A stretch of DNA of 30,576 nucleotides from IMG/VR virus record IMGVR_UViG_3300017751_000127, positions 1 through 30,576 of that record; one strand, written 5' to 3'. Shown here piece by piece: positions 1 to 30,576 of this stretch. The notes below the pieces were generated by a model. That model did not search any database. It saw nothing but the letters and a program-made list of their open reading frames with translations, and had not been told where the DNA came from. The translations under genes and the position numbers were made by a program. Source of the stretch: a virus. Position 1 is the stretch's first letter, and each line of letters starts with the position of its first letter.

Positions 1-102
1 AGAGGGAAGGGGGAGCACCGCCCCCATAAAGCGAACACGACCGCATTTTTGAGCGACAAAAAGTCAAGATGTGGGCAAAAGGATATTGTAAAAGGATAAA
101 AA
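1..102. other. Left-end intergenic region, possible cos-proximal DNA
   Basis: No gene is seen here. Positions 9-13 (GGGGG) and 21-25 (CCCCC) form a GC-only inverted repeat with a 7-nt loop. The 10-mer CACCGCCCCC at 16-25 is repeated exactly at the extreme right end (30567-30576). In HK97-like cos phages the order is HNH nuclease, cos, small terminase. Here HNH ends at 30499 and the small terminase starts at 103, so this stretch plus 30517-30576 is where a cos site would lie if the genome is circularised. That is inference; no cos consensus was recognised. Confidence 0.4.
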
Positions 103-552
103 ATGAGCAAAGGAAGAAAACCAAAACCAACGGCGATGTTGAAAGCGCAAGGAACATTTGACGCAAGCCGCCACAAAAACAGATTGGAAGCCGACGGAAT
201 CCCATCGGTTCCCGCGGTCCAATCCGCTGGCGAAACGTTTGATTGGTTGGTGAAAAAATTGGACGACCTTGGTGTCGTTGCGGACGTCGATGGAATGGCG
301 TTGCAGATGTTAGCGGACGCGTGGGAAGATTATCAAGTCGCGCGGAATGTCATCAAGGAACAAGGACCGACCTATTCCACGACGACGGCACAAGGCGATT
401 TGATGTGGCGACCGCGCCCCGAAGTTTTAATGATGAACCAATCGTGGGCGAAGGTTGAAAAGATGATGACGCAATTTGGATTGACGGCATCGTCACGCGC
501 CAAAATTGAAATGCAAGAAAAGATTGAAACACTTGACGATTTAATTGAATGA
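103..552 (+). CDS. terS: Terminase small subunit, P27 family
   Basis: A 149-aa protein, the normal size for the P27 (Terminase_4) family. Seen: an N-terminal GRKPKPT motif, a central helical part with LGVVADVDGMALQML, and a C-terminal FGLTASSRAKI motif, all typical of P27 small terminases. It should bind the packaging site on phage DNA and recruit the large subunit. The start ATG follows an A-rich run (GTAAAAGGATAAAAA). The gene overlaps the large terminase start by 4 nt (ATGA), so the two are translationally coupled. It is probably transcribed with the HNH nuclease at the other end of the window. Confidence 0.88.
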   Translation: MSKGRKPKPTAMLKAQGTFDASRHKNRLEADGIPSVPAVQSAGETFDWLVKKLDDLGVVADVDGMALQMLADAWEDYQVARNVIKEQGPTYSTTTAQGDLMWRPRPEVLMMNQSWAKVEKMMTQFGLTASSRAKIEMQEKIETLDDLIE

Positions 553-1019
553 CACACGACAAAACAAAATCCACGCGAATCATCAATTTCATTGAACGGG
601 TTTGCACCCATGTGAAAGGTGATTTGGCGGGTCAACCATTCTTGTTGGAAGAATGGCAAAAACAATTCATCCACGATTTGTTCGGGACGATGAACGCGTC
701 GGGGTTGCGACAATATCGAACAAGCTATGTCCAGATTCCGCGAAAGAATGGAAAATCAAATTTGTCGGCGGCGATTGCGTTGGCGGTGTTGTTTGTTGAA
801 AAAGAACAAGGCGCGGAAATCTATTGTTGCGCATCGTCACGGGACCAAGCGAAAATAGTGTTTGAGGTCTGCAAACAAATGGTTCGGAATTCGGCAATCT
901 TGACAAAGAATTGCAAGACGTTTCAAAATTCAATTGTGTTGAACGGAACAAATTCGTTTCTTAAAGCGGTCGCCGCGGATGCGGGACTATTGCACGGCGC
1001 GAATGCGTCGTGTGGTTAA
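549..1019 (+). CDS. terL: Terminase large subunit, N-terminal part (ATPase up to Walker B)
   Basis: This 156-aa ORF is the first part of an HK97-type (Terminase_1) large terminase, the motor that pumps DNA into the prohead. Walker A is visible as IPRKNGKS (about residues 63-70), followed by the expected EIYCCASSRDQA strand and the ADAGLLHGANAS segment. In the family this segment runs straight into the Walker B strand. Here the frame instead reads Cys-Gly-stop (TGT GGT TAA, 1011-1019) and Walker B (CVIYDELH) lies 40 nt downstream in the +1 frame. The gene is therefore interrupted, or is read through by recoding (see 1014-1044). On its own this fragment lacks Walker B and the nuclease, so it cannot be a working terminase. 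Confidence 0.85.
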   Translation: MTHDKTKSTRIINFIERVCTHVKGDLAGQPFLLEEWQKQFIHDLFGTMNASGLRQYRTSYVQIPRKNGKSNLSAAIALAVLFVEKEQGAEIYCCASSRDQAKIVFEVCKQMVRNSAILTKNCKTFQNSIVLNGTNSFLKAVAADAGLLHGANASCG

Positions 1020-2139
1020 CCCCCCGAATTTCGGTTCGGGGGGTGAAGATTGCGTTATTTACGATGAATTACACACGGCGAAAAATCGCGAATTGTGGGA
1101 TGTGATGGCGACGTCTATGGGCGCACGTTCACAACCTTTAATGATTGCCATCACAACGGCGGGCGTGTTCGACACGAATTCCATTTGTCACGAATTGTAT
1201 TCCTATGGGAAAAGAGTTGGCGAAGGCGTCATCGACGACGATACCTTTTTGCCGTTGATATATGAGGCGGAACCAGACGACGACATCCATGATTTGGAAA
1301 CGTGGAAAAAGGCGAATCCGAATTTTGGAATCAGTATCAAACCAGAATATTTCGAAAAGATGTCACGCGAGGCCAAGACATTGCCGTCGTCGGAAATCGC
1401 ATTCCGTCAGTTGCATTTGAACCAATGGGTGAATTCTTTGGCGTCTTGGATTACGGACGACGAATGGATGAAATCGTCGGGCGTTGTGGAATTGGAAAAA
1501 CTGAAGGGTCGCAAATGTTACGGCGGATTAGATTTGGCCGCCGTTGAAGATGTCACCGCGTTCGTGTTGGCGTTTCCTATGGACGACGAATCCATCAAGA
1601 TTGTTCCGTTTCTGTTTGTGAGTGAAGCGGCGGTCGAACGCCGTCGGAATCAAACGGGTGGGTCTTACGATACGTTTGTAAGTAATGGCGAATTGATTGT
1701 GACGGAAGGGAATTCCACGGATTACAATGTCATTCAAAAGAAGATTCTGGAATGTGCGGAAATCTTTGACATTCAGTCGGTGGCGTTTGACCGATGGAAT
1801 TCGAATTCATTGGTTCAGCAATTGACGGACTCGGGTGTTGAAATGGACCCGTTTGGTCAAGGATTTATTTCGATGACGTCACCAATAAAGAATGCGGAAA
1901 TTCTGGTCAAAAAACGATTGTTGCATCACGGCGGTCACGGAATGTTGCGTTGGATGGCGGCGAATGTGGTGACGAAAAAGGACGATGCGGAAAATGTAAA
2001 ATTCAGCAAATCAAAGGCGGGCGATAAGATTGACGGAATCATTGCCATGATAATGGCGTTGGGTGAAATGATGACGATGGAAAACAAGGACATGACGGGT
2101 TCGTCCACTTATGAATCGCAAGGAATTAGAATGCTATGA
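979..2139 (+). CDS. terL: Terminase large subunit, C-terminal part (Walker B, motif III, nuclease)
   Basis: This frame carries the rest of the large terminase. From 1051 it encodes CVIYDELHTAKNRELWDV (Walker B Asp-Glu), the ATPase coupling motif AITTAG, and an RNase H-like nuclease with acidic residues in GGLDLAAVED, VAFDRWNS and KIDGIIAM. Length and order match HK97-type terminases once joined to the 549-1019 part. The first codons from the ATG at 979 overlap the upstream frame and give a sequence unlike terminases (MRDYCTARMRR), so 979 is almost certainly not the true start. Translation probably enters this frame at 1018 (+1 shift) or 1045 (bypass). Identity is certain; expression mode is not. 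Confidence 0.82.
   Translation: MRDYCTARMRRVVNPPNFGSGGEDCVIYDELHTAKNRELWDVMATSMGARSQPLMIAITTAGVFDTNSICHELYSYGKRVGEGVIDDDTFLPLIYEAEPDDDIHDLETWKKANPNFGISIKPEYFEKMSREAKTLPSSEIAFRQLHLNQWVNSLASWITDDEWMKSSGVVELEKLKGRKCYGGLDLAAVEDVTAFVLAFPMDDESIKIVPFLFVSEAAVERRRNQTGGSYDTFVSNGELIVTEGNSTDYNVIQKKILECAEIFDIQSVAFDRWNSNSLVQQLTDSGVEMDPFGQGFISMTSPIKNAEILVKKRLLHHGGHGMLRWMAANVVTKKDDAENVKFSKSKAGDKIDGIIAMIMALGEMMTMENKDMTGSSTYESQGIRML
1014..1044 (+). promoter_or_regulatory. Candidate translational bypass/recoding element inside terL
   Basis: Seen: GGT (1014-1016), stop TAA (1017-1019), an inverted repeat ACCCCCCGAA (1019-1028) / TTCGGGGGGT (1035-1044) with loop TTTCGG, and a second GGT at 1042-1044. Decoding from 1045 gives Glu-Asp-Cys-Val-Ile-Tyr-Asp-Glu, the Walker B strand. 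A jump from the first GGT to the last skips 28 nt (UAA plus the hairpin) and restores frame; another in-frame GGT lies at 1033-1035. T4 gene 60 has matched GGA take-off and landing codons, a stop just after take-off and a hairpin. A simple +1 shift at GGT-TAA would also reach the frame. Function is inference. Confidence 0.5.
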
Positions 2140-2300
2140 TGAATATTCAAGATGCCAGACGATTGGGTTTGATGTTATTTGATTTAGGATTCACGCCGTG
2201 GTTGCAAGAAACGGGCGACGGATTCACGATTCGTTTGGTTTTAAACGGGGAAATGGTGGATGTCTTTTGGACGGATTGCGAATCGGTTGGGGATAATTAA
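2136..2300 (+). CDS. Small hypothetical protein (54 aa)
   Basis: A short ORF starting MMNIQDARRLG and ending CESVGDN, coupled to terL by an ATGA overlap (start 2136, terL stop 2137-2139). The sequence looks like a compact alpha/beta fragment, with an amphipathic N-terminal helix followed by alternating beta-like stretches (FTIRLVLNGEMVDVFW). Codon use matches the neighbouring structural genes (TTG, GAA, ACG rich), and the coupling supports real translation. I do not recognise a family. It closes the packaging gene string just ahead of a new promoter at about 2317-2350. Confidence 0.6.
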   Translation: MMNIQDARRLGLMLFDLGFTPWLQETGDGFTIRLVLNGEMVDVFWTDCESVGDN

Positions 2301-2310
2301 AAAAAAGTTT

Positions 2311-2350
2311 TTCACGTTTTGTTGATTGTATTGTTTTTTATGTATATTTG
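2311..2350 (+). promoter_or_regulatory. Bacteroidota-type promoter P1
   Basis: TATATTTG at 2343-2350 matches the Bacteroidota -7 element TAnnTTTG exactly, with TTTTG at 2317-2321 about 21 nt upstream as the -33 element. TTCACG at 2311-2316 followed by TTTTGTTGA resembles, imperfectly, the TTCACA-N3-TGTGAA operator seen at 20630 and 21315. An A-rich leader (AAACAAAAACAAAAAGAC) follows and leads to the ATG at 2375. Confidence 0.6.
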
Positions 2351-2374
2351 AATATCAAACAAAAACAAAAAGAC

Positions 2375-2614
2375 ATGAAAACAACAAAAATTTGCAAAGG
2401 CTTGTACCAAACCGAATGGAACGGCCACATCATTCAAATTAGTAATGAAAAGGAATGGGTTGAATGGTGTGGTGTTGGTACATTAATTTGGGCGATTACT
2501 TCCGACACTTTAGATTTGGACGCTAACGATGGAATGTGGGACACACTATATTCAACCAAAAAAGAGGCGTTGGAAAGATTACCCGAAATTTTGAAAACAT
2601 CAAAACCATATTGA
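2375..2614 (+). CDS. Small hypothetical protein (79 aa)
   Basis: The start is placed at ATG 2375 because it follows promoter P1 and the AAACAAAAACAAAAAGAC leader shared with other early-type genes; an upstream in-frame TTG lies inside the promoter. The product begins MKTTKICKGLYQTEWNGH and is acidic and tryptophan-rich (EWVEWCGVGTLIW), ending in a helical KKEALERLPEILKTS. It is an independent transcription unit, with its own promoter and the strong terminator at 2634-2664. No family is recognised. The position, set apart between packaging and head operons, suggests an accessory role. Confidence 0.6.
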   Translation: MKTTKICKGLYQTEWNGHIIQISNEKEWVEWCGVGTLIWAITSDTLDLDANDGMWDTLYSTKKEALERLPEILKTSKPY

Positions 2615-2633
2615 TTCCAACCCAACCATCAAC

Positions 2634-2664
2634 GCCCCCCGCTGAAACAAACGGGGGGTTTTGG
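2634..2664 (+). terminator. Rho-independent terminator
   Basis: CCCCCCG (2635-2641) pairs with CGGGGGG (2652-2658) around a 10-nt loop, and TTTT follows. It ends the unit starting at 2375. Confidence 0.75.
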
Positions 2665-2691
2665 TGGTAAGAACCAGAAAATATTTTTTTT

Positions 2692-2925
2692 ATGTATCAC
2701 ACGACAACAACAAATGATTTGGTAATTTGTCGCAAGATGAATCCAATTGATGACATCAACGTTGGCGACATTATTGAAATGACGCGAACGGGAAAAGAAT
2801 TTTCGGTCGAATCCATTTCGCCCGCTGGAATAGTATTGAAAGAATGCGCCCGCATTGTGACGTTTAGCCGTTCGGCATTGAACGAACGATTGGAACGAAA
2901 CGCGGCGATTCATAAACCCATTTAA
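2692..2925 (+). CDS. Small hypothetical protein (77 aa)
   Basis: Begins MYHTTTTNDLVICRKMNPIDD. A second ATG at 2737 (MNPIDDINVGDIIEM) would give a 62-aa protein that starts at a more domain-like point. The part DINVGDIIEMTRTGKEFSVESIS resembles a small beta-barrel with a V-G-D turn, then a helical end (SALNERLERNAAI). An AT-rich run precedes the first ATG. It is a separate small unit bounded by terminators at 2634-2664 and 2967-2999. Function unknown. Confidence 0.5.
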   Translation: MYHTTTTNDLVICRKMNPIDDINVGDIIEMTRTGKEFSVESISPAGIVLKECARIVTFSRSALNERLERNAAIHKPI

Positions 2926-2931
2926 CCCACC

Positions 2932-2999
2932 ACGCCCGTTCGGGTGTCGGTCTTTGTTTTTGTTTTGGGACATTCATTTTTTGGATGTCCCTTTTTTTT
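2932..2999 (+). terminator. Tandem terminators before the head operon
   Basis: The first hairpin, ACGCCCG/CGGGTGT at 2935-2950, is short and followed by T-rich DNA. The second is strong: GGGACAT (2967-2973) pairs with ATGTCCC (2985-2991), followed by eight T residues (2992-2999). They isolate the portal operon from upstream transcription, so a promoter between 3000 and 3048 is expected, but no good TAnnTTTG was found there. Confidence 0.75.
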
Positions 3000-3048
3000 G
3001 CAGATGATTGTTTAATTTGTCCCCAATTAAAACATCGTTTTCAACCGA

Positions 3049-4269
3049 ATGGCCGAAAATCAAAACTTGTTTGGGCGAATATTGGGCGCATTTCGTAACA
3101 ACCCGAATCGCCCATCGACAAATTTGTCGAATCCCGCCGAATGGTTGTTCGCGGGAAATGAATCAAAAACGGGGATTTCTGTAACTGAAAACACCGCGAT
3201 GCAATTGTCCGCGGTATTTGGGGCGGTTCGTGTAATATCGGAAACGATGGCGACATTGCCGTGGCACGTCAAACAATCGGCGGACGGAATGGTCCGCAAT
3301 GCAGACGCACATCCCATCAACAAATTGATTCACACACCGAACCAATTGATGTCGGATTTCACATTCCGCGAAACGTGTCAAGCAAATCTTTGTTTGCACG
3401 GAAACGCATTCATTGCAATCAAACGCGACAACGCGGGAAACCCAATCAAATTGATTCCGATTGCACCCGAACGCGTATCGGTCAAAATATACGAGGATGA
3501 AAAGTTTTACCAGATAGACGACAAAGAAACGTTCGACGATTCGGAAATGATTCACATTGTCGGTTTAGGATTTGACGGCGTTGTTGGGAAATCTGTGATT
3601 GAATGTGCGCGTGAATCCATTGGCCTTGGATTGGCCGCCGACCAATTCGGTGGTTCATTCTTTGGAAATGGTGCGAACATTTCAGCGGTGTTGACACACC
3701 CAGCAAGATTGAGCGACGAAGCCTATAAAAGATTAATGCGTTCGTGGTCGCAAAGAAACACGGGATTGAATAATTCACATAAAACCGCCATATTGGAAGA
3801 AGGTATGAACGTGACCAAATTGTCCGTTTCACCGCAAGATTCACAATTCATTTCCACGCGGAAATTTGGCGTTGAAGATATAGCAAGATTTTTCCGTTTG
3901 CCGTTGGCTTATCTGGGTTCTATGGACCAAAGTTCAACGCGGGCAAATGTCGAAGAACAAGGAATCATGTTCCAAAGAAACACGATTTTGCCATGGGTGA
4001 AAAGATGGGAAGCCGAATTGAGCAGAAAATTGTTTGTCGGTGATTCCGATTATTACATCCGATTTGAAATGGACGGATTGTTGCGTGGTGATATTAAATC
4101 GCGTTACCAATCTTATGCCGTCGCGCGTCAATGGGGATTTTTGTCCGCCAATGACATTCGACGTTTTGAAAATATGGAACCGATTGACGGCGGTAATGTG
4201 TATTTGCAACCGCTGAACATGACGGACGTTTCCGCCAACGTAAACGACGCAAACGATGCCGTGGAATAA
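3049..4269 (+). CDS. Portal protein, HK97 family
   Basis: A 406-aa protein of normal length for HK97-type portals, the dodecameric ring at the head vertex through which DNA enters and leaves. Family features seen include the N-terminal VFGAVRVISETMATLPWHV helix, HPINKLIHTPNQLMSDFTF, the clip region with CLHGNAFIAIKRD, the IPIAPERVSVKI strand, a DDSEMIHIVGLGFDGVVGKSV segment and the C-terminal FRLPLAYLGSMDQSSTRANVEEQ motif. The start ATG follows a terminator pair, so this is the first gene of the morphogenesis operon. Its end overlaps the prohead protease start by 14 nt. Confidence 0.93.
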   Translation: MAENQNLFGRILGAFRNNPNRPSTNLSNPAEWLFAGNESKTGISVTENTAMQLSAVFGAVRVISETMATLPWHVKQSADGMVRNADAHPINKLIHTPNQLMSDFTFRETCQANLCLHGNAFIAIKRDNAGNPIKLIPIAPERVSVKIYEDEKFYQIDDKETFDDSEMIHIVGLGFDGVVGKSVIECARESIGLGLAADQFGGSFFGNGANISAVLTHPARLSDEAYKRLMRSWSQRNTGLNNSHKTAILEEGMNVTKLSVSPQDSQFISTRKFGVEDIARFFRLPLAYLGSMDQSSTRANVEEQGIMFQRNTILPWVKRWEAELSRKLFVGDSDYYIRFEMDGLLRGDIKSRYQSYAVARQWGFLSANDIRRFENMEPIDGGNVYLQPLNMTDVSANVNDANDAVE

Positions 4270-5821
4270 TTACCCAAAGGCGGCGCGAGATAATGCGTCA
4301 AAAGCGTTAAAACACCGCGAGGAAAACGGAACGGATTGTGGAACGCCCGTGGGTTGGCAACGCGCCAACACTTTGTCAAAGGGCGACCCGATTTCGGACG
4401 ATGTTTTGATTCGCACTTATTCATTTTTATCACGCGCCAAAGTTTACGACCAAGGCAAGTTTTTTGATGAGGATGGAAAGGAAATTTGCGGTTCGATAAT
4501 GTACGCGGCATGGGGCGGCGACCCAATGTTGCGTTGGGCAAAAAGAACGATTGAACAAATGGAAGAAAAGAAAAGACATATAAAATCCGTAGTTGAAACA
4601 GATGAAGAAATCGTCATCACGTTTGGTAAATCGGAAATGAGCAACGAACCAGAAATGGAAAAAGTGTCGTTCGATTTTGACGGCACATTGAACACGGACG
4701 CGGGGCGTGCGTATTTTGAAGAAGAAAAAAACAAAGGTTCGGAAATTTACATCATAAGCGCACGCGAGAACGACGAATATTTGCAAGGGTTCGCCATTGC
4801 GAATGGCATTGAAAAAGAACGCGTGTTCGCTATGGGTGACGATGAAAGCAAAATCGCAAAGATTCAAGAATTGGAAATCGGTCGTCATTACGACAACAAT
4901 TCATCGGTCGTTGAAAGTGTTCGCGGAATCTTGGTTGAAGAACGCGCGGAACCCGACGAATTGTCGGTTGGCGATTTCGTCAAATGGAATTCATCGGGCG
5001 GCAATGCTTACGGACGAATTATCCAAGTGGAAACCGACGGCGTGATTGAGGCGGATTCGGGTTTTGAGGTAAACGGAACAAGTGACGACCCAGCGGCGTT
5101 GATTCGGTTGTTTAGATATTCGAGCGAAGAAGATGCCTACATTGAGCGAAAACCCGTTTTGAATGTGGCGCATCGTTTCAGTTCATTGGAAAAATTTGAC
5201 GCTGAAGTTCGGAAATCGTCGGGCGTTATTGAGCAACGCGAATTCCGAATGGAAAGCATGGAACACAACGGAAACGTCGTTCGCGGTTATGCCGCGGTTT
5301 ACGATTCGGATTCCGAATTTATGGGGTATTATGAGCAAATAGAAAAAGGCGCATTCGACGACGTGATGAATGACGACGTTCGCGCATATTACAACCATGA
5401 CGAAAATTATTTATTGGGGCGTGTGTCAAGTGGCACACTAAGAATCGGAACGGACAAACGCGGTTTGTTCTACGAAGTCGATTTACCCAATACAACTTAT
5501 GCCAATGATTTGGTCGAATTGATGAAGCGCGGCGACATCAATCAATCGTCGTTCGCATTCCTAATCCAACAAGACAGATGGGAAGAACGCGACGGCAAAA
5601 CGTACCGAATTATTGAAAAAGTATCACGTTTGATTGATGTTTCCCCCGTGGCAATGCCCGCGTACCAAATGGCGACATCGGAATTGAAACGCGATTTGGA
5701 AACGGAAACACCACCAATTGAAACAACACCAACCGACGCGGTTGATTCTGGTTCAAACGATGGCGAAGAAGTGTCCAACATTTATTTGTATAAAAGTAAA
5801 ATTTTAAATTTAACACGATGA
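4256..5821 (+). CDS. Four-domain prohead protease (HK97 S78) with HAD-like and Tudor-like domains
   Basis: At 521 aa this is more than twice the usual size of an HK97 prohead protease. Domains in order: residues 1-105, a domain with TPVGWQRANTLSKGDPIS and AAWGGDPMLRWAKR, also known from other phage head-maturation proteins; 135-225, a HAD-phosphatase-like domain with DFDGT (140-144) and IISAR (166-170); 235-290, a small barrel (SVGDFVKWNSSGGNAYGRI) of the DUF2945/Tudor kind; 322-480, the S78 protease with His381 in YYNHDEN and the Ser pair 431-432 in NQSSFAF. The protease should cut the capsid delta domain during maturation. Roles of the first three domains are unknown. It overlaps portal (14 nt) and capsid (ATGA). 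Confidence 0.85.
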   Translation: MPWNNYPKAARDNASKALKHREENGTDCGTPVGWQRANTLSKGDPISDDVLIRTYSFLSRAKVYDQGKFFDEDGKEICGSIMYAAWGGDPMLRWAKRTIEQMEEKKRHIKSVVETDEEIVITFGKSEMSNEPEMEKVSFDFDGTLNTDAGRAYFEEEKNKGSEIYIISARENDEYLQGFAIANGIEKERVFAMGDDESKIAKIQELEIGRHYDNNSSVVESVRGILVEERAEPDELSVGDFVKWNSSGGNAYGRIIQVETDGVIEADSGFEVNGTSDDPAALIRLFRYSSEEDAYIERKPVLNVAHRFSSLEKFDAEVRKSSGVIEQREFRMESMEHNGNVVRGYAAVYDSDSEFMGYYEQIEKGAFDDVMNDDVRAYYNHDENYLLGRVSSGTLRIGTDKRGLFYEVDLPNTTYANDLVELMKRGDINQSSFAFLIQQDRWEERDGKTYRIIEKVSRLIDVSPVAMPAYQMATSELKRDLETETPPIETTPTDAVDSGSNDGEEVSNIYLYKSKILNLTR

Positions 5822-6990
5822 AAAACATCGAATTGAGAGGCCAAAGAGCCGAATTGATTAAGGGTGCAATGTCACTTGTTGACAACGCCCAAAAAGAAGG
5901 TCGTTCATTGAACGCCGAAGAACAACAAAAATTCGACGCAATGGAAAGCGACGCGCGTTCAATGATGACGCAAATCGAAACGTTGGAACGTGCGGCGGAC
6001 ATGAAAAAGGAATTGGCGGCAAACGCTGAAGCACGCGAAGCATCACCAAAGCAATCACGCACGGCGATTTTCGGTAAATACCTGAAAAGAGGTTTAGCGG
6101 GTCTAAACGCAGAAGAACGCGCACAATTGACAAGCACGCCATCGGCTGGTGGTTTCTTAGTGCCCGAAGGATTCAGCGGTGTGTTAGACGTTGCAACAGA
6201 ATTCACGGGCGAGGTTGAAAGAGTGGCCAAAAAATTAGACACGGCAAGCGGTAATCCGTTAGACTACCCAACCGTGAACGACACGGGCAACGATGCGGCA
6301 ATCGCTACTGAAGGCGCGGCAACAAGCGAAACCGACATGACGTTTGGAAACGTTGCGTTCAGTTCTTACAACTACACGTCTTTAGTTCGTGTATCAAAGC
6401 AATTGATTGACGACGCTGGTTTCAATCTTGATTCATTCTTGGTTGAAGCATTAGGCGAAAGAATCGCGCGTAAAACCAACGCAGATTTCACCACGGGCGA
6501 TGGGTCAAGCAAACCAAAAGGAATCGTTGCCGAATCAACATTGGGTGCAACGGTTGCAACATCGGGCGCATTAGTAGCGAACGACGTGTTGAATCTTATC
6601 CATTCAATCGACCCAAGTTATAGAAACAAAGCGTCATTTGGCCTCATGTGTTCGGGCACTATTATGGCCTTATTGCAAAAATTAGGCGTGGGCAGTTCAA
6701 ACGATTTTCCAATTTTCATCCCATCGATGACGGCGGGACAACCAGACAAATTGTTCGGGTATAATGTGTACTATAACAATGACATGGAAACAGATTTGGA
6801 CGCGACTGACAAAGTAATGATTGCGGCAGATTTCGACAAATACGTTGTGCGTCGTGCGGGTGGTGTTCAAATCATTCGTTTAAACGAACGTTACATGGAC
6901 GAAATGGAAATCGGGTATCTCGTTAGTGCCCGTCGTGACGGACACGCCGTTGATACACGCGCTATTAAACACCTTATTGGTAAGGCTTAA
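5818..6990 (+). CDS. Major capsid protein, HK97 fold
   Basis: A 390-aa phage major capsid protein. Residues 1-100 are charged and helical (coiled-coil-like, LIKGAMSLVDNAQKEG to MKKELAANAEA), as in the scaffolding delta domain of HK97 gp5, removed by the upstream protease. The core starts near STPSAGGFLVPEGF, and contains the E-loop area and the typical GERIARKTNADFTTGDGSSKPKGI and SRNK-like segments. The C-terminal GHAVDTRAIKHL matches capsid ends. Start and stop are coupled to neighbours (ATGA at 5818, TAATG at 6988). This should be the most abundant virion protein. Confidence 0.94.
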   Translation: MKNIELRGQRAELIKGAMSLVDNAQKEGRSLNAEEQQKFDAMESDARSMMTQIETLERAADMKKELAANAEAREASPKQSRTAIFGKYLKRGLAGLNAEERAQLTSTPSAGGFLVPEGFSGVLDVATEFTGEVERVAKKLDTASGNPLDYPTVNDTGNDAAIATEGAATSETDMTFGNVAFSSYNYTSLVRVSKQLIDDAGFNLDSFLVEALGERIARKTNADFTTGDGSSKPKGIVAESTLGATVATSGALVANDVLNLIHSIDPSYRNKASFGLMCSGTIMALLQKLGVGSSNDFPIFIPSMTAGQPDKLFGYNVYYNNDMETDLDATDKVMIAADFDKYVVRRAGGVQIIRLNERYMDEMEIGYLVSARRDGHAVDTRAIKHLIGKA

Positions 6991-7178
6991 TGAAAGTTAA
7001 GTTCAACCAATCGGTTGTCGGGAATACATTCCACCACGTCGTTGATGACGTGGTGGATTTACCCGAAGCCGAAGCACGAAAGTTTTTGAATTCGGGTCTT
7101 TGTGAGGCGGTCCCAGAACCACCGAAGAAACGCGCGAAAAAAGCGGTGAAGAAAAGCACATCAAAAGAAACACGATAA
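6990..7178 (+). CDS. Small basic head-associated protein (62 aa)
   Basis: MKVKFNQSVVGNTFHHV followed by VVDLPEAEARKFLNSGLCEAV resembles short proteins that sit just after the capsid gene in many HK97-like operons (KVKF..SV.G....G..VDLP..EA..L...G..E). A lysine-rich, histone-like tail (KKRAKKAVKKSTSKETR) follows. Its ATG overlaps the capsid stop by 1 nt and it abuts the connector gene. Likely a virion or head-completion component, possibly DNA-contacting through the tail. The function is inferred only from position. Confidence 0.65.
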   Translation: MKVKFNQSVVGNTFHHVVDDVVDLPEAEARKFLNSGLCEAVPEPPKKRAKKAVKKSTSKETR

Positions 7179-7748
7179 ATGGCCTTTGATATTGTAACGG
7201 CGGCGGCGTCCGAACCAATCACATTGAGTGAAGCGAAGAATTTTCTTCGCGTTGACCATAGCGATGACGACACATTGATTTCGGCATTGATTACGGCATC
7301 ACGTCAAATGTGTGAAGAATACACGCGACGCATTTTGGTGACAACCACGATTGACGAATACTTTGATAAATTCCCAATGAACAGATGGGAAAATTTGTCA
7401 AATCTTGTTTATTTGTCACGCGGTCCCGTTGCATCAATCACATCGGTCAAATATGTGGATGAAATAGGTTCCGAAGTGACAATCACGTCCGACCAATACA
7501 TTATTGACACGATAAGCGAACCCGCACGAATTCAATCGACGGCGGGATGGTTTGCCGCGGCGGGTGTCGTCAATCAAGTCATTGTCCGATATGTTGTTGG
7601 GACGGATGTGTCATCCATTCCCAAACCATTGATTCAAGGAATGATGTTGGTGATTTCGGATTTGTACGACCAACGCAATGACCGCGTCAAGGCATTGCCA
7701 ACGGCGTCGGAATATTTGTGGAATCCTTACAGAATATTCACATTCTAA
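7179..7748 (+). CDS. Head-tail connector, HK97 gp6-like
   Basis: A 189-aa protein with the family opening EPITLSEAKNFLRVDHSDDDTLISALITASRQMCEEYT, that is the two-helix start of gp6/SPP1 gp15 connectors, a middle beta part (LSRGPVASITSVKYVD) and a C-terminal helix IPKPLIQGMMLVISDLYDQR. It forms the ring attached beneath the portal. It starts directly after the upstream stop and its own stop overlaps the next ATG by 1 nt. Confidence 0.88.
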   Translation: MAFDIVTAAASEPITLSEAKNFLRVDHSDDDTLISALITASRQMCEEYTRRILVTTTIDEYFDKFPMNRWENLSNLVYLSRGPVASITSVKYVDEIGSEVTITSDQYIIDTISEPARIQSTAGWFAAAGVVNQVIVRYVVGTDVSSIPKPLIQGMMLVISDLYDQRNDRVKALPTASEYLWNPYRIFTF

Positions 7749-8071
7749 TGATTGACCATGCTGGACAATTAGACCGACGAATTGAGTTTCAAAATCAATC
7801 AACATCGGTTGACGATTTTGGACAAAACGTTGGTGGCTTTTCAACGGCATTTTCCCGATGGGCAAAGGTCGAAGAAAAGAGCGGAACGGAAGGTGAAGAA
7901 GGCAACCAGATGGTCGCCACAAAGCGTGTTCATTTTTTCATCCGCTATGATTCAGCAATTCAAGAAACGTGGCGCATTGTCTACAATTCAAAAACCTACA
8001 CAATCGACGCGATTTTAAACGCCGACGCGCGTGAATCGTTCATGAAGATTGTGACAACATTGAAAGACTGA
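7748..8071 (+). CDS. Head closure / head-tail adaptor protein (SPP1 gp16-like)
   Basis: A 107-aa protein. The start is placed at ATG 7748, which overlaps the connector stop; in-frame codons further upstream lie inside the connector gene. MIDHAGQLDRRIEFQNQS is the classic opening of Phage_H_T_join proteins (GxLRxRIxIQ), and FSRWAKVEEKSG plus FFIRYDSAIQETWRIVYNSKTYTIDAI complete the beta-barrel pattern. It should close the portal channel after packaging. Confidence 0.85.
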   Translation: MIDHAGQLDRRIEFQNQSTSVDDFGQNVGGFSTAFSRWAKVEEKSGTEGEEGNQMVATKRVHFFIRYDSAIQETWRIVYNSKTYTIDAILNADARESFMKIVTTLKD

Positions 8072-8679
8072 TGGGGTTCAATACGTTTCAAAGAATCAAA
8101 GGTTCAAACCAAGGTCGTGGCGGCGGTGGTGCGTTCATCGGTTTTGATGAAAAGGACATCAAAAAGGAATTCGAACGCGCATTCCAAGAGTTGGAAAATC
8201 TACACGATGGCGTAACAACGGCGCAAATTCGACGCATTGCGCGGGCATCATTGAAACCAATGTTGAAAGCGTATCGCGACGGAATCACCGATTTCCCATC
8301 GTCATCGACATCCGAAAGGGGACGCAAGAATCCACGCGACAAATTTGTCGTGTATCGAAACGGCGGCGTTTACGCTGAAATAACGAAAGGACAATTGCGG
8401 AAATCGATGGGGATTATCACCACGCGTGTGAACAAGGGTTCAACATTCGCATCGTTGCAAGTTGGACCGCGTGTCAAACGTAGTTTTAAAGACCCAGAAA
8501 AAGGCGGTTGGTTTGCCCATTTCATTGAATACGGATATTTGAACAACGGAAAGTACAAAGGCGCAAACATTGGATTCGCAAGAAAAGCACGGATGCAAAA
8601 TTCCGCGGGTGTTGGACATGAGTTCAAACGACGGATGCGTTCGTTCTTAAATAAACAAACAAAAGCCGCACGGATATGA
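8071..8679 (+). CDS. Neck / tail completion protein, HK97 gp10 family
   Basis: A 202-aa basic protein. It has the order expected of HK97 gp10-like proteins: an N-terminal helix pair (IRRIARASLKPMLKAYRDGI), a glycine/arginine region, then KGGWFAHFIEYGYLNNGKY, which matches the family's AHFVEFGT-type motif, and a terminal basic helix (FKRRMRSFLNKQTKAARI). The N-terminus is glycine-rich (NQGRGGGGAFIGFDE). It lies between the head closure and tail terminator genes with 1- and 4-nt overlaps, the standard gene order. Confidence 0.83.
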   Translation: MGFNTFQRIKGSNQGRGGGGAFIGFDEKDIKKEFERAFQELENLHDGVTTAQIRRIARASLKPMLKAYRDGITDFPSSSTSERGRKNPRDKFVVYRNGGVYAEITKGQLRKSMGIITTRVNKGSTFASLQVGPRVKRSFKDPEKGGWFAHFIEYGYLNNGKYKGANIGFARKARMQNSAGVGHEFKRRMRSFLNKQTKAARI

Positions 8680-9065
8680 TTGGGAAAGTCATCAAATCAA
8701 AATTCACCAGCGATTCAAATTTGAACACGTTGTTTGGTGGACGCGTTTTCCCCGTTGTTGGCGAACAAACAAAGGCGACGCCGTTCGCGGTTTATGAGGT
8801 GGTGAGCATTTCCACGACAATGTCAAAGGAAAGCGATTCACACATTGACGAAATTGACGTCCGAATCACTATGATTTCAACCAAGTATTCGGACACACAA
8901 AACGCCGTTGAATACATTCGAAGTGCATTCGTGAGGATGGACGAAACAATCGACGGGGTGAAAGTAAAATCGTGCATGTTCGATGGACAACGCGATTTGT
9001 TCAGCGATGACGAACGGACGTTCGGGTCACAATGTGATTTGAAATTCCGAGTGTCACGCGATTAG
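8676..9065 (+). CDS. Tail terminator (DUF3168-like)
   Basis: A 129-aa protein with GGRVFPVVGEQTKATPFAVYEVVS, the opening typical of DUF3168 tail terminator/completion proteins, followed by an alpha/beta pattern (DVRITMISTKYSDTQNAVEYIRSAF) as in lambda gpU-type folds. It should cap the tail tube and set its length. It overlaps the preceding gene by 4 nt and is followed by a 35-nt gap before the tail tube gene. Confidence 0.8.
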   Translation: MIGKVIKSKFTSDSNLNTLFGGRVFPVVGEQTKATPFAVYEVVSISTTMSKESDSHIDEIDVRITMISTKYSDTQNAVEYIRSAFVRMDETIDGVKVKSCMFDGQRDLFSDDERTFGSQCDLKFRVSRD

Positions 9066-9100
9066 ATTTAGTAAATTGTAAAAAATAAAAGGTAGAAATT

Positions 9101-9538
9101 ATGCCAGCAACATCAATCATGAATTCAACGGACGTTGTGATTCAAATTAGCGAGGATGACGGGTCATCTTACGACATCATAGGACGTGCAACAAGCGCGT
9201 CATTAAGTGTTTCAATGGAAACACGCGACACCACCACCAAAGATTCAGCGGGGTGGCAAGAAAATTTGGAAGGTTTGAAAAATTGGTCATTGAGTGGCGA
9301 CGGATTAGTCACCTATTCAATTTCTGGTGATTACGACACACCAGACGATTTGTTCACCCTATTATCAAACCGCACATTGGTGAAAGTGAAATTCGGTTCA
9401 GCAACAAGCGGTGAAATAGATTACACGGGCGACGCGTATTTAGTTTCTTACGAACAAGAGGCGGGCGTTGAAGAAAATGTCAGTTTTTCATTCGGATTCA
9501 CGGGCACGGGCGTATTGACGCAAGCGTCGGTATCATAA
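9101..9538 (+). CDS. Major tail tube protein
   Basis: A 145-aa protein of the phage major tail tube type. Seen: an N-terminal beta region (DVVIQISEDDGSSYDIIGRATSASLSVS), the characteristic METRDTTTKDSAGWQENLEGLKNWSLSGDGLV segment, and a C-terminal beta region ending SFSFGFTGTGVL, as in TP901-1/gpV-like tubes. It has its own A-rich leader (AAAAAATAAAAGG) and a terminator right after it (9546-9573), which fits strong expression as a structural protein. Confidence 0.87.
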   Translation: MPATSIMNSTDVVIQISEDDGSSYDIIGRATSASLSVSMETRDTTTKDSAGWQENLEGLKNWSLSGDGLVTYSISGDYDTPDDLFTLLSNRTLVKVKFGSATSGEIDYTGDAYLVSYEQEAGVEENVSFSFGFTGTGVLTQASVS

Positions 9539-9545
9539 CAACAAG

Positions 9546-9573
9546 GGGAACGTCCGTCGGGCGTTCCCATTTT
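9546..9573 (+). terminator. Terminator after the tail tube gene
   Basis: GGGAACG (9546-9552) pairs perfectly with CGTTCCC (9562-9568), loop TCCGTCGGG, followed by ATTTTT. It probably attenuates transcription so that the tube protein is made in excess of the minor tail proteins. Confidence 0.7.
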
Positions 9574-9597
9574 TAACAACAACAAAACAAAAAGAAC

Positions 9598-9906
9598 ATG
9601 ACACACATCATTGAAATTGGTGAAAGAAAACACCCGATTCGATTTGGATTCAACGCGTTGCGTGAATTCTCAAGAATGACGGTAACAACATTGGCGCAAT
9701 TGGAATCATTGGGTGACGACATGACGTTGGACCAAGCCATCACGCTAATGTTTTGCGGATTTAAAGACGGGGCGCGGAAAGAAAAAACGCCGTTCCGATA
9801 TGATGTCGCCGACGTTGCGGATTGGATTGATGAAGATGAAATGTTGATTGAAAAGGCATTCGACATTTTTGAACAACAATTCGCAAACAAGACGGAAAAA
9901 AAGTAA
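9598..9906 (+). CDS. Tail assembly chaperone G
   Basis: A 102-aa protein placed between the tail tube and tape measure, the invariable place of the G chaperone. It is acidic and helical: FGFNALREFSRMTVTTLAQLESLG, then DVADWIDEDEMLIEKAFDIFEQQFANKTEKK. It should coat the tape measure during tail assembly. Its last codons, GAA AAA AAG TAA, contain the heptamer A AAA AAG, from which a -1 shift continues into the T domain (9903-10274). The leader is A-rich (AACAACAAAACAAAAAGAAC). Confidence 0.82.
   Translation: MTHIIEIGERKHPIRFGFNALREFSRMTVTTLAQLESLGDDMTLDQAITLMFCGFKDGARKEKTPFRYDVADVADWIDEDEMLIEKAFDIFEQQFANKTEKK
9896..9903 (+). promoter_or_regulatory. -1 programmed ribosomal frameshift site (A AAA AAG)
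   Basis: In the zero frame the codons are GAA AAA AAG TAA, so the last seven bases before the stop read A AAA AAG, the dnaX-type slippery heptamer. A slip of -1 gives AAA AAA then GTA ATT GAC and an open frame to 10274. The stop directly behind the slip site and position between tail tube and tape measure match the lambda G/GT arrangement. Confidence 0.85.
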
Positions 9907-10274
9907 TTGACCGAACGGGTCAACAATCAACGGACGTTGCCACATGGGACACATTGGAATCGTTCGCGTTCGGTCAAGTGGGTTTGATGCCGTCCCAATT
10001 TTATGACCTTTTGCCACGCGAGTGGGCGAATCTGGTCGAGGGTTGGAACGAACGTCAAAGCAGAAAAGAACAAACGGAATGGGAACGCACGCGTTGGATG
10101 ACAACGATTTTGTTGAACCCACACACAAAAAAGAGAATCAAGGCAAAAGATTTGATTGTGTTTCCGTGGGAAAAAGAAGCGAAGAAGGACCGCAAGGTTT
10201 GGACGCGTGGGGAAATTTTAGACGTAATCAACCAACGAAAAGAACGAGCGAAGGCAAATGGCGGGCATAAGTAG
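9903..10274 (+). CDS. Tail assembly chaperone GT extension (T domain, reached by -1 frameshift)
   Basis: No suitable ATG opens this frame, but it is open from the slip site at 9903, giving a fused G-T protein of about 225 aa. The T part begins VIDRTGQQSTDVATWDTLE and includes AFGQVGLMPSQFYDLLPREWANLVEGWNERQ, a pattern common in T domains of siphoviruses. It ends in a basic, helical region (ILDVINQRKERAKANGGHK). Only GT should bind both the tape measure and tube subunits. It overlaps the tape measure start by 17 nt. Confidence 0.8.
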   Translation, partial: VIDRTGQQSTDVATWDTLESFAFGQVGLMPSQFYDLLPREWANLVEGWNERQSRKEQTEWERTRWMTTILLNPHTKKRIKAKDLIVFPWEKEAKKDRKVWTRGEILDVINQRKERAKANGGHK

Positions 10275-12456
10275 TTTAAATTTTAGATTGACGGCGAACA
10301 TCAAGCCGTTCCGCACGAACCTTAACAAGGCCGAACGCGCCATGGACCGCATGGGTCGCAAGATGCAACAGACGGGCAAGAATTTGTCCATGAAGTTGAC
10401 CGCGCCCATCACGGCATTGGGGGCGATTTCGTTCAATGTGTTCAAGAATTTTGAAGCGGAAATGGCCAAGGTGCAAGCCGTATCGGGTGCGACCGCTGAA
10501 GAATTCGAATCGTTGTCAAAGAACGCTAAAGATTTGGGCGCATCCACGATGTTTTCAGCGCGTGAAGTGGCCACTTTACAAACCGAATTTGCGAAACTTG
10601 GTTTCACCGCCACCGAAATCACCAAAGTCACGGGCGCAACATTAGCATTGGCGCAAGCATCGGGAACAGATTTGGCACGCGCGGCGGAAGTTGCGGGTTC
10701 AACATTGCGGGCGTTTGGAATGAATGCAAGCGAAACGGGACGCGTCACCGATGTGATGGCGATGTCATTCAGTTCGTCGGCGTTGGACATGGAAACGTTC
10801 GCGGAATCCATGAAGTTCGTTGCACCCGTCGCGAAATCCGCGGGGATGTCGTTGGAAGAAACGTCCGCGATGTTGGCGGTGTTGGCGAATGCTGGTATAA
10901 AAGGAAGCCAAGCGGGAACGGCATTGCGCCGAATCATTTCCGAAATTGGCGCAACGGGCAAACCGACGGCGCAAGCCTTGCAAGATTTAGCCGCACAAGG
11001 GTTGAACCTTGCGGATGCAAAAGATGAAGTCGGACGTTCGGCACAATCCGCGTTGTTGGTATTGGCTGAAGGCGTCAACCAGATTGCACCGACAACCGAA
11101 GCGTTGCAAAATTCAGCGGGCGCGGCTCAAGATATGGCCGACACAATGGGTTCAACGGCATTCGGGGCATCCAAGCGTTTGGAATCTGCAATGGAAGGAT
11201 TGGGAATTTCCATCGGTGAAATCGTCGCGGTGGCAATCGTTCCATTGATTGAATTTTTAGCAAAGGCCGCAAGTAAATTGAACGGAATGTCCGACGGCGC
11301 AAAAACGGCGATTGTTGTTTTGGCTGGACTCGCGGCGGCGGCTGGCCCCGTGATTTTTGCAATTGGCGGAATTGCCCGCGGGTTGGTGGTGTTAAGAAAC
11401 GCCACAATTTTGCAGACAATCGCAACACGCGGGTTGGCAATAGCAACAAACATTTTGATGTCACCAATCACATTGATTGTGGCATTGATTGCGGCATTGG
11501 CGGCGGGTGTGATTTACGTCGCCTATAATTTTGAAGCATTCAGCGCAACGGCAAGAAATGCCATTGCGAGCATGGTGAACGCCGTGATTCCCGCGGTCAA
11601 TTCTTTGATAAGTAAATTCAACGAAGCGGCGGAATTGTTCGGAATGGATTCTATCATGATTGCGCCGTTCGAGAAAATGGAAAAAACGGCGGTTCCCGCG
11701 TTCAAATCCATTGGCGAAGTCGTCACCGAAATCAAACAAGATTTAGGATTGTTCAAAGAGGAAACCGAAGAAACGACCGAATCGTTGGGTGAATTATCCG
11801 ATGAAATGGATTTGGCGGGTGAAGAAACGGGCGCGTTGGGTAATGAAAGCAAAAGAACGGCGGAAGCGTTGTTGGCATTACCAATCAAAAAAGTCGCGTT
11901 CGATGTCCAATCGGGGTTCGTCCCAATGATGGAAAACGCACGTCGTCAAATGGTGAATTTCACGGCGTTGGCAGTTCAAGCGGGAAACGCCATGAAAAAT
12001 GTTTTCGCCCAATCCCTGGTTGTTGCATTTGGTGAATTGGAAAAAGGCGAAACAAGATTTGGCAAATTCAAAGAATCAATGGTTTCCATGTTGCGTGATA
12101 TGATAGTTCAATTCACGGCGGCGGCAATCGCGGCGTTTGCGTTGGCGGTTGCGGTTCGTTTGGCCATTGGCGGAATTAGTGGTGTGGGCGGTATTGGCGA
12201 CATTTTCGGAACCATGCAATCCGTCGCGGGATTCATGCCAAACATTCCAATGTTGGCCGAAGGTGGAATCGTGACGGGACCAACATTGGCAATGGTCGGT
12301 GAGGGTGGACAATCGGAAGCCGTCATCCCATTGGACAGATTGCACGAATTTGGTGGCAACGGCGCGGTTGAAGTTTACGGAAGATTGAGTGGTTCCGACA
12401 TCTTGTTGTCGACCGAACGCGCACAAAGAACAAGGACCAGACAAAGAGGTTTTTAA
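10258..12456 (+). CDS. Tape measure protein (TP901 family)
   Basis: A 732-aa tail length determinant. The N-terminal 300 residues match the TP901-type tape measure core (AISFNVFKNFEAEMAKVQAVSGAT, STMFSAREVATLQTEFAKLGF, ETSAMLAVLANAGIKGSQAGTALRRI). Hydrophobic segments lie near residues 315-335, 345-380 and 395-430, as expected for a protein that inserts into the host membrane on ejection. The C-terminal part is mostly helical with a glycine-rich region (IGGISGVGGIGDIFG) and AEGGIVTGPTLAMVGEGGQSEAVIPLDRL, a very widespread tape measure end motif. At about 0.15 nm per residue the tail would be near 110 nm (rule-of-thumb inference). Confidence 0.92.
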   Translation: MAGISSLNFRLTANIKPFRTNLNKAERAMDRMGRKMQQTGKNLSMKLTAPITALGAISFNVFKNFEAEMAKVQAVSGATAEEFESLSKNAKDLGASTMFSAREVATLQTEFAKLGFTATEITKVTGATLALAQASGTDLARAAEVAGSTLRAFGMNASETGRVTDVMAMSFSSSALDMETFAESMKFVAPVAKSAGMSLEETSAMLAVLANAGIKGSQAGTALRRIISEIGATGKPTAQALQDLAAQGLNLADAKDEVGRSAQSALLVLAEGVNQIAPTTEALQNSAGAAQDMADTMGSTAFGASKRLESAMEGLGISIGEIVAVAIVPLIEFLAKAASKLNGMSDGAKTAIVVLAGLAAAAGPVIFAIGGIARGLVVLRNATILQTIATRGLAIATNILMSPITLIVALIAALAAGVIYVAYNFEAFSATARNAIASMVNAVIPAVNSLISKFNEAAELFGMDSIMIAPFEKMEKTAVPAFKSIGEVVTEIKQDLGLFKEETEETTESLGELSDEMDLAGEETGALGNESKRTAEALLALPIKKVAFDVQSGFVPMMENARRQMVNFTALAVQAGNAMKNVFAQSLVVAFGELEKGETRFGKFKESMVSMLRDMIVQFTAAAIAAFALAVAVRLAIGGISGVGGIGDIFGTMQSVAGFMPNIPMLAEGGIVTGPTLAMVGEGGQSEAVIPLDRLHEFGGNGAVEVYGRLSGSDILLSTERAQRTRTRQRGF

Positions 12457-12459
12457 TAT

Positions 12460-14865
12460 ATGGCGGCAATCAAACTATTTTCGGAATTCAAATCGGATTC
12501 GGGTGAATATTACAAAATAGAAATTTGGGACGAAGATTATTCGGGTTCATCACCCGACGAATTCAATGTTGTTTCCGATGGGTTCACATTAACTTATTCG
12601 GGCGCAACGGACAATATTTATTCCCCATTGATTGGGTCGTCCGTATCGTTTGGAATGTACATCAATGATTCAGCAACAACCGATTTCATTTCCAACCTAA
12701 AGCAATACCAACAAGACCGATATTATATAAAGATTCACCGCGGCGTTGAAGGGTCGGAAGTTTTTTGGTGGGCGGGATATATCACGCAAGACATCATTGA
12801 AATTGAGGACGCCCCGCAACCATATGTTTTGCAAGTTCAAGCGACGGACGGGATTTCAAAGTTGAAAGATACATTGTGCGGAACATCGTTTTTCCAGAAG
12901 TTCACAAATCAATTTATTTTCGCGATTGACCAAGTTGGATTCGCTGGAATATATGGAACCGACGACCCGATTTTGGCGGTCGTTTGTGATTGGTGGGCGG
13001 AAGAAATGACCTACAATGCCAACAACAATCCATTGGACGAAACGTTTTTGGATTTCCACGCGTTCGACACAATCGACGAAGAAGGGTTTTACACAAACAG
13101 AAATTGGCACGATATATTGTCGGAAATCTGCACGTTGTTTGGATTGCGTTTCTATTATTCTAACGGCCAATATCGATTGGAACAATTGTTTGAACGAAAA
13201 GGGTCGTTCACGGAACACACATATAAAAAAGACCGAACGAAGATTGGCGAAACGTCGGGTCTTTCTTACGGAAAAACAATCAACCAAACGACAAACAAAG
13301 CGCGGTTGGCGGGAAACATTTTCAATTTCTTGCCCGCGGTGAACGATGTGTCCATCACATTGGACAAGGAACCCAAGGCGATGACGGGCGTTATTTGGGA
13401 CAATTCAAACGACCCAGATTTGGAATTGGGATTGGTGTCGTCGGCGTTGAACAATCAAATCACGTTGAGATTCAACCACACGATTCGGTTGGTGTTAAAT
13501 ACCAACATCAACAACAATCCGATTTTTGCAAAACTGAAATTGAATGTTGAATTGTTTGATTTCAACAACAATGTGACGTACTATTTAAAACGTACATTCA
13601 CGGGAACCACGCCATCAACACCCGAATGGACGACAACACAATCGGGTTCGGGATATGAAATCTTGATTGGTCAGTTCGAAGAATTTTCCGCGCAAGTTAC
13701 ATTGGGCAACACACCAGATGTTCAACAGATTGTTGGACCGACGACCATCACCACGCCAATCATTCCCGTTGATGGCGACATGTCCGTCAATTGGGACAAT
13801 GTGGGTTTCGTGGAATCGAATGGTTCCGTTCGCGGTTTGTCGGTTTTGAATTCGTCAACGTACAAAATGAAGTTGTCCGACGTGACGACATCATTCGGTT
13901 CAATACAAAATCAAACAACGCGCGTTCGCGCCGTATCGCCAAACGCACAAATCAACGGGTCTGTTTCTTACGATTTGGGAACGTCGGTGATTTTTACGGG
14001 TCAAGGGGAACGCGGTTCATTGGTTGACCGAATAGAGGTTGGCGGGTTGATTTTGAAGGTTCCTTATAGCGGTTGGCGACGCAACAATTCGGGTTCCTAT
14101 AAAGACATTCAACGATTGGTTTGTGAGGAATTTTTAAGATTGATGAATGAACCCGTGAATAAATACCAAGGGCGCATTTTTTCCGACCATGATTTCCGAC
14201 AACGATTGACATTTGACGGACGAAAATGGATTCAATTGGGCGGAACATTCAACGCCAATTTGGACGAATGGTCGGGTGAATGGTTTGTCATTGAACGGGC
14301 AACGATAACACCAACGTTTGACGACGTAAACATTGACACGGGGTTGAATGATTTTTCCAATGTAAACGGGAACACGGGCAACGTTTCTTTTGACGGCATT
14401 GAATCAACTGACGTGAACACCAACACATTGGGCGTGACCAACAACACAACCATTGGCGGAACGTTGGGCGTCGCGGGAACATCAACATTGAATAGAACTT
14501 ATGTCGGTAATTTCACAACAACGGGAAGCGTGACGACAACCATCAATGATGTGGACGCGTCGGCGGGCGGTTCGGAAAATCAAGCGATAACGAACCACAC
14601 TAATTTCATCAATTATTCGGGTGACGAAAATGGAACGTACACCATCAATTTGCCGTCGGCGGTCGATGGGGCGTTGTTGCGATTCAAAACAGATTCCACC
14701 ATTTCCGCAAACAAGAAGATTCATCTTTCACCGCAGACGGGCGAAACGATTGACGGCGCAACGGAACCATATCAAATGGACCGAAGTTTTGACGGAATCA
14801 CATTGATGGGACACACGTTTGGCGGTTCAACGAATTGGTTCATCATCCAGAAAAAAGAGAAATAA
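12460..14865 (+). CDS. Large tail-tip protein with fibre-like C-terminus
   Basis: An 801-aa protein just after the tape measure, the place of distal tail or central tip proteins. The first 250 residues contain many short beta elements (VSFGMYINDSATTDFISNLKQY, RYYIKIHRGVEGSEVFWWAGYITQDIIEIEDAPQPYVLQVQATDG), typical of Bacteroidota phage tip proteins. Near residue 640 it changes to a low-complexity beta-repeat style (NTLGVTNNTTIGGTLGVAGTSTLNRTYVGNFTTTGSV), like trimeric fibre stalks, then a small C-terminal beta domain (TINLPSAVDGALLRFKTD, KIHLSPQTGETIDGATEPY). It is probably a tip/hub protein joined to a short fibre. No enzymatic motif seen. Confidence 0.7.
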   Translation: MAAIKLFSEFKSDSGEYYKIEIWDEDYSGSSPDEFNVVSDGFTLTYSGATDNIYSPLIGSSVSFGMYINDSATTDFISNLKQYQQDRYYIKIHRGVEGSEVFWWAGYITQDIIEIEDAPQPYVLQVQATDGISKLKDTLCGTSFFQKFTNQFIFAIDQVGFAGIYGTDDPILAVVCDWWAEEMTYNANNNPLDETFLDFHAFDTIDEEGFYTNRNWHDILSEICTLFGLRFYYSNGQYRLEQLFERKGSFTEHTYKKDRTKIGETSGLSYGKTINQTTNKARLAGNIFNFLPAVNDVSITLDKEPKAMTGVIWDNSNDPDLELGLVSSALNNQITLRFNHTIRLVLNTNINNNPIFAKLKLNVELFDFNNNVTYYLKRTFTGTTPSTPEWTTTQSGSGYEILIGQFEEFSAQVTLGNTPDVQQIVGPTTITTPIIPVDGDMSVNWDNVGFVESNGSVRGLSVLNSSTYKMKLSDVTTSFGSIQNQTTRVRAVSPNAQINGSVSYDLGTSVIFTGQGERGSLVDRIEVGGLILKVPYSGWRRNNSGSYKDIQRLVCEEFLRLMNEPVNKYQGRIFSDHDFRQRLTFDGRKWIQLGGTFNANLDEWSGEWFVIERATITPTFDDVNIDTGLNDFSNVNGNTGNVSFDGIESTDVNTNTLGVTNNTTIGGTLGVAGTSTLNRTYVGNFTTTGSVTTTINDVDASAGGSENQAITNHTNFINYSGDENGTYTINLPSAVDGALLRFKTDSTISANKKIHLSPQTGETIDGATEPYQMDRSFDGITLMGHTFGGSTNWFIIQKKEK

Positions 14866-14897
14866 ACACGCAAAAGATTTAATAAATTGACACACAA

Positions 14898-15257
14898 ATG
14901 GCGGACGTAAACTTAAACATCAAACAGACATTGAATGTGACGTGCATGAAGAACGACACGTTTTCATTGGACATGGATTGGACGGACGCGTCGGCGGTCG
15001 CCATCGATTTGACATTGTACACGTTCAAAGTTCAAGTGAAAAGAAACCAAGCGTCAAGCATTTCTTTGTTGACGTTCACGGATTCGGATTTCACAAAGGA
15101 CGCGTCGGGCAATTTGACGATGACAAAATCCGCATCGGATATGGACATCGAATCGGGCGTCTATTATTACGATATGCAAGCGACAAAGATTTCCGATTCA
15201 TCCGTGACGACGTGGATGGGCGGACGATTTACCATTGTTGAAGATGTAACGATTTAA
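14898..15257 (+). CDS. Tail tip accessory protein, BppU-like beta domain
   Basis: A 119-aa protein (NVTCMKNDTFSLDMDWTDASAVAIDLTLYTFKVQVKRN, then SGVYYYDMQATKISDSSVTTWMGGRFTIVEDVTI). The pattern F.LDMDWTD...IDLT.YTFK.QV.R and the ending YYDMQAT...V.TW..G.FTI.EDVT is that of the N-terminal beta-sandwich in baseplate upper proteins and related tail attachment modules. It likely attaches the following adhesin to the tail tip. A 32-nt A-rich gap precedes it and 3 nt separate it from the adhesin. Confidence 0.6.
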   Translation: MADVNLNIKQTLNVTCMKNDTFSLDMDWTDASAVAIDLTLYTFKVQVKRNQASSISLLTFTDSDFTKDASGNLTMTKSASDMDIESGVYYYDMQATKISDSSVTTWMGGRFTIVEDVTI

Positions 15258-15260
15258 GAC

Positions 15261-16451
15261 ATGGCGGTTGAATTGACATTGCCGACCATTGCGCCACAAG
15301 CGTTGACATTGCCGACCATTGCGCCACAAGCGATGACGTTGGAATCCGTGTCGGCGGTTTCTTTGTCTTTAACTGTTATATTAAATCGCGCGCCAGCAAT
15401 CACAACAAATCCGACAATAAGCGGAACGGCAAAGGTTGGCGAAACATTAACGGCAACCGCTGGAAATACAACGGGAACACCGACGCCAACATCAACATTC
15501 CAATGGCAACGAAGTGACAATGGCGTTTCGGGTTGGTCGGATATTAGTGGCGCAACGTCGACCACTTATGTTTTGATTTCCGCAGATGAAACAAAATATT
15601 TCCGAGTAAGTCAAACCGCGACAAATGTTGAAGGAAGCGTGACGGCAACAAGCGCGTCAACATCGCAAGTTCAACCCGCATTTGATTATTTGTTTGACGA
15701 TTATTCAACGGGTGTTTTGGCTGGATATTCAATGCGGAAATTGTCGTCGACCTATGAAGGGAATTGTATAGAGGTGACGCAAGATGGGGAAACATTCACA
15801 AACATTGGCTTTTCTAATAATGTATTGGACGAATCCGCAATCAATACAATTGCATCGGCAAACGGTGACCCCGTTTTTGTTTCTAAAATATACGACCAAA
15901 GCGGTAGTGGTGAGGATATGGTACAAACCACTTTCAGCGCAATGCCGCAAATACACAACGGAACAAAAATTTTGAAAGTAAATGATAAGCCCGCCGTATA
16001 CTATGATGGCACGGACTTTATGCAAGTGAATAATGAGCATATCATAAGCGGTGCAATGGGTTTTTATCAAGTCAATTCAAACACCAATTCGGGAAGGGGC
16101 TTTGATTCATCTAACCAATCAAGTAATTTCACTTTATTGAGTTTTAGATTCCAATTAAAATTAGCGGGAACGCAAAAATTATATACGCTTAATTTGCCCT
16201 ATGATAATCAACGAATTTGGTTCGGTGGTAGAAATTCGGAAAATTCATTTTTAGCTAAAATGAATAATAACACCTACGACATTTCATCCACAACAAGCAC
16301 GGGCGATGTTAAGATTCAAAAACTTGGAAGTAGTGTTTCTTATTACGATGGATACATTCAAGAGTTTGTTATTTACGATAACGACCAAGAAAACACATCG
16401 TCAAACGTCATCACACAAATCAACAATTTTTATTCAGTATTTACACTCTAA
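15261..16451 (+). CDS. Tail adhesin / receptor-binding protein: Ig-like plus lectin-like domain
   Basis: A 396-aa protein. Residues 1-35 hold a tandem duplication (LTLPTIAPQA twice). Residues 45-130 form an Ig-like domain (ITTNPTISGTAKVGETLTATAG ... FQWQRSDN ... YFRVSQTATNVEGS). From about 145 there is a concanavalin-like domain with signatures of the arabinofuranosidase-B catalytic type family (GYSMRKLSSTYEGNCIEV, VFVSKIYDQSGSGEDMVQTT, INDKPAVYYDG-like). It probably recognises a surface glycan. DNA after about 15690 is clearly more AT-rich (ATA, TTA, AAT codons) than the 5' part, consistent with module exchange. Confidence 0.72.
   Translation: MAVELTLPTIAPQALTLPTIAPQAMTLESVSAVSLSLTVILNRAPAITTNPTISGTAKVGETLTATAGNTTGTPTPTSTFQWQRSDNGVSGWSDISGATSTTYVLISADETKYFRVSQTATNVEGSVTATSASTSQVQPAFDYLFDDYSTGVLAGYSMRKLSSTYEGNCIEVTQDGETFTNIGFSNNVLDESAINTIASANGDPVFVSKIYDQSGSGEDMVQTTFSAMPQIHNGTKILKVNDKPAVYYDGTDFMQVNNEHIISGAMGFYQVNSNTNSGRGFDSSNQSSNFTLLSFRFQLKLAGTQKLYTLNLPYDNQRIWFGGRNSENSFLAKMNNNTYDISSTTSTGDVKIQKLGSSVSYYDGYIQEFVIYDNDQENTSSNVITQINNFYSVFTL
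15273..15332 (+). repeat. Perfect 30-bp tandem duplication in the adhesin gene
   Basis: Two identical 30-bp units (15273-15302 and 15303-15332), each encoding LTLPTIAPQA. They lie in frame at the N-terminus of the adhesin, so copy number changes would lengthen or shorten the linker by 10 residues. Confidence 0.95.
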
Positions 16452-16663
16452 TGAGTTATTTTATTGGAACATATCAACAATGTTTAGACTACGATAATCA
16501 AGTGACGATTGGCGAATCTTACAACCAAGATAGGGGCATCAATTGGGCAATAATACACGAACATCCAAACGGAACGGATTTCGCAATCTTAAAGCATGAA
16601 AAATATGATGCGGAATTGACGTTGGTGGAATCGTTGGGTGACGATTGGTTTCCAGAAATTTAA
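16451..16663 (+). CDS. Small hypothetical protein (70 aa), tail module
   Basis: MSYFIGTYQQCLDYDNQVTIGESYNQ, then INWAIIHEHPNGTDFAILKHEKY and a short acidic end (LGDDWFPEI). Coupled to the adhesin by a 1-nt overlap (TAATG). It looks like a small beta protein; similar small ORFs occur at this place in other Bacteroidota phages and may be fibre chaperones or minor tail proteins. No family is recognised. Confidence 0.6.
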   Translation: MSYFIGTYQQCLDYDNQVTIGESYNQDRGINWAIIHEHPNGTDFAILKHEKYDAELTLVESLGDDWFPEI

Positions 16664-16673
16664 TTCAAATATT

Positions 16674-17132
16674 ATGAGAAAGATTGACAAAATATTTATC
16701 CATTGTTCAGCGACACCAGAAGGTCGCGACATAAAAATGGAAACGATAAAATCATGGCACGTCAAAGGGCGTGGATGGCGAAATATTGGCTACCACTTTG
16801 TGATTGAGTTGGACGGAACGTTGAAGGTCGGACGACCGATGGAACAGATGGGCGCGGGCGTCAAAGGACACAACGCAAATTCAATTCATGTTTGCTACGT
16901 TGGCGGCATTGATAAAAACAAGAAAGCGAAAGACACCCGCACGGAAGAACAACGGGAAACGCTGAACACCATCATTGGCCGTTTAGTCGAACAATATCCC
17001 GACGCGTCCGTTCATGGACACAATGAGTTTGCAAACAAGGCGTGTCCGTCATTCGACGTTCAAAAGGAATTTGGAACACCTAAAAAATCCAAGCCAAAGA
17101 AATCCAAACCAACACCAAAAGCAGAAGAATAA
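16674..17132 (+). CDS. N-acetylmuramoyl-L-alanine amidase (T7 lysozyme-like endolysin)
   Basis: A 152-aa amidase_2-type endolysin that cleaves the amide bond between N-acetylmuramic acid and L-alanine. The start is set at 16674 because MRKIDKIFIHCSATPEG is the family opening. Zinc ligands are His10, His114 or His116 and Cys124 (VHGHNEFANKACPSF), and Lys122 sits where T7 lysozyme has its catalytic Lys128. GYHFVIELDG (39-48) is also conserved. A lysine/proline-rich tail (133-152) is an addition that might bind the cell wall. No signal peptide is seen, so it depends on the holin-like genes directly downstream. Confidence 0.9.
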   Translation: MRKIDKIFIHCSATPEGRDIKMETIKSWHVKGRGWRNIGYHFVIELDGTLKVGRPMEQMGAGVKGHNANSIHVCYVGGIDKNKKAKDTRTEEQRETLNTIIGRLVEQYPDASVHGHNEFANKACPSFDVQKEFGTPKKSKPKKSKPTPKAEE

Positions 17133-17348
17133 ATGAAAAGATTTGTCCAGATATTTAAGAACGACAACGATTGGAACGAAAAAACAATCATTGGTTTCCT
17201 ATCATTTGCGGTCATGGTGTTCGTCATGTTCATTGACGTAATCACCAACGTTTCAATCAATGAATTCATTTACAATTCATTCGTCATCGTGACATTGGGT
17301 TCGTTTGGAATCGCGGGGTTGGAAAAGTTTTCATCCTCTAAAAAATAA
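17133..17348 (+). CDS. Putative holin (two transmembrane segments)
   Basis: A 71-aa protein immediately after the endolysin stop. Two hydrophobic helices are visible, about residues 20-39 (IIGFLSFAVMVFVMFIDVIT) and 45-62 (FIYNSFVIVTLGSFGIAG), with a short charged C-terminal tail (EKFSSSKK). Size, topology and position fit a class II holin that would permeabilise the inner membrane to release the amidase. Assigned from position and topology only. Confidence 0.65.
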   Translation: MKRFVQIFKNDNDWNEKTIIGFLSFAVMVFVMFIDVITNVSINEFIYNSFVIVTLGSFGIAGLEKFSSSKK

Positions 17349-17351
17349 CCC

Positions 17352-17507
17352 ATGTCAATCCACGACCTAAAATTGTACACCATCAACACGTTGACCATGG
17401 CGGTCACGTTCACCAACATTGAATCGACGTTGAAAATTGTTTTGCTTTTTGCGTCCATCGGGTACACGTTACAACGCTGGTATATTATGAACAAGAAAAA
17501 TGATTGA
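17352..17507 (+). CDS. Small membrane protein (51 aa), second holin-like candidate
   Basis: MSIHDLKLYTINTLTMAVTFTNI, then TLKIVLLFASIGYTLQRWY and a basic tail ending KKND. It has one clear hydrophobic helix (about residues 27-45) and possibly a weaker one before it. It lies 3 nt after the putative holin and overlaps the histidine kinase ATG by 1 nt (TGATG), so it is part of the same operon. It may be a holin partner or antiholin. Not recognised as a specific family. Confidence 0.6.
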   Translation: MSIHDLKLYTINTLTMAVTFTNIESTLKIVLLFASIGYTLQRWYIMNKKND

Positions 17508-18745
17508 TGCGTTTATCGATTGCGTCAAAAATATGTTTGGCCATTGCCGTTGCAATCATGATTTGTTTTTTTGCAATGCAGACGGCATTGGTCATCGGGT
17601 ATCAAGAAACAACACACACCACCACATTGATTGGTTGGTTGTCGGTTGTTTTGTTCATGCCGTTTTTCTTCTTTGTTGTCGTTGAATTCGTTCGTCAAAC
17701 ACGATACAAATTCCAAACCATTGACGACACATTGTCGGCAATCAACGAATCAAACATGTTGGTTGAATTCGAATTGGATGGGACAATCGTTTCGTGCAAT
17801 GATATTTTTTGCGACGTCATGGGGTACAATCGCGACGAGTTAATCGGAACCAAACACAAACAATTCACCACAACACATGATTTCGATTCAACAAAATATC
17901 ATTCATTTTGGTACGATTTAAAGCGTGGAAAAATCAAGTCTGGTGAATTCATTCGGAAAACAAAATCGGGCGCGTTGGTTTGGATTTACGGAAACTACAA
18001 TCCAATAAAAAATCCCTATGGGGAAACATATCGCGTTTTAAAGATTGCCACCGACATCACCGACAAAAAGAACATTGAAATCGAGGTCGGCAAAAAGAAC
18101 GCGTATCTGGAACACGCCGCAAAGATTTTGCGCCACGATATGCATTCGGGAATCAACACATATATTCCCCGCGGATTGGGTTCGCTGAAACGTAGGTTGA
18201 CCGACGACCAAATCAAAACGATGAAGATAGGCGCGCCAATAAGAATGATTCAAGAAGGATTGACACACACACAACGCGTTTATAAAGGTGTTAAAGAGTT
18301 CACCAACCTTGTGAAATTGGATTCCCAATTGGAAAAGAACCCGCACGATTTACGGGAAATCTTGACGAATTATTTGGACGCGACGGCATATTTCAAACAA
18401 GTCATTTTGAACGATTTGATTGTGTGCGACGTCAATGATTCTTTATTTTGTACCGCGATAGATAATTTTATTCGGAACGGATTGAAGTACAATGACGCCC
18501 CAACAAAAGTGGTTTCTTTGTATATGGAAAACGATTCCACGTTGGTCATTGAAGATAATGGGCGCGGGATGTCGCAATCCGATTTTGAACAATTGTCGAA
18601 GCCGTACACGCGACGCGACGGCCAAAAAGAAAATGGAACGGGATTGGGATTGAACATTTGTGTCGCCATCATGGACGAACACGGGTTCGGAATCACCGCG
18701 GAAAAATTAGAACAAGGAACCAAAATTAGAATACACATACAATGA
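17507..18745 (+). CDS. Membrane PAS-domain sensor histidine kinase
   Basis: A 412-aa histidine kinase, start ATG 17507 overlapping the previous stop. Seen: two membrane helices (about 8-30 and 41-61) with only a short loop between, a PAS domain (about 72-187; LVEFELDGTIVSCND, FCDVMGYNRDELIG, then ITDKKNIE), a phospho-acceptor H-box around His210 (KILRHDMHSGIN), an N-box (IDNFIRNGLKYND, about 318-330), G1 (EDNGRGM, 349-355) and G2 (GTGLGL, 377-382). All catalytic boxes look intact. With almost no periplasmic domain, the signal is probably membrane or cytosolic. Its partner is the next gene (ATGA overlap). A full kinase is rare in phages. Confidence 0.88.
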   Translation: MRLSIASKICLAIAVAIMICFFAMQTALVIGYQETTHTTTLIGWLSVVLFMPFFFFVVVEFVRQTRYKFQTIDDTLSAINESNMLVEFELDGTIVSCNDIFCDVMGYNRDELIGTKHKQFTTTHDFDSTKYHSFWYDLKRGKIKSGEFIRKTKSGALVWIYGNYNPIKNPYGETYRVLKIATDITDKKNIEIEVGKKNAYLEHAAKILRHDMHSGINTYIPRGLGSLKRRLTDDQIKTMKIGAPIRMIQEGLTHTQRVYKGVKEFTNLVKLDSQLEKNPHDLREILTNYLDATAYFKQVILNDLIVCDVNDSLFCTAIDNFIRNGLKYNDAPTKVVSLYMENDSTLVIEDNGRGMSQSDFEQLSKPYTRRDGQKENGTGLGLNICVAIMDEHGFGITAEKLEQGTKIRIHIQ

Positions 18746-19179
18746 TAAAATCAATTTTACTGGTCGATGACGAAGATTTGTTTCACCTTGTTTTTGAAGA
18801 TGCTTGTTCGTTGCTTGACATGACCTTATCATTGGAAGCGTTGAATTCATCGGATGAGGCCGACAGATTGTTCAAAGAATGGTTTGAAGGCAACGACAAA
18901 AACGCCCGACCCGAATGTGTATTTGTAGACCTAAACATCATTGGTTCGTCATTTGACGGCATTGAATTGATTCGTAAAATCAACACCGATTATGGCAACG
19001 GCGTGGTCATCGGAATCATTTCATCGTCGGACGACAACAAAGAGATTGAAAAAGCCAAATCCGTGGGCGCACAATTCTGGATTATTAAGAGCGACGAAAT
19101 AGAACCGCGGTTGGAACAATTCGTTTCCGATTACGATGGCTATGTGAAAAAGACAAACGCGTTCAAGGTTTACAACTAA
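18742..19179 (+). CDS. Single-domain response regulator (CheY-like)
   Basis: A 145-aa receiver domain without an output domain. Key residues: Asp9/Asp10 (VDDED), phospho-acceptor Asp63 (VFVDLN), Ser94 (GIISSSDD) and Lys116 (WIIKSDE). It should accept phosphate from the kinase encoded just upstream (4-nt overlap). With no DNA-binding domain it must act by protein contact, for example on the host transcription or signalling network or on the membrane proteins encoded next. Codon use equals that of the neighbours, so the pair is well adapted to this phage lineage. Confidence 0.88.
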   Translation: MIKSILLVDDEDLFHLVFEDACSLLDMTLSLEALNSSDEADRLFKEWFEGNDKNARPECVFVDLNIIGSSFDGIELIRKINTDYGNGVVIGIISSSDDNKEIEKAKSVGAQFWIIKSDEIEPRLEQFVSDYDGYVKKTNAFKVYN

Positions 19180-19182
19180 CCA

Positions 19183-19734
19183 ATGAACGTCACGCGGAAC
19201 ACACGCAACGCATTGATTCAAATTTCCAAACAAAACAAAGTGTTTTTGGAAGGGAACATTTTGAAATTGATTCGCGTGGATGACGACGACGACGAATTCA
19301 AAGAGTATTTGAAGGAATGCAAACGTCGGGACAACACGTCACGAAAGAAGCGTTTGGACGTTACCAAGCGCGTGCAATCCCAAAACAAACAATTGGAAAC
19401 GGCGGCAAAGGAAAACGAAACGTTGATGCAAGATTTGAAAGTCGCATTGAATGAAGCCGAATCATTGAGGGACGAAGCCGTTGAAGATTTGGACATATTA
19501 CAAAAGCGAACACAATTCGAATTGATTGGATTGATTGTTCGCGTGGCATTGATAATCATTGTGAGCGTGGGCGCACTTACAACAATTATGTATCTGGTAG
19601 CCTTGTTGTCGTCAAAGGACACCACAATTTTGGGGAACGCGTGGTCGAATATGTTTGGAATATTATTGACCAATTCGTTTTCTATCATTGGGACAATCAT
19701 GGGGGTGAAATATGCAACAGAAAAAAACCAATAG
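19183..19734 (+). CDS. Coiled-coil membrane protein (183 aa)
   Basis: No family recognised. Residues 33-37 are an acidic DDDDD run; about 55-110 is a long charged helix with coiled-coil character (LDVTKRVQSQNKQLETAAKENE ... ALNEAESLRDEAVEDL); two membrane helices follow (about 115-142 and 158-175). It begins 3 nt after the response regulator and overlaps the next gene by 23 nt, so it belongs to the same operon. The cytosolic coiled coil plus membrane anchor suggests a scaffold or an effector controlled by the two-component pair; that is inference from position. Confidence 0.62.
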   Translation: MNVTRNTRNALIQISKQNKVFLEGNILKLIRVDDDDDEFKEYLKECKRRDNTSRKKRLDVTKRVQSQNKQLETAAKENETLMQDLKVALNEAESLRDEAVEDLDILQKRTQFELIGLIVRVALIIIVSVGALTTIMYLVALLSSKDTTILGNAWSNMFGILLTNSFSIIGTIMGVKYATEKNQ

Positions 19735-20032
19735 TTACGGCGATAGTGTTCGCAATTGGGCGCGTGCTTATCAAGATAGTGTCGCGGTAGATTATGACGC
19801 CAAAGAAATGCGGTACATTTATATTCATAAGGACCATAAGGATAGTTACAAAGGCGGTGTAAAAGACAACAACGGGGTGGCATCTGCGGAATGGCAATTC
19901 ACCTTAGTGCCTTTGTTTTTTGCCATCATGTTGACGTTGTTGATTTTTGCGTTCATCTTATATCGTGACAACAAAATCGGGATGTCTAAAAAATACGAAT
20001 CAATCTTAACACTAATAAAAAAGAAGCAATGA
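19712..20032 (+). CDS. Single-pass membrane protein (106 aa)
   Basis: The N-terminal 60 residues are hydrophilic (YGDSVRNWARAYQDSVAVDYDAKEMRYIYIHKDHKD), followed by one membrane helix (about 64-84; LVPLFFAIMLTLLIFAFIL) and a basic tail. Start ATG 19712 lies inside the preceding gene (23-nt overlap) and the stop overlaps the next ATG (ATGA). Function unknown; it may pair with the preceding coiled-coil membrane protein. Confidence 0.55.
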   Translation: MQQKKTNSYGDSVRNWARAYQDSVAVDYDAKEMRYIYIHKDHKDSYKGGVKDNNGVASAEWQFTLVPLFFAIMLTLLIFAFILYRDNKIGMSKKYESILTLIKKKQ

Positions 20033-20145
20033 CGGAAAATGTGAAAACCGATTTCGACGAATGGGTCGAAGATTTACAAAACCAAGAACAACCAGAACAA
20101 TGCAACATCGAAAATCAAGACGAATGCGATTCGTGTGGGTCGTAA
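20029..20145 (+). CDS. Very small acidic protein (38 aa)
   Basis: MTENVKTDFDEWVEDLQNQ followed by a Gln/Glu-rich stretch with three cysteines (QCNIENQDECDSCGS). It is coupled by ATGA to the upstream gene and overlaps the spanin candidate in another frame from 20100. The coupling supports translation. Function unknown. Confidence 0.5.
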   Translation: MTENVKTDFDEWVEDLQNQEQPEQCNIENQDECDSCGS

Positions 20146-20540
20146 TATTCGCCGCGGTTCTTCAATCGTGTGGTGCATCGTGGCACCTAAAGCGTGCGAT
20201 TGCAAAAGACCCAACAATCATGAACGACACGATTGTGAAAGTCGACACAACGTTCGTGACGGACGAAATAAGATTGACGGACACATTGGTCGTTCGGGAC
20301 ACAATCGTTCGTGAAATCAAAAAAGACAATGCGGTCGTTCGCGTTCAAAAGATACATGACACGATTCGCATTGATGTGGTTTGCCCACCCGACACCATCC
20401 GTTTCGTGGATGAAATAATGGTGGACAGAATCATCTATAAAGAACAAAAAGGTCCCGAATGGTATCGCAAGACCATGACGGTTCTTTGGTTGGTGGTGTC
20501 CATTCTGGTCATCATCTGGGCGATGAGGTTGACGAAATAG
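20100..20540 (+). CDS. Candidate unimolecular spanin (lipoprotein with C-terminal membrane helix)
   Basis: A 146-aa protein from ATG 20100 (ATG 20124 is an alternative giving MRFVWVVIFAAVLQSC). The N-terminus is a lipoprotein signal peptide with lipobox LQSC. The middle is a beta-rich repeat region with many D-T-I/V units (DTIVKVDTTFVTDEIRLTDTLVV, HDTIRIDVV, PPDTIRFVDEI). The C-terminus is a membrane helix (VLWLVVSILVIIWAM) ending KLTK-like (RLTK). An outer-membrane lipid anchor plus an inner-membrane helix in one chain is the topology of u-spanins such as T1 gp11. It closes the lysis operon before a terminator. Function inferred from topology and place. Confidence 0.68.
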   Translation: MQHRKSRRMRFVWVVIFAAVLQSCGASWHLKRAIAKDPTIMNDTIVKVDTTFVTDEIRLTDTLVVRDTIVREIKKDNAVVRVQKIHDTIRIDVVCPPDTIRFVDEIMVDRIIYKEQKGPEWYRKTMTVLWLVVSILVIIWAMRLTK

Positions 20541-20582
20541 CGCAAAACGTACAATCGGGCGACCGATTGTTTTGTTGTTGTG

Positions 20583-20617
20583 GGGACGTTCTTTTGGACG
20601 TCCCTTTTTATTTTTTT
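20583..20617 (+). terminator. Strong terminator ending the late operon
   Basis: GGGACGT (20583-20589) pairs with ACGTCCC (20598-20604), followed by a T-rich tract to 20617. Same stem style as the terminator at 2967-2999. It separates the late genes from the early-type region. Confidence 0.82.
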
Positions 20618-20629
20618 AAAAAACTTTTG

Positions 20630-20667
20630 TTCACAATTTGTGAATTCAAATTATTGTTATATATTTA
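20630..20667 (+). promoter_or_regulatory. Promoter P2 with palindromic operator
   Basis: TTCACA (20630-20635), ATT, TGTGAA (20639-20644) form a perfect 15-bp palindrome. The operator overlaps the TTTG -33 element (20637-20640), and TATATTTA at 20660-20667 is one base from TAnnTTTG with a 19-nt spacer. A bound repressor would block RNA polymerase. Leader AACAAAAACAAAGACAAA follows. Confidence 0.68.
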
Positions 20668-20695
20668 CATCAGTAATAACAAAAACAAAGACAAA

Positions 20696-21031
20696 ATGAA
20701 TTTAACTAAGAAATCACAAAAAACCTTAGAGCGTTTAACAGCTAAATCTAATGATAAGGGACGTATGCCTAAACTTACTTTAGTTCACGAATTATTAAAC
20801 GAGTTAAATATCGAGCATAAATTTTATGCATCTTCTTGTACTAAAACGACAAGCGCAAGCGGCTTGCGTTATTCTACTGGCGGCGGCTCAAGATTTTACG
20901 ATGGTTATAAATTATCTATTGAATTAGAAAGCACCCGTATACATATGGACACAACAGACACCTACTATTCATGGAATACTTGCCACTATTCTAGAGATAT
21001 ATTAAAACTTATAAAATCATTACCTAAATAA
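20696..21031 (+). CDS. Hypothetical early-type protein (111 aa)
   Basis: The start is set at ATG 20696, directly after promoter P2 and its A-rich leader; longer in-frame readings would run back through the terminator. The product begins MNLTKKSQKTLERLTAKSND and has a helical N-terminus, a Ser/Gly/Thr-rich middle (SSCTKTTSASGLRYSTGGGS) and a beta part (YKLSIELESTRIHMDTTDTYYSW). Composition differs from the late genes (many TTA, ATA, AAA codons). It is a single-gene unit followed by a terminator. Function unknown; the expression signals suggest an early host-takeover product. Confidence 0.65.
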   Translation: MNLTKKSQKTLERLTAKSNDKGRMPKLTLVHELLNELNIEHKFYASSCTKTTSASGLRYSTGGGSRFYDGYKLSIELESTRIHMDTTDTYYSWNTCHYSRDILKLIKSLPK

Positions 21032-21053
21032 AATCAACCAGAATCAAAACAAG

Positions 21054-21079
21054 GGGAATCCATCGGGTTCCCTTTTTTT
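21054..21079 (+). terminator. Rho-independent terminator
   Basis: GGGAATCC (21054-21061) pairs with GGGTTCCC (21065-21072), with one U-G pair and a 3-nt loop, followed by seven T residues. It ends the 20696-21031 unit. Confidence 0.8.
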
Positions 21080-21091
21080 ATGCCATTAAAA

Positions 21092-21126
21092 AAACCCAAA
21101 CGTTCCAAATGGGTTCGTCTGGGTTT
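21092..21126. repeat. Inverted repeat with two alternative right arms
   Basis: AAACCCA (21092-21098) can pair with TGGGTT at 21110-21115 or with TGGGTTT at 21120-21126. The two stems exclude one another. T residues follow the second. It could be a second, bidirectional terminator or a switching structure. Confidence 0.45.
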
Positions 21127-21298
21127 TCACACAACAATTCGTTAAGAGCAAGAGAAACGATTGTATTTTTATGAAAAAATTTATTCTTTAATTTGTCCAT
21201 GTGTTCTGCCCCCTCCCCGAGGGGCAAAGCCACTTGGCCAAATTAAATTTTTTGTGAGTGAATGTCAAGATTTGGCGTGATGGATTATTATTGCATTA

Positions 21299-21353
21299 TT
21301 CACAATTATTTTTGTTCACATATTGTGTATTTAAATTATTCGTTATATATTAG
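21299..21353 (+). promoter_or_regulatory. Promoter P3 with operator-like repeats
   Basis: TTCACA occurs at 21299-21304 and again at 21315-21320, the second followed by TAT TGTGTA (5 of 6 matches to the P2 palindrome arm). TTG (21323-21325) and TATATTAG (21346-21353) form -33 and -7 elements 20 nt apart. The whole block is strongly similar to P2 (20630-20690), including the AAACAAAAACAAAG leader. Confidence 0.65.
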
Positions 21354-21383
21354 CATTGTTAAACAAAAACAAAGAGCAAAGAC

Positions 21384-21554
21384 ATGGACAAAGTAATCTG
21401 TATTAAAAACGTCAAAGCCAAAAAAGGTTTTGAATTCAAGCAAGGCGAATCATTTGATTTTGCAATCCACAACGATGGCATCGTTGTCTACTTTTCAAAA
21501 TTTGAATTTGTAAAAATCAAAAGCCAAAAAGCATTCAATAAATATTTTAAATAA
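21384..21554 (+). CDS. Small hypothetical protein (56 aa)
   Basis: First gene behind promoter P3 and leader AAACAAAAACAAAGAGCAAAGAC. MDKVICIKNVKAKKGFEFKQG then a beta stretch (FAIHNDGIVVYFSKFEFVKI) and a lysine-rich end. Basic overall. The pattern suggests a small SH3-like beta barrel, but no family is recognised. Probably early. Confidence 0.6.
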   Translation: MDKVICIKNVKAKKGFEFKQGESFDFAIHNDGIVVYFSKFEFVKIKSQKAFNKYFK

Positions 21555-21565
21555 ACAAAGAGCAA

Positions 21566-21697
21566 ATGAAAACAATCAAACAACTATCAAACGAATTACA
21601 ATCTTTACTTGAAAAAAGAAATACAAAAGATTGGACAGATACGGACCAAATAAAGGTCGAATGTATTTCGTCAAAGATTGCACAACTAATGAGGTAA
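21566..21697 (+). CDS. Small helical protein (43 aa)
   Basis: MKTIKQLSNELQSLLEKRNT followed by DWTDTDQIKVECISSKIAQLMR; nearly all helical with a probable two-helix hairpin. The leader AAACAAAGAGCAA directly precedes the ATG, as for its neighbours. Function unknown. Confidence 0.55.
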   Translation: MKTIKQLSNELQSLLEKRNTKDWTDTDQIKVECISSKIAQLMR

Positions 21698-21714
21698 ACA
21701 AAAACAAAGAGCAA

Positions 21715-21852
21715 ATGAAAAATTGGATTCTTAAAAACTACCCCCCAATCGTTTTGACAATTTTGACATTGATGGTTTTCGTGTTGATGGCTGGATTGCT
21801 TTCCGCAATCAACCACATCACGACGCCAGATTTGCCAATTCAATATCAATAA
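21715..21852 (+). CDS. Small membrane protein (45 aa)
   Basis: ATG 21715 follows the repeated leader (AAACAAAAACAAAGAGCAA), which decides the start over longer in-frame readings. One strong membrane helix (about residues 11-32; IVLTILTLMVFVLMAGLLSAI) and a short polar tail (NHITTPDLPIQYQ). Single-pass early membrane proteins of this kind are often superinfection exclusion or host-inhibiting factors; that role is a guess. Confidence 0.55.
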   Translation: MKNWILKNYPPIVLTILTLMVFVLMAGLLSAINHITTPDLPIQYQ

Positions 21853-21853
21853 A

Positions 21854-21876
21854 GATTCGGAACGACGCCCCGAATC
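21854..21876 (+). terminator. Hairpin after the small-gene cluster, weak terminator
   Basis: GATTCGG (21854-21860) pairs perfectly with CCGAATC (21870-21876), 9-nt loop. There is no T tract behind it, so it may be an mRNA stabiliser or attenuator rather than a full terminator. Confidence 0.5.
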
Positions 21877-21914
21877 AACACAACAATGATGGCGTCAATA
21901 ACATTTTTTTAATT

Positions 21915-22466
21915 ATGGCAAAAGTAGATTTTGCAAAAGGACACGGAACCATTTTGTCGGGTTCTGTGAAGTATGCCCGAATGACCAATGAATCGGGACC
22001 CGACCAGATGTCGGAAAAGTATGGTTGCGACCTTGAGTTGGACAAAGCGTCCATCAAGCAATTGACCGACCTTGGAATTTTGGAACACGTTCGTGCCAAA
22101 GACCCGCAAGGTAATTTCAAACACGACGTTCCCGTCGTTAAGATTAAGTCCATCAACATCCCGAAAGCGTATTTGGCCAACCGCCAATCGTTCGACGGAT
22201 TGATTGGTGACGGAAGTGAAATTCGCGCCAACGTGTGGATTAAGAAATGGGAACACAAAGGGAAAAAAGGATTGTCCATTTGGTTGTCGGCGTTCGTCAT
22301 CACCAATTTGGTTGAATACGCGGTCACGGATTCCGACGCGTTGTTTGAAGGGTTACCAGATTTGCCCGAATTAACGGATGAACAATCCGCACCCGTTCCA
22401 TCAAACAAACCGCAAGTGGCCACGGCGTCGCAAGCGTTTGACAACGATGATGATTTACCATTTTAA
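21915..22466 (+). CDS. Single-stranded DNA-binding protein (phage type)
   Basis: A 183-aa protein with KVDFAKGHGTILSGSVKYARM and SEKYGCDLELDKASIKQLTDLG, then IRANVWIKKWEHKGKKGLSIWLSAFVITNLVEY, the OB-fold pattern of DUF2815/T7 gp2.5-like SSBs. The acidic tail ending DNDDDLPF closely resembles the conserved SSB C-terminal tip (DDDIPF) that binds partner proteins. First gene of the DNA metabolism module. It should protect ssDNA in replication and recombination with the exonuclease at 25364. Confidence 0.85.
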   Translation: MAKVDFAKGHGTILSGSVKYARMTNESGPDQMSEKYGCDLELDKASIKQLTDLGILEHVRAKDPQGNFKHDVPVVKIKSINIPKAYLANRQSFDGLIGDGSEIRANVWIKKWEHKGKKGLSIWLSAFVITNLVEYAVTDSDALFEGLPDLPELTDEQSAPVPSNKPQVATASQAFDNDDDLPF

Positions 22467-22477
22467 TTGTTTGAGTT

Positions 22478-22891
22478 ATGAACGTTAGACCAATTATGAT
22501 GATGGAAGAAATGGTCAAGGTGTTGCGCGACGAATACAATGTCAACGCAATGGAAAAGACCAGAAAGGAAGCCGTCGTCATTCCACGGGCGGCGTTGTTC
22601 AATGTGTGTCGCGGATATTATTCCGCGACGCAAATTGGCCAATTCTTCGAAAAGAACCACGCCACCATTTTGCACCATTTCAAGAATCATGAATCATTCA
22701 TGATGTTGCCGCAATACGTTGAAATCTACGAACGATTGATGGAAGTGTTGGCGGAATATGATGACCGCGCAAGACACGCGAAGAAGGAACGCGAGTTGCG
22801 AAAAGAACAGATTCACGAATTGACGGAACAAGTCGATGAACTGCAACGTGAAAACGAATCGTTGCGTGAAAAGTTGGACGCCTATGTTTAA
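22478..22891 (+). CDS. DnaA domain IV-like DNA-binding protein with coiled coil
   Basis: A 137-aa protein. Residues 37-72 (PRAALFNVCRGYYSATQIGQFFEKNHATILHHFKNHE) have the helix-turn-helix pattern of DnaA domain IV, where the ATILHH segment corresponds to the DnaA signature DHSTV.H. No ATPase domain is present. Residues 90-135 form a strongly charged coiled coil (RHAKKERELRKEQIHELTEQVDELQ), likely for dimerisation. Next to SSB, it is a candidate origin-binding protein or regulator of host initiation. The next gene overlaps it by 8 nt. Confidence 0.68.
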   Translation: MNVRPIMMMEEMVKVLRDEYNVNAMEKTRKEAVVIPRAALFNVCRGYYSATQIGQFFEKNHATILHHFKNHESFMMLPQYVEIYERLMEVLAEYDDRARHAKKERELRKEQIHELTEQVDELQRENESLREKLDAYV

Positions 22892-23081
22892 AAGGATAAT
22901 TCGAAAGAGGCGTCACAAAATGTTTGTCGACCGATACATCGTTGAATTGCAATGGGATTCATTGAACACGATGTTGGTGGCCAGCGCAACGCAATGGAAC
23001 GACGACGTTGTGAACCTATTAAACAACAACGCACGATTGATTAGGAAATACCAACGCCGCAAAAGGTGGTTGAAATTTTAA
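22884..23081 (+). CDS. Small basic protein (65 aa)
   Basis: From ATG 22884 (overlapping the previous gene): MFKRIIRKRRHKMFVDRYIVELQWD, then NTMLVASATQWNDDVVNLLNNNARLIRKYQRRKRW. An alternative ATG is at 22920 (MFVDRYIVELQ). Highly basic at both ends, so nucleic-acid contact is plausible. No family recognised. Confidence 0.5.
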   Translation: MFKRIIRKRRHKMFVDRYIVELQWDSLNTMLVASATQWNDDVVNLLNNNARLIRKYQRRKRWLKF

Positions 23082-23085
23082 AAAT

Positions 23086-23916
23086 ATGAATGTATTAAGT
23101 TTATTTGATGGAATGAGTTGCGGACAAATAGCACTCAACAAATTAGGAATTAAATATGATAATTACTTTGCATCCGAAATTGACAAGTATGCTATACAAG
23201 TAACACAAAAGAATTACCCAAACACTAAACAGATTGGAAGTGTAACAAAAGTTAAGGCAGTGGATTTACCAAAGATTGATTTGTTATTTGGTGGAAGTCC
23301 CTGTCAAGGATTCAGCTTTGCAGGTAAGCAACTAAATTTTAATGACCCAAGAAGCAAGCTGTTCTTTGAATTTGTGAGGCTATTAAAAGAAACAAAGCCT
23401 GATTACTTCTTACTTGAAAACGTGAAAATGAAAAAAGAGTATCAAGATGTAATTAGCGATTATTTAGGTTGTGAACCGATAGAAATAAGTAGTAGCAAGT
23501 TTATACCACATAACCGAAAAAGGTTGTATTGGACTAACATTAAAGTAAACCAACCTGAACAAAAAGAATGGGATATAAGTGATTTTATAGACGGTAAGGG
23601 ATTTGCTACACAATGCAAGCTTGAATTAAACCCAAGACGAGTAAGATTTGAAAAAGTAAACATTTTTAACACTTTAACTTCTGTTTACTGGAAAGGCTTA
23701 AACGGAAGCTCAAGACCTGCGGTAAGCATTAGTGAGTCATATTTGCACGAAGATAGGGAGGCACACCGTATGCTTACGCCAACAGAATGCGAACGACTAC
23801 AAACCGTGCCTATTGGATATACAAATTACGTAAGTAAAACACAACGATACAAAATGCTTGGTAATGGATGGACGGTTGATGTTATAAGTCATATTTTTAA
23901 AAACATGATTATTTGA
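23086..23916 (+). CDS. DNA (cytosine-5) methyltransferase
   Basis: A 276-aa C5 DNA methyltransferase that transfers a methyl group from S-adenosylmethionine to cytosine. Motif I LFDGMSCGQIAL (6-17), catalytic motif IV GGSPCQGFSF (69-78, Cys73), motif VI ENV (111-113), motif VIII HNRKRLYW (142-149) and motif X YKMLGNGWTVDVI near the end are all intact. The target sequence cannot be told. Its DNA is far more AT-rich than its neighbours (TTA, ATA, GGA, AAT codons; several AGCT sites), a sign of recent acquisition. It has no restriction partner, so it is a stand-alone protective or regulatory enzyme. It overlaps the next gene by 1 nt. Confidence 0.92.
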   Translation: MNVLSLFDGMSCGQIALNKLGIKYDNYFASEIDKYAIQVTQKNYPNTKQIGSVTKVKAVDLPKIDLLFGGSPCQGFSFAGKQLNFNDPRSKLFFEFVRLLKETKPDYFLLENVKMKKEYQDVISDYLGCEPIEISSSKFIPHNRKRLYWTNIKVNQPEQKEWDISDFIDGKGFATQCKLELNPRRVRFEKVNIFNTLTSVYWKGLNGSSRPAVSISESYLHEDREAHRMLTPTECERLQTVPIGYTNYVSKTQRYKMLGNGWTVDVISHIFKNMII

Positions 23917-24278
23917 TGAAACGATTCACAACATTCAAAGAGGCCATCAAGTTGGTGGCTTTGTACCAAGCGACATTGGAACAGATGGACACGATGAAGG
24001 GAACACGATTGTACCGCCAGAACATCAAAAAAATGATGGGGCGGTTGGAAACGGAAATCGAACGGGCGATTCGCGGTCCATTGGGCGCGTTGGATTCCAC
24101 GGATGAAGAATTGATGACGACGATTCAAGGTCAAGTTGAAATGATTTTGAATTTGTCATTGGAAGAATTGGTCGCGTTGAAAATGGTGGTCGATGAACAC
24201 CGCGAACCAGAACGCCAAATCGCTGGTGTTGATTTTGGGGATGCGTTGGATAATTTGTCGAATCTTAATATCAAATAG
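23916..24278 (+). CDS. Hypothetical helical protein (120 aa)
   Basis: The start is placed at ATG 23916 (TGATG overlap with the methyltransferase). MKRFTTFKEAIKLVALYQATLEQMD, a basic middle (LYRQNIKKMMGRLETEIERAI) and an acidic C-terminus. All helical. Composition returns to the phage norm. Similar small proteins appear between replication genes in related phages, but I do not recognise a family. Confidence 0.6.
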   Translation: MKRFTTFKEAIKLVALYQATLEQMDTMKGTRLYRQNIKKMMGRLETEIERAIRGPLGALDSTDEELMTTIQGQVEMILNLSLEELVALKMVVDEHREPERQIAGVDFGDALDNLSNLNIK

Positions 24279-24279
24279 A

Positions 24280-24441
24280 ATGAGTAATATTTTAGAATAT
24301 GACGATTGGTTCGATAAGTTTAAAGATTCCATAAATTTAGAACTTGCTGAAAATGGTGCGGATAGAGAAATGGATTTTAATCCAGAAGAAGAATTTCGCA
24401 TAAGATATGAGGTTTATTTAAAAACCAAAGAGAATGACTGA
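24280..24441 (+). CDS. Small acidic protein (53 aa)
   Basis: Start ATG 24280, 1 nt after the preceding stop. MSNILEYDDWFDKFKDSINLE and ADREMDFNPEEEFRIRYEVYLKTKEND. AT-rich codon use. Very acidic and helical; could be an inhibitor or DNA mimic, but that is speculative. Overlaps the next ORF by 8 nt. Confidence 0.5.
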   Translation: MSNILEYDDWFDKFKDSINLELAENGADREMDFNPEEEFRIRYEVYLKTKEND

Positions 24442-24559
24442 CCAAGAGAAAGCCACAAAGATTCTTTTTTACCTTTTAGCGTTTACGATAGCGATGTTTG
24501 CATTTAGTGTATTGGCTTTGCTTTATGTTTACGCACACCCGACAATCACTTTGAAATGA
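24434..24559 (+). CDS. Small membrane protein (41 aa)
   Basis: MTDQEKATKILFYLLAFTIA then MFAFSVLALLYVYAHPTITLK: one long membrane helix from about residue 10 to 34. It overlaps the preceding gene by 8 nt and the next ATG by 4 nt (ATGA), so it is translated as part of a chain. Function unknown. Confidence 0.5.
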   Translation: MTDQEKATKILFYLLAFTIAMFAFSVLALLYVYAHPTITLK

Positions 24560-24642
24560 ATTGCAATTGCCCCAATAAAACGATGACCATGATTGAATTG
24601 TGTTATCGTGATTTAAAAGAAAACGGAATCGAAAAAGATTGA
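24556..24642 (+). CDS. Microprotein with CNC motif (28 aa)
   Basis: MNCNCPNKTMTMIELCYRDL followed by KENGIEKD. ATGA-coupled to the upstream gene and 3 nt from the next ATG. Three cysteines in 16 residues suggest metal binding or redox. Very short; the coupling on both sides is the main support. Confidence 0.38.
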   Translation: MNCNCPNKTMTMIELCYRDLKENGIEKD

Positions 24643-24645
24643 ACA

Positions 24646-24828
24646 ATGACAAAAGAAAAATTCATTGAAATGCTGAAACAACACGATTGGCATTTTGAAA
24701 GAAGCGACGACCATTCAAAATGGCGTCAAGGAATGGAAGAACGGAAACGCATCATGTCCGCCAAAGTTTTATTGGGCGCGGTTGGTGAACGACTATTCGA
24801 GGAACACTGCAAAAAACATCACGCATGA
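24646..24828 (+). CDS. Small hypothetical protein (60 aa)
   Basis: MTKEKFIEMLKQHDWHFERSDDHSKWRQGMEERKRI then a helical end rich in His (EEHCKKHHA). The ATG is 3 nt after the previous stop and the stop overlaps the next ATG by 4 nt. Helical, charged. No family recognised. Confidence 0.55.
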   Translation: MTKEKFIEMLKQHDWHFERSDDHSKWRQGMEERKRIMSAKVLLGAVGERLFEEHCKKHHA

Positions 24829-25367
24829 TTTCGGTGATTGTACCAGAAGAACAACGCGCCCGCATTTGGAAATATTTGGGACGTAATAGTCTTGCGAACC
24901 GCGGTCATTTTGATGGGTCACGAAAAGACCAATACATTGGTTTGTTGGGTGAATATGTCGTCCGCCAATATCTTGGAATTGATGTCGAAGAATATCGAAG
25001 CAAAGAAGGGTTTGACGACGGCGTGGATATTGTTGCAAGGAATGGAATGACGATTGACGTGAAAACGATTGCGACACGTTCAGCGGTTCGACCACATTTT
25101 CAAGTCAACATCGCCGCAACGCAAAAATCATACAACGTCCACATGTATGTTTTTTGCCATCACAACACAAGGAACAATGAAACGACCATTTGCGGATGGC
25201 GGTCCAAAAAGATGTATTTCGAGGACGCCACGTATATGGCAAAAGGTGAACAGAAAGTTTTGGACAACGGGTCGGTCTTAACATATCGCGCAGCGTCCTA
25301 TGATTTGAGGGTTTCGCAATTGCACGATATTGAAGAATTAAACAAAATAATCAATCAAGATTTATGA
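24825..25367 (+). CDS. PD-(D/E)XK-fold nuclease (restriction-endonuclease-like)
   Basis: A 180-aa protein with GLLGEYVVRQYLG (39-51, Glu43), then DDGVDIVARNGMTIDVKT (64-81), that is the core D-X(n)-D/E-X-K pattern with Asp68 or nearby, Asp78 and Lys80. This is the signature of Holliday-junction resolvase/restriction-type nucleases. C-terminal half is beta-rich with a CGW segment (TTICGWRSKKMYF). Overlaps both neighbours by 4 nt. Possible roles: recombination, host DNA degradation, or gene-transfer exclusion. Confidence 0.72.
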   Translation: MISVIVPEEQRARIWKYLGRNSLANRGHFDGSRKDQYIGLLGEYVVRQYLGIDVEEYRSKEGFDDGVDIVARNGMTIDVKTIATRSAVRPHFQVNIAATQKSYNVHMYVFCHHNTRNNETTICGWRSKKMYFEDATYMAKGEQKVLDNGSVLTYRAASYDLRVSQLHDIEELNKIINQDL

Positions 25368-25981
25368 AAATCAAGAATGTTGAACAAAGGTCACGCGAAT
25401 GGTTCGAAATGCGTTTGGGTGTCATTACGGGTTCGCGATGTGCGAACATTTTCAAGTCAAACAATTTGACGTTTGTCGATGAGTTAATCGCCGAACGATT
25501 GTCGGGTGAAATCATAGAATCACCAACAACGCAAGCGATGCAACACGGCATTTTGATGGAACCCGTGGCGTTGGATGAATACAGAATGAGAACGGGAAAC
25601 GATGCAAGGGAAATCGGGTTTTGCATTCACGACGAGCATGATTTTTTGGCCATCAGTCCCGACGCGCTGGTCTATGAAAAGGACGTCCCAATTGGCGGCG
25701 TGGAAATCAAATGTCCGTCAACGAAAAAGCACGTTGAATATTTGAGAATGAACAAGATTCCTGCACAATACAAACCGCAAGTGATGCACTATTTTATTGT
25801 GATTGATTCTTTGCAATGGATGGATTTCGTTTCGTTCGACCCGCGCATTCAAAAAAAATTGTTTATTTTCCGAATCCATCGCAACGACCCAGACGTTGAA
25901 ATGGAAATTGAAATGCGCAAAATGAAATATTTAGAATTCTGGAATAAAGTTCAAAAATATGAGCGACAAATACTTGAATGA
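25364..25981 (+). CDS. YqaJ/lambda-exonuclease-family recombination exonuclease
   Basis: A 205-aa protein opening with QRSREWFEMRLGVITGSRCANIF, the YqaJ hallmark. Active-site residues: Glu66 in HGILMEP, Asp100 in ISPDAL, Glu114 and Lys116 in GGVEIKCPS, and Gln139 in KPQVMHY. It should resect dsDNA 5'-3' to give a 3' overhang for annealing. No single-strand annealing protein is recognised nearby, so the SSB (21915) or an unknown protein may be the partner. ATGA overlap upstream, 23-nt overlap with the next ORF. Confidence 0.88.
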   Translation: MKIKNVEQRSREWFEMRLGVITGSRCANIFKSNNLTFVDELIAERLSGEIIESPTTQAMQHGILMEPVALDEYRMRTGNDAREIGFCIHDEHDFLAISPDALVYEKDVPIGGVEIKCPSTKKHVEYLRMNKIPAQYKPQVMHYFIVIDSLQWMDFVSFDPRIQKKLFIFRIHRNDPDVEMEIEMRKMKYLEFWNKVQKYERQILE

Positions 25982-26213
25982 TTTCGAACGTGTTTGTTGG
26001 TCACTTGCCAAAGAACATTTCAAAGCATTGGACAAAGAACACATCATAAGAATGATTGAGCATTCCGCCAATAAAAGAATCAACAATGAATTGGATTCCC
26101 AAGAATTTAAAAGAGTTGGGCAAATTAGCCGACGAACTGAAAGCCGAAAAACACCCAATGTTGCCACCGCACGCATTGGTAAAACAAAGGTTCAAAGACA
26201 CCACCGCCAATGA
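25959..26213 (+). CDS. Hypothetical protein (84 aa), long overlap with the next gene
   Basis: The first 50 residues (MSDKYLNDFERVCWSLAKEH, then LDKEHIIRMIEHSANKRINNE) look like a genuine helical protein. The last 30 (ISRRTESRKTPNVATARIGK) read like the off-frame of the VRR-NUC gene, which overlaps by 128 nt. Either a real protein with an overprinted tail, or a gene whose stop was lost or moved. Function unknown. Confidence 0.42.
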   Translation: MSDKYLNDFERVCWSLAKEHFKALDKEHIIRMIEHSANKRINNELDSQEFKRVGQISRRTESRKTPNVATARIGKTKVQRHHRQ

Positions 26214-26508
26214 TTTGACAAAAACAATCATTTGGGACATGTACCACGTCCGCGGTGGCGTTGCATATCGTATAAACAACGGCGCGGTGTACGATAAGAA
26301 AAGGAACGTATATCGGAAGGGCGTCCAGCGGAAAGGCATTCCCGACATCATTGGAATCATTGACGGCAAGTTTTACGGCATTGAAGTGAAAATCGGGAAG
26401 GACCGACAATCCGCCGACCAAAAGGAAATTGAAAAGGAAATCAATGATTCTGGTGGCGTGTATTTCATCGCGAAAAGCTACGATGACTATTTGTCAAAAA
26501 TCAAATGA
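26086..26508 (+). CDS. VRR-NUC domain nuclease
   Basis: From ATG 26086 a 140-aa protein; an in-frame TTG at 26056 is an alternative. The core RKGIPDIIGIIDGKFYGIEVKIGKDRQSADQKEIEKEINDSGGVYFIA has the VRR-NUC signature: G-x-P-D (Asp87), E-V-K (Glu100, Lys102), Q-x-x-x-x (Gln112) and the GG-Y-F-I/V end. These are structure-specific nucleases of the PD-(D/E)XK superfamily, often acting as Holliday junction resolvases in phages. 4-nt overlap with the next nuclease gene. Confidence 0.85.
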   Translation: MNWIPKNLKELGKLADELKAEKHPMLPPHALVKQRFKDTTANDLTKTIIWDMYHVRGGVAYRINNGAVYDKKRNVYRKGVQRKGIPDIIGIIDGKFYGIEVKIGKDRQSADQKEIEKEINDSGGVYFIAKSYDDYLSKIK

Positions 26509-26867
26509 TTCACGACAACCACAAAAACGGCGCGTTGGCGGAATTGCGATGTGCCGCCGAATTGATTCAAAGAGATTGGCACGTTGCGTTTCCTTTTGTC
26601 CATCAATCGGAAGTTGACATGATAGCGTTCCGCGGGAATCGTTTCGTGACGATACAAGTGAAGTCGGCGACATACATCAAGAAACACCACGCGGAAATCA
26701 CTTGCGTTTTCGACCAATATCAAAACGTTGATTTTGTCATCTGTTATGACGTGGTGAATCGCCGTTGGTTCATTTTTCCTTTTAAGGAATTAAAGGGGCG
26801 AAAATCAATTACATTGACGCCCAAAAGATATTCGCGCAATTGTGACAATTGGGCGTTGATTAGATAA
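26505..26867 (+). CDS. PD-(D/E)XK endonuclease, PDDEXK_5/Hjc-like
   Basis: A 120-aa protein: HKNGALAELRCAAELIQRDWHVAFPF (Glu13), then SEVDMIAFRGNRFVTIQVKSA (Asp38, Gln51, Lys53). This is the archaeal-Hjc/group I intron endonuclease-like pattern E...D...(E/Q)VK. Basic surface and small size fit a resolvase or homing-type nuclease. It is the third nuclease of this superfamily directly in row after YqaJ. Confidence 0.78.
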   Translation: MIHDNHKNGALAELRCAAELIQRDWHVAFPFVHQSEVDMIAFRGNRFVTIQVKSATYIKKHHAEITCVFDQYQNVDFVICYDVVNRRWFIFPFKELKGRKSITLTPKRYSRNCDNWALIR

Positions 26868-26891
26868 CACACAACAAAGAGCAAAAAACGA

Positions 26892-28853
26892 ATGGACATC
26901 AAAAAGATTGCCCAAAAATATGGCGACCACGGATTTTCCCCAATTCCATTGGTTCGTAATTCAAAACGGCCATTGCTGAAAGGATGGCAACAACACGCGG
27001 AAAAACCAATTGAAGATTTCAGCGTTTTCGATAAGACCAACGGCATTGGCTTGGTCATGGGTTTCGATGGAATCCAATGTTTGGACATCGACGCCAAATA
27101 TTTTGAGGGTGACGAATACAATGAATTCAAGGAATTGATTGAGGACAACGCGCCCGACCTCATCAATAAAATGATTATCCAACAAACGCAATCGGGCGGG
27201 TTCCATTGGATTTTCAAATGTTCGGAAATTGCGGGAAACGAAAAGTTAGCAAAGAATAGCAAAGGCGAAGTAATATTCGAAACACGCGGAAAGGGTGGTC
27301 AAATCGTTGTTTGGCCAACTAAGGGTTATAAAATACTTGGAAAAATCACCGACGTCGTTGAAGTCAGCCCCGACGAACGGAACGTGATTTGGATGTGCGC
27401 CAAAATGATGGACGCCACCATTCCGCAACCCGAACCAATAAAGAATCAACCGACGGAATCGGTATTGGATAACGATTCGGACGATTCAACGCCGTGGGGC
27501 GAATTTAGAGCGACGAACACCACGTTGGATGTCTTGTTGCATTACGGATGGACAATCGTTCGGGAAAACGCACGAATGACGTATTTGTTGCGACCGGGCG
27601 AAACAACATCGGAAACATCGGGCGTAATCTTTAAAGATTCGGGCGCGTTTTTCCCATTCACCACATCCACACAATTCGAGGCGGAAAAGGTACACGACGC
27701 ATTCCAATGTTTTGTTGTATTGGGTCACAATGGTGATTTCAAAAGTGCAATCAAAGATTTGCGCGACCAAGGATTCGGCGAATCAAATGAATCGCGCAAA
27801 GTGTCGGACGATGCGTTGTTTGATTACGAGAACGCCACACCCGAACAATTGGATGAAATGGCGGCGTTGTTGCAGTCGTTGGAAGTGGATTCATCGGTTG
27901 AGGTTGCAGAACCAGACAAGGCCATCACGTTGCATTTCGGTGGCGATGAATATGTGTTCGGGACGATGGGCAATTTTTCATTGATTCAAGGGAAAGCCAA
28001 ATCGCGCAAAAGTTATTTTTTGTCGGCATTGATGGCCGCCGCCGTGTCGACCAATACGATTTCCAATCATATCCGTGGACACGTTCATGACCGCGTGAAC
28101 ATTTACATTGACACGGAAATGGGCGATTGGCATTCAGCGCGTGCGAAAAAAAGGATTTTGACAATGGCGGGATTGGACCCGCGTGTCAACATTCCTAATT
28201 TCAAACATTACCGATTCCGCGGATTGTTGACCAACAAAGAGCGAATGAAGTTGACGGACTACGTCATGAAGTCGTTTGACAATCTGGGTTTTGTTGTCAT
28301 TGACGGGATTGTTGATTTGGCATCCAAAGGGGTGAACGATGAAGAAGAAGCCACGGAAATCGCATCCAAGTTGTTGCAATGGACATCGGAAAAGGATTGC
28401 CACATTTCCGTCGTATTACATGAGAATAAGAACGACAGAAACGCCAAAGGACATTTGGGCGCATTGTTGACACAAAAGGCAGAAACCGCCGTTTCATTGG
28501 CGAAGTCGGAAGATACACCAAGCGCGTCGGATATTGTCGCGGAATACACACGAAACATTGAATTCCCATCAATGGAAATGGTCATCACGTCCTATGATTC
28601 AATTGAATTGACTGAAAAAGTTCCGTTGCAAAAGATTGAAGAACGCGTGTGGACATCAAACGACATGAAAAGGGTGTTGCCATTGATTAACGGAAAAAGC
28701 AAGACGGCGGCGATTAAATTCATTCAAGACACGGAAAACGTTGAAAAGAGAACGGCAACCAAATTGTTGAATGAAATGGAAGCCAACAAGATGTTCGGGT
28801 ATCGTAAAGAAGGCCCAAAACTAATGATTGACAAAAATTTTAGTATTTTATAG
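26892..28853 (+). CDS. Bifunctional primase-polymerase fused to RecA-like helicase
   Basis: A 653-aa replication protein. N-terminal Prim-Pol domain (about 1-165): KIAQKYGDHGFSPIPL, PLLKGWQQ, catalytic LDIDA (63-67), SGGFHWIF (101-108) and RGKGGQIVVWPT. A linker region follows (190-330). The C-terminal ATPase (about 345-560) has a P-loop-like GKAKSRKSYF (367-376), YIDTEMGDWHSARAKKRIL (403 on) and the Walker B-like FVVIDGIVDLA (465-475), as in RepA/AAA_25 helicases. A C-terminal winged-helix-like tail (INGKSKTAAIKFIQDTENVEKRTATKLL) follows. It should prime and unwind DNA for replication. The leader ACAACAAAGAGCAAAAAACG resembles the early leaders. Confidence 0.86.
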   Translation: MDIKKIAQKYGDHGFSPIPLVRNSKRPLLKGWQQHAEKPIEDFSVFDKTNGIGLVMGFDGIQCLDIDAKYFEGDEYNEFKELIEDNAPDLINKMIIQQTQSGGFHWIFKCSEIAGNEKLAKNSKGEVIFETRGKGGQIVVWPTKGYKILGKITDVVEVSPDERNVIWMCAKMMDATIPQPEPIKNQPTESVLDNDSDDSTPWGEFRATNTTLDVLLHYGWTIVRENARMTYLLRPGETTSETSGVIFKDSGAFFPFTTSTQFEAEKVHDAFQCFVVLGHNGDFKSAIKDLRDQGFGESNESRKVSDDALFDYENATPEQLDEMAALLQSLEVDSSVEVAEPDKAITLHFGGDEYVFGTMGNFSLIQGKAKSRKSYFLSALMAAAVSTNTISNHIRGHVHDRVNIYIDTEMGDWHSARAKKRILTMAGLDPRVNIPNFKHYRFRGLLTNKERMKLTDYVMKSFDNLGFVVIDGIVDLASKGVNDEEEATEIASKLLQWTSEKDCHISVVLHENKNDRNAKGHLGALLTQKAETAVSLAKSEDTPSASDIVAEYTRNIEFPSMEMVITSYDSIELTEKVPLQKIEERVWTSNDMKRVLPLINGKSKTAAIKFIQDTENVEKRTATKLLNEMEANKMFGYRKEGPKLMIDKNFSIL

Positions 28854-28855
28854 GG

Positions 28856-29695
28856 ATGAAAACAATAAATTCATTGAGTGGCGGAAAAACGTCGTCATAT
28901 ATCGCGGCAAATCATCAAGCGGATTTTGATGTTTTTTCCTTGGTTCGAATCGAGGATGAACGATGTCGATTCCCAGATGAAAAGGTTCGTCAAATGGTTG
29001 AAGATAGAATCGGGAAACCATTCATTGCAACCGCTGAAGATGATAAAATCATTTACACGATGTTAGATTTGGAACAATACATCGGGCGTGAAATCACTTG
29101 GTTGACGGGGCCAACGTTTGACGAGGTAATCAAAAAGAAAGGCGGGTATCTACCAAACAAAATCGCGCGGTTTTGCACGACAGAAATGAAAACGATTCCG
29201 ATTGCAGAATGGCGTCACAAAACTATTGATGGACCCGTTGAAATGCGTTTTGGTTATCGTGCGAATGAAACACGACGTGCCAAAAGCATGATGGAAAAGA
29301 TGAACGACAACGGCATGGTTGAAGTGAAAATAGTTGTTGGTAAACATTCAAACGGGAACAATAAATGGCAAACGATTGAATATTGCAAACCATCTTTTCC
29401 GTTGATTGATGCGAATATCTACAAAGATACGATTGAACAATTTTGGACGGACAAACGCGTTCGTTTTGCTTATATGAACAATTGTGTTGGATGCTGGTGG
29501 CGTTCACCGATGTTGTTGTCACACATGAACGACAAGGAACCCGAAAAAATGAATTGGTTTGCAGAAACGGAAGAAAACAACAAAGGAACATTTCGTTCGG
29601 ACGTAACGTTCCGCGAGATAATGAAATGGAAACGTCAAATCAAATTGTTTGACGACGATTTCAATGAATGTGATTCGGGATATTGTGGCTTATGA
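28856..29695 (+). CDS. PP-loop ATPase, PAPS reductase-like
   Basis: A 279-aa protein of the adenine nucleotide alpha-hydrolase superfamily. The PP-loop SGGKTSSYIAANH (8-20) is clear, followed by DVFSLVRIEDERCRFPDE and an FCTTEMK motif (about residue 106) typical of PAPS-reductase-like proteins. C-terminal cysteines (NNCVGCWW near 207, CDSGYCG near 272) could bind a metal cluster. Members of this fold adenylate or reduce sulfur substrates and include DndC-type and tRNA thiolation enzymes. The phage role is unknown: nucleic acid sulfur modification or host sulfur metabolism are options. It begins 2 nt after the primase stop. Confidence 0.78.
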   Translation: MKTINSLSGGKTSSYIAANHQADFDVFSLVRIEDERCRFPDEKVRQMVEDRIGKPFIATAEDDKIIYTMLDLEQYIGREITWLTGPTFDEVIKKKGGYLPNKIARFCTTEMKTIPIAEWRHKTIDGPVEMRFGYRANETRRAKSMMEKMNDNGMVEVKIVVGKHSNGNNKWQTIEYCKPSFPLIDANIYKDTIEQFWTDKRVRFAYMNNCVGCWWRSPMLLSHMNDKEPEKMNWFAETEENNKGTFRSDVTFREIMKWKRQIKLFDDDFNECDSGYCGL

Positions 29696-29916
29696 TTGAT
29701 TTGAAAACAAGAAACAAGATGGCCCAAATATTTGTCGACATGAATGTCGGCGAATCAAAGCGCGTCCGATTGACTGAAATGGTTCCATTGTTGAAAGAAG
29801 TGAACGACACGGCAATGATTGGACACGCCATCCGATTCATTAAAGATGCCGACGGCGTTGTCACTCATATAAAGAAATACAGAAAAACCGCAATTGAAAA
29901 GAGATTTGGAAACTAA
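29692..29916 (+). CDS. Small hypothetical protein (74 aa)
   Basis: Start ATG 29692, ATGA overlap with the PP-loop gene. MIDLKTRNKMAQIFVDMNVGESKRVRLTEM, then IGHAIRFIKDADGVVTHIKKYRKTAIEKRFGN. The pattern VGES..V..T......L....... with a terminal beta hairpin and basic tail resembles small phage DNA-binding or regulator proteins; no definite family. It overlaps the next gene by 23 nt. Confidence 0.58.
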   Translation: MIDLKTRNKMAQIFVDMNVGESKRVRLTEMVPLLKEVNDTAMIGHAIRFIKDADGVVTHIKKYRKTAIEKRFGN

Positions 29917-30208
29917 AGTTTGTAGCAAGTGCAAGGAAGAAAAGGAATTGAAACATTTCGCACGATTGACCGATACAAAATCGGGTCATCGTCCGAAATG
30001 TAAAACGTGTTCGAAAGAGTATAAAAGGGAACGCGGGTTGCACATTCCCCAAGCGTCCGAAAAATATGTGGTGGATAAATACACGATGCGAAATCACATG
30101 TATATCCATTTCGGGTTTTGGGAATCTAAGATGACGCAAGTGGAACGCGACCAGAACAACCGAGATTTGCGCAAGTATTACAGACCAGAACGAAAAGATA
30201 AATTGTAA
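29894..30208 (+). CDS. Zinc-finger protein, TTG start (104 aa)
   Basis: The frame has no ATG before the first cysteines. TTG 29894 (or TTG 29906, nearer to the motif) is the likely start. Two CxxC pairs, CSKC (10-13) and CKTC (36-39), bracket KEEKELKHFARLTDTKSGHRP, the common treble-clef/zinc ribbon seen in phage HNH-associated proteins. The C-terminal part is basic and helical. It directly abuts the HNH gene (stop 30206-30208, ATG 30209), so it may assist that nuclease or packaging. Confidence 0.62.
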   Translation: MKRDLETKVCSKCKEEKELKHFARLTDTKSGHRPKCKTCSKEYKRERGLHIPQASEKYVVDKYTMRNHMYIHFGFWESKMTQVERDQNNRDLRKYYRPERKDKL

Positions 30209-30499
30209 ATGCCTAACGTACCAAAGAGAAAACAACGGCCGTGGTTGCAAGGTCAAAACAAGTCAAGCAAAGCACGGATTGAAAGAAATAAATTCTATCA
30301 GTCAACCGCATGGCGAAGATTGCGCGGAATGTTTATCAAGCGGAACCCGTTGTGTGTTGAATGTGAAAGCGTTGGGCAAGTTGTTGACCACATCGTCCCA
30401 ATCAAAAGCGGTGGTGATTCGTTGGCTTGGGACAACTTGCAAACGATGTGTCATCGGTGTCACAATGTTAAATCGGGGCGTGAATCCCATGGAATATGA
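30209..30499 (+). CDS. HNH endonuclease (terminase-associated type)
   Basis: A 96-aa HNH nuclease. FYQSTAWRRLRGMFIKRNPLCVEC (29-52), then VVDHIVPIKSGGD (58-70; Asp60-His61), N76 in WDNLQTMC and CHRCHN (81-86). The CxxC...CxxC pairs form the zinc site and DH...N...H the catalytic motif. In HK97-like cos phages such an HNH protein, encoded next to cos and terS, is needed for terminase cleavage. Being at the right end while terS is at the left end implies that the ends meet. Stop TGA at 30497-30499 runs into a terminator hairpin. Confidence 0.88.
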   Translation: MPNVPKRKQRPWLQGQNKSSKARIERNKFYQSTAWRRLRGMFIKRNPLCVECESVGQVVDHIVPIKSGGDSLAWDNLQTMCHRCHNVKSGRESHGI

Positions 30500-30521
30500 T
30501 GTGGTTTTGACCACATTTTAT
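30499..30521 (+). terminator. Terminator after the HNH gene
   Basis: ATGTGGT (30499-30505) pairs with ACCACAT (30510-30516) around TTTG, followed by TTTTA. The stem begins on the last base of the HNH stop codon. Confidence 0.7.
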
Positions 30522-30576
30522 CAATATAGGGGGGTATTAAACCTAAAAAATGTTAATCTGTGACATCACCGCCCCC
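30522..30576. other. Right-end non-coding DNA
   Basis: No gene seen. It contains a G6 run (30529-30534 area) and ends with CACCGCCCCC (30567-30576), identical to positions 16-25. G/C runs are unusual in this DNA, so a packaging site is possible. Confidence 0.35.

What the first reader, a model, noticed from the sequence alone, without database searches (positions are those of the whole stretch)
1011..1050. Large terminase interrupted at Walker B by a 40-nt hairpin element that looks like a translational bypass cassette
Seen: the terL reading frame is intact up to the codon for Ser before Walker B and is intact again from TGC at 1051, but a 40-nt segment (1011-1050) lies between and puts the halves in different frames. 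Removing exactly these 40 nt would give GANAS-CVIYDELH, which is how terminases of this family read. The insert carries GGT, TAA, a hairpin with a 10-bp stem spanning 1019-1044, and ends the hairpin on GGT, followed by GAA GAT in the correct frame. Known: T4 gene 60 uses matched GGA take-off/landing codons, a stop after take-off and a hairpin to make ribosomes skip 50 nt; mobile bypass elements exist in Magnusiomyces mitochondria. Inference: the hairpin would place the two GGT codons side by side and a 28-nt hop would add only Cys-Gly-Glu-Asp before Walker B. A new bypass element in an essential phage gene would be remarkable. Alternatives: +1 frameshift at GGT-TAA, a dead gene, or an assembly error.
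Basis: partly seen in the sequence, partly recalled or inferred. Interest (0 to 1): 0.92.

Follow-up and report, generated by a model that had tools for sequence, protein, structure and literature searches.

The report
Spreading bypass-like insert in phage terminase
A 40-letter hairpin that should break an essential DNA-packaging gene is found at exactly the same spot in five related phages from separate metagenome assemblies and has spread between them, so their host's ribosomes very probably jump over it; the best fit is a hop from one cysteine codon to the next, which has not been tested in the laboratory.

Summary
In an otherwise intact HK97-type terminase large-subunit gene, 40 nt (1011-1050) split the frame just before Walker B. 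It is not an assembly error: the same insert lies at the same codon boundary in four other IMG/VR contigs, with four point differences, while 79 distinct relatives that cover the site lack it. All five carriers share a diverged flanking haplotype (about -61 to +20) set in otherwise ordinary backgrounds. Carriers are one clade in the flank tree (96/99), but this is rejected for the rest of the gene (AU p=5e-44). So insert plus flank has spread by recombination, which a gene-killing insert should not do.

There the only matched-codon hop left is UGU(1011)->UGC(1051), both Cys codons. It restores exactly ANAS-C-VIYDELH, as in uninterrupted relatives. The hairpin is the most stable of the window (tied), and a second hairpin ends on the UGU codon.

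Best reading: a recombination-mobile translational bypass cassette, like T4 gene 60 in function but unrelated, with Cys codons, no stop directly after take-off and no altered nascent peptide. Bypassing itself is inferred, not shown. RNA-level excision is the main rival.

The parts
549..1010 (+). terL, 5' part (ATPase N-terminal half with Walker A, up to Ser154)
   Evidence: PF03354 1.7e-16; uninterrupted homologues run straight on
1011..1050 (+). 40-nt insert TGTGGTTAACCCCCCGAATTTCGGTTCGGGGGGTGAAGAT
   Evidence: Gap of exactly 40 nt in 5 distinct carriers, 0 in relatives
1011..1013 (+). UGU (Cys), proposed take-off codon
   Evidence: Only same-tRNA take-off/landing pair open in carrier L001
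1017..1019 (+). UAA stop that ends the upstream frame
   Evidence: invariant in all carriers
1016..1047 (+). SL2 hairpin: 11 bp at 1019-1044; 14 bp (1016-1047) in L001; here the pair 1018-1045 is an A.G mismatch
992..1013 (+). SL1, 9-bp hairpin just upstream, its 3' arm ending on the UGU codon; of the 84 site-covering haplotypes only the carriers reach -15.2 kcal/mol here (best non-carrier -11.2)
1051..1053 (+). UGC (Cys), proposed landing codon; first residue of the Walker B strand
1051..2139 (+). terL, 3' part (Walker B CVIYDELH, nuclease domain)
   Evidence: PF03354 second piece and PF20441 2.5e-45
950..1071 (+). Approximate extent of the flanking haplotype shared by all carriers (-61 to +20 around the insert)
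   Evidence: mismatch map and windowed identities

Best explanation
The 40 nt are a non-coding insert in a working terminase gene and are skipped during translation. Proposed steps: the ribosome translates to UGU (Cys155 codon, 1011). With peptidyl-tRNA-Cys in the P site, the very stable hairpin SL2, whose base begins in or just after the next codon, hinders decoding of GGU-UAA. The tRNA lets go of UGU, the hairpin and tail are passed, and the same tRNA re-pairs with UGC (1051), 40 nt downstream in the +1 frame. Decoding resumes at GUU and gives exactly the family sequence ...ANASC-VIYDELH.... Refolding of SL1 behind the ribosome may help forward movement, as proposed for the T4 gene 60 5' stem-loop. 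The insert with about 80 nt or more of flank travels between phages by recombination. Shown here: the insert, its recurrence, the empty sites, the conserved hairpins, the recombining haplotype, and the unique codon pair in L001. Inferred: that the skip happens, that it happens on the ribosome, and every kinetic step.
For: (1) Five carriers from separate assemblies, both halves open in each, and a gap of exactly 40 nt. (2) 79 distinct haplotypes without the insert read ANAS|C or ANAS|A VIYDELH and variants. (3) The insert is on a shared haplotype: carriers agree to 95-100% in -52..+28, but each is at least 15% from every non-carrier there. Elsewhere the four similar carriers differ from each other (3-4.5%) about as much as from non-carrier L002. 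The local tree makes carriers one clade (96/99); the distal tree rejects this (AU p 5e-44, L020 sister to non-carrier L019). So the allele has spread into at least two distant backgrounds, which a lethal insert should not do. (4) In L001 the +1 frame is closed by TAA at the equivalent of 1045-1047, and UGU->UGC is the only same-tRNA hop left; it restores the family sequence without a single extra residue. (5) All four changes inside the insert spare the TGTGGTTAA stretch and the hairpin: A-U to G-U in the stem, one loop change, two in the 3' tail, one of which (L001) adds an A-U pair and lengthens the stem to 14 bp. (6) terL is the only gene of the window found interrupted relative to relatives. 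(7) Precedent: T4 gene 60 hops with matched codons, a stem-loop in the A site and a 5' stem-loop, and sliding stays processive up to 56 nt (PMC11194080, PMC5009743).
Against: No RNA, ribosome or peptide data exist here. The stop is one codon after the proposed take-off, not directly after it as in T4. The nascent peptide is that of ordinary TerL, so a dedicated gene-60-like peptide signal is not apparent. An 11-14 bp hairpin is larger than the small T4 A-site stem-loop, and how it is accommodated is unclear. The conserved flank could simply be co-converted DNA rather than a recoding signal. With five carriers there is no two-sided compensatory change. Purifying selection after the insertion cannot be dated, because carriers are no closer to each other than to non-carriers outside the tract.
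Confidence: 0.6

Rival explanations
1. The 40 nt are removed from the mRNA: an unknown RNA excision and ligation of the hairpin gives the same joined message. The TG shared by both ends leaves the exact cut ambiguous.
For: Gives the same exact product in all carriers, L001 included; the insert is a compact hairpin whose base is near both joints.
Against: 40 nt is far too short for a group I or II intron; no Rfam family reaches its cut-off anywhere in the window, and the best sub-threshold match over the insert lies on the opposite strand. No ligating mini-intron is known to me in bacteria or their phages; hairpin inserts excised by RNase III from rRNA are not religated (general knowledge).
Confidence: 0.13
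2. The gene is split or dead: the phages use two TerL pieces, or carriers are defective genomes packaged by others.
For: Conventional reading gives only ANASCG* and a separate downstream ORF.
Against: In L001 no ATG, GTG or TTG lies between the TAA and Walker B in the downstream frame, so a second piece would lack it (read). Both halves stay open in all five, dN/dS between carriers is 0.01-0.09 where non-zero, no second terL exists in the window, and the allele has spread.
Confidence: 0.1
3. Plus-one ribosomal frameshift at GGT-TAA (or a GGT->GGT hop), giving a TerL with 4-13 extra residues in the loop before Walker B.
For: Open in W, L003, L004 and L020. The joint lies at the loop/strand boundary of the model, so a loop insertion is not excluded sterically.
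Against: Carrier L001 has TAA in that frame directly after GGT. GGU->GUU re-pairing is poor. The extra residues vary (GEDC, GENC, PDLGS) and were seen in no relative without the insert.
Confidence: 0.08
4. The insert is lost precisely from DNA in part of the population (a transposable or phase-variable hairpin), so functional genomes lack it.
For: Closely related haplotypes without the insert exist (L002, L007).
Against: Those haplotypes differ by about 17 changes in the flank, so they are not the excised form of the carriers. No second copy of the element occurs in the window, and no other gene of the collection carries a convincing copy.
Confidence: 0.06

Closest known systems
Bacteriophage T4 gene 60 translational bypass (50 nt)
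   Same: Phage gene split by a short non-coding, out-of-frame gap containing a hairpin; take-off and landing read by the same tRNA; a stem-loop 5' of take-off; relatives lack the gap; a link to DNA mobility has been proposed (PMC5009743, PMC3014915, PMC11194080).
   Different: Different gene, phage group and host; Cys UGU/UGC rather than GGA/GGA; stop one codon later; no special nascent peptide; larger hairpin; observed in several genomes with recombining flanks; no homing endonuclease specific to carriers found.
Streptomyces phage Hau3 terminase (suspected bypass)
   Same: A terminase gene suspected of bypassing (as reported in PMC5009743).
   Different: There a UUA codon and host decoding are thought to matter rather than a hairpin insert; the original paper was not available here.
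Magnusiomyces capitatus mitochondrial byps
   Same: Short inserts that disrupt frames and are skipped on the ribosome.
   Different: 81 copies in one mitochondrial genome and apparently independent of mRNA context (PMC5009743); here one site in one gene, strongly structured.
Prevotella loescheii adhesin 29-nt hop
   Same: Reported hop in a Bacteroidota gene; the phages here look Bacteroidota-linked (Cyclobacterium genome, 43% TerL identity).
   Different: Not followed up after the first reports, and not a phage gene (PMC5009743).
HK97-type terminase large subunit (PDB 6z6d)
   Same: Closest solved relative of this TerL, E 1.4e-74; same Walker B position.
   Different: Uninterrupted.

Membership tests
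Programmed translational bypass (T4 gene 60 type) | Two ORFs of one protein separated by a non-coding gap that homologues lack | tested here: met
Programmed translational bypass (T4 gene 60 type) | Take-off and landing codons read by the same tRNA, landing in the right frame | tested here: met
   UGU 1011 / UGC 1051 in all carriers, the only such pair in L001; synonymous, not identical codons
Programmed translational bypass (T4 gene 60 type) | Stop codon directly 3' of take-off | tested here: not met
   UGU GGU UAA: the stop is one codon later
Programmed translational bypass (T4 gene 60 type) | Stem-loop at take-off/gap and a 5' stem-loop | tested here: met
   SL2 and SL1 kept in all carriers; their role untested. 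In T4 the take-off codon lies in the take-off hairpin; here it ends SL1
Programmed translational bypass (T4 gene 60 type) | Nascent-peptide stimulator | tested here: inconclusive
   The 22 residues before the joint are identical in carriers and non-carriers L002 and L019: no dedicated peptide change, but a function of the ordinary sequence is not excluded
Programmed translational bypass (T4 gene 60 type) | Joined protein made from mRNA that retains the gap | not testable with these tools
   needs RNA and peptide data
Magnusiomyces-type byp element | Many copies dispersed in one genome | tested here: not met
   Single exact copy in the window, none convincing in other genes
+1 programmed frameshift | New frame open from the shift site onward | tested here: not met
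   TAA in the +1 frame of carrier L001
Group I/II intron | Conserved catalytic RNA core | tested here: not met
   40 nt; no Rfam match at cut-off in the whole window
Homing-endonuclease-linked cassette | Endonuclease gene associated with the carriers | tested here: inconclusive
   HNH gene beside terS, but also found in non-carriers; co-conversion-like flanks present

The most novel reading that the evidence does not exclude
A self-contained bypass cassette (SL1 + UGU-GGUUAA + SL2 + UGC) that needs no special nascent peptide and spreads among phage terminase genes by recombination: a naturally polymorphic bypass element, with empty and occupied sites circulating in one phage population.
Probability: 0.42. 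Interest if true: 0.93.

Novelty: new variant of a known kind. Interest (0 to 1): 0.82.

Why it matters
Efficient programmed bypassing of a long gap is demonstrated in one phage gene, T4 gene 60, plus yeast mitochondria. A second phage case, in an essential gene, with natural occupied and empty alleles and point variants, would separate what bypassing really needs (matched codons, hairpin, 5' stem-loop) from what is peculiar to T4 (nascent peptide, adjacent stop). It would also show such inserts spreading in wild phage populations and warn that gene callers split or discard such genes.

Tried and rejected
Searched for the hairpin in other genes: the broad pattern scan gave the terL carriers and six contigs with unrelated repeats or palindromes. 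GTDB genome contigs: no match. Phage records by blastn: no match. A carrier-specific homing endonuclease: the HNH beside terS is general in this group. L003 has extra genes after terL, but none was recognised as an endonuclease on reading (not run through family libraries). Two other terL frame breaks (L140, L144) are single small shifts elsewhere, not hairpins. Rare-codon explanation: TGT 34 and TGC 26 are both ordinary. No tRNA in the window. dN/dS as proof of function was set aside because carriers are as close to non-carriers as to each other outside the tract. Terminator origin of the hairpin: intergenic CCCCCCG...CGGGGGG terminator-like repeats exist, but no link could be shown. Literature search found no paper on this element; only open-access papers are held, so this is not proof of absence.

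Full report
OBSERVATION. The window starts with terS (103-552, PF05119) and a terminase large-subunit gene whose frame breaks once. ORF 549-1019 ends ANASCG* and the rest of the protein is in the +1 frame to 2139. Pfam's TerL_ATPase matches in two pieces and TerL_nuclease follows. The closest solved relative is the terminase large subunit 6z6d (E 1.4e-74), to my knowledge that of phage HK97, aligned without interruption through Walker B. In an AlphaFold model of the uninterrupted relative L002 (31 rows, mean pLDDT 65, so moderate) the joint, Ser154|155, is the first residue of the Walker B strand 155-159.

NOT AN ERROR. A protein search of IMG/VR found many relatives. Four contigs besides the window carry the same insert at the same codon boundary: L001 (=L082), L003, L004 (=L083), L020 (=L087). 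Over all loci the distance between the two halves is 40 nt in every carrier and 0 in the rest, except one contig with a small frame error elsewhere. Of the 84 distinct haplotypes that cover the site, 5 carry and 79 do not. The carriers come from five different metagenome assemblies and differ inside the insert: L004 GAAAAT, L001 TAAGAT, L020 CGGATTTAGG, against GAAGAT and CGAATTTCGG in the window.

WHERE IT CAME FROM. Outside the region the four similar carriers differ from each other by 3-4.5% and from the non-carriers L002/L007 by about the same. Within -60..0 they are 98.3% identical to each other but only 80% to L002, 84% to L006 and 72% to L005. All those differences from L002 are synonymous except Ala to Cys at the joint codon. 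L020 is almost identical to non-carrier L019 downstream and to L014/L027 upstream, but carrier-like around the insert. A tree of the distal 948 nt rejects carriers as one clade (AU p 5e-44), with L020 beside L019; a tree of -88..+12 makes them one clade, 96/99. So the insert travels with 80 nt or more of flank by recombination, like a co-conversion tract. No endonuclease specific to carriers was found: the HNH gene at 30209-30499 also sits beside terS in non-carriers.

IS THE GENE ALIVE? Both halves are open in all five carriers, and dN/dS between carriers is 0.01-0.09 where non-zero. Because the insert haplotype has moved recently relative to the rest of the gene, this ratio does not by itself prove selection after insertion. 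The stronger argument is that an allele that destroys an essential packaging gene should not be found in five assemblies on several backgrounds. terL is the only gene of the window found interrupted against relatives, and there is no second terL.

WHICH MECHANISM? For the distinct insert variants I listed all same-tRNA codon pairs that would take a ribosome from the upstream frame, before UAA, to the downstream frame without a stop. In L001 only TGT(1011)->TGC(1051) remains, because TAA follows the second GGT. The same TAA closes a simple +1 shift. The TGT->TGC hop gives ANAS-C-VIYDELH, the sequence of many uninterrupted relatives. One tRNA-Cys (anticodon GCA) normally reads both codons (general knowledge). 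In L001 no ATG, GTG or TTG lies between that TAA and Walker B, which argues against a separately started second piece.

RNA. SL2 (1019-1044, 11 bp) has -21.0 kcal/mol, tied for the most stable 32-nt hairpin of the window on both strands; z -3.45, and in L001 14 bp and z -5.06. Four of four changes in the insert leave SL2 intact or stronger. SL1 (992-1013) ends on the UGU codon and is -15.2 kcal/mol in all carriers, against at best -11.2 and a median of -7.0 in 79 non-carriers. SL1 would also form in an empty ancestor with this flank, so it may be incidental. With only five rows there is no two-sided compensatory change. In L001 the stem leaves GG before it and GAU after it, so take-off and landing codons lie five unpaired nucleotides apart across the hairpin; this suggests stepping across a folded hairpin, an inference.

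COMPARISON. In T4 gene 60 the take-off GGA is followed by UAG, a stem-loop forms in the A site, a 5' stem-loop and a nascent peptide act, and landing is on a matched GGA (PMC5009743, PMC3014915, PMC11194080). The present case shares gap, matched codons, hairpin and 5' stem-loop, but not the adjacent stop, nor any special peptide: the 22 residues before the joint equal those of L002 and L019. It works like T4 gene 60 at most by analogy; there is no homology. The same review mentions a possible bypass in the Streptomyces phage Hau3 terminase and a 29-nt hop reported in Prevotella loescheii without follow-up.

HOST. Among genome contigs, the match in a strain genome that looks informative is Cyclobacterium (Bacteroidota), 43% TerL identity; the 85% match to a WOR-3 metagenome bin may be binning error. 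A Bacteroidota host is likely, not shown.

VERDICT. A real, recurrent, recombining insert in a gene that almost certainly works. Translational bypass with a Cys-Cys hop is the best explanation (0.6). RNA excision (0.13), split or dead gene (0.10), +1 shift or GGT hop (0.08) and DNA excision (0.06) are less likely.

Noticed in passing
window 17504-18745 and 18742-19179: Phage genome encodes a PAS-domain histidine kinase (HATPase_c, PAS) followed by what looks like a response-regulator receiver protein; a two-component pair in a small siphophage-like genome is unusual.
   Followed up: no
window 2631-2660; L003 about 2569-2621 and 2953-2991; L169, L171: A terminator-like hairpin CCCCCCGCTGAAACAAACGGGGGG recurs between genes in this phage group, sometimes several copies per contig; a possible source of CCCCCCG...CGGGGGG hairpins.
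   Followed up: partly
window 1-103; L001, L002, L004, L005, L006 left ends: Many contigs from different metagenomes begin 76-79 nt upstream of terS, suggesting a fixed genome end (cos) there.
   Followed up: no
window 7027-7058 and 22602-22633: Two further very stable hairpins (-21.0 and -20.6 kcal/mol) lie inside apparent coding sequence; no frame break noted there.
   Followed up: no
L140 around 2495; L144 around 2101; L035/L233: terL of L140 and L144 has a small frame break elsewhere, and L035 lacks 38 codons in frame; probably contig errors or lesions.
   Followed up: partly
L003 1652-2563: L003 has about 1.2 kb of extra small genes between terL and the next gene compared with the window.
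   Followed up: no
window 1007-1079, minus strand: Sub-threshold Rfam match to the 2dG-II purine riboswitch (21.7 bits, cut-off 60, E 0.019), probably chance from the hairpin.
   Followed up: no
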